Source: Arcobacter sp. (GTDB lineage: Bacteria > Campylobacterota > Campylobacteria > Campylobacterales > Arcobacteraceae). From it: 64,000 nt of DNA. A program made the position numbers and the translations under genes. Positions 1 to 64,000 of this stretch are shown here, piece by piece (within the stretch, counting starts at the first letter, position 1; each line of letters begins with the position of its first letter). Location of the stretch: contig PKUJ01000023.1 in the NCBI GenBank assembly GCA_002869565.1, positions 1-64,000 of the forward strand. The letters are read 5' to 3'. Under the pieces are notes generated by a model. It made no database searches and was not told the origin of the DNA. It saw only the letters and a program-made list of their open reading frames with translations.

Positions 1-60
1 AGTTTTTTTACAGCCATTTGTAAATTAACCTTTGTTTACTACCAATATACCATAGTTTAA

Positions 61-891
61 GAGCTATTTTATGCACCCGTTTTTACTATTAAGTCAGAAT
101 TAGCAGGAAGATTTGGTAAAAAGAAAAAATTCACTAGAGGTAGAACTTCTTTAGAGTGGATTGAAAGATTATACAAAAGATCATCTGCTGCAAAAGAGAT
201 GGGAATTTCGTTTAAAGAGTTCTGGGCTAAAGGTGTTGTTAAATATGATATCCCTGATAGTGCTAGAAAATATGTTAGACATGAAGCGTTTAGAAAAGAC
301 CCTGTTAAAAATGCATTAAAAACAGAGACTGGTAAAATCCAAATTTTCTCTGATAAATTTGCAGGATTTAAATTAAAAGACTTTAAAGGTCACCCTGTAT
401 GGATGGAACCAGCAGAATGGTTAGTAAATAAAGAAGTTGTATCTAAATATCCACTACATTTAGTATCTCCACACCCAACATACAGAGTTCACTCTCAGTT
501 GGATAACACTTGGGTACAAAATGTACATAAAGTGCAAGGTAGAGAGCCAATTAGAATTTCTCCAAATGATGCTAAGAAATTTGGTGTAAAAGATGGTGAA
601 GTTGTTGAGGTTTATAATGAAAGAGGAAGTTTACTTGCTGGTGTTGTTGTAACTAATACAATTAGAGATGGTGTTGTTGCAATTGAAGAGGGTGCTTGGT
701 ATTCTCCTGAAGATGCAAATAAAAAAGGTACAAGATGTAACTCTGGACAAGCTAACTTATTAACTTCGTCAAGACCAACATCTTCTATGGCACAAGCAAC
801 GACTGCAAATACTTGTCTTGTAGCAATTAAAAAAGCTGGTACAGTTAAACCAAATATGGCTTATCAACCACCTGTGATTATAGGAGCATAA
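61..891 (+). pseudogene. torA: TMAO/DMSO reductase TorA-type, C-terminal part only
   Basis: C-terminal part of a periplasmic molybdopterin oxidoreductase of the TorA/BisC (TMAO, DMSO or biotin sulfoxide reductase) family. The family signature is the stretch GHPVWMEPAEWL followed by YPLHLVSPHPTYRVHSQLDN, and the C-terminal molybdopterin-dinucleotide-binding domain is complete to the stop at 889-891. The frame is open back to position 61 and still looks family-like there (SELAGRFGKKKKFTRGR). An in-frame TAA sits at 58-60, and bases 1-57 are open in the same frame but I could not match them to the family with confidence. The first ATG in frame (199) is internal, not the true start. The gene may be a fifth in-frame nonsense case or may be damaged at the edge. 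A monohaem cytochrome follows 2 bases downstream, as in Campylobacter (Cj0264c/Cj0265c). Confidence 0.75.
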
Positions 892-893
892 TT

Positions 894-1451
894 ATGAAAA
901 ATGTAGTTAAAATCATAGCTACATTTGTACTTTTACTTGGGACTTTTTCCCAAGTAAATGCAGATGAGCTATTTGTATTTCAAGATGCACAATTGAAAGC
1001 AGATAATGGAAAAAGTGCAAAGATATTTTTAGGTGTTCCTGTAAAAGTTAAAAAAGATATGGATACAAGTGCAAAAGTATCTGTATATGGTTTTTTAGAT
1101 GGAGAAAATGTTTATTCAACAAAAAACAAAGAGCTTTTAATTGCGACTTTAGATAAAGGTTTTAAAACTAAAACTATTAAAGGTAATGAAGTTGAATTAG
1201 TTGGAACTATTGAAAAAGAGTTGTTAACAGAAAATGGTGCAGAAGTTTGGGAAGAACATGAAGAGTTTTTCTATGAGATGTGTACACAATGTCATGCAGC
1301 ACAAGCTCCAAGTCATCATACAATGATTGAATGGGAAGCTTTAATGTTACCTATGAAAGGTTTTGCAAAACTTGATGATGAGGAAAATAGTTATCTATTA
1401 AGATATTTAAAGTCAAACGCATCAAATGGCTTAGTTAAAACTAAACATTAA
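894..1451 (+). CDS. periplasmic monohaem cytochrome c, TorA partner (Cj0265c-like)
   Basis: 185-residue exported c-type cytochrome. A signal peptide is visible at residues 1-23 (hydrophobic core IIATFVLLLGTF, cleavage near VNA-DE). There is one haem-binding motif, CTQCH, at residues 130-134, and methionines further on (LMLPMKG) could supply the distal ligand. The start lies 2 bases after the torA stop, so the two are surely co-transcribed. In Campylobacter jejuni the same gene order encodes the cytochrome that feeds electrons to the TMAO/DMSO reductase, and the same role is inferred here. If torA is truly broken, this gene has lost its partner. Confidence 0.8.
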   Translation: MKNVVKIIATFVLLLGTFSQVNADELFVFQDAQLKADNGKSAKIFLGVPVKVKKDMDTSAKVSVYGFLDGENVYSTKNKELLIATLDKGFKTKTIKGNEVELVGTIEKELLTENGAEVWEEHEEFFYEMCTQCHAAQAPSHHTMIEWEALMLPMKGFAKLDDEENSYLLRYLKSNASNGLVKTKH

Positions 1452-1454
1452 TAC

Positions 1455-1500
1455 TTGTTATACTTTTATCATAATAGTATAATAAGATAGTAAAAAGGAG
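1455..1500 (+). promoter_or_regulatory. probable sigma-70-type promoter and RBS for the RR-SBP-kinase operon
   Basis: TTGTTA at 1455-1460 and TATAAT at 1478-1483 are separated by 17 bases. A strong ribosome site (AAAAGGAG) ends at 1500, six bases before the TTG start at 1507. This suggests that the two-component operon has its own promoter instead of depending only on readthrough from torA. Campylobacterota promoters often lack a clear -35 box, so the -10 box is the stronger part of this call. Confidence 0.45.
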
Positions 1501-1506
1501 CATCTT

Positions 1507-2193
1507 TTGAAAGAATTATTTTTAGAAAAACTAAAAACTCTGACAATTCTTTATGCTGAAGATGAAGAGGGTATAAGAAAGAATATTACTGACTCTTTAA
1601 AGTATTATATGAAAGATGTGTATGAAGCTTCTAATGGGCAGGAAGCATATGATATTTATAAAGAAAAAAAACCAGATATTATATTAAGTGATATTCATAT
1701 GCCCATTATGGATGGTATAGAATTTGTAAAAAAACTAAGAACTGAAGATAGAGAAGTTCCTGTTGTAATGATTACTGCTCATACAGATAAAAGGTATTTA
1801 CTTGAAGCAGTAGAATTACACATGGAAAAATATATTGTTAAACCAATTGAATTAGAGGAGCTTTTTGAAGTTTTAGAAAAATGTGTAGAAGTTTTGGAAA
1901 TCAATAATATCACTATTTTAAAGGTTGATTCTAATTATTCGTATGATTATGATAGGAAAGAATTGTTTTATAAAGATGAAATAATTGTATTAAATAAAAA
2001 AGAGATGAATTTCTTAGAATTACTTATTTCTAATCAAAATAGAGTGGTAACTTATGAAGAGTTACAAGAGTATGTTTGGTGTGATGATTTTATGACAGAT
2101 AGTGCACTTCGTTCTTTAGTTAGAAATCTACGAAAGAAGTTGCCTACTGATATAATTTTTAATTTATCAGGGATAGGATATAGGCTTGTTTAG
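1507..2193 (+). CDS. OmpR-family response regulator
   Basis: 228-residue DNA-binding response regulator. The receiver domain (about 10-120) has the acidic pair at E18/D19, phosphoacceptor D62 (ILSDIHMP), the T/S position in MITAH and the invariant lysine K112 (YIVKP). The C-terminal winged-helix domain (about 140-228) ends in the typical LSGIGYRLV. The start is TTG at 1507, chosen because AAAAGGAG precedes it. It overlaps the binding-protein gene by 8 bases, and that gene overlaps the kinase gene by 17 bases, so the three are translated as a unit. It is the presumed output of that kinase. The target is unknown; the upstream torA pair is a reasonable candidate. Confidence 0.85.
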   Translation: MKELFLEKLKTLTILYAEDEEGIRKNITDSLKYYMKDVYEASNGQEAYDIYKEKKPDIILSDIHMPIMDGIEFVKKLRTEDREVPVVMITAHTDKRYLLEAVELHMEKYIVKPIELEELFEVLEKCVEVLEINNITILKVDSNYSYDYDRKELFYKDEIIVLNKKEMNFLELLISNQNRVVTYEELQEYVWCDDFMTDSALRSLVRNLRKKLPTDIIFNLSGIGYRLV

Positions 2194-3838
2194 ATATATA
2201 TTTTATTTAATTATTGCCTTTAGCTATTTAGTTTCATCCGAACCTATAAACTTTAGAGAGGATGACTCCTCTTTAAGAGTCGCATCTTCTTTAAATCCAA
2301 AATCACATATAAAAATATTTTTGCCTAGTATTCCTTATTCTTATATTGCCAAAAATACAAATGCTGGTTTAATTCGCTCAGCTGATAATGAATTAGGGTG
2401 GGTATATGATTTAGCAAAATCACATACAAGAGTTGATGATTATACATATATTTTTGAAATTAGAAAAAATTTACATTTTCAAGATGGAAGCAAATTTACA
2501 ATAAATTCTGTAATAAAAAATCTAGAATATTTTAAAAAGAGTCCTTTTTTATACACAAATATAAATAATATTGAGTACGATATTTTAAAATTAGATGATA
2601 CTCATGTTAAAATTAAATTAAAACAAAAATATGAAATGTTTTTATATGATTTAGCAAGGGTTTATTTTTATACAGATGAGTATTTAGAAAAATATAGTCC
2701 AAAAGGTGCCCAAACAGGAAGTGCAAATAAAGCTCCTGGACCTTATGGTATGGGACCATATATTCTTAAAAGTGGTTATGCTTTAGGTGAAAAACAAACT
2801 GATAAATTGGAACTTGTAGCAAATCCATATTATTGGGATAAAAGATTCCCAAAAATAAAAAATGTGACAGTTTATACACAACTAAATATGAATGATGCTT
2901 TAGATAGTGTTGTTAATTATGAAGGAAAATTAGATATTTCTCCTATTCCTTTTAACAAAAAAATTAATGTAGTAATGTCAAAGTATTCAAAACTCGTTAT
3001 AAAAGAATCTACAAACAATTTTTTAATATTTTTTAATTTAATAAATGGAAATAAAAAATTAAAAGATATAGAGGTTCGACAGGCACTTAATCAAGCACTC
3101 AATCAAGAGAATCTATTAAATTTTGTATATAAAAAAGAAGGGAAAATCTCTCCATTTTCAACTTCAGTAAATTATAAAGTTGTAGAAAAAATAGCAAATA
3201 AAAGAAAGTATGTAGAAAAAAAGTTTAGTGAAGAAAAAAAGAAAAAATTATTAGATAATTTAGTTTTAAATATTTTTACTCAAGATAGATTTAGATTTTT
3301 ATGGAAAGGTATTGAATTTCAATTAAAACAATATGGTGTAAAATTAAATTATATAATTACAAATAGTGAAAAAGATATTTATGAACAGCTATTAACAACA
3401 AGAGCGAATAAAAACTCAAAAGAGTGGGATTTACTTATTTGGGGTGATGATGACTGGTATTATCAAAATCCATGGACTGTATTCTTTATTTATGAAAATG
3501 ATAGCCCTTGGTCTACAATAAAAAATGATTTAGTAATGAATAAATATATCAATAAATATTTTGAAACAAAAGTAAATACAAAAGAGTATGAAACTATAGT
3601 TGAAAAAATACTTTATAGAGCACGAGACATGGCATATACTTTGAGGTTGCCGTCTCATAATAAAGTAATTGCTGTAAACAAAGAGGTTGTTTATGAACCT
3701 TATGAAGGTGGAATGATTCCTTTATGGGAAATTGAACTAACAAAAAACCATTGGTCGTTGAGAAAACGAAAAGAGTATCCTAAAGAGTTTTATACTCCTG
3801 TAAAACCACAAAGAATTAAAAATGAAATCAATGAATAG
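2186..3838 (+). CDS. periplasmic extracytoplasmic binding protein, SBP_bac_5 (peptide/nickel) family, inside a two-component operon
   Basis: 550 residues, with an N-terminal signal peptide (about 1-18, FRYIFYLIIAFSYLVSSE) followed by a family 5 extracellular solute-binding domain (about 45-480). Family features include the segments YTYIFEIRKNLHFQDGS and VRQALNQALNQENLL and a late hydrophobic/aromatic ligand-binding region. The start is TTG at 2186 inside the end of the response regulator gene. No ABC permease or ATPase gene is nearby. It sits between a response regulator and a membrane histidine kinase and overlaps both. I infer that it serves as the periplasmic ligand-binding partner of the kinase rather than a transporter subunit, much as TorT serves TorS, although TorT belongs to a different binding-protein family. 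The ligand cannot be read from the sequence. Confidence 0.75.
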   Translation: MFRYIFYLIIAFSYLVSSEPINFREDDSSLRVASSLNPKSHIKIFLPSIPYSYIAKNTNAGLIRSADNELGWVYDLAKSHTRVDDYTYIFEIRKNLHFQDGSKFTINSVIKNLEYFKKSPFLYTNINNIEYDILKLDDTHVKIKLKQKYEMFLYDLARVYFYTDEYLEKYSPKGAQTGSANKAPGPYGMGPYILKSGYALGEKQTDKLELVANPYYWDKRFPKIKNVTVYTQLNMNDALDSVVNYEGKLDISPIPFNKKINVVMSKYSKLVIKESTNNFLIFFNLINGNKKLKDIEVRQALNQALNQENLLNFVYKKEGKISPFSTSVNYKVVEKIANKRKYVEKKFSEEKKKKLLDNLVLNIFTQDRFRFLWKGIEFQLKQYGVKLNYIITNSEKDIYEQLLTTRANKNSKEWDLLIWGDDDWYYQNPWTVFFIYENDSPWSTIKNDLVMNKYINKYFETKVNTKEYETIVEKILYRARDMAYTLRLPSHNKVIAVNKEVVYEPYEGGMIPLWEIELTKNHWSLRKRKEYPKEFYTPVKPQRIKNEINE

Positions 3839-5492
3839 AATAAATATCAAGTTTAAATTAGGAATTCTTTTCTTAATATTATGTATTTCAATAGCTGTTT
3901 TAGCGTACAAATCAATCAATATAAGTGAAGATAGTAAAGAGACCTTAAAAGTAGTACATAGTAAATCACAAGCAGTTTTATCTTTACAAAATAGAGTTGT
4001 AACTCCTTTATATAGATTAAGAGAGTTAACCCAGTCTTTAGTGATGGCTCCTAATAGTCAAATAAGAGAATCTATACAAAAAGATTTAGATATACTCCTT
4101 TTTCAGCTTAAAAAGGAGTTTGATAATTTAGTTTTAGAGAATAATAATATAAAAAATAGCTGGATAGAATACCAAAAATTGATAGGAGATACAAAGCAAT
4201 ATTTAAAAGAAGAATTTGAAGAAGGTGCCTATATAAATGTAACTACATCAAGTAGAGAACAGTTTCATTTATTAGTTGAAGAACTATTGCAAATACAAAG
4301 TAAATCTTTAAATAATTCAACAGTTGCATATACAAAAGCTTCAAAAGAGGCAAGAGAAGTTAAGTTTGAAATTTTAATGGTGATAGTAATTGTTTTGATA
4401 TTAGCAACTATCATTGGTTGGCTTATTTCAAGTAATATTATAAATTCTATTCATAGAGTTCAAAAAGGTTTATCAAACTTTTTTGAATATTTAAATCATA
4501 GAAAAACTGCTGTTGAGCAGATAGAAATAAATTCAAAAGATGAATTCTATCAAATGGCAAAAATGATTAATCAAAATGTATCAAATATTCAAAATAATTT
4601 AGAGCAAAACGAAGCTTTGATTAAAAATGCAACGAAAGTTTTAGAAAATATAAAAGGCGGAAATTTAGGAACGAGACTTAGTGAAAAAACAAATAATTCT
4701 GCTTTAAATGAATTAAAAAATATGATTAATGACATGATTGATAATTTTGAATTCAAAATACATGAAGAGATTAATAAAAGACTTGAACAAGAACAAATTC
4801 TAATTCAACAATCAAAATTAGCGTCAATGGGTGAGATGATTGGGAATATTGCTCATCAATGGAGACAACCTTTAGCTCAGATATCTGCGATTCACATGAA
4901 TATGAAAGTGACTTACGATTTTAATAAATTTTCAAAAGAGTATTTAAATAGTAAAATAAAAGAGGCTAATACTTTAACTACATATATGTCAAATACAATT
5001 TCTGACTTCCAAAACTTTTTTAATCCTCAAGGAGATAAAGAGAATTTTTCTATAGAAAAAGCTTGTACTGATGCCCATTTTATTCTTTCATCTTCTTTGA
5101 AATATCATGGGATTTCATTAACTATTGATGTATTAGAAGATTCAAATGTCCATGGTTATAGAAATGAATATTCCCAAGTTATACTAAATATTCTGAGTAA
5201 TGCAAAAGATATATTATTAGAAAGGAATATTGAAGAACCTGAAATTAATATTGAGATAAAAAATGGTGAAAATTATGCAATTGTAAAAATTCAAGATAAT
5301 GGTGGTGGAGTAGATGAAAATATTTTAGAAAAGATATTTGAACCATATTTTACTACTAGACACAAAACACAAGGTACAGGAATAGGTTTATATATGTCTA
5401 AAAATATAATTGAACGAAATATGAATGGTTTTATAAATGTACGAAATGAAGATGATGGAGCACTATTTACTATAAAAGTTCGTAAGAAATAA
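3822..5492 (+). CDS. membrane sensor histidine kinase
   Basis: 556 residues. Transmembrane segment 1 lies at about 12-28, then a mostly helical periplasmic domain (about 29-182), transmembrane segment 2 (about 183-204) and a HAMP-like linker. The dimerisation domain carries the H-box GNIAHQWRQPL with H345 as the probable phosphorylation site, the form common in Arcobacter and Sulfurimonas kinases. The ATPase domain has an N-box (NEYSQVILNILSNAKD), G1 (DNGGGV), F-box (FEPYFTT) and G2 (GTGIGLYMSK), so it looks catalytically complete. The ATG at 3822 lies 17 bases inside the binding-protein gene. It probably phosphorylates the regulator at 1507-2193 in response to the binding protein at 2186-3838. 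Confidence 0.85.
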   Translation: MKSMNRINIKFKLGILFLILCISIAVLAYKSINISEDSKETLKVVHSKSQAVLSLQNRVVTPLYRLRELTQSLVMAPNSQIRESIQKDLDILLFQLKKEFDNLVLENNNIKNSWIEYQKLIGDTKQYLKEEFEEGAYINVTTSSREQFHLLVEELLQIQSKSLNNSTVAYTKASKEAREVKFEILMVIVIVLILATIIGWLISSNIINSIHRVQKGLSNFFEYLNHRKTAVEQIEINSKDEFYQMAKMINQNVSNIQNNLEQNEALIKNATKVLENIKGGNLGTRLSEKTNNSALNELKNMINDMIDNFEFKIHEEINKRLEQEQILIQQSKLASMGEMIGNIAHQWRQPLAQISAIHMNMKVTYDFNKFSKEYLNSKIKEANTLTTYMSNTISDFQNFFNPQGDKENFSIEKACTDAHFILSSSLKYHGISLTIDVLEDSNVHGYRNEYSQVILNILSNAKDILLERNIEEPEINIEIKNGENYAIVKIQDNGGGVDENILEKIFEPYFTTRHKTQGTGIGLYMSKNIIERNMNGFINVRNEDDGALFTIKVRKK

Positions 5493-5558
5493 TTATAGAT
5501 AGTATGAGAATTAACACATTATTATCTTAATTTAGATAAAATAGGCACAATTAATTTA

Positions 5559-6074
5559 ATGGGAAAAATAGAAATGCCTCAAGAAAAAACTTATAAAGAA
5601 AAGATTTTAGATTACGTTTATACTTTATCAAAACAACCATTGTTATTAAAAGATTTATTAGATGCAAATAGACAATACAATGAAGGTATGCATGTAGACC
5701 CTTCTAAATTAGGATTTAGATTAAAATTAACACGTGCTTATTTTGTATATATTCTTATTGTTGTTGGAATAGTTCTTCCTATTTCTGCTCTTACCCACAA
5801 ACCTCTAGCTGGTATAGATTCTCATATATCTATTATTGGAGCTATGATTATAACGGCAGGTGTTTTTATTGGATTTAATTTTTTTAGAGCAAAACTTAGA
5901 GATGAAATTACCTCAAAACAAATTAAAAAATCGTGGAAATTAAGATTCCCATATTTTTCATATGAAGAATACAATCATAAAGTAGAAGAAATATATCAAA
6001 GAGCTATTAAAGAAGAAATTTCTAAAAAAGATTTAGAAAAATATATTTTAGATAATTTAGTTGCTGAAGAGTAA
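5559..6074 (+). CDS. small inner-membrane protein of unknown function
   Basis: 171 residues, no function recognised. Two hydrophobic segments at about 64-83 (YFVYILIVVGIVLPISALT) and 92-110 (IIGAMIITAGVFIGFNFF) are joined by a short loop. Charged N-terminal (about 60 residues) and C-terminal (about 60 residues) parts probably face the cytoplasm. The ATG at 5559 and an in-frame ATG at 5574 (MPQEKTYKE) are both possible starts. It is separated from the kinase by 66 bases and from ybdK by 141 bases, so it may be a single-gene unit. Confidence 0.65.
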   Translation: MGKIEMPQEKTYKEKILDYVYTLSKQPLLLKDLLDANRQYNEGMHVDPSKLGFRLKLTRAYFVYILIVVGIVLPISALTHKPLAGIDSHISIIGAMIITAGVFIGFNFFRAKLRDEITSKQIKKSWKLRFPYFSYEEYNHKVEEIYQRAIKEEISKKDLEKYILDNLVAEE

Positions 6075-6215
6075 TCTTCTCTTCACAACTTTTTAAATAT
6101 TATTTGATATAAATAAATATCCTTCTTATTCGTTTAACTTTAAATATAAACTCACTTTACAATATATGTATAAAAGTGTACAATAAATAATATTATCAAA
6201 AAAATCGAGTTAATT

Positions 6216-7292
6216 ATGAAATTTGAAAAATTTGACAGTGGTAACCATTTTACATTAGGTGTAGAATTGGAACTTAGAATATTAGATAAATTTAATTTAA
6301 CTCCTTGCAATGAGTATGATTATATTATTTCGAATATAAGTGAAAAGTATAAAAAAAATATTGCCCGTGAATTTTTAGGTTCTATGATTGAAATTAATAC
6401 TACAATTTTTCATTATGAAAAAGATTTGATAGATTTTTTAAATAAAATTATGAATGAATTAAATAGAATTGCCGATAAAAAAAATCTATGTTTGCAAACT
6501 AGTGGCTCTTTAGCTCAAAAAAATATAAATATAGAAGTTAATATAAATGATAGATATGAAAAAATATATGATGAACATCAAATACTTTTAGACGATTTTT
6601 CAATATGTGGAACACATGTTCATATAGGTTTCGAAGATTCAGAAAAAGCTTTAAAGGCTTACAACTATTCTTTATATTATCTTCCTTTATTTGTTGCTTT
6701 GAGTTCTTCTTCTACATTTTTTGATGGTTTGAATACTGGTATCCACTCTTACAGAACAAAAATATTTGATAGGTTACCAAAATCTTCTATTCCAGATTAC
6801 TTTGATAGTTTTGATGAAATGAGCCAATTATATGAAATATTATATAAATCAAAAGTAATATCTAGCACAAAAGATATTTGGTGGGATGTTCGAATTCAAC
6901 CTCATTTTAAGACTTTAGAATACCGTGTATGCGATGCCATATGCGATTTTGATAGATTAGAAGTAATTATCTCATTATTTAAGATGTTAGGTCAATTATC
7001 TCAAATTGATGAAGTTACAAAAATGCCAATGCAAGTTTTAAAACAAAATATGTGGAGCGCAACTAGATATTCTATGAATGGAAACATGGTTACTAAAAAA
7101 GGCTTGGTACCTATAAGAGATATGTTAGAATCTTTAATTAAAAAAGCCCTTGATAATTCTTTATTAAGTAAAGATTCTTATGAGAAAGCCAAAGAAGTAA
7201 TCTGGAAAACAAGTATTTCAGAAGAGATGATAGAGATTTATAAAAGAACAAATAGTTTAAAAGAAGTAGAAAGATTAGGAGTATTTAAATGA
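6216..7292 (+). CDS. ybdK: carboxylate-amine ligase, YbdK / glutamate-cysteine ligase type 2 family
   Basis: 358 residues, normal length for the family. The signatures are GVELELRILD near the N-terminus (ATP/metal-binding glutamates), CGTHVHIGF near the middle and WWDVRIQPHFKTLEYRVCDA in the C-terminal half. Family members join a carboxylate to an amine using ATP; some have weak glutamate-cysteine ligase activity. The stop overlaps the start of the gamma-glutamyltransferase gene (ATGA at 7289), so the two are co-translated. This suggests a gamma-glutamyl compound is made and hydrolysed or transferred here, and the true substrate is not known. The 141-base gap upstream probably holds its promoter. 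Confidence 0.8.
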   Translation: MKFEKFDSGNHFTLGVELELRILDKFNLTPCNEYDYIISNISEKYKKNIAREFLGSMIEINTTIFHYEKDLIDFLNKIMNELNRIADKKNLCLQTSGSLAQKNINIEVNINDRYEKIYDEHQILLDDFSICGTHVHIGFEDSEKALKAYNYSLYYLPLFVALSSSSTFFDGLNTGIHSYRTKIFDRLPKSSIPDYFDSFDEMSQLYEILYKSKVISSTKDIWWDVRIQPHFKTLEYRVCDAICDFDRLEVIISLFKMLGQLSQIDEVTKMPMQVLKQNMWSATRYSMNGNMVTKKGLVPIRDMLESLIKKALDNSLLSKDSYEKAKEVIWKTSISEEMIEIYKRTNSLKEVERLGVFK

Positions 7293-8809
7293 AAGGTGTT
7301 GTTGCCGCAGGTGATCCACGAAGTGCACAAGCAGGTGCAGATATTTTAAAAGAGGGTGGAAACGCCTATGATGCAGCTTTAGCAGTTATGCTTGCTGCTC
7401 CAATGTGTGAACCTTTGTTTACAAGTTTAGGCGGAGGTGGTTTTCTTTTAGGATTAGAAAAAGATAAAAAACCTGAGTTGTATGATTTTTTTGTAGAAGT
7501 TCCTAAAAAAAGAATCGATGAACCAGAATTTTATCCAATTTATGTAGATTTTGGTGCCGCTATCCAAGAGTTTCATATTGGCGCTGGCTCAATTGCAATT
7601 CCAGGGCTTGTAAAAGGAATAGAAGAAGTCCACAAAGATAAGTGTACTCTGCCTATGAGTAAGATAATTGAACCTGCTGTTAAGTATGCTAGAGAAGGAG
7701 TTTATTTGTCTAAAATGCAAGCTAGTTTCGTAAAACTTCTTGAACCAATTTTTACTTCAACAAAATCTTCAATGGACGTTTATGGTTTAGAAGATGGCAC
7801 ATTAATTGATGAAATACACCTTTATAAAAATCCCCATTATGCTGATTTTCTAGAAGAGTTTGCAAAAGAGGGTGCAAAACTTTTTTATGAGGGGCATGTT
7901 GCCGATGAAATTGAAAAAATTTCAAAAGAGCATGATGGTCTGATTTTAAAAGAAGATTTAAAAAATTATAAAGTAATAAAAAGAACACCAATTGATTTTA
8001 TGTATAAAGATTTTGAGATAGTGACAAATCCTCCTCCTAGTGGAGGAGGAATTTTAATTGCTCTTACAATGAAACTTTTAGAAAACTATGATTTAAAAGA
8101 TTTTCGATCTTATGAGCATGTTAAAGGTTTAATTGAAGCTTTTAATACAACAAGTGACTTTAGAAAAGAACATGTGGATGAGTTTTTACATGATGAAAAG
8201 TTAAAATCAATTTTAGAAAATGATAGACTTATAAAAAATTATTGTACTACTATGCATTCACGATTAAATCTTTGGGGAAATACAACCCATTTATCAGTTA
8301 TTGATGAAGAAGGCAATGCTGTTTCTGTTACAACTACAAATGGTGAAGGTTCAGGTCATGTAGTCCCAAGTTCAGGAATTATGTTAAATAATATGATGGG
8401 ATAAGAAGATTTAAATCCCCATGGTTGGTTCTCTTGGGATGAAGGAATTAGACTTCCTTCTATGATGGCACCTACTGCCGTTTTAAAAAATGGTAAACCT
8501 GAACTTATATTAGGAAGTGCTGGAAGTAATCGTATCCGTTCGGCAATTGTAGGTACTATGATAAATAATCTTGAGTATGGAATGGATTTAGATAAAAGTA
8601 TTAATGCCCCAAGAATTCATTTTGAAAAAGGAGTAGTTTGCATGGAACCTCATGTAAATGAATATATAAAAACTGAACTTCAAAAACAATATAAATTTCA
8701 ATATTTTGATGATTTAAATATTTTTTTTGGTGGAGTTCAAGCTGTTAATGGAAAACTTGAAGGTGGTTGTGATTCAAGACGCGGTGCAGCAGTAATAAAA
8801 GTGGATTAA
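7289..8809 (+). pseudogene. ggt: gamma-glutamyltransferase, interrupted by an in-frame TAA
   Basis: Gamma-glutamyltransferase split by one stop codon at 8402-8404. Both halves lie in the same frame with no indel. The sequence reads LNNMMG, stop, EDLNPHGWFSW, where the family has LNNxxGEEDLNPHG, so the stop replaces GAA. The large-subunit part is complete (GDPRSAQAGADILKEGGNA, PPPSGGG), and the autoprocessing/nucleophile threonine is probably T332 in NTTHLSVID. The stop removes most of the small subunit, including the glycine-rich loop LGSAGSNRIRSA seen downstream. There is no signal peptide, so the intact enzyme would be cytoplasmic, unlike classical periplasmic GGTs. The gene overlaps ybdK by 4 bases. 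An ATG at 8462 could restart translation but would give only a fragment. Confidence 0.85.
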
Positions 8810-8825
8810 AATAATAAGGTTTTTA

Positions 8826-9641
8826 ATGAATTCTAAAATAATTATTTATGATATTGTATATTGGGAAAAGGCATATTCTATTGGCCACGAAAAAATAGAT
8901 AGTGAACATAAAAGACTTTTTGAAATAGCAGCTGAAATAAAAAAATATAGTAATGATTCTAAGATGATAATTAAGATTGTTAGAGAGTTAGTCACTTATA
9001 CTAAATTTCATTTTAGAAATGAAGAAAATTTTATGCGTTCAATTACATATGATGATTTAAATGCTCATATAAAACTTCATAAAGAATTAATTAATCAGTT
9101 AAATATTGTTATAAAAGGTATTAATAGTAAGCCACTAGATGAAACTGTCTCTAAATTAGCAGTTTTGGTAAATAAAGATATTTTACAGCATATTCTATTA
9201 GAAGATAAAAAAGTTCATCATGCAATAAAATCAAGAGCTGAATTGAAAGAATTTTTTAAATGGAAAGTTGATTATAAATTAGGTTCTGAGTTAATAGATA
9301 CTGAGCATAAAAAACTTTTCGAGATAGCCATAAAGGCATTATCTTGTGATGGTGCAGATATGAAGTCACATATTAAGAAAACAATAGTTGAGTTATATGA
9401 TTATATGAAGACTCACTTTGAACATGAAGAAACTTTTATGGAAGGATTAAATTATCCTGATTTAGAAGAACATAAAGTTTTACATTCAAATATTATTAAA
9501 CAAATGAATATGTTTATAAAGAGTTTATCCACTTTAAAGATTGTAGATTTTGAGAGAAAGCTTATTGAATACATGGATATTTGGTTGATAAATCATATTA
9601 TTTATGAGGACAAAAAGATTTTAAAATTTAAAAATTCTTAG
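8826..9641 (+). CDS. tandem double-domain bacteriohemerythrin
   Basis: 271 residues holding two consecutive hemerythrin domains (about 8-130 and 138-268). Each retains the full di-iron ligand pattern: domain 1 has GHEKIDSEH, HFRNEENF, HIKLH and HILLED; domain 2 has LIDTEH, HFEHEETF, HKVLH and HIIYED. The family binds O2 or NO reversibly, and such proteins in microaerophilic Campylobacterota are thought to protect iron-sulfur enzymes, which fits the iron-sulfur-rich enzymes in this window. The gene follows ggt by 16 bases in the same direction. Its TAG stop overlaps the TAA stop of the convergent N-formylglutamate amidohydrolase gene. Confidence 0.88.
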   Translation: MNSKIIIYDIVYWEKAYSIGHEKIDSEHKRLFEIAAEIKKYSNDSKMIIKIVRELVTYTKFHFRNEENFMRSITYDDLNAHIKLHKELINQLNIVIKGINSKPLDETVSKLAVLVNKDILQHILLEDKKVHHAIKSRAELKEFFKWKVDYKLGSELIDTEHKKLFEIAIKALSCDGADMKSHIKKTIVELYDYMKTHFEHEETFMEGLNYPDLEEHKVLHSNIIKQMNMFIKSLSTLKIVDFERKLIEYMDIWLINHIIYEDKKILKFKNS

Positions 9642-10456
9642 ATTTTTTTTTCTTTGAGATTCATTTGAAAGTTAATTTCAAAGAATTTTAAAATTGAGTC
9701 AACCATTGCTTTAGCGCATTTTTCTCTATTTTCTTTACTATCTCTACATCCAATATATGGAAATTCAATCTGTATGCCATTTATACTTTTACCATCAAGG
9801 GATCCATAGTTTATTGTATTGTGTGTGCCTTCATAATAATTATCATCAATTGCATATGGAAATTTTATCGAGGGAATAGAATCATATCCTTTCATACACA
9901 TCAAGGTTCCTAATGAACTTTCTCCTTTAAGTTGATTAACAAAGCTTTCTTCTGAAAAATCACTAAGAGTATTTATACTTGAGAGTTTTTTGTATTTTTC
10001 AAGTTTAGTATTATTTAAAGCTAATATATGATTATCTAAGAGGTAGCCAAACTCTATAAATGCATTTGGATGAGATTGCCCATGAACATCTATATAAAGT
10101 CCTTTCCCGAATTCTTGCATAACTTTTTTTCTTTATTCTTTTATAAATTCATGAAAAGTTTCATATATAACTTCAGTATTTTTATCTTCAAAAGCTTCTT
10201 TTCTAGATCTATTTAAATCAACTTTTTCTCTTGAAATTTGAGCAATTATTCCATAAGGTTGAAGATTAGTTTGTTTGTAAAATTCATCTATAATTAGTTC
10301 ACTTAATTCATAGGTGTAATCATCTTTTTCAAAATCACCTTTTGTTCTAGTTTTGATATTTTTGGGTTTATAATCTCCTCCATGAGGAGCACTTAAAATT
10401 AGAGGAGCATTTCCTTTATAGTATTTTATATAATCTTTTTCTATTATATTAGTCAT
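9638..10456 (-). pseudogene. N-formylglutamate amidohydrolase family, interrupted by an in-frame TAA
   Basis: Two adjacent pieces (10133-10456 and 9638-10120) lie in the same frame, separated only by a TAA at 10133-10135. Joined, they give a protein of about 270 residues of the N-formylglutamate amidohydrolase (FGase) family. Visible motifs are ILSAPHGG near the N-terminus, QISREKVDLNRSR, then after the stop GKGLYIDVHGQSHP and IQIEFPYIGCRDS. The zinc-site histidine/glutamate motifs are split between the two pieces, so neither is likely to work alone. Joined context reads HEFIKE, stop, RKKVMQEFGKGLYIDVHGQ. The family hydrolyses N-formyl-glutamate or related amides. The gene overlaps the mnmD stop by 8 bases. 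Confidence 0.8.
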
Positions 10457-11177
10457 AAATTGCTTTTGCTTCTTTATTTCTTTGTTGTTTTAATTCCATA
10501 TCAATATACTTAGCTTCTATATTTTGTTTTGTTTTAAATCCGAGTGTCTGTTTCTTTTTTATTGGTTTAATTTCATAAATCTCAAATCCAGCTGTGCTCA
10601 TTGATAATCTTATATTTGTAGAAACGGCATAAGTTGTGATAATAGAATCCTCTTTACAAAGCGTATAAATATCTTTAAAATATTCTACTGTCCATAGTTC
10701 TTTATTTACTTCTGAGCTAAATGCATCTTGATAAACAATATCGATATTTTCTAATGTTTGGATATACTCTCTGGCATCGCCTATAAAGAGCTTTACCTTT
10801 ATATTTTTGCCTTCATATTCTAAATCTTTTGATAAAGCTTTAATAATATGATTTATGCTGTGAAATTCTATTGGATATTCAAATTTCTCCAATGATTTAA
10901 TAAGTTCTAAATCAAATTCCGGTGAAAAAATTTCTACACTGACATTTAAATTATTTTTTAAAATATAATAAATAGTACTTAAAGTATTGTATCCAATACC
11001 AAAGCAGATATCTAAGATTCTAAGATGTTTTTTCCCTTTGTGAAATTCAAATGCAGGAATTACATGTTTAGTAAAAGATTCTTTAATTGCACCAGTTTTT
11101 AAGTCATGAAATGGCTGATTGTATTTTTTAGAAAAAAATGTGTTTGAACCATCTTCTGTAGTGATTAGCTCATTCAA
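10449..11177 (-). CDS. mnmD: MnmD-type tRNA U34 methyltransferase domain protein
   Basis: 242-residue SAM-dependent methyltransferase resembling the MnmD domain of MnmC, which methylates the aminomethyl group of the modified wobble uridine in tRNA. The N-terminus has the typical TEDGSNTFFSKKYNQPFHD. The SAM-binding loop is LDICFGIGYNTL (about residues 55-66), and IVYQDAFSSEVNKELWT supplies the catalytic-domain signature. The FAD-dependent MnmC oxidase domain is absent, as in stand-alone MnmD proteins. The gene is the first of a two-gene unit with the interrupted amidohydrolase, with an 8-base overlap. Confidence 0.72.
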   Translation of the reverse strand: MNELITTEDGSNTFFSKKYNQPFHDLKTGAIKESFTKHVIPAFEFHKGKKHLRILDICFGIGYNTLSTIYYILKNNLNVSVEIFSPEFDLELIKSLEKFEYPIEFHSINHIIKALSKDLEYEGKNIKVKLFIGDAREYIQTLENIDIVYQDAFSSEVNKELWTVEYFKDIYTLCKEDSIITTYAVSTNIRLSMSTAGFEIYEIKPIKKKQTLGFKTKQNIEAKYIDMELKQQRNKEAKAIYD

Positions 11178-11314
11178 TATAAACTTTTACCTCTCTTTTA
11201 ATAGACCATTTTAATCAAAATTTAATATTATATTGATATTATTATATCTAAATCTATTAATTTTTTTGGATATATTTGATAATAGAGTTTGTATAATAAA
11301 ATAAAAGTGGAGAT

Positions 11315-13297
11315 ATGATAAACACTAAAAATAATTTATATAAATTTACAAAAGGCCTAACCTTACTTTATGTGGAAGAAGATTCAGACACTATAAAATC
11401 AAATTTAAGTTTATTCAAAAAATATTTTAATGAAATTATAATTGCAAAAAAGCCAGAAAAAGCTTTACGAAAATTAAAAAAATATGATGTAGATATCTTG
11501 ATTTCAGAGATAAGTTTTATAAACTTTGATGGAATAAAATTTTTTAAAAAGATTAAAAGATTAAATAAAAATATAATAAAAATCATACTTTCAAATGAGA
11601 ATAGGTCCAGTATATTTGAAAAGAGTATAAATATAAGTATAAATGCTTATATAGTAAAACCTTTAAAAAAAAAGAAATTAAAAAAGATATTGAATAATTC
11701 GATACCTGAATATTTAGTATATAAAAAAGATAAAAGTAATATAAAACTTTTAGAACAATATCAAGAAATTGTGGATAAAAATACCATAGTATCAAAAACT
11801 AATCCTGATGGCATTATCACATATGTAAATGATAATTTCAGCAAAATCTCTGGGTATACTAAAAAAGAGCTTATTGGAAAAAGTCATAATATTGTAAGAC
11901 ATCCTGACAATTCCAAAGAGATGTTTCGTGACATGTGGGACACAATAAAAAATAAAAAAGAAGAATGGTCTGGCATAATTAAAAATCGTACAAAGTCTGG
12001 CACTTCTTATTATGTAAAATCAACAATCACTCCTATCTTTGATAAAAATGGTAATATTATTGAGTATATAGGTGTTCGAAATATTGTTAATTCAATAATA
12101 AGTGATAAAAAACATCTTATTGAAAAAATCGCTACTAGTGATATATCTTTATTAGTCTTGATTCAAATAGAAGAGTTCGAAGTATTAGATAAATTTTACA
12201 ATACAAAAACTATAAATGAAATTGAAAATGTATTTGGACTTGAACTTTTAAAGTATCTTCCAAATGGATACTTGTTTGATAATATTTTTAATATCGAGAA
12301 TGGTAGATTTGTACTTCTAACCGATTTTTTTAATTATTTAAATTCGGGGCAAAATATAATTGAGTATTTGAATACTTTTGTTAAAACTGTTAATAAATCC
12401 ATGTTAATTATTGATGAAATAGAATATGATTTAAATATAGTTGTCAGTTACTCTTTCGGAAAAGAAAATTTATATGAAGATGCGAAATGTGGTTTAGATG
12501 AAGTGCTGGCTAAAAATGATTTGATTAAAAATGCAAATGATACATCAATTAAGGAACAATCCAAGGCCAAAAATAATTTAGAAATTATGAAAATAGTTAA
12601 GATTGCACTTGAAAACTATAAAATAGTTTCATTTTTCCAACCTATTATAAATAATAAGACTCGAGAAATTGAGAAATACGAATCTTTAGTTAGATTAATT
12701 GATGAAAAAGGGAAAATATTAACACCTTTTCATTTTCTTGAAATTTCAAGAAAAAGTAATTATTACAATAAAATTACAATGAGAGTTCTTGAAAATTCTT
12801 TTAAAATATTAGACATAATAAATACAAAATTATCTATAAACATCTCTTTTTCTGATATAGAAAAAGAAGAGACTAGGAATAAAATTTTTGAGCTTATTTC
12901 TTTATATGAAAAAGATTCAAATCGTATTATCTTTGAACTTTTAGAAAATGAAGAGATAAAAGATTTTCAAGTTGTTAAAAATTTTATTAGAAAAGTGAAA
13001 AAGCAAGGTGTTAAAATAGCAATCGATGATTTTGGTGCAGGATATTCTAATTTTGAGAGATTATCTGATTTTGAGCCAGATATATTAAAAATAGATGGAA
13101 GTCTTATTCGAAATATTGCCACTAGTGGATATAGTCGAAATATAGTTGAAACTATCGTTGCCTTTGCAAAAAAACAAAATATCCAAACCATAGCTGAATT
13201 TGTTGAAAATAAAGAAATATTTGATATTCTAAATGTTATTGGTATTGATTATTCACAAGGCTATTATTTTGGGAAACCTGAAAATCTTTGTTCTTAA
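11315..13297 (+). CDS. REC-PAS-(degenerate GGDEF)-EAL protein, predicted c-di-GMP phosphodiesterase
   Basis: 660 residues. The receiver domain (about 12-128) has Glu (E65, in ILISEISF) where the phosphoacceptor Asp is expected, but keeps the lysine (AYIVKPL). A PAS domain follows (about 150-265, with SGYTKKELIGKSHNIVRHPD), then a degenerate GGDEF domain whose signature reads ENGRF, so cyclase activity is unlikely. The C-terminal EAL domain (about 430-655) keeps the catalytic set: ESLVRL, SINISF, FELLEN, IDDFGAGYSNF, LKIDGSLI and AEFVEN. It is therefore probably an active phosphodiesterase with a receiver that cannot be phosphorylated normally. It appears monocistronic, with a 137-base upstream gap and a possible -10 (TATAAT) at 11292-11297. 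Confidence 0.82.
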   Translation: MINTKNNLYKFTKGLTLLYVEEDSDTIKSNLSLFKKYFNEIIIAKKPEKALRKLKKYDVDILISEISFINFDGIKFFKKIKRLNKNIIKIILSNENRSSIFEKSINISINAYIVKPLKKKKLKKILNNSIPEYLVYKKDKSNIKLLEQYQEIVDKNTIVSKTNPDGIITYVNDNFSKISGYTKKELIGKSHNIVRHPDNSKEMFRDMWDTIKNKKEEWSGIIKNRTKSGTSYYVKSTITPIFDKNGNIIEYIGVRNIVNSIISDKKHLIEKIATSDISLLVLIQIEEFEVLDKFYNTKTINEIENVFGLELLKYLPNGYLFDNIFNIENGRFVLLTDFFNYLNSGQNIIEYLNTFVKTVNKSMLIIDEIEYDLNIVVSYSFGKENLYEDAKCGLDEVLAKNDLIKNANDTSIKEQSKAKNNLEIMKIVKIALENYKIVSFFQPIINNKTREIEKYESLVRLIDEKGKILTPFHFLEISRKSNYYNKITMRVLENSFKILDIINTKLSINISFSDIEKEETRNKIFELISLYEKDSNRIIFELLENEEIKDFQVVKNFIRKVKKQGVKIAIDDFGAGYSNFERLSDFEPDILKIDGSLIRNIATSGYSRNIVETIVAFAKKQNIQTIAEFVENKEIFDILNVIGIDYSQGYYFGKPENLCS

Positions 13298-13300
13298 GTA

Positions 13301-13744
13301 TTATAAACCACTACCCCACATATGAAGTTTTTTAGCTGTTATTAAATGGTACTCATCAAATAAATCTATATTGTTAATAGCCACAAAAGAGGTATTATCT
13401 AAAAGTTCTTTTATTTCATCTAGGTTTTCATTTGATTTTTTTTCTAAAATTATAATATTGGCAGAGTTTTCTAAGGCTTTATATGCAAGTTTCAAAATTT
13501 TATCTTTGTTTGGACAGTAGGATAATATATCTGATAAAACTATATATTCAAACTCTCTAGCACTAGCTTTTAATCTGGCAGATTTTTCATCGATAAATTG
13601 TATATATTGTACTTTCCCATCTAAAGAAGAGCTTACCCCTTCTATAGTAGGATTTATAAAATCAATTCCATTGTTTATATGTAAAATTGAAATGTTTATA
13701 AAAGGCTGAAAAAGCTCTTTAAATAAATTTAACTCTTTTTGCAA
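13301..13744 (-). CDS. unknown protein coupled to luxS, methyltransferase-like fold remnant
   Basis: 147 residues, no firm function. The middle part (EYIVLSDILSYCPNKDKILKLAYKALENSANIIILE) resembles the second half of a Rossmann-fold SAM methyltransferase, but no SAM-binding glycine loop is visible. The start is TTG at 13742-13744, directly against the luxS stop, so translation is coupled to luxS. It has no signal peptide or membrane segment. It ends 4 bases from the convergent EAL gene. Confidence 0.6.
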   Translation of the reverse strand: MQKELNLFKELFQPFINISILHINNGIDFINPTIEGVSSSLDGKVQYIQFIDEKSARLKASAREFEYIVLSDILSYCPNKDKILKLAYKALENSANIIILEKKSNENLDEIKELLDNTSFVAINNIDLFDEYHLITAKKLHMWGSGL

Positions 13745-14260
13745 TTAGTTCCCTAAAGCGTTTAATTTTTCTTCTGATAGAAATAATTCTTTATTTGACA
13801 TTACCCCAATTTCATGGTCTAAAATATCTTGAGCAATCTCTTTTGCTTCTTCTAATGAATGCATTGCATAAGTTCCACATTGGAATTTATTTAATTCTGG
13901 AATATCATTTTGTGATGCAACGTTTAAAACATCTTCCATAGCTGCTTTCCATGCTGCTGCAACAGTTTTTTCATCTGGTGCACCTAATAAACTCATGTAA
14001 AAACCTGTTCTGCATCCCATTGGAGATACATCAATAATTTCAACTGTATCAGAGTTTAAATGCTCTCTAATGAATCCTGCAAAAAGATGTTCTAAAGTAT
14101 GAATACCTTTTTCACTTAACATTTTTTCATTTGGAACACAAAATCTTAAATCAAATACTGTAATCACATCACCTGATGGCGATTTCATTGTTTTTGCAAC
14201 ACGAACTGCAGGTGCTGGCATAATTGTATGGTCTACTCTAAAACTATCTAATAATGGCAT
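13745..14260 (-). CDS. luxS: S-ribosylhomocysteine lyase LuxS
   Basis: 171 residues, full family length. It converts S-ribosylhomocysteine to homocysteine and the AI-2 precursor DPD in the activated methyl cycle. The metal ligands are H54 and H58 in the HTLEH motif plus C128 ([10 protein letters not shown]). The base glutamate is E57 and the catalytic cysteine is C83 ([10 protein letters not shown]). It is followed without a gap by the unknown gene at 13301-13744. A 63-base gap separates it from the lipoprotein gene upstream. Confidence 0.95.
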
Positions 14261-14323
14261 AATAAGTTCCTTTTATAATACTTTTGTTTTTGGAATTTTA
14301 TCTAAAGAAATTGCTTAAAAGCC

Positions 14324-14872
14324 TTAAATTCCATAAGTAATTAAAAGCTTTGAATTTTCAATTTTTACATCTTTTACGAAACTTCCTTGAAATGATTTTT
14401 TAGGGATTGTATATATAGGATATTTCTCAAAAACTTGATTTATCATGGGGTTTAATGAATCTAAAAATGTTTTATAAAAAGAGTTACCTAGTTTTAATTT
14501 TGCAAATTTAAATTTTTCAATTTTTACATTTTGAAGAAAAATTGAGGCACTTTTTTTATCAAATATAGGTTCCCCTGAGATAATGAAATTTCCTTCAACT
14601 TTTTCTGTAAACATAGTTTGGAAATCTAAGTTTATACCAGCAGTTATTCTTTGAGAATTTTTAGGAATATCTATATTAGGGTTATCAATTACAATACTTC
14701 CAAAAACAAAATCTTTTTTTAATGGAAAAGAATCATTAAAAGATTCACTCAACTCACTTGGTGTTAGACCTAGTGTTAATCCTTGTTTATCTACTTTGTG
14801 TACACATCCTGCAAAAAAAAGTATTAAAAATAATGAAGAGAATAGATAGTGTATTTTTTTATTAAAACTCAT
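14324..14872 (-). CDS. DUF1439 family lipoprotein
   Basis: 182 residues. The signal peptide ends in a lipobox (LFFAGC, Cys at about 22), so this is an exported lipoprotein. The mature part resembles the DUF1439/YceB family, which has a lipid-binding-like fold; the function is unknown. Family-like features are GLTLGLTPSELSESFN near the start and paired beta-rich segments around SASIFLQNVKIEKFKF. It is flanked by luxS and carbonic anhydrase on the same strand, with gaps of 63 and 67 bases, so an operon is uncertain. Confidence 0.65.
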   Translation of the reverse strand: MSFNKKIHYLFSSLFLILFFAGCVHKVDKQGLTLGLTPSELSESFNDSFPLKKDFVFGSIVIDNPNIDIPKNSQRITAGINLDFQTMFTEKVEGNFIISGEPIFDKKSASIFLQNVKIEKFKFAKLKLGNSFYKTFLDSLNPMINQVFEKYPIYTIPKKSFQGSFVKDVKIENSKLLITYGI

Positions 14873-14939
14873 ATAATACCTTGTTAATAAAGTGTTACAT
14901 TTTATCTGTAAATAGATAATAGGTCAAGATTTTCAATAT

Positions 14940-15575
14940 TTATAAATCTAATTCTTTAAATATATCTTTTTTTTCATCATAGGCTAAAATTGAACCATCT
15001 ATTAAACTATAATACCAGCCATGTATTTTTAGGTTATTATTCAATATTTTTTCTTTTATTATTGGATAAGTCAGAAGATTTTTTATTTGAAATTTTACTG
15101 AATTTTTTTCTGTTGCTTGATAAAGTTCTTCTTTTGTTTTATATAAATCTTTATTTTTTAAGGTAAACTCTTTTATTGGTTGAGCTATTTCAAGCCATTT
15201 TATGATATTTGCATTTTCTTCAGGGATATCTTTGTATAAACTTTCACAAGCTCCACAATTTGAGTGGCCACAAACAATTATATTTGAAACATTTAGTATA
15301 TTTACGGCATATTCAACTGCAGCTGCTACACTAAAAAAATCCCCACTTAATTCATGAGGTGGCACAAAATTACCTATATTTCGTAAAACAAATAAATCAC
15401 CTGGTTTATTACCAAACATAAAGTCTGTTGTAACTCTACTGTCGCAACAACTAATAAGCAAAACCTCAGGTTTCTGGCCATTTTCAATTAATTCAATTAC
15501 TTCATCTTTGAAGTCAGGGAAATGATATTTTCTAAAAAGTTTATTGCCACGGATTAAATTATTTATTGGATTCAT
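14940..15575 (-). CDS. can: beta-class carbonic anhydrase
   Basis: 211 residues, normal for bacterial beta carbonic anhydrases, which interconvert CO2 and bicarbonate. The zinc ligands are C43 in the CCDSRV motif (with the Asp45-Arg47 dyad), H104 and C107 in CGHSNCGAC. The segment GDLFVLRNIGNFVPP is typical of the family. There is no signal peptide, so it is cytoplasmic. It probably supplies bicarbonate for carboxylases and may help during growth at changing CO2. It lies 42 bases upstream of the tct-linked kinase end on the same strand. Confidence 0.92.
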   Translation of the reverse strand: MNPINNLIRGNKLFRKYHFPDFKDEVIELIENGQKPEVLLISCCDSRVTTDFMFGNKPGDLFVLRNIGNFVPPHELSGDFFSVAAAVEYAVNILNVSNIIVCGHSNCGACESLYKDIPEENANIIKWLEIAQPIKEFTLKNKDLYKTKEELYQATEKNSVKFQIKNLLTYPIIKEKILNNNLKIHGWYYSLIDGSILAYDEKKDIFKELDL

Positions 15576-15616
15576 AAATAAAGAATATCAATTAAAAATG
15601 TAAAGAAAATTAAAAA

Positions 15617-17803
15617 CTAAACTTCTATAGAAAAAATTGCACCTTCTTCCGCGTTTTTAACTTTTATTAAGCCATCCATTTTATCTTCAATTATCAGTTT
15701 TGTCATATAAAGACCAATTCCTGTTCCATAGTCAAACTTTGTTGTAAAATATGGATCAAAGATTTTTTTTATAACATCTTTTTCAATTCCTCCTGCATTG
15801 TCTTCTATATATAAAATTGGTTTTATAGACTTTTTTACATATATTTTTATTTGTGGATTATTAATTTTTCTATCAATTAATATATCCTTTGCATTTGATA
15901 TTATATTTACAACAGCTTGCGAATATTCATTTTTATAACCATATATTTTATAATCAGAATCTATTTGAACATCAATATCTATATGATGATATTTTAGGGT
16001 TGAGTTGATTATATTTATTGCATTTGAAACTGCTTTATGAATCAAAAAATCTTCTTTTTTTGAGTTGGGATTAAAAAAGTTTCTAAAATCATCAATGGTA
16101 TTAGACATATATTCTAATAAATCATTAGCTTCATTTATTCTTGCGGAGAGATATTTTTTATCTAGTTCTTTATAGTCATAAGCAGATTCAATATCAAAAA
16201 ATAATCCAGAAACTTGAGATAAAGGTTGCCTCCATTGGTGTGCAATATTACCGATCATTTCACCCATTGCTGCCATTTTTGATTTTTGTATTAACATATT
16301 TTGTTGTTTTGTTTTTTCTTCTTTTAGTAAGGTTCTTTCTGTAATATCTCTTAAAGATGCAAATAGTAAATCTTGGTTTTCATATGAATAGATGATTGCA
16401 TTTAATTCTATAGTTCTTATTTGATTATCTTTTGTAAAAAGTTTTACTGTTTTAAATAAAGAGTTAGATTCTAATACTTCTTCTAACTCTAAGTTATCAA
16501 ATAGTTTAAAAAAATCTTTATAGAGTATCTCCTTTGTTTCATATCCAGTAGTTTTAAGTGCAGTATTATTCAGACTTAAAATACTTGTATCTTTGCCATT
16601 AATCTCAGAAATAATAAATCCATCATTACTATAATTAAAAAGTAAAGCATATTTTTCTTCATTTTCTTTTACTATTTTTCTATATTGATTAAAAAGTTTT
16701 TCAATCTTTCTCGTAAAGGTTAATGAAAAGATAAAAAATATTATTGTCATTATTACCATTATGGCACAAAGTTTTAAGATGGTATTATATAGATTATCTA
16801 AGGAGATTTCTCTCTCTTTTTCAATAATATTGTAAATATGTGAAAGATGAACTCCAATACCTATAAAGTATCGTAAATCTTTTACAAAAGTACCATATAA
16901 AAGTTTTTGATTGTTTTCGTAATAGATATAGTCATTGCCTTTATAGTTTGTCTCTATCATCAAATTTTTTATTGCATTTAGTTCATTTTGATTTTGAATA
17001 ATATGTTTTTGTGTCAAGAGTTCACTGTTTGTTGTAATGTTATTTAGGCTATTGATTTTATAGATTAAGATAAACTCTTCAATATCATAATTATGAGAAA
17101 AAACTTTTTTTAGTAATCGCTCTTTTAGTTTACTCTTTTCAACCTCAAGAAAACTTCCTGAACCTACAATAATTCCTAATTCTTTTAAATGTCTAGCGTA
17201 TATAATTTTTTTTGCAGTAATATTACTTTTTGGTTTATACCAGAAATATTCAATAAGATTTTGTTTTTCATTTTTTAGTTCAATCATTTTATTTATAAAT
17301 TTAAATCCATTTATATCTTCAAAATCAAAGAAAACTTCATTTTCATCTTTTGAGTTTTCACTATTTAATAAAAGTTTCCCTTTTGTATCTAAAATAAAAT
17401 AGTTAATATCATTCTCTTTTTCCGATATTTGATTTATAGCATTTTTTATAAAGTTTATTTGACCTTCTTTTGTTAGATTCCCTGTTTTTTCATATAATTA
17501 GTATGCCAAATTATAAGCGATTATTGATTGATTTTTTATTCTCTCTTTTTTATTATTTAAGATTGCTTCTTGCTCAAATTTTATGTCATTTAAAAGGTTT
17601 TCAACAGAAGTTTTAATACTAAACTCTTTTCTTTCAATTACTGTTTTTTTAAAGTTATTAATATTATTTTTAAAGTTATCATATTCAGTTTTTATCATAG
17701 TTACTCCTATTACTGAGGCAACAATAATAATGATAATAGTAGAACTCAAAAGAGTGGTTTTTTTTATTCTTTGTTCTACATTTTTATTGTAATTATTTTT
17801 CAA
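15617..17803 (-). pseudogene. tct-linked sensor histidine kinase, interrupted by an in-frame TAA
   Basis: Two in-frame pieces separated by one TAA at 17498-17500: an N-terminal 101 residues with a transmembrane helix (about 17-37), and the remainder. Reading through the stop gives YNLAY, stop, LYEKTG, and the frame then stays open through a Cache-like periplasmic domain, a second membrane segment (ILKLCAIMVIMTIIFFIFSL), a PAS domain and a complete kinase core. The core has H-box GNIAHQWRQPL, N-box NEYSQAVVNIISNAKD, DNAGG, FDPYFTT and GTGIGLYMTK. Total length would be about 728 residues. A restart at 17285-17287 (ATG) would give 556 residues lacking the first helix and most of the sensor domain. 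The 5' end overlaps its response regulator gene by 11 bases, downstream of tctCBA. Confidence 0.85.
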
Positions 17804-18473
17804 GATTTAGTTTATATCCCATATTTGAAATGTTCTTAATACAATTAAATGGAATCTTTTTTCTTAAAAATCCTATTGTAGTTCTAAGGGAATTTAGACT
17901 CATATACTCCTCTTCCCAAACATATTGTTCTATCTCCTCATAACTTACAACTCTATTTTTATTTGTAATAAGTAGTTTTAAGAAAAGCAACTCTTTTTTA
18001 TTTAAATCAAGTATTTTATCTTCTAGGTAAAACAAAGATGAGTAATTATCAAAATAGAAGGTTTCATCTAAGTATATTTTAGCTTCTTTTTCCTTCTCTA
18101 AATCATCAACAGCTTTTGTAAGTGCAGGAATTAAGTTTCTACTAGTAAGTGGCTTTATTATGTATTTTTCTAGTCTTAGTTCTATTGCATCAAGTAAATA
18201 ATTTTTATCACTAAAGGCCGTTGAAACAATAATTTTAGTAGTCAAGTCATTTTTTCTGATTTTTTTTGAAAGAGTTAATCCATCCATTTTTGGCATATTT
18301 ATATCTGTAAGAATTATATCAGGAGAGTATTTTTTATATAAAGTTAGACCTTCTTCTCCATCTTTTGCTTCGTATAATTCATTAAACATACGGGTTAAAA
18401 AACGAGAATTTGTGGTTCTTACCCCCTCATCATCTTCAATATATAAAATATTATATTTTTTAAATTTTTCCAT
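17793..18473 (-). CDS. OmpR-family response regulator linked to the tct transporter
   Basis: 226 residues. The receiver domain has acidic residues D14/D15, phosphoacceptor D57 (ILTDINMP) and lysine K107 (YIIKP). A winged-helix domain fills about 140-222 (RVVSYEEIEQYVW, ending NMGYKLN). It is clearly paralogous to the regulator at 1507-2193. The gene starts 29 bases after tctA and overlaps the kinase gene, so it probably belongs to the tctCBA transcript. The likely role is control of the tripartite transporter in response to its substrate, as with TctD/TctE in other bacteria. Its kinase gene is interrupted, so signalling may be lost. Confidence 0.85.
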   Translation of the reverse strand: MEKFKKYNILYIEDDEGVRTTNSRFLTRMFNELYEAKDGEEGLTLYKKYSPDIILTDINMPKMDGLTLSKKIRKNDLTTKIIVSTAFSDKNYLLDAIELRLEKYIIKPLTSRNLIPALTKAVDDLEKEKEAKIYLDETFYFDNYSSLFYLEDKILDLNKKELLFLKLLITNKNRVVSYEEIEQYVWEEEYMSLNSLRTTIGFLRKKIPFNCIKNISNMGYKLNLEK

Positions 18474-18502
18474 GGTTTACCTCTTTTGAGGTAAAAGGGG
18501 CA

Positions 18503-20020
18503 TTATGCCTCTTTACCTTTTTTTATTTTAACAAAAAATTCACTAATTAATGGCATCAATAACATTATAACTGTTAAGATTAAGATACTTAAAGTTATTG
18601 GTCTCTCCCAAAGAAAAGCTAGAGAACCATCACTAATTGTAAGTGCCCGTCTTAAGTTATCTTCCATCATTCCACCTAAAATGAATCCTAAAATCATAGG
18701 AGCCATAGGATAATCAATGATTCTTAAAAATAGTGCAACCACTGCAAATAGAGTCATCATGTAAATATCAAAGTTGTTAAATGTAACTAAATATACCCCA
18801 ACTAGTGAGAAAAATATAATAAGTGGTAATAACAACTGTTTTGGTATTGTTAATAGTTTTGCAATATATGGAATCAGTGGTAAATTTAACACAAGTAATA
18901 CCATATTACCAATATACATAGAAATAATTACAGACCAAAATAGTGCTGGATTATCAACATACATAGTTGGACCTGGTTGAATTCCATATGAAATTAAAGC
19001 ACCCAATATAATAGCTGTAGTTCCTGAACCTGGAATTCCTAATGTTAATAAGGGAACAAATGAACCTGAACATGCAGCATTATTTGCACTTTCTGGAGCT
19101 GCAAGTCCTCTAATACTTCCTTTACCAAAATTTAGTTTCTCTTTTGCAGTTGCTAGACTTCTTTCCATACCATATGCTAAAAATGAAGCAATAGTAGCTC
19201 CCGCACCAGGTAAAACTCCAACAAAGAAACCTAAAACTGATGAACGTCCAACTGTTGGTGCCATCTCTTTAACTTCTTCCCGTGTTAGTTTTAATGAACC
19301 TATGTCTTTTTTTAGGGCCTCTATCTCTTCTGGTGTCTGCTTCTCATTTTCTAAGATATTCATCATAGCTTCAGATAAAGCAAAAGCTGCCATAGCTAAA
19401 AGTAAAAATGAAATTCCATCAATCAAATCCATTCTTCCAAAAGTAAATCTTGCAATTCCTGAATCTGAATCTGTTCCAACAGTTGCTAACATAAGACCAA
19501 ATATTGTCATAATAGCAGCTTTTAAAAACTTGCCTTTTCCAGCAAATGCAGCAACTGCTGTAAGTCCTAGAACCATTAATGCAAAGTAATCAGAAGACTG
19601 AAAACTCAAACTCACATTTGCTAATGCGGGTGCTGCAAATAGTAAAAATACAGCTGCAATAGTCCCTCCACTAAAAGATGAATAAGCAGCAATAGCTAAG
19701 GCTTTTCCTGCTTGTCCATTTTTTGCCATTGGATAACCATCAAATGAGCTGGCAACAGTTCCTGCAACACCTGGAGCATTGATTAAAATTGATGAAGTTG
19801 AACCTCCAAAAATCGCACCATAATAAACTCCTGCAATAAGAATAAGACCTGAAGAAGGTTCCATACCATATGTAATTGGGATCATTAATGCAATTGCAGA
19901 AATGGGACCAAGGCCTGGAAGCATTCCTATAAATGTTCCCGCAAAACATCCAACGGCTACCATTAAAATGTTATACATTGAAAACGCAGTTACTACTCCT
20001 GCTAAAATACCATCCATCAT
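18503..20020 (-). CDS. tctA: tripartite tricarboxylate transporter large membrane subunit TctA
   Basis: 505 residues, full length for TctA. A polytopic inner-membrane protein with about 11-12 hydrophobic segments and the two conserved glycine-rich loops: GTFIGMLPGLGPISAIALMI near the N-terminus and its repeat GFFVGVLPGAGATIASFLAY in the middle. It forms the secondary-transport channel that works with TctB and the periplasmic TctC. The start overlaps the tctB stop by 4 bases. Family substrates include citrate and related di- and tricarboxylates; the specific substrate cannot be read here. Confidence 0.93.
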   Translation of the reverse strand: MMDGILAGVVTAFSMYNILMVAVGCFAGTFIGMLPGLGPISAIALMIPITYGMEPSSGLILIAGVYYGAIFGGSTSSILINAPGVAGTVASSFDGYPMAKNGQAGKALAIAAYSSFSGGTIAAVFLLFAAPALANVSLSFQSSDYFALMVLGLTAVAAFAGKGKFLKAAIMTIFGLMLATVGTDSDSGIARFTFGRMDLIDGISFLLLAMAAFALSEAMMNILENEKQTPEEIEALKKDIGSLKLTREEVKEMAPTVGRSSVLGFFVGVLPGAGATIASFLAYGMERSLATAKEKLNFGKGSIRGLAAPESANNAACSGSFVPLLTLGIPGSGTTAIILGALISYGIQPGPTMYVDNPALFWSVIISMYIGNMVLLVLNLPLIPYIAKLLTIPKQLLLPLIIFFSLVGVYLVTFNNFDIYMMTLFAVVALFLRIIDYPMAPMILGFILGGMMEDNLRRALTISDGSLAFLWERPITLSILILTVIMLLMPLISEFFVKIKKGKEA

Positions 20021-20502
20021 GATTGATCTCCTGCAAAATATTCATATATTAATCCTGGATCAATATATACCCCTAAAACATTGTTTAGTAGAAGATAAAA
20101 TCCTACTGATACACCACAAGAAATTAATAATATTCTTTTTATATTTTTCTCTTTTAATAATAGAAATCCAATACCAAGAAAAATCATCGTCGAGATAATA
20201 AACCCTAAAGGTCTAATCGTAAATCCATAAAATATCATTGCTAAAACAAAAGATATTGTTGTTTTAAAATCTAAGTTTTTTAAATAGTTCATAGTTAAAA
20301 AATCATTATCTTTTTTTACGAATGAAAGAATTAAAATCAGAATAGAAATAATAATCCCTCCTAATCCTATATAAAATGGAAAAGTGGAAGCTGTCATTAC
20401 TTCAAACTGAGAGCCTGGCATTTTTTTAATACTAAATACATTAAAAAAATAAAAACTTGAAAAAGCTAAAAAAAATATTGAACCTATTGAATTTTTTGTC
20501 AT
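20017..20502 (-). CDS. tctB: tripartite tricarboxylate transporter small membrane subunit TctB
   Basis: 161 residues with four hydrophobic segments (about 8-26, 40-60, 84-104 and 120-150), the pattern of the poorly conserved TctB subunit. Features include GSQFEVMTASTFPFYIGLGG in the first loop and FYGFTIRPLGFIISTMIFLG later. It overlaps tctA by 4 bases. A perfect hairpin separates it from tctC upstream. Identification rests mainly on topology and position between tctC and tctA. Confidence 0.88.
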   Translation of the reverse strand: MTKNSIGSIFFLAFSSFYFFNVFSIKKMPGSQFEVMTASTFPFYIGLGGIIISILILILSFVKKDNDFLTMNYLKNLDFKTTISFVLAMIFYGFTIRPLGFIISTMIFLGIGFLLLKEKNIKRILLISCGVSVGFYLLLNNVLGVYIDPGLIYEYFAGDQS

Positions 20503-20516
20503 AATAATATCCTTTA

Positions 20517-20548
20517 ATAAAAAGAAGAGGTAAACCTCTTCTTTTTAT
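20517..20548 (-). terminator. hairpin between tctC and tctB
   Basis: Perfect 14-base stem (20517-20530 paired with 20535-20548) with a TAAA loop. The tctC stop codon is inside one arm. Placed right after the binding-protein gene, it could partially terminate transcription or protect the tctC 3' end from decay, giving more binding protein than membrane subunits. There is no long U-run beyond the stem, so attenuation or stabilisation is more likely than full termination. Confidence 0.7.
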
Positions 20549-21516
20549 AGAAATCCCATTTCTTTCATTAAAGAACCAATTACTGCTTCTTGATTTTCTA
20601 AAAATGATTTAAATTCAGTAGTTGGTTTATATAAATTTGCCCAACCATTTCTTTTTCTTACTTCTTCCCACTCTGGAGTATCATACATTTTTCCAATTAC
20701 ATCAGCAAATGCTTGTGTTTTTTCAGCAGATAAATTTGGAGCTCCAAAAAATCCTCTCCAGTTTGCAAAGAATGCATCAACACCCATTCCTTTGAAACTT
20801 GGGATTCCTTCAATATCTTCATTTGCAGTTACACCAATAATTTTAAGCTCACCTTTTTTATGTTTTTCTAAGACTTCCCCCAGACCAGTAGATAGAACAT
20901 CAACTTCACCAGTTAATAAACCAGCTAATGCTTTTCCTCCTGCATCATATGGAACATATCTTACACTTGTAGGATTTCCCCCTGCAGCTTTAAAAATTTG
21001 TGCAGCAACTAAGTGATCCATAGAACCTCTTGAACTTCCACCTGCAATTTTTACTTTTCTTGGATTCTTTTCAAAAGCAGCTTTTACATCTGCCCATGAG
21101 TTATATTTTGAATCATTTTTAACAACTAATGCTCCATAATCAGCTACAACTGAAGAAACTAAAGTTAAATCCCTAAAAGATTGTGGAAATACACCTTGAA
21201 GCGATCTAATTACGATTGGAGTAGAGTTTACCATTAAAGTATTATTTTGTTTTTTAGCTGTTTCAATAATATAAGCAATGGCTTTTCCTCCACCACCACC
21301 TGACATATTTTCAAAAGAAGTCTCTTGTACTAAACCTGATTTTTTAAGAGCTTCCCCTACACCTCTAGCAGTTCCATCCCAACCGCCACCTGCTCCACCA
21401 GGAATTAAAAAGTGGATTTTTTCAACACTTGAAGCAACTGAAGAAGTAGCTAGTCCTGCAACTAAACATCCTGCAAAGGCAAGGTTTCTGTAAACTTTCG
21501 TCATAGAGTTTTTCAT
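20545..21516 (-). CDS. tctC: tripartite tricarboxylate transporter periplasmic binding protein TctC
   Basis: 323 residues. The signal peptide (about 1-28) ends at SVASS. The mature protein has the Bug/TctC fold features: IHFLIPGGAGGGWDGTAR at the start, NMSGGGGGKAIAYI, and RYVPYDAGGKALAGLLTGEVDVL. It captures a carboxylate in the periplasm and delivers it to TctA/TctB. It is first in the order tctC-tctB-tctA-regulator-kinase, and a 91-base gap upstream of the start contains the probable promoter. Confidence 0.93.
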   Translation of the reverse strand: MKNSMTKVYRNLAFAGCLVAGLATSSVASSVEKIHFLIPGGAGGGWDGTARGVGEALKKSGLVQETSFENMSGGGGGKAIAYIIETAKKQNNTLMVNSTPIVIRSLQGVFPQSFRDLTLVSSVVADYGALVVKNDSKYNSWADVKAAFEKNPRKVKIAGGSSRGSMDHLVAAQIFKAAGGNPTSVRYVPYDAGGKALAGLLTGEVDVLSTGLGEVLEKHKKGELKIIGVTANEDIEGIPSFKGMGVDAFFANWRGFFGAPNLSAEKTQAFADVIGKMYDTPEWEEVRKRNGWANLYKPTTEFKSFLENQEAVIGSLMKEMGFL

Positions 21517-21607
21517 AATTGTCCCTTTATTTTAAATTATGAAAACAGTTTAAAGGAAAAAAATGTAAGAAAAATAAAAAATATAGGAAATTTATAAAAT
21601 GATAATT

Positions 21608-21964
21608 TTAAATGAGATTAAGATTTTTACGAACCATTTTTTTGAATGCTTTCATATGAACTTTTAACATATTAGGGATAACCTCTTCTTTACAAGCATG
21701 AATATGATTTGCATACTCTTTTTTAGAATAGATAGTCTCTCTGTCCCGCGCGAGTAATATAAGTTTGTTCATATCATCATCTAATAATACATCTTTTCTA
21801 TCTGTTAAAGCATCATAAACATAGAAAAACATTTTTCTATCTTCATTTGCCATTTGACATGAATCGTCAAGCATTTTTAATGCTAGTTTCCCTGCATACT
21901 CTATCTCAATTGCTTCAAAGTTATGAGTATAAGCCCAATCGTAAGCTTTTTGGTAAATATTCAA
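21608..21964 (-). CDS. small unknown cytoplasmic protein
   Basis: 118 residues, no function recognised. It is mostly helical and charged, with no signal peptide or membrane segment. Histidines and cysteine cluster in YANHIHACKEEVIPNMLKVH, but no known motif results. The codon use looks like its neighbours and a plausible ribosome site (AAAAAGGAT) precedes the ATG at 21964. It lies between tctC and another unknown gene on the same strand with gaps of about 90 and 50 bases. Confidence 0.55.
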   Translation of the reverse strand: MNIYQKAYDWAYTHNFEAIEIEYAGKLALKMLDDSCQMANEDRKMFFYVYDALTDRKDVLLDDDMNKLILLARDRETIYSKKEYANHIHACKEEVIPNMLKVHMKAFKKMVRKNLNLI

Positions 21965-22016
21965 ATCACATCCTTTTTAAGTATAAGATTATAATGCAAT
22001 TTTTATGCCAAAGATA

Positions 22017-22406
22017 TTAGGATATATCTTCTATAAGAGAATTTATAAGTTTTGTAGCAAAATGTTTTTGTAAATATGCAAATGCAACAATAAAAATAAC
22101 ACCAATACCGACTGTTACAATAATACTTAAGATAATAAGCCCCACTAAAATAAGCACAAAAAATTGCTGAAGTTCTCCATCAATAGCTAAAGTATAACCT
22201 TTAGATGATTTTTCTAAATTTATAGTTAGATTATAGGAAAGAATAGAACTTTTAAAGTTATTTAAAATAAGTGTTCCATCTTCAATCTTTGGCGTTTCTT
22301 GAGAAAAATCTTTTATATCTTTTTCAATAATGCTTAAAATTTCATCTTTACTTTTTTGTGAAGATATCTCTTTTCTAATACCTATATCAAATAGTCCCAT
22401 GCTCAT
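22017..22406 (-). CDS. small unknown membrane protein
   Basis: 129 residues, no family recognised. The N-terminal 75 residues look like a compact alpha-beta domain (KDEILSIIEKDIKDF, then beta-like GTLILNNFKSSILSYNLTINLE). A long hydrophobic stretch at about 82-113 (FFVLILVGLIILSIIVTVGIGVIFIVAFAYL) could be one long or two short membrane helices. ATG codons at codons 1 and 3 (MSMGLF) are both possible starts. No conserved catalytic residues are visible. Confidence 0.55.
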   Translation of the reverse strand: MSMGLFDIGIRKEISSQKSKDEILSIIEKDIKDFSQETPKIEDGTLILNNFKSSILSYNLTINLEKSSKGYTLAIDGELQQFFVLILVGLIILSIIVTVGIGVIFIVAFAYLQKHFATKLINSLIEDIS

Positions 22407-22509
22407 CCTTAAAATATTTTATTTAGTATAACGGTATTGAGAATAAAACTGGGGATTTATATGGTTGAAAAATATACAGTTGTATAAAGATTTGATTAGA
22501 ATGAAAAGA

Positions 22510-22539
22510 GTATAAAAGCAAAAAAAATTGCTTTTATAC
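22510..22539 (-). terminator. probable nifJ terminator
   Basis: Perfect 12-base stem (22510-22521 with 22528-22539) around a 6-base loop, 29 bases past the nifJ stop. A short U-rich stretch (TCTTTTC) follows on the minus strand. It is a plausible intrinsic terminator of the long nifJ transcript, though the U-tract is weak. Confidence 0.65.
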
Positions 22540-22567
22540 CCATATTTTGTAACTTTTTTAAGTAAGC

Positions 22568-25500
22568 TTATTCAGCTTCTGCAATTTCATCAGAATAGTC
22601 AGCTGCTGCCATTCTAGTTAATTGTCTATATCTGTATTGTGCATCAGATTTATTTTTAGCTAATAATTCATTTGCAAATTCAGGGTTTAATTTCTTTAAT
22701 GAATTATATCTAGTCTCTTGCATTAAGAACTGCTCATATTTATCCCAGTCTGGTTTTTTACCAGAAATTTTGATTGGGTTTTTACCTTCATCAATTTTTC
22801 TAGGGTCAAAAGTATAAATTGGCCAGTAACCAGAATCAGTAGCTAATTGTCCTTGGTCAACTGATTTCATTAATCCACCTTTAATTCCATGTGCAATACA
22901 AGGAGAGTAAGCAATAATTAATGATGGACCATTATACTCTTCAGCTTCTTTCATAGCCTGAGCTGTTTGTTTTTGACTAGCTCTTGAGTTGATTTGTGCA
23001 ACATAGATATTTCCATATGTCATAGAAATAAAACCTAAGTCTTTTTTAGCACTTGGTTTTCCATCATTTGTAAAGTCTGCAATTGAACCAGCACGAGCTG
23101 ATTTAGAAGATTGTCCACCTGTATTTGAGTAAACTTCTGTATCAACTACAAGTACATTTACATTTTCTCCAGATGCAAGTACGTGGTCAAGTCCACCATA
23201 ACCGATGTCATATGCCCAACCATCTCCACCGATGATCCATTGAGATTTTCTTACAAGGTATTTTTTAAGAGATAATAAATCAGCAACACCAGGTGCTTCT
23301 TGATTTTGCTCTAATTGAGGGACTAACTTATCTCTAATTTCTTGAGTTTTCTTACCGTCATTTCTATTTTCAATCCACTCTTTATATAGAACTTTTAATG
23401 GATTAGAAACTTCTTCCATAGTATCTTCCATAATTATATTAATTCTATTTCTAATAGCTTCATTTGCATGGTGCATACCATATCCGAATTCAGCATTATC
23501 TTCAAATAATGAGTTAGCCCAAGCTGGACCTTCACCTTTTTCATTTTTAGTATATGGAGTTGATGGAGCAGAGGCAGAATAAATTGAAGTACATCCTGTA
23601 GCATTTGCAATCATCATTCTATCACCAAACATTTGAGTAGCTAGTTTGATATATGGAGTCTCTCCACATCCTGGACAAGCTGAATGGAATTCAAATAGTG
23701 GTTTAGAGAATTGTGAACCTTTTAATGTGTCTTTTGATACTAAGTAATCTTTGTATGTAACATCATTAAATAAGTAATCTGCATTTTCTTGTTCACCATC
23801 ATCTGCTTCTTGAGCATAAGGAACCATTTTAAGAGATTTTTCTGCTGTTGGACAGATATCAACACAAACATTACATCCTGTACAATCTAAAATTGATACT
23901 TGGATTTTATATTTCAAGCTTTGGTCTTTTAAACCTTTTCCTGTTGCATCAATTGCATATTTTTTAACACCTTCAGGAGCATTTTCAAACTCATTTTCAT
24001 CCATCAAGAATGGTCTAATTACTGCATGTGGACACTCAAAAGCACATTGGTTACATTGAATACATGTTTCTTCGTTCCACTCAGGAACCATAGTTGCAAT
24101 TCCTCTTTTTTCGTATTTAGTAGAACCATTTTCAAATGTACCATCTTCTCTATCTGTGAAAATTGAAACTGGTAATGTATCACCTTTTGCTGCATTTACA
24201 ATTTTTGCAAAATTTTCAACAAAATCAGAACCTTTATAAGAAGAGTTCACAACTAATGGTGCAGCTTCAATAGATGACCATGAAGGATCAACAGGAACTT
24301 CTTCAATTCCAGCTTCTCCACAATCAATAGCAGCATAGTTCATTTTAACAATTTCTTCACCTTTGTTACCATAAGCTTTTTCTGCATACTCTTTCATATA
24401 CTCTTTTGCAGATTCATAATCAATAACTTTTGCAAGTTTAAAGAATGCTGCTTGCATAATTGTATTTGTTCTATTTCCCAATCCAATATCTCTTGCTAAT
24501 TTAGTAGCATTGATTACATAGAATTTAACTTTTTTATCAGCTAAGATTTTTTTAACTCTATCAGGTATTTTAGCAACTATATCTTCAGCACTATTAATTG
24601 AGTTAAGTAAGAATATTCCACCTTCTCTAATATTATCAATTACTTCATATTGCTCTAAGTATACCTCTTTAGAACAAGCAATAAACCCTGGAGTTGATAC
24701 TAAGTAAGTAGATCTAATTGGATTTTTACTAAATCTTAAATGAGATCTTGTATATCCACCAGATTTTTTTGAATCATATGCAAAATAAGCTTGTGCATAC
24801 ATATCTGTTTTATCCCCAATAATTTTTACTGAGTTTTTATTAGCTCCAACTGTACCATCAGCCCCAAGACCATAGAATAGACACTCATTTACATCTTCAA
24901 CTACTGCTACATTTTCTCCAACTTCAATTGAAGTAAAAGTAACGTCATCATTTATACCGACAGTGAAATTGTCTTTAGGATTTTCAGATGCTAAGTTATC
25001 ATATAATGCAATGATTTGTGAAGGAGGAACATCTTTAGAAGATAATCCATATCTACCACCAATGATTTTTGGTTGTTTCTTTTCATTATAGAATACAGAT
25101 TTAATATCTAAGAATAAAGGCTCACCTAAACTTCCTGGTTCTTTAGTTCTATCTATAACACAGATTCTTTCAACAGATTCTGGTAAAACATTCATAAAGT
25201 ATTTAATTGAGAATGGTCTATATAAATGAACTGTTAATAAGCCAACTTTTCTTCCTTGTGCTGTTAAATGATCAATAGTCTCTTTAATAGTTTCTGTTAC
25301 TGAACCCATTGCAATGATAATATCAGTAGCATCTTTTGCTCCATAATAAGTAAATGGTGCATAATTTCTTCCTGTAACTTTTGAAATTTCTTGCATATAT
25401 TCATTAACGATATCAGGAACTGCATTATAAAATTTATTTGATGCTTCTCTTCCTTGGAAGTAGATATCATCATTTTGTGCAGTACCTCTTGTAACTGGTG

Positions 25501-26134
25501 ATTCTGGATTTAAAGAAGTATCTCTAAATTTTTGAACAGCTTCTTTATCTAAAAGTCTGTCAAATACGTCATAATCCATAACTTCAACTTTATTGATTTC
25601 ATGAGATGTTCTAAATCCATCAAAGAAGTGTAAAAATGGAACTCTACCTTTAATAGCAGCAAGGTGAGCAATTCCACCTATGTCCATAACTTCTTGAACT
25701 GATCCAGTTGCCATCATAGCAAAACCAGTTGCTCTTGCACTCATAACATCTTGATGATCACCAAAAATTGATAGTGCGTGAGCAGCTAATGCCCGAGCAG
25801 ATACATGAACAACGCCAGGAAGTAATTGTCCTGCAACTTTATACATATTAGGAATTTTTAATAAAAGACCCTGTGATGCAGTATATGTAGTTGTTAATGC
25901 CCCCGCTTGTAAAGCACCATGGAATGTACCTGCTGCTCCTGCTTCAGATTGCATTTCAATAACTTTTACAGTTGAACCAAATAAGTTTTTTTTACCTTGA
26001 GTAGCCCACTTTTCAGTATTATCACCCATCTGAGAAGATGGAGTAATTGGATATACTCCTGCAACTTCTGTGAATGCATATGATACATATGCAGCCGCTT
26101 CGTTTCCGTCCATTGTAGCGAATTTTTTACTCAT
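22568..26134 (-). CDS. nifJ: pyruvate:ferredoxin (flavodoxin) oxidoreductase, single-chain
   Basis: 1188 residues, the length of homodimeric PFOR. It oxidises pyruvate with CoA to acetyl-CoA and CO2, passing electrons to ferredoxin or flavodoxin. The N-terminal domain has EVAGVYPITPSSQMGD; the ferredoxin domain carries two 4Fe-4S motifs (CIQCNQCAFECP and CTGCNVCVDICP). The thiamine diphosphate domain begins with HSACPGCGETPY, which holds cysteines of the third cluster, and has GGDGWAYDIGYGGLDH and NTEVYSNTGGQ-like (TEVYSNTGGQSSKSAR) signatures. The ATG at 26134 is preceded by an A/G-rich site. It is the central oxygen-sensitive carbon enzyme in Campylobacterota. It appears monocistronic, with a terminator at 22510-22539 and a 242-base leader/promoter region upstream. 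Confidence 0.97.
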   Translation of the reverse strand: MSKKFATMDGNEAAAYVSYAFTEVAGVYPITPSSQMGDNTEKWATQGKKNLFGSTVKVIEMQSEAGAAGTFHGALQAGALTTTYTASQGLLLKIPNMYKVAGQLLPGVVHVSARALAAHALSIFGDHQDVMSARATGFAMMATGSVQEVMDIGGIAHLAAIKGRVPFLHFFDGFRTSHEINKVEVMDYDVFDRLLDKEAVQKFRDTSLNPESPVTRGTAQNDDIYFQGREASNKFYNAVPDIVNEYMQEISKVTGRNYAPFTYYGAKDATDIIIAMGSVTETIKETIDHLTAQGRKVGLLTVHLYRPFSIKYFMNVLPESVERICVIDRTKEPGSLGEPLFLDIKSVFYNEKKQPKIIGGRYGLSSKDVPPSQIIALYDNLASENPKDNFTVGINDDVTFTSIEVGENVAVVEDVNECLFYGLGADGTVGANKNSVKIIGDKTDMYAQAYFAYDSKKSGGYTRSHLRFSKNPIRSTYLVSTPGFIACSKEVYLEQYEVIDNIREGGIFLLNSINSAEDIVAKIPDRVKKILADKKVKFYVINATKLARDIGLGNRTNTIMQAAFFKLAKVIDYESAKEYMKEYAEKAYGNKGEEIVKMNYAAIDCGEAGIEEVPVDPSWSSIEAAPLVVNSSYKGSDFVENFAKIVNAAKGDTLPVSIFTDREDGTFENGSTKYEKRGIATMVPEWNEETCIQCNQCAFECPHAVIRPFLMDENEFENAPEGVKKYAIDATGKGLKDQSLKYKIQVSILDCTGCNVCVDICPTAEKSLKMVPYAQEADDGEQENADYLFNDVTYKDYLVSKDTLKGSQFSKPLFEFHSACPGCGETPYIKLATQMFGDRMMIANATGCTSIYSASAPSTPYTKNEKGEGPAWANSLFEDNAEFGYGMHHANEAIRNRINIIMEDTMEEVSNPLKVLYKEWIENRNDGKKTQEIRDKLVPQLEQNQEAPGVADLLSLKKYLVRKSQWIIGGDGWAYDIGYGGLDHVLASGENVNVLVVDTEVYSNTGGQSSKSARAGSIADFTNDGKPSAKKDLGFISMTYGNIYVAQINSRASQKQTAQAMKEAEEYNGPSLIIAYSPCIAHGIKGGLMKSVDQGQLATDSGYWPIYTFDPRKIDEGKNPIKISGKKPDWDKYEQFLMQETRYNSLKKLNPEFANELLAKNKSDAQYRYRQLTRMAAADYSDEIAEAE

Positions 26135-26288
26135 ATAATTTCCTTATCATTTTTATTTTATATGTATAGATAATAATTAAAGTTAACTTATAAATAAATG
26201 AATAACTATAGAATAAGTGAATATTAATTAATATTATCAATTAAGTACACAAATTTTGCTAGTATTAAGATTACGGTTTTCAGAATGC

Positions 26289-26332
26289 TTAGCATATGTT
26301 AATTTGAAGCTCAAATTATAAGCATATGCTAA
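26289..26332. repeat. imperfect inverted repeat in the nifJ upstream region
   Basis: Arms 26289-26307 (TTAGCATATGTTAATTTGA) and 26311-26332 pair outside a three-base loop, with a small three-base bulge. Each arm contains GCATATG. It lies 45 bases after the HAD phosphatase stop and about 155 bases before the nifJ start. No U-run follows on the minus strand, so it fits a regulator-binding site or a poor terminator equally well. The rest of the 26135-26376 gap is AT-rich with no other clear signal. Confidence 0.55.
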
Positions 26333-26376
26333 CTAAAAAATCTCCTTTTAATATAAGTTCAATTTATAATAAAATT

Positions 26377-27030
26377 TTAAATCTCAGAAAGAGACTTAAT
26401 TAGCTTTACTGCTTCAAGTGGATTTTTCGTAATATATGAAGTGTGCTCTTTTAGAGTGTCTTCTTTTCCATATCCACATAAAACTCCAACAGAATTTATT
26501 CCCGCAGAATTTGCTGCAATTAAATCAAGTTCTGTATCTCCAATCATCCAAATGTTACATGTGTTTGTAATATTCATTAAATCTAAGGTTCTATGGATTG
26601 GTTCAGGATGAGGTTTAGGGTTTTCTACATGTTCACGTCCTGTAACGTGTTCGAAATATTGCATAACATCCATATGTTCTAAAAGTTCTTCACTATATAA
26701 TCCAGTTTTAGTTGTAACAATAGAAAGTCTAGCAAAGGTATTTGCAAGTTGTATTGCTTCTTTTGCAAATTCTAATAATTCTGTTTGTTGTTTTGAAATT
26801 ATTCTATATCTTTCTTTATATGCATGAACATAATCCCAAACAATTTCTTGAGGAATCCCAAGTTCAAGGTACATAATATCTAAAGGATAACCAATTAGGG
26901 ATTTTATATCTTCATCTGTTCCTGTAAAATTGTAGTCCATTTCTTTGAAAGAATGGTGAAAGGTTGAAACTATCGCATCTGTGGAATCTATTAATGTTCC
27001 ATCTAAATCAAAAAGAATAATTTTTTCCAC
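26377..27030 (-). CDS. HAD-family hydrolase (Gph/PpaX-like phosphatase)
   Basis: 217 residues. HAD motif I is ILFDLDGTLIDST (nucleophile D8, acid D10), motif II is SIVTTKTGL, motif III includes K140 or nearby (ENPKPHPEP), and motif IV is MIGDTELDLIAANSAG. A cap domain lies between motifs I and II. This is the phosphoglycolate phosphatase/pyrophosphatase PpaX subfamily; the substrate cannot be decided from sequence. A single-gene unit, with about 100 bases separating it from the upstream binding-protein gene. Confidence 0.8.
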   Translation of the reverse strand: MEKIILFDLDGTLIDSTDAIVSTFHHSFKEMDYNFTGTDEDIKSLIGYPLDIMYLELGIPQEIVWDYVHAYKERYRIISKQQTELLEFAKEAIQLANTFARLSIVTTKTGLYSEELLEHMDVMQYFEHVTGREHVENPKPHPEPIHRTLDLMNITNTCNIWMIGDTELDLIAANSAGINSVGVLCGYGKEDTLKEHTSYITKNPLEAVKLIKSLSEI

Positions 27031-27131
27031 TTATACACCTTGTAATATTTTAGTTAGTAAGTGTAGTGTATTATTCTTTATAACTTAATATAGTGGAAGA
27101 ATTAGTTTAAAACAGTTGAAATTTAATTTAT

Positions 27132-28631
27132 TTAAGGTTTTATCCAATCTTTTTGATTGTGCATAATACCTATAAAGGAGGGTTTTACATTTTTAATTTT
27201 TTTATTTACAACTGTAATTGAATTTGGTATGTAAAGAAAGAGATAAGGTAAATCTTCAACAATGATTTTATTTATTTCTTGATAAATAAGTGAAAGCTTC
27301 TTTCTATCTACAGTAGAAGCACCTTTTTCAATTAGTTCATCTACTTTTTTATTATGATAACCAACTAAATTGAAGCCACCAAGTTTATCAGCTTTACTAT
27401 GCCATAGAGGATAAGCATCGGGAGTTAAAACTTGAGTCCAACCAAGTAAGACGGCTTCAAATTTTCTTGGATGAACTATTGTATTTAAATATGCTTGCCA
27501 TTCCATAACTCTAATTTTTACTTTAACGCCGATTTGTGCGAGTTGATATTGAATTATTTGTGCTGCATTAATTCTTCTATCTCCTCCTGTACTTGTTGCA
27601 ATTTCAAAGGAAAAGGGATTACTCTCATCATAACCTGCTTCTTTTAAAAGATTTTTTGCTTTTTCTTTATCTCTTTTGGGAGTTTTGATAGTATCATTAT
27701 AGGCATAACTTCCCGGACGAAAGGGCCCTGTACAAATTTCCCCATGACCAAAAAAGAGTATATCAATTAATTCTTGTCTATCTATTCCTAAAGATAGAGC
27801 TTGTCTAACTTTTATATTTTTAAACTTATCATTTTTTAAATTAAAACCCAAATAGTCGTATGAAAAAGCTGGTCTTTCAATTATTTTATAATTTTTTCTA
27901 AATTTATCATCAATTTGTCTATCAATTTGAATAGGGGTTAATCCTCCCATATCTAATTTCTTTCGTTTTAACATCAAAAAAGAGGTATTTGAATCAGGAA
28001 AAAATTTATATAAGATTCTATCTATTTTTGGACGACCTTCAAAATAGCTTTCATTTGCAAGAAGTTCTATATCAGAGGAGTTTTTAAACTCTTTAAGAGT
28101 ATATGGACCAGTTCCTATTTGTTTTCTATTAAAAGAGGAAGTCATCAAATCTTTTTCTTTTTCAAGTATATGTTTTGGAATAATTTGAATTAACCAAGTT
28201 TCAAGAGCTTTAAAGTAAGGTTTTTTGTAAGTAACTTCGATGTTATAATCATCTATTTTTTTTACAGATTCTACCAATTTAAAATATGATTTCAAATTGG
28301 TATAGATATTTTTATCCATAATTTTTTCATAAGTAAAAATTACATCATCTGCTGTGAAATTTTTCCCATCCTGCCATTTAACATCTTTTCTTAGTTTAAA
28401 TTTCAGCAAAGTTTCACTCTCTAATTTAAATGATTGCGCTAAATCTGGAATTATATTTCCATCTTTGTCATATTTTAATAAGCTATTAAAAATCCATTGT
28501 TCAATTTCACTACTAGCACTATCACTTGATATAATTGGATTTAATTTACTTGGATTTGAAGTGATTGACAATTCTAAGGTGGAAGCAAATAAAAGATTAA
28601 TTGAAAAAAAGATTGTAATTAAAAATTTCAT
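27132..28631 (-). CDS. extracellular binding protein, SBP_bac_5 (peptide/nickel) family
   Basis: 499 residues with a signal peptide (MKFLITIFFSINLLFAS, cleavage about residue 16). The family 5 binding-protein domain fills the rest: SEIEQWIFNSLLKYD, FKLRKDVKWQDGKNFTADDV, QIGTGPYTLKEF and VRQALSLGIDRQEL. It is normally the periplasmic receptor of a peptide or nickel ABC importer, but no permease or ATPase genes are adjacent. It starts 36 bases after a PAS-GAF histidine kinase gene and is probably co-transcribed with it. This is the second binding protein of the same family paired with a kinase in this window. Confidence 0.85.
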   Translation of the reverse strand: MKFLITIFFSINLLFASTLELSITSNPSKLNPIISSDSASSEIEQWIFNSLLKYDKDGNIIPDLAQSFKLESETLLKFKLRKDVKWQDGKNFTADDVIFTYEKIMDKNIYTNLKSYFKLVESVKKIDDYNIEVTYKKPYFKALETWLIQIIPKHILEKEKDLMTSSFNRKQIGTGPYTLKEFKNSSDIELLANESYFEGRPKIDRILYKFFPDSNTSFLMLKRKKLDMGGLTPIQIDRQIDDKFRKNYKIIERPAFSYDYLGFNLKNDKFKNIKVRQALSLGIDRQELIDILFFGHGEICTGPFRPGSYAYNDTIKTPKRDKEKAKNLLKEAGYDESNPFSFEIATSTGGDRRINAAQIIQYQLAQIGVKVKIRVMEWQAYLNTIVHPRKFEAVLLGWTQVLTPDAYPLWHSKADKLGGFNLVGYHNKKVDELIEKGASTVDRKKLSLIYQEINKIIVEDLPYLFLYIPNSITVVNKKIKNVKPSFIGIMHNQKDWIKP

Positions 28632-28667
28632 AGGCTAATTCTAGTAGCTTTTAAATAAAAAACATCT

Positions 28668-31463
28668 TCAAATTGGAATTCGTATTTCAAAACATGCACC
28701 AATATATTTTTTATTTTTATAAGAAAAGGTAACATTCTCTACTGAAATTTGACCTTTTAGATGTTTTGTTATAATTTGATTTGTCATATATAAACCAATA
28801 CCAGTTCCTTGGGATTTATGTTTAGTTGTAAAATAGGGTTCAAAAATTTTATCAATGATTTTTTTAGGTATTCCTCCCGCATTGTCTCTTATAGTCAAAA
28901 TATAGTCATTTTTATCCTTAAAAAGATCTATAAATACATATTTTTCTTGAATATTATTTTCAGTTAAAGCATCTCTTGCATTATTAAAAATATTTAATAA
29001 TGCTTGTATAAAAATATTTTCATTAGATATTAAATATATATCATTTGTATTAAATATAGTTTTTATATTTGAACTTTTAAAAGAGTCTTTTATTAAGGAA
29101 AAAACTTTTTCTATTGACTCTTTTAAATTTATTTCTTTTGATAATCCAGTCTTAGATGTAAAAAAATTTCTAAAATCATCAATTGTTCTTGAGAGATATT
29201 GAGCATTCTTATTAATCAAATCCATGTATTCATACAATTCATTAATCTCAAGAATATCTAACTCTTTTTTTAGTTTTGTTCCTGTAGCTAAAGTTGATAT
29301 CACAGATAAAGGCTGTCTCCATTGATGGGAAATATTACCTAACATTTCTCCCATAGAAGCAATTTTTGATTGATGATATACTAACTCTTGATTTTTAATC
29401 TGTTCTGTAATATCTATTATATAACCAATGAAATTAGTGATTTCTCCTTTGCTGTTTTTTTGTGTGACGGTATGCCCTAATATCCATTTTTCTTCTCTAT
29501 CTTTTGTTAAAATTCTATATGGAGTATGTTTAAAATAATCAAGATTATTTTTCTTTGCTTTTGTAACTTCATATACTACACTTTCCAAATCATCTTTATG
29601 AATGCAAGAGCTAAATAAAATATTTCCAGATAAAAAATCATCTTTTGTATAGCCAAATAGTTTTGTAACACTTAATGAAACATACTCTATTCTCCACTTT
29701 TCGTCATTTTTCCAATTAAAAAGAACAGAATCTCCTTTATCAAAAAGGGATAATAATACTTGTTGAGAATTAGTTAATTTCTCTGCTTTTATATTTAATT
29801 CTTTTAGTTCTTCTTCTCTTTGTTTTCTTTTAGTAATATCATGCCCAATTCCTAAAACTCCTAAAATATTATTATTATTGTCTTTCATAACTTTTTTAGA
29901 TGTTTCGATAAGTATTTCTTTATTTAATTTATTATGAAATACCCATTCTTCATTTACCACAGTTTTTTGTGCATTCATTGCAATTTTATCATGAAGTCTA
30001 AAATAATCAGCAGATTTTTTATCAATGAAAGAGTAATCATCTTTTCCTAGTATTTCTTTTTCTTTTATTCCAAAGCAAAATTCAAATTCTGGATTACAAG
30101 CTAAGTATAGACCATCTTTATCTTTTAGCCACACCAAATCAGGAATGGTAGAAAGGATATTTTTATTTAAAAGTTCACTTTTTATTAATTCAGATTTGAA
30201 CTTTTTTCGTAATGAAATATCATTTACTGTCCACATTACTCCTTTTGACAAATCTGCTGGAATATTTGTATCTAATGCCTTTCCTGATAATTCACACCAA
30301 ATTGGTGTTCCATCTTTTTTTTTGAGTTGATATTCAATATTAGATTTATCTTGCTCTTTTAGCGTATAAAAATTTTCTTTTCCAAATTCTTTATATCTTT
30401 TTTCTGTGAAATGTAGTTTTTTTGTGGACATTCCTAACATTTCCTCTGGATTGTTATATCCAAATGTTTGAGCTAGTCGTTGGTTCACTTTTAAAATAAT
30501 TCTATCTCCTGATATGTACATTAGACCAACTTGTGTATTATTAAAAAGTTGTTCTAATTCTTCTTCTTTCTTTTTATTTGCTCTTGTATAAGCATCCTTT
30601 TCTATTGCTATTGATGCTAGATTAGAATAAGTTTCAATTAACTTTATTTCATACCCAGTTGGCTTTTTAATTTTATTTGTATATATTGCAAAAGTTCCCA
30701 AAATTTCATCATTTGAAGAAAAAATAGGTTCAGACCAACATGAATGTAAATTTGCTTTTTTTGTAAGATTTAAATAGGGCTGCCAATTTTCATGTGTATT
30801 AATATTTTCTACTATAACACGTTCTTTTTTATATGCAGCACTTCCACAAGAGCCAACTTTTTCTCCTATTTCTATACCATTTATTGCTTCATTATAAAAT
30901 TCTGGAAGGTTTGGTGCACAAGCTTTAAAAAGGTGTTTTTTTTCTGTATCCAAAACTAATATTGAACACATTGTATTAGGATTTCTTAATTCAGCTAAAT
31001 CGACTATTTTTTTCAAAACTTTTTTTAAATTATTTTCAATAGCTATATATTCTAGTAATTGTTTGTTATCTTTATAAATCATTTTGTGTTGTTTGATTTT
31101 TGTTATATCTTCTATCTGTAAGCAGACTAAATCTTCTGCATTTTCATCTGAAAATAAAAATCCACTAATTTTAATTGGAAAGACCTCACCATTCTTCTTT
31201 ATAAGTTCTTTAGTTATCGGAGCAAAGTTTTTTTCTTTTTTTAGAGATTCTAAAATTTTTAGTATCTCATTTTTGCAATTTAAGGGAAATATTTCTAAAT
31301 ATGTTAAATTAAGAAGTTCTTTTTTTGTATAGTTTGTAGAATCAAGTAATCTTTGGTTCACTTCTAAAAAATTTGTAGATTTAAAGTTAACTAACGCCAT
31401 ACCAATACTTGAATATTCAAATAGTAATTTGTATTTTTCACTAGAGTTTGGAATTTCTTTCAT
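28668..31463 (-). CDS. soluble multi-PAS/GAF sensor histidine kinase
   Basis: 931 residues without a clear membrane segment, so cytoplasmic. Order: PAS (about 8-125), GAF (about 140-290, with GSCGSAAYKKERVIVENI), three further PAS domains (about 300-420, 430-550, 570-690), then kinase core. The H-box is GNISHQWRQPLS; the N-box (ALLNIFNNARDAL), DNAGG, FEPYFTT and GTGIGLYMTN motifs are intact. No response regulator gene lies next to it, so its partner is elsewhere. It is followed by an SBP_bac_5 gene after 36 bases. The GAF and PAS domains suggest intracellular redox, light or small-molecule sensing, but no cofactor-binding residue can be assigned with certainty. Confidence 0.85.
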   Translation of the reverse strand: MKEIPNSSEKYKLLFEYSSIGMALVNFKSTNFLEVNQRLLDSTNYTKKELLNLTYLEIFPLNCKNEILKILESLKKEKNFAPITKELIKKNGEVFPIKISGFLFSDENAEDLVCLQIEDITKIKQHKMIYKDNKQLLEYIAIENNLKKVLKKIVDLAELRNPNTMCSILVLDTEKKHLFKACAPNLPEFYNEAINGIEIGEKVGSCGSAAYKKERVIVENINTHENWQPYLNLTKKANLHSCWSEPIFSSNDEILGTFAIYTNKIKKPTGYEIKLIETYSNLASIAIEKDAYTRANKKKEEELEQLFNNTQVGLMYISGDRIILKVNQRLAQTFGYNNPEEMLGMSTKKLHFTEKRYKEFGKENFYTLKEQDKSNIEYQLKKKDGTPIWCELSGKALDTNIPADLSKGVMWTVNDISLRKKFKSELIKSELLNKNILSTIPDLVWLKDKDGLYLACNPEFEFCFGIKEKEILGKDDYSFIDKKSADYFRLHDKIAMNAQKTVVNEEWVFHNKLNKEILIETSKKVMKDNNNNILGVLGIGHDITKRKQREEELKELNIKAEKLTNSQQVLLSLFDKGDSVLFNWKNDEKWRIEYVSLSVTKLFGYTKDDFLSGNILFSSCIHKDDLESVVYEVTKAKKNNLDYFKHTPYRILTKDREEKWILGHTVTQKNSKGEITNFIGYIIDITEQIKNQELVYHQSKIASMGEMLGNISHQWRQPLSVISTLATGTKLKKELDILEINELYEYMDLINKNAQYLSRTIDDFRNFFTSKTGLSKEINLKESIEKVFSLIKDSFKSSNIKTIFNTNDIYLISNENIFIQALLNIFNNARDALTENNIQEKYVFIDLFKDKNDYILTIRDNAGGIPKKIIDKIFEPYFTTKHKSQGTGIGLYMTNQIITKHLKGQISVENVTFSYKNKKYIGACFEIRIPI

Positions 31464-31533
31464 AGCTATTCCTATTTATACTAGACATATATTAAAATTT
31501 TAACATAACTAATATTTATAGCTATTAAAGCAT

Positions 31534-31566
31534 AAAAAAAGGGAACAACTTTCGTTGTTCCCTTTT
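31534..31566 (-). terminator. intrinsic terminator after rpsI
   Basis: A 9-base stem GGGAACAAC (31541-31549) pairs with 31554-31562 around a 4-base loop. On the minus strand it is followed by seven U residues, giving a classical terminator 50 bases after the rpsI stop. The plus-strand side also has TTTT, so it may act in both directions. Confidence 0.88.
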
Positions 31567-31614
31567 GTAAATATTTGTAAAAGTAAAAACTTTTGAAAAT
31601 ACCAATCTCTAAGA

Positions 31615-32004
31615 TTATCTTTTTGAGAATTGAACTGATTTTCTTGCTTTTTTTCTTCCGTATTTTTTTCTCTCAACAGATCTTGCATCTCTTGTTAATA
31701 AACCATATGGTTTTAATACTGCTCTAAATTGTTCATCATAAGCAACTAATGCTCTTGAAATACCATGTCTAACAGCATCAGCTTGTGCAGAGTAACCTCC
31801 ACCTAAAGTTTGAACAACAACATTTACTGAAGTTTCTTGTTTAGCTACTTCTAGTGGTTGCATAACTCTTTTTTTAATCGCTTCATGTCCACCTAACCAT
31901 GCATCTAAAGTTTGACCGTTGATTGTTAGTTGTCCGTTTCCATTTTCTAACCATACTTTTGCAATAGAAGATTTTCTTCTACCAGTTGCGTATACTTTTG
32001 CCAT
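31615..32004 (-). CDS. rpsI: 30S ribosomal protein uS9
   Basis: 129 residues, full length. It starts [19 protein letters not shown] and ends in the hallmark basic tail [17 protein letters not shown], whose last residues reach the P-site tRNA. It follows rplM by 5 bases, the near-universal rplM-rpsI pair, and a strong terminator ends the unit. Confidence 0.98.
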
Positions 32005-32009
32005 TAGTC

Positions 32010-32429
32010 TTATCCTTTAATTTGCGCAGAGTGTGGGTGTTCAGAACCTGCGTATACTTTTAATTTTTTTAACATTACTTTTCCAAGTTTAGTTTTTGGA
32101 AGCATACCTCTTGTAGCTAGTTTAAATAACTTTTCAGGGTTGTTTTCTAGCATGTCAGACATTTTGTGAGTTTTAGTACTACCAAAATAACCTGAGTGTG
32201 TATAGTAATTTTTATCTTCTAGTTTTGCACCAGAAAATTTAGCTTTAGAAGCGTTAATAATAATTACGTTATCTCCACAATCTACATGAGGAGTAAAAGA
32301 AGGTTTATGTTTACCTCTTAAAATTGTTGCAACTTCAGTAATAATTCTACCAAATATTTTATCTGTTGCATCTACTATAATCCAATCTCTTTGAACTTCG
32401 TTAGCTTTTGCCATTTGAGTAAATTTCAT
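32010..32429 (-). CDS. rplM: 50S ribosomal protein uL13
   Basis: 139 residues. Family signatures are [45 protein letters not shown] and GMLPKTKLG. An early 50S assembly protein. The ATG at 32429 is preceded by GGAGAAAATAA, a good ribosome site, but an internal Met (MAKANE, codon 6) is also possible. First gene of the rplM-rpsI operon; the promoter lies in the 76-base gap to the kinase gene. Confidence 0.97.
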
Positions 32430-32505
32430 TTATTTTCTCCGATTTTGTTAATGAGCTGGAATAATAGTGTAGTATTACTTAAATAAACCTTAAATTAAGT
32501 TATAT

Positions 32506-33882
32506 TTAATATGTTATTATAAATTTAGAGCCTTTGTTAATTTCACTCTTAACTTCAAGTTGAAAATCATGTAATTTTAAGATGGAATGAACAATAAAAA
32601 GTCCTAAACCTAAAGAGTTATTCCAGCCATTTTGAGATACTCTATAGAATTTTTGATTTATTTTTTTTAATTCATTTTCATCTATCCCAATACCTTTATC
32701 TTTTATTGAAATAGAGTTTTTATTTATATCAACAATTATTTCATCTTCTGAATATTTAAGGGCATTTTCAATTAAGTTTCCTATAGCCATTGATATAAGT
32801 GTTTCATCAACTTTTAGTTCTAATTCTTCCCCGACTAAAATAATCTCTCTATCTTTATATCTTTCTTTTAAATCAGATATTATATCTTCACATATTGCTT
32901 TAATAGAACAATTTGTTAAAAGAATTTGTTGTTTACCTTCTTCAAGTTTAAGAGTAAGCCTAAGTTTATCTATAATATCTGACATTTTATTACCATTTGA
33001 ATGAATTTTACTTAAAAACTTATCTTTCATCGCTTGAGGTAATTCTTTATCATTTAGTATAGTTTCACTATATCCTGAAATAATTGCAATAGGGTTTTTA
33101 AATTCATGGGAAATTGCAGAAATGATTTCATCTTTTTGTCTATTCGCAAGTTTTAGTTTTGCAGTTTGTTTAGCTTTTTGTTTTTCTTTTTTTGAAAGAC
33201 GTTCTGATACCTTATTTAAAAGTCGTGTGATTTTATTGAATTCTTCTGAAAAATCGGAGTATAACTCATAGTTTGGTTTTTTATTACTAAGTTCAATAAG
33301 ATAAGTTAAAATAGAATTTGTTTCATTCTTGATTTTTATACTAATAAAATATGTAACTGTAAATGCTGCAATCATAAATAATGCAATAAAACCAATTATT
33401 TGATAAGCGAGACTAGTAAAGTTATCTTTTATTTTGGCCGTATAATCTGCAAGTCTCACATAATAGATATTATCATCAATAACAATTTTTTTAGCCACAT
33501 ATAAAAGTTCTTCATGTAGTGTTTTTGAATATCTTACTATTTTTCCATATCCTTCATATTTTGCATGAACAATTTCATACCTAGTAGAATGGTTTTCCAT
33601 TTGAGATTTATCTTTATCACTATCTGCTATTACAAAACCTTTTTCATCAATAATTGTAATTCTTAGCGCTGTTTTCGCTTTGAACGTTTTTATAATATAA
33701 TTAATATTTTCCAAAGAGTTAAAAGAAATAGATAAAGAATCAATATTTTGAGATAAATTCTTTTCTACTTGGTCTAAATAAATATTTTTTGACCAGTAAT
33801 ATGTTGTTGTACTTATTACCAATAAAATTAAAAAAAATAGTGCAGAAAAAGTTCTTAAAAAAAGTTGGTGTATTTTTAACAA
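32506..33882 (-). CDS. PhoR-like sensor histidine kinase
   Basis: 458 residues. Membrane segments at about 11-29 and 156-180 enclose a periplasmic domain of about 125 residues. A HAMP-like linker precedes the kinase core. The H-box is SAISHEFKNPIAIISGY, a PhoR/EnvZ-type form unlike the HQWRQP kinases elsewhere in the window. N-box (IAIGNLIENALKYS), DKGIGI and LGLGLFIVHSIL are intact. It is last in a phosphate block (pst, phoU, psiE-like, regulator, kinase) and overlaps the regulator by 7 bases. By position it should sense phosphate status through PstSCAB-PhoU, as in PhoR or Campylobacter PhosS. Confidence 0.82.
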   Translation of the reverse strand: MLKIHQLFLRTFSALFFLILLVISTTTYYWSKNIYLDQVEKNLSQNIDSLSISFNSLENINYIIKTFKAKTALRITIIDEKGFVIADSDKDKSQMENHSTRYEIVHAKYEGYGKIVRYSKTLHEELLYVAKKIVIDDNIYYVRLADYTAKIKDNFTSLAYQIIGFIALFMIAAFTVTYFISIKIKNETNSILTYLIELSNKKPNYELYSDFSEEFNKITRLLNKVSERLSKKEKQKAKQTAKLKLANRQKDEIISAISHEFKNPIAIISGYSETILNDKELPQAMKDKFLSKIHSNGNKMSDIIDKLRLTLKLEEGKQQILLTNCSIKAICEDIISDLKERYKDREIILVGEELELKVDETLISMAIGNLIENALKYSEDEIIVDINKNSISIKDKGIGIDENELKKINQKFYRVSQNGWNNSLGLGLFIVHSILKLHDFQLEVKSEINKGSKFIITY

Positions 33883-34550
33883 AATAGGTATCCTTCTCCT
33901 CTTATTGATTTTATATATTCTTTTGTATTATCAGGATCAATTTTTGCTTTTAATCTTTTTATAGCAACATTTACAGTTTTTAACTTTTTATCATAAGAGT
34001 CTTCCCAAACAGATTCAAGTAAATGCTCTCTTGTCATTAGAATATCTTTATTTTTTAAAAATTCCAATAATAAATCATGCTCTAAATGGGTTAATTCTAA
34101 TTCTTTTGATTCTATATAAAATTTTTTATTTGAAGCTTTATATGTAATATCTCTTATTTTTAAAATAGCAACATCTTTTGAAGATCTTTTGATAACTGCA
34201 TTGACTCTAGCTAACATCTCTTGGATATTAAAAGGTTTGGTGATATAGTCATCTGCATGTGAGTCAAACCCTTCTAATATATCTTCATCTTTGTCTTTTG
34301 CTGTTAAATAAATCACAGGACTATTATATCCTTTGTTTCTAATCTGTTTTACAAAAGTAGTTCCATCTATTCCAGGTAAATTTCTATCCATAAGGATTAA
34401 ATCTACACTCTCTTCTTCTAAAACTTTTTCAAGTTTTTCATTTGCAGATAAAAAGCCTATAGTTTCGTAACCATTTTTTTGAAGGGTGTACTCTAAAAGT
34501 TCTAAAATATCCTCTTCATCTTCTACAATTAATATTAATTTTTCACTCAT
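33876..34550 (-). CDS. PhoB-like response regulator
   Basis: 224 residues. Receiver domain with acidic residues E10/D11, phosphoacceptor D55 (LILMDRNLPG) and the lysine in DDYITKPF; winged-helix domain from about 128 to the end (IRGEGYLF). The motifs DRNLPGIDG and YITKPFNIQEMLARV place it in the PhoB subgroup of OmpR regulators. It lies directly downstream of pst-phoU-psiE and overlaps the kinase gene by 7 bases. Likely DNA targets are the GTAACC direct repeats upstream of pstS and pstC. Confidence 0.83.
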   Translation of the reverse strand: MSEKLILIVEDEEDILELLEYTLQKNGYETIGFLSANEKLEKVLEEESVDLILMDRNLPGIDGTTFVKQIRNKGYNSPVIYLTAKDKDEDILEGFDSHADDYITKPFNIQEMLARVNAVIKRSSKDVAILKIRDITYKASNKKFYIESKELELTHLEHDLLLEFLKNKDILMTREHLLESVWEDSYDKKLKTVNVAIKRLKAKIDPDNTKEYIKSIRGEGYLFC

Positions 34551-34568
34551 TTTTTATTCTTTTCCAAT

Positions 34569-35003
34569 TTATTTTTCATTATCTGATATATCTTTTGTTT
34601 TTCTTACATCTTCATATTCAATAACTGTGTCTTTTGATATTTTAGTAATTCCTGGAGAATATTTTATTGATAATATCCTAAATATAAAGAATATAAAAAT
34701 CACGAAGAGTAAAAATAGAATTGTAAAATAGTCTTTATTTATGTGTGAGGCATTTATAATTACATCACGAATTAAAAATATTATAAATATATCTATCACA
34801 AAACGAAGTCTTAATTTCTCTTTTTTAATAAAATCAGAAATCATTTTAACGACTTCCATTATAACAATAAACTCTAGCATTAAAACAATAGTTTTTTGGA
34901 ATTCAAATCCTGCAGCTAAAACAATTACAAATATTATCGTAGCCGCAAGTACTTCATAGTTTGAACTAAAGTATTTTTTTATATTTCCTAAAGCTCTTTT
35001 CAT
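34569..35003 (-). CDS. PsiE-like phosphate-starvation membrane protein
   Basis: 144 residues with four hydrophobic segments (about 16-34, 36-54, 68-86, 92-112) and a charged C-terminal tail of about 30 residues. It resembles the PsiE family (phosphate-starvation-inducible, unknown biochemical role): the second half has IDIFIIFLIRDVIINA in place of the usual ALRDLI-type segment. The position between phoU and the phoB-like gene supports the call. Identification is mostly by topology and context. Confidence 0.6.
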   Translation of the reverse strand: MKRALGNIKKYFSSNYEVLAATIIFVIVLAAGFEFQKTIVLMLEFIVIMEVVKMISDFIKKEKLRLRFVIDIFIIFLIRDVIINASHINKDYFTILFLLFVIFIFFIFRILSIKYSPGITKISKDTVIEYEDVRKTKDISDNEK

Positions 35004-35028
35004 TTGTTTGATAACAAGATAATCAAAA

Positions 35029-35697
35029 TTATGATTGTCCTATCTCTCCACCAACTTCTGCAAATAATAGTAAGTTTGCAATAGAAGATGCTCTTCCAGA
35101 GATTTTTTCTAATTTTCTTAAAGAACTTAATACTTCAAAATAATCTCTTGAAAGTTCAATTTTTTTTGATATTAATTTTAAAATATTTTTTTCAACCATT
35201 GAGTATAAATCACTTGTTTTACTATCTTCAACTGAGACTTTATTATACATCTCTTCAATCACTTTATCATCAGTCTCTTTTATCATATCTAATGATATTT
35301 GTAAGGCTTGGTTAGATGATTTTAATAATGGAATAGCAAATTCTAAAATAGTATGTTTATCTAACTCATCAGTAAATGATTTTTTAAATGTTTTAATAAA
35401 ATTTTTTGAATAAGTACTAGCTCTTGTTAATTCATTTGTAATTTTTAAAAATGAAACCATTTCTCTCAAATCCCTAGCCTCTGGTGAATATAAAGCCAAT
35501 GTTGCTACAATAAGATTATCTATTTCATTTGATTTTATTGAAATCTTTTTAATAGATAGACTAATATCTTTTAACATTGATAAGTCATTTTCTTTTAATG
35601 CAGAAAGAGATACTTTGTTTGCATGGGTAATTATTTCTCCCATTTCATAAATTTCATTTTTGATTGTTTCTATTTTATCTGTATATGGTTTTAACAT
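35029..35697 (-). CDS. phoU: phosphate signalling protein PhoU
   Basis: 222 residues forming two repeated three-helix bundles, the PhoU fold. The acidic metal-binding motifs are weak, but the segments VATLALYSPEARDLREMVSFLKITNELTRAS and LRKLEKISGRASSIANLLLF match the family, including the terminal ERI/D-like helix. It acts as an intermediary that represses the Pho kinase when phosphate is plentiful. It overlaps the pstB stop by one base. Confidence 0.85.
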   Translation of the reverse strand: MLKPYTDKIETIKNEIYEMGEIITHANKVSLSALKENDLSMLKDISLSIKKISIKSNEIDNLIVATLALYSPEARDLREMVSFLKITNELTRASTYSKNFIKTFKKSFTDELDKHTILEFAIPLLKSSNQALQISLDMIKETDDKVIEEMYNKVSVEDSKTSDLYSMVEKNILKLISKKIELSRDYFEVLSSLRKLEKISGRASSIANLLLFAEVGGEIGQS

Positions 35698-36473
35698 TAT
35701 CCGAACCTTCCTGTTATATAGTCTTCTGTTTTTTTATGTGATGGATTAACAAAAATTGTTTCTGTTTCATCATATTCAATTAATTTTCCAAGATGAAAAA
35801 ATGCTGTATAATCCGCAACTCTAGCTGCTTGTTGCATATTATGTGTTACTGTAATAATTGTATATTTCTTTTTAAGTTCTAACATAAGTGCTTCAATTTT
35901 TTCTGTAGAAATTGGGTCAAGTGCAGAAGTTGGCTCATCCATTAAGATAACTTCTGGTTTAACTGCAATTGTTCTAGCTATACATAATCTTTGTTGCTGT
36001 CCACCTGAAAGTGAAGTTCCGGGATCTGTTAATTTATCTTTAACTTCATCCCAAAGACCTGCATCTCTTAAAGATTTTTCAACAAGTTCATCACACTCTT
36101 TTCCTTTTTTTACAATACTATGTTTTAGTGGTGCATAGGCAACATTATCATAGATTGATTTTGGAAAAGGATTTGGTTGTTGAAATACCATTCCTATTCT
36201 TTTCCTTACACTAACTTCATCAACATCTTTATCATAAATATTTTTTTTATCAATAACAACTGAACCATCAATTTTTACAATTGAGATTAAATCATTCATT
36301 CTATTTAGACATCTTAGAAATGTAGATTTACCACATCCTGAAGGTCCAATTAGTGCAGTAATTTTATTTTCGTAAAGTGGTACTGTGATATTATGAAGTG
36401 CATGGTTTTCTCCGTACCAAAGATTTAATTCTTTTACATTTACTTTTATTTCGTGTTTATTTTTTTCTGACAT
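35697..36473 (-). CDS. pstB: phosphate ABC transporter ATP-binding protein PstB
   Basis: 258 residues. Walker A is GPSGCGKST, the Q-loop follows [22 protein letters not shown] (a PstB signature), the ABC signature is [17 protein letters not shown], Walker B is [13 protein letters not shown] and the switch histidine is in [11 protein letters not shown]. It powers phosphate import through PstC/PstA. There is an 11-base gap from pstA. Confidence 0.97.
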
Positions 36474-36484
36474 TTTCTATTTCC

Positions 36485-37663
36485 TTACCATTTTACTTCG
36501 AATTTTTTTCTAAGATAAATTGCTACTGCATTTAGTGAAATTAAGATTGATAATAACACCATAATTCCAGCAGCTGTTTTTTCAATATACATTCTTTCTG
36601 GCATACCAGCCCATGTAAATAATTGTGCAGGCATAACTGTTGCTGCATCCATAACTGAACCTGGTGCATCAGGAATAAAGGCAATCATTCCTATAATAAT
36701 AAGTGGAGCAGTCTCTCCCATAGCTTGAGCTAAACCGATGATTGAACCCGTAAGAATTCCTGGGAAAGCTAATGGTAAAACATGATCTCTTGTAACTTCA
36801 ATTTTTGTAAGTCCTAATCCATATCCTGCTTGTCTAATAGAATCAGGAACTGCTCTTAGTGCAGCTCTTGAACTTACAATAATAATTGGTAAAGTCATAA
36901 GTGCTAAGGTCAAACCTCCAACCATAGGTGAAGACCTTGGTAGTCCAAAAAGGTTGATAAATATTGCTAAACCTAAAAGTCCAAATAAAATTGATGGAAT
37001 AGCTGCAAGATTATTAATATTTACTTCAATAATTTGTGTAAACTTATTATCCTCCGCAAACTCTTCAAGATAAATAGCTGTCATAACTCCAATTGGAAAT
37101 GCAAAAGCCATTGTAATCATAAGTGTTAATATTGATCCTACTACTGCCGAATTTAAACCTGCAAATTCAGGAATTTTTGAATCGCCGTTTGTAAAAAAGA
37201 TTTTATTAAATTTTAATTCAACATTTCCATAAGCTTTCATATCATCAATTAAAGCTCTGTCTTTACTTCCTAGTTTATAATAGTGACCTTTCATATATTG
37301 GTCAACTTGATCATCTGCTAATACCCAGGTATTTATTGTTTTACCCATGAAATCTGGATTTGCTTCAACAAGTCTTGGAATTCCTCTTAACCATGCTCTT
37401 GAAGTGATTTTTCTATATTTTTTCTCAATAGCCATTCTTGTATTTTTTAATGTTTTTTCATTGTATGTTACAGGTATATTTAAATATGCTTGTTCAAAAG
37501 CTGGTGAACCTTTTGAAATCATATCAAATAAGAAAAATGCTAAAAATGCAATTGAAAAGATTAAAGATGATAGGGTAAAAGTCTTAAATCTTTTTGAACT
37601 TCTATGTCTACTGTTTAATGTAGGATCATAAAATGGATTATTTGTATTTTGTTTTTTTCTCAT
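36485..37663 (-). CDS. pstA: phosphate ABC transporter permease PstA
   Basis: 392 residues, longer than the common 280-300 because of an N-terminal extension of about 110 residues after the first helix (about 28-48), placed in the periplasm by hydrophobicity. The core has membrane segments from about 175 and the permease loop YGLGLTKIEVTRDHVLPLAFPGILTG. FLFDMISKGSPAF near the N-terminus is typical of PstA. It overlaps pstC by 4 bases. The long extension also occurs in some other proteobacterial PstA proteins. Confidence 0.93.
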   Translation of the reverse strand: MRKKQNTNNPFYDPTLNSRHRSSKRFKTFTLSSLIFSIAFLAFFLFDMISKGSPAFEQAYLNIPVTYNEKTLKNTRMAIEKKYRKITSRAWLRGIPRLVEANPDFMGKTINTWVLADDQVDQYMKGHYYKLGSKDRALIDDMKAYGNVELKFNKIFFTNGDSKIPEFAGLNSAVVGSILTLMITMAFAFPIGVMTAIYLEEFAEDNKFTQIIEVNINNLAAIPSILFGLLGLAIFINLFGLPRSSPMVGGLTLALMTLPIIIVSSRAALRAVPDSIRQAGYGLGLTKIEVTRDHVLPLAFPGILTGSIIGLAQAMGETAPLIIIGMIAFIPDAPGSVMDAATVMPAQLFTWAGMPERMYIEKTAAGIMVLLSILISLNAVAIYLRKKFEVKW

Positions 37664-38589
37664 AATGTATTCACTTTATATTTTTCTTTGAATTTTCTTA
37701 TTAGCATCAGTGATACAATATTTAAACATAATGTAACAACGAATAGTGCTAATCCCAAGGCAAAAGCGGATAAAGTTTCAGGAGAGTTAAATGCTTGGTC
37801 ACCTACCAATGCATCAACAATTCTTACTGTAACTGTAGTCATATCATCAAGTGGATTAAATGATAAATTTGGTCTAAGACCTGCTGCCATAACAACAATC
37901 ATTGTCTCTCCAATTGCTTTTGAAAAACCAAGTAGTGTTGCTGAAATAATACCAGGAAGTGCCGATGGCAAAACAATATTCCTAATAGTTTCACCTTGTG
38001 TTAAACCTAATCCTAAAGACGCTTTTCTTTGAGAATCAGGAACTGCACGAATTACATCATCAGATAATGATGAAATTACTGGAATAATCATAATTCCCAT
38101 TACAACACCTGATGCTAGTGCTGAGTTAAATGTTGCTTCTAATCCAAAAAAAGCAGCCCCTTTTACAATAAGTGGTGCAACTGTAATTGCAGCAAAGAAC
38201 CCGTAAACAACTGTAGGAATTCCTGCAAGAATTTCAAGAAGAGGTTTTAAATAATCTCTTGTCCTATGAGATGCATATTCACTCATGTAAACAGCACTTC
38301 CTAACCCAATTGGAATTGCAACAGCCATGGCAATAAGTGTAATCATAAATGTACCGGCAAAAATTGGAACGGCACCAAATTTACTTCCTACAATACCGGG
38401 GGACCATTCAACCCCTGTTAAAAAATACCAAAAACTTCTTAATTCAAAAAAAGCTAAGGCTTCAAACAGAATTGAAAATAGAATACCAAAAGTAGTTAAA
38501 ATTGAAATAGTAGAAGCTACTATTAATGCAATTTTAATTGCTTTTTCTTTTATCTGTGTTGATTTGTTTTTTGATTCAAACGTATGCAA
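37660..38589 (-). CDS. pstC: phosphate ABC transporter permease PstC
   Basis: 309 residues with six membrane segments. The permease loop is LGLGLTQGETIRNIVLPSALPG, and FLTGVEWSPGIVGSKFGAVPIFAGT is a PstC hallmark. It forms the membrane channel with PstA. A tandem GTAACC repeat (38635-38651) lies 45 bases upstream and overlaps the end of the EAL-GGDEF gene, so pstC probably has its own phosphate-regulated promoter. Confidence 0.95.
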   Translation of the reverse strand: MHTFESKNKSTQIKEKAIKIALIVASTISILTTFGILFSILFEALAFFELRSFWYFLTGVEWSPGIVGSKFGAVPIFAGTFMITLIAMAVAIPIGLGSAVYMSEYASHRTRDYLKPLLEILAGIPTVVYGFFAAITVAPLIVKGAAFFGLEATFNSALASGVVMGIMIIPVISSLSDDVIRAVPDSQRKASLGLGLTQGETIRNIVLPSALPGIISATLLGFSKAIGETMIVVMAAGLRPNLSFNPLDDMTTVTVRIVDALVGDQAFNSPETLSAFALGLALFVVTLCLNIVSLMLIRKFKEKYKVNTL

Positions 38590-38634
38590 AAGAATGTACC
38601 TTTCTTATTAATTTTTGATATTTTATTAAAAGAT

Positions 38635-38651
38635 GGTTACGTGATGGTTAC
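38635..38651 (-). promoter_or_regulatory. putative Pho box upstream of pstC
   Basis: On the minus strand, two copies of GTAACC lie exactly 11 bases apart (start to start), each followed by ATC. The same arrangement is found upstream of pstS. An 11-base period is the known geometry of PhoB direct-repeat sites and of the Campylobacter PhosR box. AT-rich bases follow (TTTAATAAAATA) that could serve as a -10. The site overlaps the stop codon of the EAL-GGDEF gene. Confidence 0.72.
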
Positions 38652-40405
38652 AAGTTGCAGCAAATACCTAAAGGATGAGGTACAGTCTTTGATGCTTTTT
38701 TGATTTTTCCTAAATTAGAATTAAATATTTCCGAACTAGTATCTTTTTTTATTTCTACTATTGCAGAACTTACAGATAAAAGGTTGAATTTTCTATCAGT
38801 TCCAAACCTATCTTTTGTGATAATAAATTGGTTATTTAAATCTTCTTCTGAATATAGGCTTGAAGCACTACTTTTAAACTCTTGTTGTACTTGATTAATT
38901 AAAAGATATATCTCTTTATAATCTTTTTCTAAAAAGCCTACAAAAAAATCATCTCCTCCAATATGGGCTATAAAATTTTCTGTAGATATATGTTTTTGTA
39001 GTATTTCAGAGAACATTAATATTGCCCTATACCCTTGTCTAAAACCATAATAATCATTAAAAGGTTTAAAATCATTAAAATCAAAATAGACTATATGTGA
39101 AGGGATATTTTTTTTAAATATCTTTTGAATAAAGTTATCAATTTGTTTATTCCCTGGAAGTTTTGTTAATGGATTTTGATTTTGTGCAATTTCAAGATTT
39201 CGTTTGTATGAAAGAGATAAAAGATTATTAAGATTTATAAAACCATAATAGGCATCATTTTTTCTAACGAAAATACCTTTTGAATCATTTCTCATATTAA
39301 ACATTTCTAAAGCTTTGTCTATCCCCCAGGCAATATCAATTTCTAGTACAGGTTTTATATAAGTTCTAAGTTTTGTACTAAAAGAGACATTCTTCGCCAA
39401 AGATAAACCATATTGAGAATATGATAATTCTTTGATATCTACTTCGTAAATTACACCTTCTATTTTCTTCTCATTGTTAATTATAGGAACAAAGGTATTT
39501 TGTGTATGTTCTTTAAAATACAGAAATAAGTCATGTAATGAGGAATTAATATTTAAAGGAACGATTTTTTCAATATATGATTTATCAATAAAATTATTAG
39601 TCAAAGCTCTGCGGTCTTTTTTAAAAAGACCTCTAATCTCTGAATATGATTTCTGAATAAATTTTATATTTTGGCTGGGCTTTGAAATTAGATAACCTTG
39701 GATATAATCAGCTTTTATATCTTTGCAAGTGTAGTATTCTTCGATTGTCTCTATTCCTTCTGCAATGACTTTCATTCCCATTATATGGGCCATTTCTACT
39801 ATTGAAGAGCAAAAGAGTCTTTTTTTTGAATCACGATTAATTTCATTTATAAAAAATCTATCAATTTTAATAAAATTTGCTTCAGCAATATATAATAAGT
39901 GAAGTCCTGCAATTCCGGTTCCAAAATCGTCTATAGCTATATGATAGTTTTGTTTTTTATAGACATTAATAATTTCTTTTAATAAATCTTCATCTTCAAA
40001 AGAGTGATGTTCTGTAATCTCAAAACAAAGCTGGTTCTGCTCTAGATTTGCAGCTTCTAGTATTTCAGCTGTTTCTCCTACTTTAAAATCTGGCATATTT
40101 AGCATTCTATTGTCAAGATTATAAAATAGTTTTAAATTTTTAATATCGATTTTTTTAAATTTCTCTATTGCTTTTTTTCTTAAAATCATATCCATTTTGA
40201 AAAGTATTTGTTGTTTATTTAATTCATCAAAAAAGTCTTGTATTGTTTTAAATCCAAGTTCATCTGTATTTCGGATTAAAGCTTCTACTGCGTAAGTCTT
40301 TCCTGTATAAGTATTAACAATAGGTTGAAAAGCAAAATCAAGTTTATCAACGTCAATAGGTCGAAAAGCAAAATCAAGTTTCTCAACGCCAATTTTTGTT
40401 GACAT
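38648..40405 (-). CDS. EAL-CBS-GGDEF c-di-GMP enzyme within the phosphate block
   Basis: 585 residues in the order EAL (about 10-245), paired CBS-like region (about 270-400), GGDEF (about 415-585). The EAL catalytic set is intact: YAVEALIRN, FNLDNR, FEITEHH, IDDFGTGIAGL, FIKIDRFFI, AEGIET and GYLISKP. The GGDEF signature is GGDDF with an upstream FDFNDFKPFNDYYG, a form that can be active. Both synthesis and breakdown of c-di-GMP are therefore possible; CBS domains often bind nucleotides and could set the balance. It lies between pstS and pstC on the same strand. The N-terminus carries a 12-residue duplication (KLDFAFRPI / KLDFAFQPI). Confidence 0.85.
   Translation of the reverse strand: MSTKIGVEKLDFAFRPIDVDKLDFAFQPIVNTYTGKTYAVEALIRNTDELGFKTIQDFFDELNKQQILFKMDMILRKKAIEKFKKIDIKNLKLFYNLDNRMLNMPDFKVGETAEILEAANLEQNQLCFEITEHHSFEDEDLLKEIINVYKKQNYHIAIDDFGTGIAGLHLLYIAEANFIKIDRFFINEINRDSKKRLFCSSIVEMAHIMGMKVIAEGIETIEEYYTCKDIKADYIQGYLISKPSQNIKFIQKSYSEIRGLFKKDRRALTNNFIDKSYIEKIVPLNINSSLHDLFLYFKEHTQNTFVPIINNEKKIEGVIYEVDIKELSYSQYGLSLAKNVSFSTKLRTYIKPVLEIDIAWGIDKALEMFNMRNDSKGIFVRKNDAYYGFINLNNLLSLSYKRNLEIAQNQNPLTKLPGNKQIDNFIQKIFKKNIPSHIVYFDFNDFKPFNDYYGFRQGYRAILMFSEILQKHISTENFIAHIGGDDFFVGFLEKDYKEIYLLINQVQQEFKSSASSLYSEEDLNNQFIITKDRFGTDRKFNLLSVSSAIVEIKKDTSSEIFNSNLGKIKKASKTVPHPLGICCNL
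40319..40390 (-). repeat. 36-base tandem duplication at the start of the EAL-GGDEF gene
   Basis: Two adjacent in-frame copies encode (V)EKLDFAFRPI and (V)DKLDFAFQPI, offset by 12 codons. EAL domains normally begin with one such strand (FAFQPIVN), so the downstream copy is the native one and the upstream one is extra. The copies differ at several bases, so the duplication is not very recent. Confidence 0.85.
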
Positions 40406-40424
40406 GGCAAGCCTTCTTGTAAAG

Positions 40425-40489
40425 TAGATTTATAAATAGACTTTTATCTCTTCTTCGCTCTAACAGATAAAAGTCCATTTATAAATCTA
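40425..40489 (-). promoter_or_regulatory. long stem-loop between pstS and the EAL-GGDEF gene
   Basis: Arms of 25 bases (40425-40449 and 40465-40489) pair around a 15-base loop. The single non-complementary position is a G-U pair in the minus-strand transcript but an A-C mismatch in the plus-strand one, so the minus-strand RNA pairs fully. It lies after pstS and ends about 20 bases before the EAL-GGDEF start. It could attenuate transcription or stabilise the pstS message. Confidence 0.8.
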
Positions 40490-40517
40490 TTAAAAGAGAG
40501 ATATTCTCTCTTTTAAT
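40489..40517 (-). terminator. pstS downstream hairpin
   Basis: Perfect 12-base stem (40489-40500 with 40506-40517) and a 5-base loop, starting 8 bases beyond the pstS stop. The 3' arm holds CTCTCTTTTAAT with four U residues inside the stem. It abuts the long stem-loop at 40425-40489. Together they probably limit readthrough from pstS to the downstream genes. Confidence 0.72.
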
Positions 40518-40525
40518 AAGAAAAG

Positions 40526-41599
40526 TTAGTGTTTTTTAGAAAGTTCTTCTAAAGTGATTTTTTTACCAGCCATAACTGTTTTTCTAAGCTCTGTTCTTTG
40601 TGCATCAGGTAAAGCAATAAGACCAATTTCAGTTAAGATACCTTCTTTACCAATCATATTTTCAGACATAAACATCTCAACATATTTGTTCATTGCAGGA
40701 ACATCTTTTTTATGAGAGTTTTTTGTATAGAAGAATAATGATCTAGAAACAGGATATTTACCTGAAGAAATTGCTTCTGGAGTTGGTTTAATACCATTGA
40801 TAGTTGAACCAGCTAATTTGTCATCATTTTCAACTAAGAAAGAAAATCCAAAAATTCCAAATGCATTTTTATTTTTAGTTAACTTTTGAACAATAATATT
40901 ATCATTTTCACCAGATGGAACATAAACACCATCAGTTCTTACAATAGAATATTTTTTATATTTTTTGTTAGCTTTTTTATCTGCTTTATAAAGATCAGTG
41001 TATACAGCCATTTTTTTGAATGTATGTTGCATTACTAATTCTTCGAAAGCATCTCTTGTACCAGATGATTTTGGTGGTCCATAAATAATAATTTCTCTAT
41101 TTGGTAATGAAGCATCAATATCTGACCATTTTTTATATGGGTTTGCAATTAATGATTTACCATCTTTTGAAGGTACTTCAGAAGCTACTGCTAATGCCAA
41201 GTTTTCTCTTGAAATATTAAATGCATTGTTAGATTTATCTTGAGCAAATGCAATACCATCATAACCAATTACAGCTTCAGTAATATCAGTAACACCATTT
41301 TTTTCACAAAGTTTGAATTCTTTTGTTTTCATTCTTCTTGATGCATTAGTAATATCTGGTGTATTTAAATCATTTCCAGCACAAAACAGTTTCATACCAC
41401 CACCTGAACCAGTTGATTCAACTACTGGAGTTGGGTATTTAGTTGTTGCACCTAATTCTTCAGCTACCGCAGAAGCGAATGGGTAAACAGTTGAAGAACC
41501 AACCATTTTGATTTGATCTCTAGCACTTAAAGATACTGTAAGTGCAGCAGTTGCTAATAAAGCAATTGTTGTTTTTTTTATTGTCATTTTTATCTCCAT
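40526..41599 (-). CDS. pstS: phosphate ABC transporter periplasmic binding protein PstS
   Basis: 357 residues. The signal peptide (about 1-26) ends at SLSA-RD. Mature features: IKMVGSSTVYPFASAVAEEL at the start, STGSGGGMKLFCAGN, and GPPKSSGTRDAFEELV, the phosphate-binding serine/threonine/arginine residues. It captures phosphate in the periplasm. The segment ITEAVIGYDGIAFAQ is also typical. The start used is codon 1; codon 5 (MTIKK) is a close alternative. A direct GTAACC repeat lies about 30-50 bases upstream, and two hairpins follow the stop. Confidence 0.95.
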   Translation of the reverse strand: MEIKMTIKKTTIALLATAALTVSLSARDQIKMVGSSTVYPFASAVAEELGATTKYPTPVVESTGSGGGMKLFCAGNDLNTPDITNASRRMKTKEFKLCEKNGVTDITEAVIGYDGIAFAQDKSNNAFNISRENLALAVASEVPSKDGKSLIANPYKKWSDIDASLPNREIIIYGPPKSSGTRDAFEELVMQHTFKKMAVYTDLYKADKKANKKYKKYSIVRTDGVYVPSGENDNIIVQKLTKNKNAFGIFGFSFLVENDDKLAGSTINGIKPTPEAISSGKYPVSRSLFFYTKNSHKKDVPAMNKYVEMFMSENMIGKEGILTEIGLIALPDAQRTELRKTVMAGKKITLEELSKKH

Positions 41600-41617
41600 A
41601 AATTTTTGTTATGGAAG

Positions 41618-41647
41618 TTTATACTTTAATGGTTACATTTTGGTTAC
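41618..41647 (-). promoter_or_regulatory. putative Pho box and -10 element of pstS
   Basis: On the minus strand, GTAACC occurs twice at an 11-base interval (41642-41647 and 41631-41636), with TATAAA at 41618-41623 seven bases further. The repeat sits where a -35 box would be, the usual position for PhoB-type activator sites. The same hexamer pair with the same spacing precedes pstC. Confidence 0.75.
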
Positions 41648-41672
41648 TCATAAAATTGATAAGTTATTAGTT

Positions 41673-42518
41673 TTAATCATCTTTTCTACGTTTTCTCGGT
41701 ACTTGTAGAGTAGGATTGTTTTCAATATCATCTTTTCGTCTTTGAGGTTTTGTATTTGGAGAGTGTAAAAAATCATCTTTTCGTCTTCGATGCATTTGAT
41801 GTTTATTTATGGGGTCATCTTTTCTTCTTAATAAAAAAGATTGGAATTCTTCTTTTTCAATATCATCTTTTCGTCTTTTCCTTTGATGGTTACTTTGTAT
41901 TAATAAAAGTTCTTCTTTTCGAATCTTTTTAGAAGAATTCTGTGTTGAAGAATAATCATCTTTTCGTCTTTTAAGATTATTTTCAATTATTGCATGATTA
42001 TTTATTTGATTTGAATTACTTTTATGAGTAGGCTGTTTCTCCTGATAATTTACATCTTTAAAATCTATTTGTACTTTAAATAAATTTTGTTCAAGTAATG
42101 AAGATACAGAAGTTATATCTAAAAAAGTTATTTTTTCATTAGAATTATTTTTACTTAACCAATAAAAAAAATTTAAGACAAGGTAAGTTCTTTCGCTAAT
42201 AATTTTTAGTTTGAAAGAGTTTTTTATAATTACTAAATTGTTTAGTAAAGAAAATTTTTGACTAATAGAATATGAATTTTTAAAATATATATTTTTTTCA
42301 CTATTATCTAAATTGTCTAAAAATTCATTTATTCCATATTTTTCAATTCTTCTTTTTAAATTATTATTAACAGCTTTCCATAAAGAGTTTAATACTAAGT
42401 TATAGTTTTTTTTTATTAAAGCTTGCCTTGCATCTCTTAAATGGCCTATTTCCAATTCATTTAAAGAATAATCAAATTTATTTGGATTTAATAAAATAGC
42501 TGGAAGATTTCTGCTCAT
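41673..42518 (-). CDS. unknown protein with a C-terminal series of RRKDD motifs
   Basis: 281 residues, no family recognised. Residues 1-155 are a mixed, mainly helical domain (ARQALIKKNYNLVLNSLWKA, NNLKRRIEKYGI) of unknown fold, with no signal peptide. Residues 184-281 carry RRKDD at 184, 215, 231, 245, 260 and 277, plus a degenerate IRKEE at 199. The spacing is 15, 16, 16, 14, 15 and 17 residues. The last motif forms the exact C-terminus. Linkers between motifs are dissimilar and polar. The gene lies upstream of the pstS promoter on the same strand, with a gap of 73 bases, and looks independent. Possible roles (nucleic-acid binding, short linear docking motif, protease-processed repeats) are guesses. 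Confidence 0.8.
   Translation of the reverse strand: MSRNLPAILLNPNKFDYSLNELEIGHLRDARQALIKKNYNLVLNSLWKAVNNNLKRRIEKYGINEFLDNLDNSEKNIYFKNSYSISQKFSLLNNLVIIKNSFKLKIISERTYLVLNFFYWLSKNNSNEKITFLDITSVSSLLEQNLFKVQIDFKDVNYQEKQPTHKSNSNQINNHAIIENNLKRRKDDYSSTQNSSKKIRKEELLLIQSNHQRKRRKDDIEKEEFQSFLLRRKDDPINKHQMHRRRKDDFLHSPNTKPQRRKDDIENNPTLQVPRKRRKDD
41676..41969 (-). repeat. regularly spaced RRKDD-coding repeat
   Basis: The 15-base core AGACGAAAAGATGAT encodes RRKDD at four of six full sites; the other two use synonymous codons (AGA for CGA with GAC for GAT, or CGT AGA). Spacer DNA is not repeated. The pattern is therefore conserved at the protein level as well as the DNA level, with a period of about 47 bases that is always a multiple of three. 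Confidence 0.85.
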
Positions 42519-42634
42519 AAATTACCTTTATAATATTAAAATAGTATATTAACAATAAAGGAATTAAAAATAATTTAATGGAGTTGGAAGTTGTTTTTTT
42601 AGTTTATTTTGTGTGTGATTAGAAGGAAATGGGA

Positions 42635-43702
42635 TTATAACCCATTTGCTTCAATAAGTCTTGTTTGATGGTCAGCAATTAATGGATCAATTATTTCATC
42701 GAATAATCCATCATTCATAATATAATCAAGTCTATAAAGTGTTAAAGTAATTCTATGGTCTGAAACTCTATTTTGTGGATAATTATATGTTCTAATTCTT
42801 CCACTTCTATCTCCAGTTCCGACTTGTTCTTTTCTGTCAGCACCTTCTTTTGCCATTTTTTCTTGGTTTTCTAAATCATAAAGTCTAGCTTTTAAAACTT
42901 TCATTGCTTTATCTTTATTCTTATGTTGAGATTTTTGATCTTGATTTGTTACAACTAAACCTGATGGAATATGAGTAATTCTAACAGCTGAGTCTGTAGT
43001 ATTTACAGATTGTCCACCATTACCACTTGCTCTCATTACATCAATTTTTAAGTCACTTGCATTAATTTCAATTTCTATATCATCAACTTCTGGAATAACA
43101 GCAACAGTAATAGCTGAAGTATGAACTCTTCCTTGTGATTCAGTAGCTGGAACTCTTTGTACTCTATGGGTACCACTTTCAAATTTTAATTTTGAATAGA
43201 CATGGTCACCTTTAAATAGTGCTACAATTTCTTTGAAACCACCAGATTCACTCTCGCTTTGACTCATAATTTCAACTTTCCAACCGTTGTTCTCTGCATA
43301 TCTTAAGTAACCTCTAAAAAGGTCCCCTACGAAAATAGCAGCTTCATCTCCACCTGCGCCTGCTCTTAATTCTAAATAGATATTTTTATCATCATTAGGA
43401 TCTTTAGGAAGCATAAGTAGTTTGATTTCTTCTTCAATTTCTGGTTGTCGTTTTTCGAGTTCTTTTAGCTCTTCTTTTGCAAGTTCACCTAAGTCCTCAT
43501 CATCAAGTAGCATCTTGTTCTCTTCAATATCTTTAACATTTTGAAGATATTCTTTTGCTAACGTAACTGTAGGTTCTATAGAAGATTGCTCTTTAGAAAG
43601 AGCAGTCATTCTCTTAATATCGCTTGTAATATCAGGTGAGATTAACAGTTCGTTAATCTCATTATATCTGTCTATAAAGGGTTGTAGTTTATCTTGTTGC
43701 AT
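42635..43702 (-). CDS. prfA: peptide chain release factor 1
   Basis: 355 residues, normal for RF1, which ends translation at UAA and UAG. The catalytic GGQ is in [12 protein letters not shown]; the codon-recognition region around [17 protein letters not shown] is typical. It follows rpsT by 54 bases on the same strand. RF1 reads UAA, the stop seen inside three interrupted genes of this window, and it looks intact here. Confidence 0.97.
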
Positions 43703-43756
43703 ATTTGTTAGTATTTATATGATTATAGACTAAATATAAAATATTTAATTGTATAA

Positions 43757-44017
43757 TTATATAGCATTCACTTTTGTTTGTAATCTAGAAACTTTTCTAG
43801 CAGCAGTAGTTTTCTTTAAAATACCTTTACTTACACAATGGTGCACATATTTGTTTGCAGTTTTCATAGCTTCTACCGCTTTTTCTTTATCAGCAGATTC
43901 GATTGCAGCTATAACACTTTTAGTCACATTTTTAATTCTTGTTTTGTAAAATCTGTTTCTTTCAGTTTTTACTATTGTTTGTTTTGCTCTTTTTGCAGCA
44001 GATTTATGATTTGCCAT
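43757..44017 (-). CDS. rpsT: 30S ribosomal protein bS20
   Basis: 86 residues, very basic and all helical: [22 protein letters not shown] at the start and [20 protein letters not shown] at the end are the family hallmarks. It binds 16S rRNA early in assembly. It is transcribed with prfA, a common pairing in Campylobacterota, and runs divergently from glmM. Confidence 0.97.
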
Positions 44018-44111
44018 ATTATTTAACCTCTTTGTAAAATTTTTAAGGATAGAATGGTAGCCAATTAACTTTAAAGTAAGTTTAAAATAAGTTTAATTTT
44101 AGGAAGATTTA

Positions 44112-45446
44112 ATGAAACTATTTGGTACAGATGGTGTTAGAGGCCTAGCGGGCGAGTTCTTAGATGTAATAACAGTTATGAAATTAGCTAAGGCTGCAGG
44201 TATTTATTTTAGAAAACATTCAACAACAAAAAGAATTTTAGTAGGAAAAGACACTAGAAGAAGTGGATATATGATTGAAAATGCACTTGTTAGTGGATTA
44301 ACATCTGTCGGATATGATGTAATTCAGATTGGTCCAATGCCAACACCTGCAATTGCATATTTAACAGAATCAATGAGATGTGATGCGGGAATTATGATAT
44401 CAGCTTCACATAATTCATATGAAGATAATGGTATTAAGTTTTTTGATAATCATGGAGATAAACTTGGTTCTTCTTGTGAAGCTGCCATTGAAAAAATATT
44501 TTATGATAGTGATACTTTGATATCAGAACAAGTTACAGGGAAAAATATTGGTGCATCAAAAAGAATTGATGATGTAATAGGGAGATATATTGTTTCAATA
44601 AAAAGTTCTTTTCCAAAGGATTTATCATTATTTGGAATGAGAATTGTATTAGATTGTGCAAATGGAGCAGCTTACAAAGTTGCACCAACAATTTTAGAAG
44701 AGTTAGGTGCAGATGTAATCACAATAAACAATAAACCTAATGGATACAATATAAATGAATCTTGTGGTGCTCTTCATCCAAATCAAGTTGGTAAAATAGT
44801 TAAAGAGTATAGAGCTGATATTGGAATTGCTCTTGATGGTGATGCTGATAGATTAGTTGTCGTGGATGAAAATGGTGATGTTATTGATGGTGATAAATTA
44901 CTAGGGGCTCTTTGTCTGTTCTTAAAAAATGAAGGAACTTTAAAAGGTGATGCTTGTGTTGCTACAGTTATGAGTAACCAAGCCTTAGAAGATTTTTTAA
45001 ATGCTAATGGTTTGAATCTTTTTAGATCAAATGTTGGTGATAAAAATGTATTAGAACTAATGAAGAAAGATGGCATTAATTTTGGTGGTGAACAAAGTGG
45101 GCATGTAATATTTTCTGATGTTGCAAAAACTGGTGATGGATTAGCTTCTGCACTTCAAGTATTAGCACTTATTTTAAGATCTGGAAAAAAAGCAAGTGAA
45201 GTTTTAAATCCATTTGAACTTTATCCTCAAATTTTAACGAATTTAAAAGTAACAGAAAAAATTCCTTTAGATAAGATTGAAGGATTAGAAGATATTTTAA
45301 TTCCAATTAGAAAAAAGGGTATAAGAGATTTAATTAGATACTCTGGAACTGAGAATAAAATTAGACTCCTTTTAGAAGGTAAAAACAAAAATGATGTTGA
45401 AGAATCTATGCAAGAATTAGTAAGGTTTATAAAAAAAGTTTTATGA
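44112..45446 (+). CDS. glmM: phosphoglucosamine mutase
   Basis: 444 residues. It makes glucosamine-1-phosphate for peptidoglycan and lipopolysaccharide. The phosphoserine loop is [15 protein letters not shown] (catalytic Ser in SASHN), the metal loop is DGDADR, the sugar loop is GGEQSGH and the phosphate loop is [10 protein letters not shown]. The N-terminus [11 protein letters not shown] is typical. The last four bases overlap lspA, so the two are co-translated. Confidence 0.97.
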
Positions 45447-45916
45447 GAAAGAAATTAGTTACATCATTTTTGATATTTATATGTATCTTTACAATTGATC
45501 AAGTTGTAAAATATGGATTTGCCAATTTTAGCTGGAATGTAGATGGTCCGTATATGTCTTTGCAACTTGCATATAATTATGGGGTTGCATTTTCTATGTT
45601 TTCTTTCTTAGCAGAATATTTAAAATATATACAATTAACTTTGGTTTTTGCTGGTATTATTTATTTATATAAGAATCAAGATCTATTTATGAATTATTAT
45701 ATACCCGTAGGATTACTTCTTGCGGGGGGATTATCTAATATATTAGATAGGTTTACTTATGGTGGAGTAGTAGATTATTTTTATTGGCATTATGGTTTTG
45801 AGTTTGCAATATTTAATTTTGCAGATGTAATGATTGATTTAGCTGTTGTACTTATTATATATAAGCAAATAAAATTAGCAAAGCAAGAAAAAAAAAGTAA
45901 AGAGATTATCTCTTAA
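45443..45916 (+). CDS. lspA: lipoprotein signal peptidase (signal peptidase II)
   Basis: 157 residues with four membrane segments. Catalytic aspartates are in [15 protein letters not shown] and [13 protein letters not shown], both intact. It cleaves the signal peptide of lipidated prolipoproteins such as the DUF1439 lipoprotein in this window. It overlaps glmM by 4 bases, a conserved glmM-lspA arrangement in this group. Confidence 0.95.
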
Positions 45917-45952
45917 AATTGTATCAAATTTGGGAGTTTATAGATTTTTTGC

Positions 45953-45958
45953 TATAAT
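45953..45958 (+). promoter_or_regulatory. probable -10 box of leuC
   Basis: TATAAT at 45953-45958, preceded by GC and an AT-rich stretch with periodic T-runs, the style of Campylobacterota sigma-70 promoters. It lies 57 bases before the leuC start in the 98-base gap after lspA. Confidence 0.5.
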
Positions 45959-46014
45959 CACGCAAATTTAATATTAAAATTAATAAAAAATACAGAAAAA
46001 AAGTAGGTTAGAAT

Positions 46015-47295
46015 ATGGGTCAAACAATAACAGAAAAAATATTTAGTGAACATGTAGGTCACGAAGTTTTCGCAGGTGAAATTGTAAGAAGTCCAATTGA
46101 TATGGTAATTGGGAATGATATTACAACTCCAATCTCTATAAGAGCATTTGAAGAGGGTGGTTTTGAAAAATTAGCAAATCCAGATGGTTTTGCAATTGTA
46201 CTTGATCACTTTATTCCTGCAAAAGATATTGCATATGCAAATCAAGCAAGAATCTCAAGAGATTTTGCGATGAAACATGATTTAAAATATTTCTTTGATG
46301 AAAAAGATATGGGAATTGAGCACGCACTTTTACCTGAAAAAGGTTTAGTATTGCCAGGCGATGTAATAATTGGTGCTGATTCACATACCTGTACTCATGG
46401 TGGATTAGGTGCATTTTCTACTGGTATGGGTTCAACTGACATTTCATTTGGAATGATTACTGGTGGCAACTGGTTTAAAGTTCCTGAGTCTATTAAAGTT
46501 GTATTTAATGGAAAGCCAGCGAATCAAGTAACTGGTAAGGATTTGATTTTAGAAATCATTAGAATTTTAGGTGTTGATGGAGCTTTATATAAAACTTTAG
46601 AGTTTACAGGAGAAGCGATTCAATATTTAAGTATGGATGATAGATTTTCTTTATGTAATATGGCTATTGAAGCAGGTGCTAAAAATGGTATTGTTGCCTA
46701 TGATGATGTTACAAAAGAGTTTTTAGAACAAACTGCGGAATTAAATGGTGGATTAAGAGCAGAACCAAAAATTCATTACTCTGATGATGATGCAAAATAT
46801 TGTCAAGTAATTGAAATTGATACTGATAAATTAGAACCTGTAATTGCTTATCCATTTTTACCTTCAAATGGACATTCAGTTTCTCAAGCAGTTGAAGATA
46901 ATATTAGAGTAGACCAAGTATTTATTGGTTCTTGTACTAATGGTAGATTATCTGACTTTAAAGTTGCTGCAGAAATTTTAAACGGTAAAAAAGTTGCACG
47001 ACATGTAAGACTTATCTTAACTCCTGGAACACAAAAAATCTTAAGAGATGCAACAAAAGCAGGATATATTGATACTCTTGTAGATGCAGGTGGAGTAGTA
47101 TCGAACCCTACATGTGGAGCATGTTTAGGTGGATACATGGGAATTTTAGGGGATGATGAAGTTTGTATCTCTACTACTAACAGAAACTTTGTAGGTAGAA
47201 TGGGTTCACGAAGCTCAAAAATCTATTTAGCAAATAGTGCAGTTGCAGCAGCTTCTGCAATTTCTGGATACATTACAGACCCTAGAAGCTTATAA
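46015..47295 (+). CDS. leuC: 3-isopropylmalate dehydratase large subunit
   Basis: 426 residues, the size of the archaeal/short-type LeuC and of aconitase-family homologues. It isomerises 2-isopropylmalate in leucine synthesis with LeuD. The 4Fe-4S cysteines are in GSCTNGR and NPTCGACLGG, and GADSHTCTHGGLGAFSTGMGS is the substrate-loop signature. No leuD, leuA or leuB is adjacent. Two bases after the stop comes mobA. A homoaconitase-type substrate cannot be excluded by sequence alone. Confidence 0.92.
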   Translation: MGQTITEKIFSEHVGHEVFAGEIVRSPIDMVIGNDITTPISIRAFEEGGFEKLANPDGFAIVLDHFIPAKDIAYANQARISRDFAMKHDLKYFFDEKDMGIEHALLPEKGLVLPGDVIIGADSHTCTHGGLGAFSTGMGSTDISFGMITGGNWFKVPESIKVVFNGKPANQVTGKDLILEIIRILGVDGALYKTLEFTGEAIQYLSMDDRFSLCNMAIEAGAKNGIVAYDDVTKEFLEQTAELNGGLRAEPKIHYSDDDAKYCQVIEIDTDKLEPVIAYPFLPSNGHSVSQAVEDNIRVDQVFIGSCTNGRLSDFKVAAEILNGKKVARHVRLILTPGTQKILRDATKAGYIDTLVDAGGVVSNPTCGACLGGYMGILGDDEVCISTTNRNFVGRMGSRSSKIYLANSAVAAASAISGYITDPRSL

Positions 47296-47296
47296 A

Positions 47297-47878
47297 ATGA
47301 TAACTACCCATGATATACCTTGTGTAATTCTATGTGGTGGTAAAAGCTCTCGAATGGGAGAAGATAAAGCGCTTCTCCCTTTTTCTTCTTCACCTTCTTT
47401 ATCTCAATACCAATATGATAGATTAAAACCATATTTTAAAGATATTTATATCTCATCCAAGACAAATAAATTTGATTTTCTTAAAAATAAAAGTAATAAT
47501 TTAATTTTAGATAAACAAGAAGAATCCTCTCCAATGATTGCACTTGAAACTATTTTTGAAAAAATAAAATCAGAAAAAATATTTATAATTACAGTTGATA
47601 CTCCTTTAGTTAAAATTAAATCAATCCAAAAAATTATAGAGCACTCCAAAAATTTTGATATTTGTGTCGCTGAAACTGAGAGAATTCATAACCTTTGTGG
47701 CTTATTTGATAAATCTTGCTTATATCAAATAAAAAATATGTTAGAAAATAATATCCATAAAGTTGGATTCCTACTTAAGAATATGAATACTTCTTATGTA
47801 AGCTTCAGCGATGAATCCGAATTTATTAACCTTAATGATAAAAATGAATATTCTAAAGCAAAATCACTTATAAGCTGA
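47297..47878 (+). CDS. mobA: molybdenum cofactor guanylyltransferase MobA
   Basis: 193 residues. It transfers GMP to molybdopterin to give the MGD cofactor needed by TorA and PhsA-type enzymes. The nucleotide-binding start is VILCGGKSSRMGEDKALLPF, and the metal motif is in ITVDTPLV. The ATG at 47297 was chosen because it follows the leuC stop by one base and begins just before the conserved motif; an in-frame ATG at 47237 would lie inside leuC. Its product is relevant to the molybdoenzyme genes at both ends of this window. Confidence 0.9.
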   Translation: MITTHDIPCVILCGGKSSRMGEDKALLPFSSSPSLSQYQYDRLKPYFKDIYISSKTNKFDFLKNKSNNLILDKQEESSPMIALETIFEKIKSEKIFIITVDTPLVKIKSIQKIIEHSKNFDICVAETERIHNLCGLFDKSCLYQIKNMLENNIHKVGFLLKNMNTSYVSFSDESEFINLNDKNEYSKAKSLIS

Positions 47879-47911
47879 ACTAATAATTATAATTAAATAA
47901 TTCAGTCTATC

Positions 47912-47963
47912 TTAAGTTTAGTGTTATCATTATTTTGATAACCTACTAAATAACTAAACTTAA
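47912..47963 (+). promoter_or_regulatory. structured leader before the sulfide:quinone oxidoreductase gene
   Basis: Two nested inverted repeats: outer arms 47912-47922 (TTAAGTTTAGT) and 47953-47963 pair perfectly over 11 bases; inner arms GTTATCA (47923-47929) and TGATAAC (47936-47942) pair over 7. A 10-base bulge sits on the 3' side. The outer stem ends where the ribosome site (AAAGAGG) begins, 14 bases before the ATG. It may be a regulator site or an RNA element that limits translation. Confidence 0.6.
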
Positions 47964-47977
47964 AAAGAGGACGTCAT

Positions 47978-49462
47978 ATGGGAAACAATGAAGAGCTTAA
48001 AAAAGCATTAGATGTTTTAGATAGTGAATTAAAAAAACAAGGAATTTCAAGAAGAGATGCTTTTAAACTTGCAGGATTAGGATCAGCTTCATTTCTTTTA
48101 GGAAATGGAACAGAAGCTGAAGCTGCAACTGCTGCGCAAGCGAGTGAAGCAAAAGGAAAGATTTTAATTGTTGGGGGTGGATTAGCTGGTATCTCTACCG
48201 CTGCAAAACTAACAAATTCTTTATCAAATCCTGATATAACAATAATTGAACCAAATCCACATTCTGTATCCTATCAACCTGGACAAACATTAGTAGCTAG
48301 TGGTGTTTGGGAAAAAAGTGATATTGTTTATAAAACTGCAGATTTTGTGCCAAGTGGTGTAAAGATGATTAAAGGTAAAGCTAAAGAGTTTGATCCAGAA
48401 AATAACAAAGTTATAACAGAAGATGGTCAATCTATTTCTTATGATTATTTAGTTATTGCAACAGGTCTTGTATTAGATTATGGAATGATTAAAGGATTAG
48501 AAGGTGTGGGTACATCAGCTTCAGCGAATCCTGAGATTTCTCAAAAAATTGGAAAAAATGGTGTACATTCTATTTATTATGCTGATGGCGCAGTTAATAC
48601 TTGGAAAGGGATGCAAGAGCTTATTTCAGAAGCAAAAAGTGGTAAAAAATTAAAAGCACTATTTACACATCCAAATACACCTATTAAATGTGGTGGAGCT
48701 CCAAAGAAAATTATGTATCTTACAGATGCGAGGTTGAGAGAAGCTGGAGTAAGAGATAATGTTGAATTATCTTTCTATCCAAATGGTGGAAAAATGTTTG
48801 GTGTTCCTGAATATCACGATGCAATTGTAAAACAATTTGAAGCAAGAGACATGAAATGGGAATACAAAAACAATTTAGTAGAGATTGATGTAAACACTAA
48901 AAAAGCAATTTTTGAAAAACGATGGCTAGAAAAAGGTGCTTACGACGAAGATATTGAAGATTATGAAATGATTCCAATGAGTAAAAAAGTTGAAAGAGAC
49001 TATGATTTTATTCATATCACTCCTCCCATGAGAGCTCCAGATGCTGTTAAAAATTCATCTTTAGCTTGGCAAAAGGGTAGTGCATCAAAAGGTGGATGGG
49101 TAGAATTAAATAAAGAAACTTTACAACATACTAGATATCCAAATATCTTTGGATTAGGAGATGTTGCTGGTATTCCTATGGGTAAAACAGGAGGAAGTGC
49201 TAGAAAACAATATAAAGTTGTAGTTGAAAATCTTATTTCTTTAATGGAAGGAAAGGAGTTGACTGCAAAATATGCAGGTTATACTGTTTGTCCATTAATT
49301 ACAGGCATTGGTACTGTTATGTTAGCAGAATTTGATTGGACTAAAAAACCAACTCCATCATTTCCATTAGATCCGACTGTTGAAAGATATATTTGGTGGT
49401 TATTAAAAGTTTATGCGCTTAAACCAATGACTATTTATGGAATGCTTTCTGGAAGAGCATAA
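47978..49462 (+). CDS. Tat-exported sulfide:quinone oxidoreductase-like flavoprotein
   Basis: 494 residues. A Tat signal (SRRDAFKLAGLGSASFLL, RR at 25-26, preceded by a 24-residue charged stretch) precedes an FAD domain with GGGLAG at 66-71. Redox cysteines are C238 in HPNTPIKCGGAPKKIMYL and C438 in YTVCPLITG; this two-cysteine pattern and the motifs match type II sulfide:quinone oxidoreductases. It should oxidise sulfide to sulfur or polysulfide at the periplasmic face, giving electrons to quinone or the cytochromes encoded just downstream. A flavocytochrome c sulfide dehydrogenase is the alternative. It is followed by four electron-transfer genes in the same direction. Confidence 0.85.
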   Translation: MGNNEELKKALDVLDSELKKQGISRRDAFKLAGLGSASFLLGNGTEAEAATAAQASEAKGKILIVGGGLAGISTAAKLTNSLSNPDITIIEPNPHSVSYQPGQTLVASGVWEKSDIVYKTADFVPSGVKMIKGKAKEFDPENNKVITEDGQSISYDYLVIATGLVLDYGMIKGLEGVGTSASANPEISQKIGKNGVHSIYYADGAVNTWKGMQELISEAKSGKKLKALFTHPNTPIKCGGAPKKIMYLTDARLREAGVRDNVELSFYPNGGKMFGVPEYHDAIVKQFEARDMKWEYKNNLVEIDVNTKKAIFEKRWLEKGAYDEDIEDYEMIPMSKKVERDYDFIHITPPMRAPDAVKNSSLAWQKGSASKGGWVELNKETLQHTRYPNIFGLGDVAGIPMGKTGGSARKQYKVVVENLISLMEGKELTAKYAGYTVCPLITGIGTVMLAEFDWTKKPTPSFPLDPTVERYIWWLLKVYALKPMTIYGMLSGRA

Positions 49463-49482
49463 GTTAAAAATATAATGAGTAA

Positions 49483-50055
49483 ATGTTGAAAAAGTTATTA
49501 ATATATAGTTTTATCTTATCATCTTTTCTTTTTGCATCGCAGGATGTATTAACTCTTGATAAAGTAAAAGAAGTGGCTTTTCAAGCTACTTCTGAATTGA
49601 ATTCAGAGTTAAAGAAAGAGTTAAAAGAGGCAAAAAAAAGTGGTAAAACAAAAGAGATGACTAGTTTTTGTATAGATGAGTCTGCAAAATTAATTGAAAA
49701 AATTGATAAAAAGTATGGTTCAAAAGTATCAATTAAAAGAGTTAGTCTCAATAACAGAAATGAAAAATCAAAAGCCCAAGAGAATGAAATAAATATATTA
49801 AAAGCTTTTGATTTAATACAAAAGTCTGATGCTTATCAATCTAAACAGATAGTTCAAATTGTTGATGATAATACTTATAAAGTATATTCACCAATAGAGA
49901 TGAAAAGTAGAGATTGTAAAAAATGTCATGGTTTAGAAAATAAAGTTGATAAAGATTCAAAAAAGAGATTCTCTGAAGTTTATAAGAATAACAGGGGTTA
50001 TGGATATAAAAGTGGGGAAATTAGAGGTGCGGTTGTAATAACCATCTCTAAATAA
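49483..50055 (+). CDS. periplasmic cytochrome c with Tll0287-like (DUF3365) domain
   Basis: 190 residues. Signal peptide at about 1-19 (LLIYSFILSSFLFAS). One haem motif, CKKCH, at 145-149. The fold resembles the DUF3365/Tll0287 sensor-like domain: FCIDESAKLIEKIDKKYG, SPIEMKSRDCKKCHG and a terminal GEIRGAVVITIS. Related domains are PAS-like haem sensors or electron carriers. It starts 20 bases after the flavoprotein stop and 21 bases before the dihaem cytochrome. Confidence 0.8.
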   Translation: MLKKLLIYSFILSSFLFASQDVLTLDKVKEVAFQATSELNSELKKELKEAKKSGKTKEMTSFCIDESAKLIEKIDKKYGSKVSIKRVSLNNRNEKSKAQENEINILKAFDLIQKSDAYQSKQIVQIVDDNTYKVYSPIEMKSRDCKKCHGLENKVDKDSKKRFSEVYKNNRGYGYKSGEIRGAVVITISK

Positions 50056-50076
50056 AAGAGAAATAAAGGAATTCAA

Positions 50077-50739
50077 ATGCAAATAAAAAAAGCAGTTTTA
50101 TTAAGTTTCTTAGGGAGTATTTTAGCAACAGGATTATATGGGGCTGAAAATAAATACACAAATTCTGAGATTTATGAAAATATGTGTTCAAAATGTCATG
50201 GAATGAATGGAGAAGGAAATCCTAAAAAGAAAGGACCTGCTTTAAATGACCAGTCTGCACATGAACTTGAGATTAGTTTATATGATTTAAAAAGTGGTGG
50301 ATTAAATCAGTCCTCAGGGACTGAGCATGATGTTATGGAACATAATATGAAAAAGATTATTGAAAAAGGTATGAATTATGAGCCAAAACAAATGGCAAAA
50401 TATATTTTTACTTCTTTTAATCCTGAAGCTGTATTTTATCAAGAAGTGAAACATAGTGATTCATACACAGTATCTGAAATTTATGGGAAAATGTGTTCAA
50501 AATGTCACGGTTTAAATGCTGAAGGAAACCCAAAGAAAAAAGGGCCGGCACTTAATGATAAAACAGCACATGAAATAGAATCTGAGTTAATTGATATTCA
50601 AAATGCAGGGATGAATCAATCTTCAGGAACTGAACATGATGTTATGGAACATAATCAGGATAAAATTGAAGAAAAAGGTATGAAATATAAGCCAAAAGAT
50701 ATGGCTAAATATATAGAATCTCACTTCTATAAAAAATAG
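50077..50739 (+). CDS. dihaem cytochrome c made of two near-identical repeats
   Basis: 220 residues with a signal peptide (about 1-23). Two copies of one haem domain: residues 28-112 and 131-215, offset 103. Haem motifs are CSKCH at 37-41 and 140-144. Both copies repeat KKKGPALND, QSSGTEHDVMEHN and a candidate axial Met in the KGMxYxPKxMAKYI segment. The function is electron transfer; likely partners are the flavoprotein upstream and the b-type cytochrome downstream. Confidence 0.88.
   Translation: MQIKKAVLLSFLGSILATGLYGAENKYTNSEIYENMCSKCHGMNGEGNPKKKGPALNDQSAHELEISLYDLKSGGLNQSSGTEHDVMEHNMKKIIEKGMNYEPKQMAKYIFTSFNPEAVFYQEVKHSDSYTVSEIYGKMCSKCHGLNAEGNPKKKGPALNDKTAHEIESELIDIQNAGMNQSSGTEHDVMEHNQDKIEEKGMKYKPKDMAKYIESHFYKK
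50158..50724 (+). repeat. internal duplication of the haem-domain coding region
   Basis: The repeat units (about 50158-50412 and 50467-50721) encode very similar protein but differ in many synonymous bases, so the duplication is old and kept by selection. The offset is 309 bases. Confidence 0.8.
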
Positions 50740-50796
50740 AATAATAAAAAATTAAGTAAAGGATATTTTCCTTTACTTTTTAAATCAGGATATGAG

Positions 50797-51021
50797 TTGA
50801 TAAATTTAAAAAAAGAGTTAGTAATTTTTTTAATACTGTTTGTTGTCACTTCTGTTGTGGTCCATCTTTCTGCTTGGATGGCAAATCCAATGTTTCATAT
50901 GCAAGCTCTTTTTTCTCATGTGATACCTTATCATCCTATATTATATGTATTCTTAATTTATATAATTATAGTTGTATTGAGAGTAGTATTATTTTTGGTA
51001 TTAAAACTTTTTAAAAGATAG
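50797..51021 (+). CDS. small two-helix membrane protein
   Basis: 74 residues starting with TTG at 50797. Two membrane helices (about 8-28 and 45-70) flank a short periplasmic loop with histidines and methionines (MANPMFHMQALFSHVIPYHP). No family recognised. It sits between the dihaem cytochrome and the cytochrome b561 gene in the same direction, so it may be a small subunit or assembly factor of that electron-transfer chain. Confidence 0.6.
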   Translation: MINLKKELVIFLILFVVTSVVVHLSAWMANPMFHMQALFSHVIPYHPILYVFLIYIIIVVLRVVLFLVLKLFKR

Positions 51022-51072
51022 AGCATTTTAAATATAGAATTTATGAATAAATAATCATAATTAAGGTAAAAA

Positions 51073-52194
51073 TTGAAAAATAATCAAACTTACGTATGGT
51101 CATTTCTTGGAAGACTAAGCCATTGGCTATTAGTTATCTCTTTTTTTGCATCTTACATTACTTCTTTTTATGAAGAATTATTAACCTTGCATGTTTCATT
51201 TGGTATATTTGTTTTTGGAATGTTTCTAAAAAAAATAGTTTGGGGATTAATAGGACCAAAATATGCAAGATGGTCAGATTTTGATTTTACTTTAAAAAAT
51301 TTGAAATTTTATTTTACTGAAAAAATAGAAAATAGATATAGAGAAATTCCAGCGGGACACAATCCTGCCTCTTCTTGGTTTGCATTTTTAGTTACTTGGA
51401 TTGGTATTTTTTGTTGTCTATCTGGATTTATACTTTATGGAATACAAGAAGGAAATGGGCTTACTTCATTTTTGAATAAAAACTATTATTCTTTGATGTA
51501 TATTTATGATGATATACATATTATATTAGTATATATTTTATTAGCTATGATTTTTTTCCATATATCGGGAGTTTTAGTAGAGCAATTTTATCATAAAACT
51601 AATATGGTAATGGCAATGGTTTCAGGATATAAAAAAGCAAAAGGCACTGATATTAAGCCACGGTTTTGTATGGTGTTTTTTGGCTCATTATATACTTTTT
51701 TTGTATTTATATTATTCTTTTATGTATATTTTATTCCAGATAATATTTTAATAAAAAGTAAATTTGAAAAAATAGATTATAAAGCAATGCATAAAGATTT
51801 TCAATTTGAATGTTCAGATTGCCATAACTTAATACCTCCTCATTTGTTACCTAAAGATTCATGGACTGAACTTATGTCAAGACAAGATAATCATTATGAT
51901 GAAGATTTAAATCTAAGTAAAAGTTTAGCAAAATCTATAGAAACTTTTTTAGTGGAAAACTCTGCTGAAAAATCTACTAGAGAAGCTTCTTTTAAGCTCC
52001 ATGAGGAAATAAAAGACAGTAAAAAATTTACTATAACAAAAACTCAATACTGGATAAATACACATAAAAATATTCCTAAAGAAGTATTTAAAAGTGATAA
52101 AGTTGAAAGTAAATCGAATTGTATTGCTTGTCATAAAGATTTTGAGGTTGGAATCCTTTCTGATACTAATATCACATACATAAATAATAAATAA
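51073..52194 (+). CDS. cytochrome b561-type membrane protein fused to a dihaem cytochrome c domain
   Basis: 373 residues with a TTG start. The N-terminal half has four membrane helices with histidines (RLSHWLLV, LHVSFG, DDIHIILVY, FFHISGV) that can hold two b haems, as in the cytochrome b561/thiosulfate-reductase b family. After a fifth helix (about 203-222) the periplasmic tail carries CSDCH at 247-251 and CIACH at 350-354, resembling the dihaem (DHC) cytochrome c domain. It would pass electrons between the quinone pool and periplasmic cytochromes. It follows the small membrane gene by 51 bases and ends 169 bases before phsA. Confidence 0.82.
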   Translation: MKNNQTYVWSFLGRLSHWLLVISFFASYITSFYEELLTLHVSFGIFVFGMFLKKIVWGLIGPKYARWSDFDFTLKNLKFYFTEKIENRYREIPAGHNPASSWFAFLVTWIGIFCCLSGFILYGIQEGNGLTSFLNKNYYSLMYIYDDIHIILVYILLAMIFFHISGVLVEQFYHKTNMVMAMVSGYKKAKGTDIKPRFCMVFFGSLYTFFVFILFFYVYFIPDNILIKSKFEKIDYKAMHKDFQFECSDCHNLIPPHLLPKDSWTELMSRQDNHYDEDLNLSKSLAKSIETFLVENSAEKSTREASFKLHEEIKDSKKFTITKTQYWINTHKNIPKEVFKSDKVESKSNCIACHKDFEVGILSDTNITYINNK

Positions 52195-52363
52195 TTTATT
52201 AAGCGATTAGAATTATAAAAAAATCTTATAATAGTGTAAAAAAATCAAAAAAACTTATCAAACTTATGAATAATCATTCATGTATAAGAATAATTTATTA
52301 ATTATCATGCTAAAATTATATAGTTAGTTTATAATAATAAGTAAAATTTAAGAAGGAGATGAA

Positions 52364-54811
52364 ATGCAAGTTGAAATTTCTAGAAGAAAATTCTTGCAAG
52401 GTACTGTTGCTTTATCGGTTATTGCAGCATCTACTTCTGCACTTTCAAATACAAAATCACAAGATGATAAGAAAACACTTGGAACAACTAAAACATCAAT
52501 AAATAAAAATGAAATAAAAACAGTTCCAACCTTATGTGAAATGTGTGTTAACAAATGTGCAGCATATGCTAGAGTTGAAAATAATGTAGTGACGAAGTTA
52601 GATCCTAATCCTCATTTTCCAAAATCACAAAATATGCTTTGTGCAAGGGGAAATGCAGGAATACAAGCTTTATATGACCCTGATAGACTAAAATATCCTC
52701 TAATAAGAGTAGGAGAAAGAGGTGATGGCAAATATAAAAGAGTAACTTGGGATGAAGCAAATACTTATATCGCAGAAAAAATGGCCAAAATTTTAGATGA
52801 AGAAAAAGATAATAGATCTTGTATTGGTTATTGTGCGGGTGAAGGTATGGCCGAACATACTTATAAAACATTTATGCAAGATAAATTTGGTTCTTCAAAT
52901 TTTATAAATCATGCATCTATTTGTTTACAAACAACAGTTTCTGGATATGCATTAACCATTGGTGGGTATGGTCAAGCTGATTTAGAAAATGCAGAATACA
53001 TTATCATGGCAGGTGCTAATAGAGCTGAAGCAATTGTAACACCTGATACTATGGATTTATTTAAAAGAACAAAAAGAAGAGGTGCAAAATTAATAGTAGT
53101 AGATCCTAGATTTACAAATACAGCAGCACATTCTGATGAGTGGTTACCTATTGAAGTGGGTACTGATTTAGCTTTAGTTTTAGCATTAACATATGTAGTA
53201 ATAACTGAAGAACTTTATAATAAAAAATTTGTTTCATTAAATATAAATGGATTTGAAGAATATAAAGAACATATTATAAGTAGTGGTTACACTCCAGAGT
53301 GGGCAGAAAAAATTACAGGGATTAAAGTCTCAAAAATTAAAAAAGTTGCAAGAGATTTTATGCAATATGCACCTAAAGCGATTTACTATCAAGGAAGAAG
53401 AACAGCTTGGAGTAAACAAGATTTTCAATTAAGACGAGCCCAAGCAATTTTTACAGCTCTTGGTGGCGGAATAGATAAAGAAGGTGGTATCGTATTCGGA
53501 AAAGTATTACCATTAGGAACTCATTCAATTAATGCACCAATGTATGCAAATGCAAAAGGAAGAATCGAAAAAGATTCTGCCGCAATTATTGGAGGAAGTG
53601 GTTCTTGGATTGCATGGAGAAATAAAATTATTGAAAATAAATCTCCTTATCCAATAAGAGGAATGTTTGTATATAAACAAAATCCAATGTTGAGTATTCC
53701 AAATATTAAAAAAACAAAAGAAATGTTTGAAAAAATGGATTTAGTTGTTGTAATTGACACGATGCCTAGTGATACTGCAATGATGGCAGATGTAATCTTA
53801 CCTGAATGTACTTATTTAGAAAGAGAAGATCCTGTTAAATCATTTGGTGGGGCACAACCTTCAATAGCTTTAAGACAGGCTGCTGTAAAAGCTATGTATG
53901 AAACTAAACCAGTTATAGAAATTATGCATGGTTTAGGTACTAAAATGGCGAAACCATTATGGGAAGTTACTAAAAAATATGATGAAGATGTTCAAGATGA
54001 GATTGAAGGAAAATCAGAAGCTGAGGTTGAAGAGTATTATAAAAAAAATGGTTTTGATTTAGGTGATGATTATGCTCACTCTCAAGAAGAGATAAACAGA
54101 CATATGGTCGAAAAAGTTTACGGAAAAGAAGCTTGGGAGACACTTAGAGAAAAAGGTGTTTATTATCTAAATATGGATAAATATTTCAAAAAACTCTCTG
54201 CAAATGAATATCAATGGTATCCAAAAGATAGAAGATTTTATTCAGTTGTAAGAGGTGAATTCAAATCAGATGTTTTCCATGATACTTGTGTAAATGAAAA
54301 AGAGATAGCAGTACTTAAAAAAGAGTTTAAAACACCAACTGGAAAAGTAGAGTGTGTATTAGAAAATCTTGCTAAAAAAGGTGTGGATTCAATGCCAAAA
54401 TGGCGAGATGAAATGTACACTCAAACTCCAAAAGGTAAATTCAAATTTATTACGGGGCGTCACGGACAATTTACTCAAAATGCAACTTCAAATAATGCTA
54501 TGTTATTAGACTTGATGCCAGAAAATTATTTATGGATTAATAAAAGAGTTGCAAGAGATAAAGGCATAGCCTTTGGTGATACTGTAGAAGTAGAAAGTAA
54601 TATAGGAAAAATCCAGATAAAAGCATATCCAACTGAAAAAATTGGACCTAGCACACTATTTTTTATTCATGGATTTGGATCTACTTCTGATAATTTGACA
54701 TTAGGGGTAGGAAATGGTGCCGCAGATAATATGATTATTGATGATGTTATTGAGCCAGTATTTGGAAGTGCAGCGATGCACGAAACAATTGTTGATGTAA
54801 GGAAGGTGTAA
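52364..54811 (+). CDS. phsA: polysulfide/thiosulfate reductase molybdopterin subunit (PhsA/PsrA)
   Basis: 815 residues. Tat signal SRRKFLQGTVALSVIAAST (RR at 7-8) exports the folded enzyme. A 4Fe-4S cluster is bound by C58, C61, C65 and C93. The active-site region is INHASIC (C187, Mo ligand position) and the C-terminal dinucleotide-binding domain includes TPKGKFKFITGRHGQFTQNATSNN. It reduces polysulfide or thiosulfate with the ferredoxin-like and NrfD-like subunits that follow. The substrate is not certain; the following rhodanese suggests polysulfide. The 169-base gap upstream holds an AT-rich promoter region with a short inverted repeat near 52285 (TGAATAATCATTCA-like) but no clear box. 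Confidence 0.9.
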   Translation: MQVEISRRKFLQGTVALSVIAASTSALSNTKSQDDKKTLGTTKTSINKNEIKTVPTLCEMCVNKCAAYARVENNVVTKLDPNPHFPKSQNMLCARGNAGIQALYDPDRLKYPLIRVGERGDGKYKRVTWDEANTYIAEKMAKILDEEKDNRSCIGYCAGEGMAEHTYKTFMQDKFGSSNFINHASICLQTTVSGYALTIGGYGQADLENAEYIIMAGANRAEAIVTPDTMDLFKRTKRRGAKLIVVDPRFTNTAAHSDEWLPIEVGTDLALVLALTYVVITEELYNKKFVSLNINGFEEYKEHIISSGYTPEWAEKITGIKVSKIKKVARDFMQYAPKAIYYQGRRTAWSKQDFQLRRAQAIFTALGGGIDKEGGIVFGKVLPLGTHSINAPMYANAKGRIEKDSAAIIGGSGSWIAWRNKIIENKSPYPIRGMFVYKQNPMLSIPNIKKTKEMFEKMDLVVVIDTMPSDTAMMADVILPECTYLEREDPVKSFGGAQPSIALRQAAVKAMYETKPVIEIMHGLGTKMAKPLWEVTKKYDEDVQDEIEGKSEAEVEEYYKKNGFDLGDDYAHSQEEINRHMVEKVYGKEAWETLREKGVYYLNMDKYFKKLSANEYQWYPKDRRFYSVVRGEFKSDVFHDTCVNEKEIAVLKKEFKTPTGKVECVLENLAKKGVDSMPKWRDEMYTQTPKGKFKFITGRHGQFTQNATSNNAMLLDLMPENYLWINKRVARDKGIAFGDTVEVESNIGKIQIKAYPTEKIGPSTLFFIHGFGSTSDNLTLGVGNGAADNMIIDDVIEPVFGSAAMHETIVDVRKV

Positions 54812-54812
54812 G

Positions 54813-55376
54813 ATGGCTAGATATGCAATGGTACTAGATTATAAAAATTGTATTAACTGTAAAGCTTGTGAAACAGCTTGTAAAGAAGAGAATGGAATTT
54901 TACTAGGAGCCGAAAACCATAGAATTTGGGTTGGAACAAAAGAGATTGAAGGAGAATTTCCTTTTTTAAATATTGCTTCAAATAATTTTGAACCAAGTCA
55001 ATGTCAACAATGTGCAAATGCACCTTGTCAAGAAGTCTGTCCAACTAATGCAACATATTATGATGAAAACAGTGTAGTTAGAGTTGATCCAGAAAAATGT
55101 ATTTTATGTTCATACTGCATGACTGCTTGTCCTTATGATGCAAGATATGTTGATGATCGAACTAATACAATTGATAAATGTAACTTTTGTGCAGATACAA
55201 GAATTGCAAGAGGTGAGACAACAACTGCTTGTCAGGCAACTTGCCCAACAAAGGTTAGAATTTTTGGAGATATAGACGACCCAAATAGTGAAATATCTGA
55301 AGTTTTAAGAACAAGAGATCATTTTACTTTGAAATCACATTTAGGTACTGATCCTAGATTGTTCTATTTAACATAA
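54813..55376 (+). CDS. phsB: iron-sulfur subunit PhsB/PsrB
   Basis: 187 residues with four ferredoxin-type cysteine groups (CINCKACETACK, CQQCANAPCQEVCP, CILCSYCMTACP and the split CNFC/CQATCP), 16 cysteines that can bind four 4Fe-4S clusters. It carries electrons from the membrane subunit to the molybdenum subunit. Start one base after the phsA stop. Confidence 0.95.
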   Translation: MARYAMVLDYKNCINCKACETACKEENGILLGAENHRIWVGTKEIEGEFPFLNIASNNFEPSQCQQCANAPCQEVCPTNATYYDENSVVRVDPEKCILCSYCMTACPYDARYVDDRTNTIDKCNFCADTRIARGETTTACQATCPTKVRIFGDIDDPNSEISEVLRTRDHFTLKSHLGTDPRLFYLT

Positions 55377-55387
55377 GGAGAGATGTT

Positions 55388-56566
55388 ATGACTTTAAAAT
55401 CTATTATTCCTATGAAAGACATCTCTTTAAAAGAGTTGTTAACATTTGAGAAAAATTTTAGTAATGTTACTATGGCAATATTAACTGTTGCTTTAGTTGC
55501 ATTCTTTTTAGCAGGTGCTGTGATGTATTTTATTGATGGACATCACGCTTATAATGTATCTAGAACGCATCCATGGGGATTAATCATTGCAATGTATGTA
55601 TTCTTTGTTGTTTCAAGTACAGGGCTTTGTATAATGTCTTCAATTGGACATGTATTTGGTATAAAAGAGTTTGAGATAATTGGTAAAAGAGCAATTTTAG
55701 GTGAAATCATTACTATATCAACTGGATTTATAGTAATTGCTTTAGAAATTGGTCATCCCGTTACTATGATAATATATAATATTTTAACACCAGGGTTTAC
55801 CTCTGCAATTTGGTGGATGGGAACTTTATATGGTGCATATTTAGTATTTATTATATTTGAATTTATATTTTTAGTGAGAGAAAATCATAAATGGTCAAAA
55901 TTTTTTGGTTTAGGTGGATTATTAGTAGGACTTGCAGCACATAGTAATTTAGGTGCAGTATTTGGATTTTTAATCGCAAGACCTATTTCAAATGGAGTAT
56001 TCTTTCCAATATATTTTATACTTTCAGCTATGATTACTGGTTCTTATTTACTGTTTTTAATGTATGGGTTTAGATATAAAATGAATTTTCCAAAAGAAGT
56101 AGAAATTATGCTTGTAAAACTTGCAAAAATTCTAGGACTTTTATTAGGAATTTTAATGTTTTTTGAAATTTGGAGAATGTTTACTTCTATATATGGAGGA
56201 ATGCCTGGTCGTGCAGAAGTTGCTTGGCATGTACTTGGAAGTTCAAATTTTTTGATAGGAGAAGTTTTATTAGGAATGGTGATTCCATTTATTGTAATTT
56301 TAGCAAGTAAAGGGAAAAATATAAAAGGGATGGTTTGGGCATCTATTTTAGGTATGGTAGGTATTTTCTTTATGAGATATGATTTAGTTCATGATACTCA
56401 ATTAATGCCACTTCAAACACTTAAAATAAGAGAGTACCAATTACCACCAACATTTATAGAGTATTTTCCATCATTTGCCGAAATTGGTGTTTCAATAGGT
56501 GGAATAGGTGTGTGCTTAGTAATGTATTACTTAGCTGATAAGTTATTTAATTTAGATCACAATTAG
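55388..56566 (+). CDS. phsC: NrfD-family membrane subunit PhsC/PsrC
   Basis: 392 residues with about nine or ten membrane segments, the NrfD/PsrC quinol-oxidising anchor. Family features: SRTHPWGLIIAMYVFFVVSSTG near the first segments and a repeated helix pattern. No haem is expected in this type. It starts 11 bases after phsB. It takes electrons from menaquinol and passes them to PhsB. Confidence 0.92.
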   Translation: MTLKSIIPMKDISLKELLTFEKNFSNVTMAILTVALVAFFLAGAVMYFIDGHHAYNVSRTHPWGLIIAMYVFFVVSSTGLCIMSSIGHVFGIKEFEIIGKRAILGEIITISTGFIVIALEIGHPVTMIIYNILTPGFTSAIWWMGTLYGAYLVFIIFEFIFLVRENHKWSKFFGLGGLLVGLAAHSNLGAVFGFLIARPISNGVFFPIYFILSAMITGSYLLFLMYGFRYKMNFPKEVEIMLVKLAKILGLLLGILMFFEIWRMFTSIYGGMPGRAEVAWHVLGSSNFLIGEVLLGMVIPFIVILASKGKNIKGMVWASILGMVGIFFMRYDLVHDTQLMPLQTLKIREYQLPPTFIEYFPSFAEIGVSIGGIGVCLVMYYLADKLFNLDHN

Positions 56567-56582
56567 AAGAAAAGGATATGCA

Positions 56583-57770
56583 ATGAAAATGATTCTAAAA
56601 AGTTTAGTGGTAGTTGGTCTTCTAACTACTGGAGTAATGGCAAATGATCCAGGTGCATTAACAAAACCAAGTGCAAAAGTTCAATCAATGATTGACAAGT
56701 TTAAATTGCAAGTTGTAGATTATAACTATGCAAAAAGTAAAGTTGCAAAGGGGACAAGAGATGGTGCTAAAGCACTATTTATAGATGCTCGACCAAACCA
56801 AAAATATAAAACTGGTACAATTCCTTCCTCTTTAAATATTCCAGATACAGAGTATTCTAAATATGTGGGACAACTAAAAGATGTGGCAAAAAATAAAGAG
56901 ATTATTGTTTACTGTGGTGGATGGAAATGTGGTAAATCTCCAAAAGTGGCAAATATGCTTAAAAAAGATGGTTTTACAAATGTAAAGCTTTATCAAGCAG
57001 GTGAACCTCAGTGGAAAAAGAAAAACTATAGAGAAGTTGATATAGCAGTTGTAAAAGGTGCCCAAGAGAAAAATGCAGCTTTTATTATAGATGCAAGACC
57101 ATACAAAATGTTCTTAAACGAGACTATCCCTGGAGCTATTTCAATTCCAGATACTAAAGTAGATGAATTAAAAGGAAGATTTCCAGTACACCAAGGTGAA
57201 AAAATTATTACTTTTTGTGGTGGATACAAATGTGGAAAATCACATAAAGTTGCAAAAAAACTACTATCTTTAGGATATAGAGATGTGTCAGTATTTGCAG
57301 CTGGTATGCCAGCTTGGAAAAAAGCAGGATTAGCTACAACAAAAAGTGCCTCAAAAGTAGCCCCTAAATCTGATGCTCCTAAAAAACCTTTATTGAGTAA
57401 AAATGGTGCTAAATTAGGTTCAGATGAAGGAAGCATAGATGGTGAATGGTTAAATGCATTTATCAAAAAAGGAAATGTACCTTCATTTATTCAAATTGTT
57501 GATGTAACATCTCCTGATGAATATAAATCAGGACACATAAAAGGTGCTATAAATGTACCCGCTGAACCTTTAAAAGCAAAAGAGTTATATGCAAAATTAC
57601 CAAAAGGTAAAACAGTAGTATTTAATTGTACAGCAGGTGGAAGATCTATTGAAGCATGGACAAAATTAAAAGAAGCAGGTATGGATATATCTGAAATATT
57701 TTATTTTGATGCAAATATAGATTGTAAAGGGAATGATTGTAAAATCGAGGTTAATGAGCCTATTGATTAA
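56583..57770 (+). CDS. periplasmic triple-domain rhodanese (sulfur carrier)
   Basis: 395 residues. Signal peptide about 1-20 (ends VMA-ND). Three rhodanese domains follow: about 45-150, 151-250 and 285-380. Catalytic-loop cysteines are C111 (CGGWKCGKS), C212 (CGGYKCGKS) and C349 (CTAGGRS). The first two domains have a second Cys (C116, C217) five residues on. Sulfurtransferases of this kind (Sud, PhsE) carry polysulfide sulfur to the reductase in Wolinella and relatives. The gene is 16 bases downstream of phsC and ends in a terminator. A linker with repeated Lys/Ser (about 252-280) precedes domain 3. Confidence 0.88.
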   Translation: MKMILKSLVVVGLLTTGVMANDPGALTKPSAKVQSMIDKFKLQVVDYNYAKSKVAKGTRDGAKALFIDARPNQKYKTGTIPSSLNIPDTEYSKYVGQLKDVAKNKEIIVYCGGWKCGKSPKVANMLKKDGFTNVKLYQAGEPQWKKKNYREVDIAVVKGAQEKNAAFIIDARPYKMFLNETIPGAISIPDTKVDELKGRFPVHQGEKIITFCGGYKCGKSHKVAKKLLSLGYRDVSVFAAGMPAWKKAGLATTKSASKVAPKSDAPKKPLLSKNGAKLGSDEGSIDGEWLNAFIKKGNVPSFIQIVDVTSPDEYKSGHIKGAINVPAEPLKAKELYAKLPKGKTVVFNCTAGGRSIEAWTKLKEAGMDISEIFYFDANIDCKGNDCKIEVNEPID

Positions 57771-57792
57771 TAGGCTATAAGTTTTATTTTAA

Positions 57793-57822
57793 AAGTCTAC
57801 AAGAAGCTTTTCTTGTAGACTT
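57793..57822 (+). terminator. terminator of the phs operon
   Basis: Perfect 13-base stem (57793-57805 with 57810-57822) with a 4-base loop, 22 bases after the rhodanese stop. The U-run downstream is short. It lies at the point where the gene block ends, so termination is the natural reading. Confidence 0.78.
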
Positions 57823-57931
57823 AAATTAGTTATATGTTCTTTCTTGTAAAGCTAAAAAACTATCTAAATAGATGTACAGTATTAAGACATATTGCTATAA
57901 AATACAGTATCCGTAAATAAAAGGATACAAA

Positions 57932-58477
57932 ATAGCAAAGATTATAATACTCTATTCGACAACAGATAATTACACAATAAAAATTTGTAATAAAATTAAA
58001 GATATTATTGAAAAAAATAATAGTACAGTTGCCTTGCTATCTATAGATAATAAAGGAACCAATTTAAATGATTTTGATCTAATTATAATAGGTGCAAGTA
58101 TAAGATATGGGAAACACAATAAAATAGTATATGAATTTATAAATAAAAATCAAGAACTTTTAGAGAGTAAAGAAAATGCTTTTTTCTCTGTAAATATTGT
58201 TGCTAGAAAACCAAATAAAAATACTCCTGAAACAAATCCATATTTACTTAAGTTTTTAAAACAAATTTCATGGAAGCCCAAAAATTTAGCTGTATTTGGA
58301 GGAAAACTTGATTATCAAAAGTATGGAGTTTTTGATAGACAAATGATTAGATTTATTATGTGGTTAACAAAAGGGGATACTGACCCTAAAAGTGTAATTG
58401 AATACACAAATTGGGAAGAAGTAGATAGATTTGCAAATTTTATTTGTTCTATAAAAGATAGAAAAGGCATTTCTTGA
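57932..58477 (+). CDS. hemG: HemG-like flavodoxin-domain protoporphyrinogen oxidase, no normal start codon
   Basis: About 181 residues by extension. The conserved body (LNDFDLIIIGASIRYGKH, AVFGGKLDYQKYGVFDRQM, WEEVDRFANFI) is clearly of the HemG family, which oxidises protoporphyrinogen IX with FMN using quinone. The FMN-phosphate loop (IIILYSTTDNYT) lies upstream of the first possible TTG at 58034, so the real start must be earlier. In frame, ATA at 57932 follows an AAAGGA ribosome site by 6 bases and replaces the expected ATG; no ATG, GTG or TTG exists between there and the upstream stop at 57914-57916. It may be translated weakly or be a pseudogene. The stop overlaps the start of the next gene by 4 bases. 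Confidence 0.72.
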   Translation: MAKIIILYSTTDNYTIKICNKIKDIIEKNNSTVALLSIDNKGTNLNDFDLIIIGASIRYGKHNKIVYEFINKNQELLESKENAFFSVNIVARKPNKNTPETNPYLLKFLKQISWKPKNLAVFGGKLDYQKYGVFDRQMIRFIMWLTKGDTDPKSVIEYTNWEEVDRFANFICSIKDRKGIS

Positions 58478-59112
58478 ATATAAATCATATATTTATTTTT
58501 TGTGATAACCATGATGAAGTTGCGAATGAATTAATTGAATTTGGCTTTTTTGAAGGAAGTAATAGAATCCATGCAAATCAAGGTACAAGAAATAGAAAAT
58601 TTTATTTTAATGACTTTTATATTGAAATAATATGGGTTCATAGTATTGAAGAAGCAACAAATAAAATTACAAAGCCAACAAAATTATATGAAAGATCAAA
58701 ATATAAAACAAATGGTTCTTCACCATTTGGATTATGTGTAAATTATTCGAGTAAGGATGATGTATTATTTGAAAATTGCTTGAACTACAAGCCTACATAT
58801 TTACCTGAGAATATGATAATCGAAGTATTAACAAATGAGAATTCAGTAACGCTTCCTTGGACATTTAGATGGAAATCTGATATAGTTATTCCTCCTCCTA
58901 TCGAGCCAATAAATTTTTCAAAACAAAAATTATCAAAAGTAATATTTGGTATAAAGAAAAATGAAATACAAAACGAGTATTTAAATTTATTTATAAGTGA
59001 TGAAATATTTTTTGAAGATACAAAAAATGAATTTCTAAAATTGTTTTTTGATAGTAAAAATGATAAAAAAAATCATGCATTTAATTCAATACCTTTAATA
59101 CTTGAATATTAA
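58474..59112 (+). CDS. VOC/glyoxalase-like protein of unknown substrate
   Basis: 212 residues with a TTG start, overlapping hemG by 4 bases. The N-terminal half resembles a vicinal-oxygen-chelate (glyoxalase/dioxygenase) fold: MNINHIFIFCDNHDEVANELIEFGF, then RNRKFYFNDFYIEIIWV and SSPFGLCVNY. Metal ligands cannot be fixed with confidence. No characterised close relative comes to mind. It is downstream of hemG and followed by a strong terminator. Confidence 0.6.
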   Translation: MNINHIFIFCDNHDEVANELIEFGFFEGSNRIHANQGTRNRKFYFNDFYIEIIWVHSIEEATNKITKPTKLYERSKYKTNGSSPFGLCVNYSSKDDVLFENCLNYKPTYLPENMIIEVLTNENSVTLPWTFRWKSDIVIPPPIEPINFSKQKLSKVIFGIKKNEIQNEYLNLFISDEIFFEDTKNEFLKLFFDSKNDKKNHAFNSIPLILEY

Positions 59113-59121
59113 ATAAGACAT

Positions 59122-59159
59122 AAAAAAAGGGTTGAAGTTTAACTTCAACCCTTTTTTTT
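59122..59159. terminator. bidirectional intrinsic terminator
   Basis: Stem GGGTTGAAG paired with CTTCAACCC around TTTAA, flanked by seven As on one side and eight Ts on the other. It serves both the VOC-like gene on the plus strand and rplT on the minus strand. Confidence 0.92.
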
Positions 59160-59176
59160 GAGCAAATTTATTAAAA

Positions 59177-59536
59177 TTATGCTGCTAATGCTTCTTTTGC
59201 TTTTACAACTAAAGATGCAAATGCTTCTGAATCATTCATAGCCATATCAGCTAAGATTTTTCTATCTAATTCGATGTTCGCTAATTTCATACCGTTCATG
59301 AATCTAGAATAGTTGATATCATTCAATCTACAAGCAGCATTGATTCTTACTATCCAAAGTTTTCTAATATCTCTTTTTTTCTGTCTTCTATCTCTATAAG
59401 CGTAAGCCATAGAATGTTCTAATTGTTCTTTCGCTTTTCTAAAATGTTTTCTTCTACCACTAAAAAAACCTCTAGCAGCTTTTAAAACTTTCTTATGTCT
59501 TCTTCTTCTAACTACACCAGTTTTAACTCTAGGCAT
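59177..59536 (-). CDS. rplT: 50S ribosomal protein bL20
   Basis: 119 residues. Begins [23 protein letters not shown] and has the family region [26 protein letters not shown]. An early 50S assembly protein; in other bacteria it represses its own operon. Last gene of thrS-infC-rpmI-rplT. Confidence 0.98.
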
Positions 59537-59572
59537 ATCTTTCCTTTCTTTACCGTATCTTTTAAATAGGTG

Positions 59573-59609
59573 TCGATTTTATAAAATCGAACTTGTCCAC
59601 ATATTGTGG
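59573..59609 (-). promoter_or_regulatory. two hairpins between rpmI and rplT
   Basis: A perfect 18-base palindrome TCGATTTTATAAAATCGA (59573-59590) and a second stem TCCACA/TGTGGA (59595-59609) fill the 104-base gap. They may tune rplT translation relative to rpmI, as leader structures do in other L20 operons. No L20-binding mimic can be confirmed by eye. Confidence 0.5.
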
Positions 59610-59640
59610 AGGGACTATATAATTAACTAAATAAAGTTAA

Positions 59641-59838
59641 TTATGCTAAACATAACATTCTTTTAACTCTTGTAGCATCTACTGCTGCAACAGTTTGTGG
59701 TCCTCTAAGACCTCTTTTTCTCTTTTGTGACATCTTAGTCAAGATGTGGCTTCTAAAGGCAGATCCTCTTTTAATAGAACCGTTCTTTTTTACTTTAAAT
59801 CTTTTTAAAGCACCACTATTTGATTTCATCTTTGGCAT
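59641..59838 (-). CDS. rpmI: 50S ribosomal protein bL35
   Basis: 65 residues, highly basic, with the family pattern [20 protein letters not shown] and [12 protein letters not shown]. It lies between infC and rplT in the usual order. Confidence 0.97.
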
Positions 59839-59949
59839 CGTGGAGTCCTTTCTAATAAATTTGCATTTCCAATAATCTGAAAAAGTTTGAGATTTTACTT
59901 AAAATTTGCTTAAATTAAGATTAAATAATGTTTTAGTGATGTTAGTATT

Positions 59950-59983
59950 ATAGAAAAAGAGAGAGTAGAATCTCTTTTTCTAT
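59950..59983 (-). terminator. hairpin between infC and rpmI
   Basis: A perfect 13-base stem (59950-59962 with 59971-59983) with an 8-base loop, starting 10 bases past the infC stop. Together with the 154-base gap it suggests a transcript end or attenuator after infC and a separate promoter for rpmI-rplT. No other clear element is seen in 59839-59949. Confidence 0.72.
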
Positions 59984-59992
59984 AGTTTAGAA

Positions 59993-60532
59993 TTAATTTT
60001 TAGTATGTTCATTTTTAGGAATAATGTACATATTTACAAATCTTCCTTCTTGCTTTGGTGCCATTTCTCTAGCGCCATATTCTTCAAGCATTGGCCAAAC
60101 TCTTTCTAGAACCGCAGCCCCAGCTTCAGGATGAGCCATTTCTCTACCTTTTAGAAATACTCTACACTTAACGTGGTAACCTTTTTCAAGAAATTCAATA
60201 GCATGTTTAACTTTATAGTTAATATCATTATCAGCAATTTTTACAGAAAACTTTACTTCTTTTACAACAATAACTTTCTGGTTTTTTCTAGCTTCTTTTT
60301 TCTTTTTTTCTTGTTGATATTTGAATTTGCTATAATCCATGATTTTAGCAACAGGTGGTTTACCATCTGGTGCAATAAGAACTAAATCTAAACCTAAATC
60401 ATCAGCAGTTTGTTGTGCATCTTTTGTTGGAATAATTCCATAATTAGTTCCATCGTCACCAGTACATCTAACTTCACTTGCTCTAATGTCCTCATTCATG
60501 ATTACGTTATCTTTTTTATTGTCTCTACTCAA
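59993..60532 (-). CDS. infC: translation initiation factor IF-3
   Basis: 179 residues. N-terminal domain ([23 protein letters not shown] region) and C-terminal domain ([23 protein letters not shown]) are complete. The start is TTG at 60530-60532, overlapping the thrS stop by 4 bases and preceded by an AAGGAAG ribosome site; rare start codons are normal for infC, which can limit its own translation. Confidence 0.95.
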
Positions 60533-62337
60533 ATTTTACTTCCTTTTAATATTTCGTTTAATAGGGTAAAGAATTCTTCTTTACTCATGTTTGATTGTTC
60601 TCTTTTTCTTCTATCTCTAAGTGCAATTGTTTGGTTCTCTACTTCTTCATCACCAATAACTACAATCATAGGAACTCTTTGTTTCTCTGCCATTCTAATT
60701 CTTTTGTTTAAACTTTCATTCATATTGAAAATCTTAGAATCCATACTATTTTCTAAAAGTTCTTTTTGTAATTCTTTCGCATATTCATTATGTGTATCTG
60801 CAATTGGTACAAAAATAACTTGTGTTGGTGCAATAGCAAATGGAAATTCCCCAGCGCAGTGTTCTGTTAAAATTCCTATAAATCTTTCAAAAGAACCAAG
60901 AATTGCTCTGTGAATCATAACAGGTTGTTCTTTTTCACCTTGATCATTGATAAATTCAGCATTAAATCTTGAAGGCAAGTTCATATCCACTTGTACAGTT
61001 CCACATTGCCATTTTCTTCCAATAGCATCTAAGATTTTGATATCAATCTTTGGACCATAAAATGCTCCTCCACCTTCATCAATACCATAAGAAATATTGT
61101 TGTCATCAAGTGCATCCATGATACCTTTTGTTGTTTTTTCCCAAAATTCATCATCACCAATTGCTTTTTCTGGTTTTGTAGATACTTCGATTTCATATTT
61201 GAAATCAAATAGTTTTAATAATGCATCAACAAATTCTAAAACTTCAAAGATTACTTCTTTTATTTGGTTTTGAGTACAGAAAATATGTGCATCATATTGA
61301 GTAAATTCTCTAACTCTAAATAATCCATGCATTGCTCCACTCATCTCATGTCTATGAACAACACCATATTCAAAAAGTTTTTTTGGTAAATCTTTGTATG
61401 AAACTAAAGAACTTTTGAAAATCTGAATATGTCCAACGCAGTTCATTGGTTTGATACCATACTCTTGTTCATCAATAGTAGTAAAGTACATATTTTCTTT
61501 ATAGTTTGCATAGTGACCAGATATTTTCCACATTTCAGATTTTAAGATTTCTGGACCACGAACAGGTTCATAACCTCTTACTCTATGAGCTTTGTACAAA
61601 ATATGTTCTAATTTTGATCTAAGTCTTGCTCCATTTGGCAGCCACATTGGAAGTCCTGCTCCAATATCATCACTAAATGTAAATAATTCTAACTCAGTTC
61701 CAAGTTTTCTATGGTCTCTTTTTTTAGCTTCTTCAAGCATTTTAACATAGTCAAAAAGTTCTTGTTTATCAAAAAATGCAATACCATAAATTCTAGTAAT
61801 CATCTCATTTTTTTCATCACCACCAATATAAGCACCAGCTACTCTTGTTAGTTTAAAACTTCTTATCATTCTAGTATTAGGTAAGTGTGGACCTCTACAT
61901 AAATCTTCGAAATCACCTTGCTTATATAAGGTTAATGTATCATCGGTAATATTTTGTAAAACAGCTTGTTTTAATTCATCATTAGCAAATTTTTCTAATA
62001 TTTCGGTTCTAGTAGTTTCATATCTTTCGATAGGAAGTTTCCTGTTCGCAATCTCTTTCATCTTTTTTTCGATAGTAGGTAAATCTTCATCTGAGATTTT
62101 TGAATCTACTTTAAAATCGTAATAAAATCCCTCTTTTACAGTGGGACCTACGAAAAATTTTGCTTCAGGATATAACTCTTTGATAGCTTGTGCCATCATG
62201 TGAGCACAGGAGTGTCTAAGTATATCTAGAGACTCTGCAGAATTATCAGCTTTAATCACATCTCCTTGGATGTTTAAAGCTTCAGCAGTCTGAAGGTCAT
62301 AGATTTGACCTTCGTTTAATACACCAATTGGTTCCAA
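60529..62337 (-). CDS. thrS: threonine-tRNA ligase
   Basis: 602 residues. It lacks a full N-terminal TGS domain and starts [15 protein letters not shown], like other Campylobacterota enzymes. The editing domain has [13 protein letters not shown] (HxxxH) and GFYYDF; the catalytic class II core has [24 protein letters not shown] and [15 protein letters not shown]. First gene of thrS-infC-rpmI-rplT. Confidence 0.97.
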
Positions 62338-62449
62338 TAATTTCCTTTATATATTTTAGTATTTTTTAAAAATTCATATATTTTATCGGAAATGCACTTA
62401 AAAGTAATCTTAAGTAGTTTTTTTTAATATAATTTAGTTAGAATGTGTA

Positions 62450-62962
62450 ATGATTTTAAACTTATCTAAAATAAAAACTGAAGCATTATTATTGTTTTGT
62501 AAAGATTTGATTTCTTCTTATAAAGATAAAGAAGAAAATATTTTTGATATAGATAAAGATATAGATAAGTATATAACTAAAATATCAACTGACATGTATA
62601 AACAAATGCAAAACTGTACTTTCCCAAATGATTATTATATGAAGAATAGTAAACATTATCGAGTTAAAGCTGTTTTGGAAAGCTACAATTTTATAAACAG
62701 AGAGTTGACTTCCGAACTACAAAATGGAAAAGTTTTTAATCCCGCAATGCTTTATTTTTCTTTATTAGCTGTTTGGTTTAAAGAACTTGACAAAGAGAGT
62801 AGGTCAAAAGAGTATATATATTTTACAATTTATCCTTATGCAAATGTATATGATAAATTGCTTATAAATGTAAAAAATGAGAAATTTAAAGCTTTAAATA
62901 TATCAATGATTGAACTTGCTGAAAAAGTAATTTATAAATTAGATAGATATTCATTTAAATAA
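62450..62962 (+). CDS. unknown cytoplasmic protein
   Basis: 170 residues, no family recognised. Mostly helical, lysine- and aspartate-rich, with an N-terminal KIKTEALLLFCKDLISSYKDKEEN and a middle PAMLYFSLLAVWFKELDKESRSKEYIYF. No signal peptide, membrane segment or catalytic motif. It is divergent from thrS with a 112-base gap and ends at a strong terminator. Codon use fits its neighbours. Confidence 0.55.
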   Translation: MILNLSKIKTEALLLFCKDLISSYKDKEENIFDIDKDIDKYITKISTDMYKQMQNCTFPNDYYMKNSKHYRVKAVLESYNFINRELTSELQNGKVFNPAMLYFSLLAVWFKELDKESRSKEYIYFTIYPYANVYDKLLINVKNEKFKALNISMIELAEKVIYKLDRYSFK

Positions 62963-62982
62963 AAAGAGCCTAGGCTCTTTTT
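62961..62982. terminator. bidirectional terminator
   Basis: Perfect palindromic stem AAAAAGAGCC / GGCTCTTTTT around TA, followed by a short ATT trinucleotide run (62981-62997). It ends the unknown gene on the plus strand and the DUF3373 gene on the minus strand. Confidence 0.88.
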
Positions 62983-63005
62983 ATTATTATTATTATTCAT
63001 AAGAT

Positions 63006-64000
63006 TTAGAAGCTATATCTTACGTATGCTTTTATATCTCTTGCAGATTCTACAGGATCTTGTCCCATTAATTTTGCTTGATCAATTGTCATAGGTGTAC
63101 CTTCCGCTCCAAAAAATGAATTACTTCCAGTGTAATCATATTTTACATAAGTAGCATTAATACCGAAGCTTAAAGCTTTTGTAAGTTGTTGAGTTCTATA
63201 TATTTCCCACGCAGTACCACGTGCTGCTATTTTAGAACCAGTCATAGTATCTTCACCATATGTCATAGATCTCCAGTATTTACTACCTTTATTCCATTCT
63301 ATACCAATTCTTGAATTTTCAGGATCAATTGGACAAGGTGCATTTACCCCAAGCCAAACAGAATTACCAGTTTCTTTGTCTATTGAGCCTAACATTCCTA
63401 AAGTTGTACCGAATGCATTTGATGCGTTTGGTCTTGTTCTAGACATTGCATAAGAAGCAAAAACAGTAGTATTATCTAAATAGTCAGAAATTTCATCACC
63501 TATCCCATCTACTTTGAACATAATTGTTGCTAAATCCATATCTCAAACATCATTAAATTGTAATAAAGATTGTGCATTCATCATATCAGAAGCAGTAGCA
63601 GCTGTCATCATTGCCCCTTGGTAAGCTCCAAGTTGATTATTTGTAAATCCTATTAAGTTCCAAGCTCTTGCATAATTCATATGTACAGAGTATTGACCAT
63701 CATCATATGGAACAAAAATAAATCCTGCCATATCTATATCTGAATGTAGCGTTTCATCTTTTGCGTAATCTGTGCCATCAAACTGAAATCTTTGTTTTGC
63801 ATTTGTTAGCCCACGACCTGCACAAAATTTAAACCACATACCTTCAACACCAGTGATTTTATCTAAATTAAATCTTGCACTTGCTCCATCAAACTCTACA
63901 TTAACTGTATGGGATAAAGGAGATTTTCTTTTTTGGTTAGCTCTTAGATTTATTCCAAGTCCATCAGTAGATGGTCTTCTACCAACAGAAGCTGTCCATG
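63006..64000 (-). pseudogene. DUF3373-family outer-membrane protein, interrupted by in-frame TGA, 5' end outside window
   Basis: The frame runs in from the window edge (TASVGRRPSTDGLGINLRAN), passes through VEGMWFKFCAGRGLTNAKQ and stops at a TGA (63543-63545), then continues in the same frame to the stop at 63006-63008 with DMDLATIMFKVDGIGDEISD and a beta-barrel-like end KAYVRYSF. The text around the stop reads QFNDV, stop, DMDLAT; Gly (GGA) is the likely original codon. DUF3373 proteins are predicted outer-membrane beta-barrels of Campylobacterota; the terminal aromatic residue is typical of such barrels. An ATG at 63537-63539 could restart but would lack the N-terminal barrel and signal peptide. 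Confidence 0.78.

Follow-up and report, generated by a model that had tools for sequence, protein, structure and literature searches.

A HEPN-like, apparently non-catalytic Arcobacter protein carries an evenly spaced array of RRKDD motifs in its C-terminal tail

The stretch of Arcobacter sp. DNA analysed here (64,000 nucleotides, hereafter the window) encodes on its minus strand a 281-residue protein, P0001, which we read as a non-catalytic member of the HEPN fold, or a close relative of it, extended by a disordered, multivalent C-terminal tail that most likely binds RNA. The nature of the ligand is argued by analogy, and the probability that we attach to this reading as a whole is about 0.4. 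Judged from sequence comparison, P0001 is the product of a real, conserved and lineage-specific gene with a syntenic orthologue. In what follows G000 is the source genome carrying P0001, whereas G004 and G007 are related genomes. The features of the locus are:

41673..42518, minus strand: whole open reading frame of P0001, 281 aa, ATG start and TAA stop; has orthologues, of which those in G004 and G007 give a dN/dS of 0.077 in the domain
42075..42518, minus strand: HEPN-like all-helical domain, residues 1-148; from AlphaFold2, structural matches and homology to 417-aa proteins
42129..42161, minus strand: place of the HEPN Rx4-6H site, WLSKNNSNEKI, residues 120-130; from alignment, catalytic R and H absent
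41676..42062, minus strand: C-terminal tail, residues 153-281; from charge, with low AlphaFold2 confidence over most of its length
41955..41969, minus strand: motif 1, RRKDD, residues 184-188; aligned to the single KRRKxD of short paralogues
41910..41924, minus strand: motif 2, IRKEE, residues 199-203; IKKED in the G004 orthologue
41862..41876, minus strand: motif 3, RRKDD, residues 215-219
41814..41828, minus strand: motif 4, RRKDD, residues 231-235
41772..41786, minus strand: motif 5, RRKDD, residues 245-249
41727..41741, minus strand: motif 6, RRKDD, residues 260-264
41676..41690, minus strand: motif 7, RRKDD, residues 277-281; stop codon directly after, and the G004 protein also ends on a motif
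42525..42529, minus strand: likely ribosome-binding site AAAGG, 6 bases ahead of the P0001 ATG

The initial annotation had described six RRKDD motifs and one IRKEE at intervals of 14-17 residues, and this layout is confirmed by the residue positions: RRKDD starts at residues 184, 215, 231, 245, 260 and 277 and IRKEE at 199, with successive steps of 15, 16, 16, 14, 15 and 17 residues. When the tail was shuffled 100,000 times, no 5-mer rose above 4 occurrences, against the 6 observed, and the confinement of all six steps to 14-17 residues has a probability of 5.6e-5 when seven motifs are placed randomly in the same span. Three further claims hold equally well, namely that the last copy (residues 277-281) forms the C-terminus, that the motif codons vary synonymously (AGA, CGA or CGT for arginine, GAT or GAC for aspartate) and that the linkers are unrelated, the mean pairwise DNA identity between copies being 0.84 for motifs and only 0.36 for linkers. 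The synonymous changes, together with the difference between these two identities, show that the array is not the product of a recent tandem duplication. When the G004 orthologue is added, the motif is refined to [KR]RRK[D/N]D with a hydrophobic residue directly after it, present in 13 of the 14 non-terminal copies of both proteins taken together. The net charge of the P0001 tail is about +13.

Among the 150 related genomes searched, G004 provided a full orthologue, 54% identical across residues 2-281, whereas in G007 the match covered the domain half of P0001 (63% identity over residues 1-139). The G004 protein has 299 aa and nine motifs ([KR]RRK[DNA]D plus IKKED) at steps of 13-17 residues (random-placement p = 5.8e-6), and its C-terminus is again a motif, RRRRDD. 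The linkers have diverged between both proteins; the array thus keeps a constant design with a variable copy number, seven in P0001 and nine in G004, and the variation in motif number that had been proposed as a check is found here between species. Since the same design is kept, with nine copies, in a related species, the tail gives the impression of a genuine arm for binding at many sites. The end of the G007 copy is missing because its contig stops in adapter sequence: at positions 1-49 of this contig (L065, G007:C246), as at the end of L025, the sequence CTGTCTCTTATACACATCTGACGCTGCCGACGA..., which we take to be a Nextera-type transposase adapter, cuts the gene short and appends a spurious tail, VSYTHLTLPTKRIV. 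The P0001, G004 and G007 copies are all preceded by AAAGG, a likely ribosome-binding site, and the dN/dS of about 0.08 between the G004 and G007 domain copies indicates that the domain of the long form is under strong purifying selection.

The helical domain upstream of the tail had been left unrecognised in the initial annotation, which is corrected here to HEPN-like on the strength of structural matches and of homologues bearing RNHASPAH. An AlphaFold2 model built from four sequences folds residues 1-148 into a helical bundle, with block pLDDT values mostly of 71-93 in residues 1-150, and assigns low confidence to most of the tail. The best VIA-align rows for the domain were 2jpu (Z 10.5), 2hsb (HEPN, Z 10.0), 2q00, 5yep and 1wwp, the MtlR structures 3brj and 6kcr ranking next; HEPN structures occupied the top rows with Z 8.6-10.5 over 105-117 residues and the domain appears to have the compact helical fold of HEPN proteins, although a Z near 10 is not decisive, as helical bundles often score so high. 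Foldseek alone returned no match to the domain with E < 0.001, Pfam gave no HEPN-family match for P0001 or its short paralogues and no match of the MtlR family to P0001 at E up to 10, PADLOC and NCBIfam held no match for P0001, and its PDB sequence search yielded nothing credible. Many HEPN families escape profiles, so that a missing profile match does not by itself decide membership. The domain is matched, with E 3.7e-13, by 417-aa homologues that carry RNHASPAH (in the context WMRNHASPAH), which fits the Rx6H definition given for HEPN RNases (PMC3710099). The corresponding residues are LSKNNSNEK in P0001 and KSNxNE in the short family; none of the three long forms, and no short paralogue covering the site, has the catalytic R and H. 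The VIA-align scores of about 10 and the homology to Rx6H proteins thus suggest that the domain of P0001 is HEPN-like and non-catalytic, and that the protein probably derives from an RNA-cutting enzyme whose cutting residues were lost.

The short paralogues, which belong to the same bacterial family, form an undescribed protein family of about 215 aa with the same HEPN-like domain, the same loss of Rx4-6H and one RRxxD motif, of which R, R and D are invariant in 13 sequences. The member in G000 (L022, 216 aa; G000:C9 1492-2139) and its orthologues occupy the same conserved position in two genera, next to rpsO and moaA; an ABC ATPase gene is also found at this locus. Whereas P0001 has a seven-copy array that forms its end and lies at the prfA/pstS locus, the short proteins have a single KRRKxD-type motif where array copy 1 stands, and after it the C-terminus runs into a conserved THQELLLK...YI end, strongly conserved as THQELLLKSGVK and continuing as THQELLLKSGVK...F...YI. 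In the alignment motif 1 of the array falls on the single motif of the paralogues and IRKEELLLIQS on THQELLLKSGV; a relative from a third genus, read across an assembly gap, has ERRKNR and KRRKED with the same YI end. The presence of the same domain with one KRRKxD-type motif in this family points to the array as an amplification of an older motif, and we infer that it grew from one ancestral copy.

The 417-aa proteins (L079 5001-6254, L112 5001-6254 and L009 1501-2751, on IMG/VR contigs and one MAG) are the opposite case: their N-terminal domain is homologous to that of P0001, but they keep RNHASPAH and continue into a further helical C-terminal region of 260 residues with no array. In the tree the long forms group with them, with support 85/41 and long branches, a placement too weak to show whether the long form arose by duplication of the short gene. 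Two of these homologues come from viral-contig records. Pfam provided no family name for these proteins; one of them gave a sub-threshold match to Abi_C (E 0.0058) and a weak PADLOC match to DUF3644 (E 0.0013), and an AlphaFold2 model (mean pLDDT 44.9) was too poor for use. Distant relatives occur on Streptomyces and enterobacterial plasmids. The 417-aa proteins may be HEPN RNases that belong to mobile elements.

A multivalent docking or nucleic-acid-binding tail was among the possibilities offered initially and survives as the best reading, with its ligand assigned by analogy. RNA is favoured because the tail is basic, disordered in the model and built of mixed-charge repeats, much like the RE[E/D]R region of RNase E in Pseudomonas, where the repeats contribute to RNA binding and focus formation and number from 8 to 23 between species (PMC11964227), and because an RNA-binding role has been suggested for HEPN domains that lack the catalytic motif (PMC3710099). 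Through their arginine/lysine ends the motifs would make weak but numerous contacts with RNA, and the protein could in this way hold or gather RNA or RNA-protein complexes at high avidity; the HEPN-like domain may provide dimerisation or a second RNA contact, and the acidic pair may limit non-specific sticking. No neighbour of the gene suggests RNA metabolism except the adjoining prfA.

The acidic pair of the motif and the hydrophobic residue next to it vary as little as the basic part does, a constancy that exceeds the needs of simple RNA binding and is rather like that of a protein-docking motif. It is therefore quite possible, if short of an even chance, that each [KR]RRK[DN]D-hydrophobic segment docks one folded partner or the HEPN-like domain of another copy, in which case one molecule would gather up to seven partners or build networks and the one-motif paralogue would dock once with the same partner. 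The even spacing of the motifs and the invariant R, R and D of the paralogues agree with protein docking, and MtlR, a structural match with the HEPN fold, works by binding the protein HPr (PMC6763467); this precedent and the retention of the acidic and hydrophobic parts place docking close behind RNA binding. However, gene order indicates no partner, no hydrophobic residue follows the terminal copies and the motif is not common to other proteins of the genome. Other proteins ending in RRKDD had been suggested as worth seeking in this genome, and none with the motif exists beyond P0001: RRK[DE]D is coded only within its reading frame (the seventh match to the pattern reads RSKED) and two additional KRRKND matches fall within reading frames of just 7 and 13 codons, so that no other protein of the genome shares the motif. 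A paired-motif search of 397 genomes of the phylum found true arrays in G000 and G004 only, the remaining matches being short-range with serine (AGT/AGC) in second place, interrupted by an in-frame stop or placed in a different frame. The tail used alone as a query within the genus retrieved the same two genomes, the phages and plasmids searched gave no match, and the string RRKDD occurs in three papers, none of which deals with bacteria to judge by title and abstract.

It is unlikely that the array is a low-complexity tail of little function, expanded in a recent ancestor of three species and kept by inertia. Its distribution would suit such an origin, since the long form occurs in three genomes only (G000, G004 and G007, all of one genus), with seven or nine copies, and most relatives have no long form. 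The gene adjoins prfA in all three genomes and lies directly upstream of pstS in G000 and G004, whereas 11 further species of the genus have prfA and pstS side by side, about 100-175 bases apart; another two species have other neighbours at pstS and no long-form gene. The empty site in these relatives points to a lineage-specific gain, many losses being less likely. Against inertia stand the conservation of motif over linker DNA and the synonymous changes within motifs, the C-terminal motif kept in an orthologue of just 54% identity and the invariant residues of the single motif in paralogues. Homologues with the same domain and no motifs had been named as the evidence that would reduce the array to a lineage-specific tail; the distant 417-aa homologues do lack the motif, but the nearest paralogues carry one. 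The retention of the array in a syntenic orthologue with a different copy number disfavours a neutral low-complexity tail.

Other observations concern the surroundings of the gene. The window contains exactly two perfect GTTAC-N6-GTTAC direct repeats (38636-38651 and 41632-41647), just upstream of pstC and pstS, which resemble the Campylobacter PhosR box; both are also present in G004 (L064: 3577 and 6537), and the repeat was not found in that form upstream of pstS in other species. A gene for an EAL/GGDEF-type regulator (window 38648-40405) lies between pstS and pstC, with the same order in G004. Elsewhere in the window a gamma-glutamyltransferase-like gene is apparently split into two reading frames 58 bases apart (7289-8404 and 8462-8809), possibly through a frameshift or as a pseudogene.

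An active HEPN ribonuclease, serving as toxin or defence effector with a basic tail that targets RNA, is very unlikely: the homology to Rx6H-bearing 417-aa proteins, with their two viral-contig records, speaks for it, but the catalytic residues are gone in all long forms and site-covering short paralogues, prfA and pstS flank the gene in place of the nucleotidyltransferase or antitoxin neighbour of MNT-HEPN toxin-antitoxin pairs, and PADLOC does not match P0001. The initial suggestion of a precursor whose cleavage at basic sites would free short linker peptides is barely credible, its sole support being the evenly spaced multibasic sites, against which stand a folded N-terminal domain, no visible signal peptide, prfA and pst genes as neighbours with no adjacent maturation or export genes, and linkers that differ between orthologues, the opposite of conserved products.

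RNA binding by the tail remains our preferred reading, and P0001 and its relatives represent an undescribed family of HEPN-like proteins, adding a case in which a HEPN domain lost its catalytic residues and gained a putative binding tail. It is tempting, if somewhat doubtful, to see in this metronomic array of an undescribed docking motif a new kind of bacterial scaffold, raised on a non-catalytic HEPN fold out of one ancestral motif; if so, the tail would bring together a single kind of partner, whether protein or RNA, in many copies and could drive clusters in the cell. One domain with a single motif in 15 short paralogues and with seven to nine copies in the long form allows direct comparison, so that the benefit of multiplying a short linear motif can be put to the test in bacteria, in which few proteins, RNase E among them, are known to have repeat tails of this kind.

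Among known systems, the MtlR-type non-catalytic HEPN members (PMC3710099; structures 3brj and 6kcr) have a helical fold like that of P0001 in structural comparison, and many of them have no catalytic motif, as is the case here; P0001 differs from MtlR in its missing Pfam match, in lying outside a mannitol operon and in its added repeat tail. With the C-terminal domain of Pseudomonas aeruginosa RNase E it shares a tail that appears disordered and a short mixed-charge motif in variable copy number. The RNase E/G catalytic domain is absent from P0001, whose 281 aa hold a HEPN-like domain only, and its motif is RRKDD, evenly spaced between unrelated linkers, where that of RNase E is RE[E/D]R.
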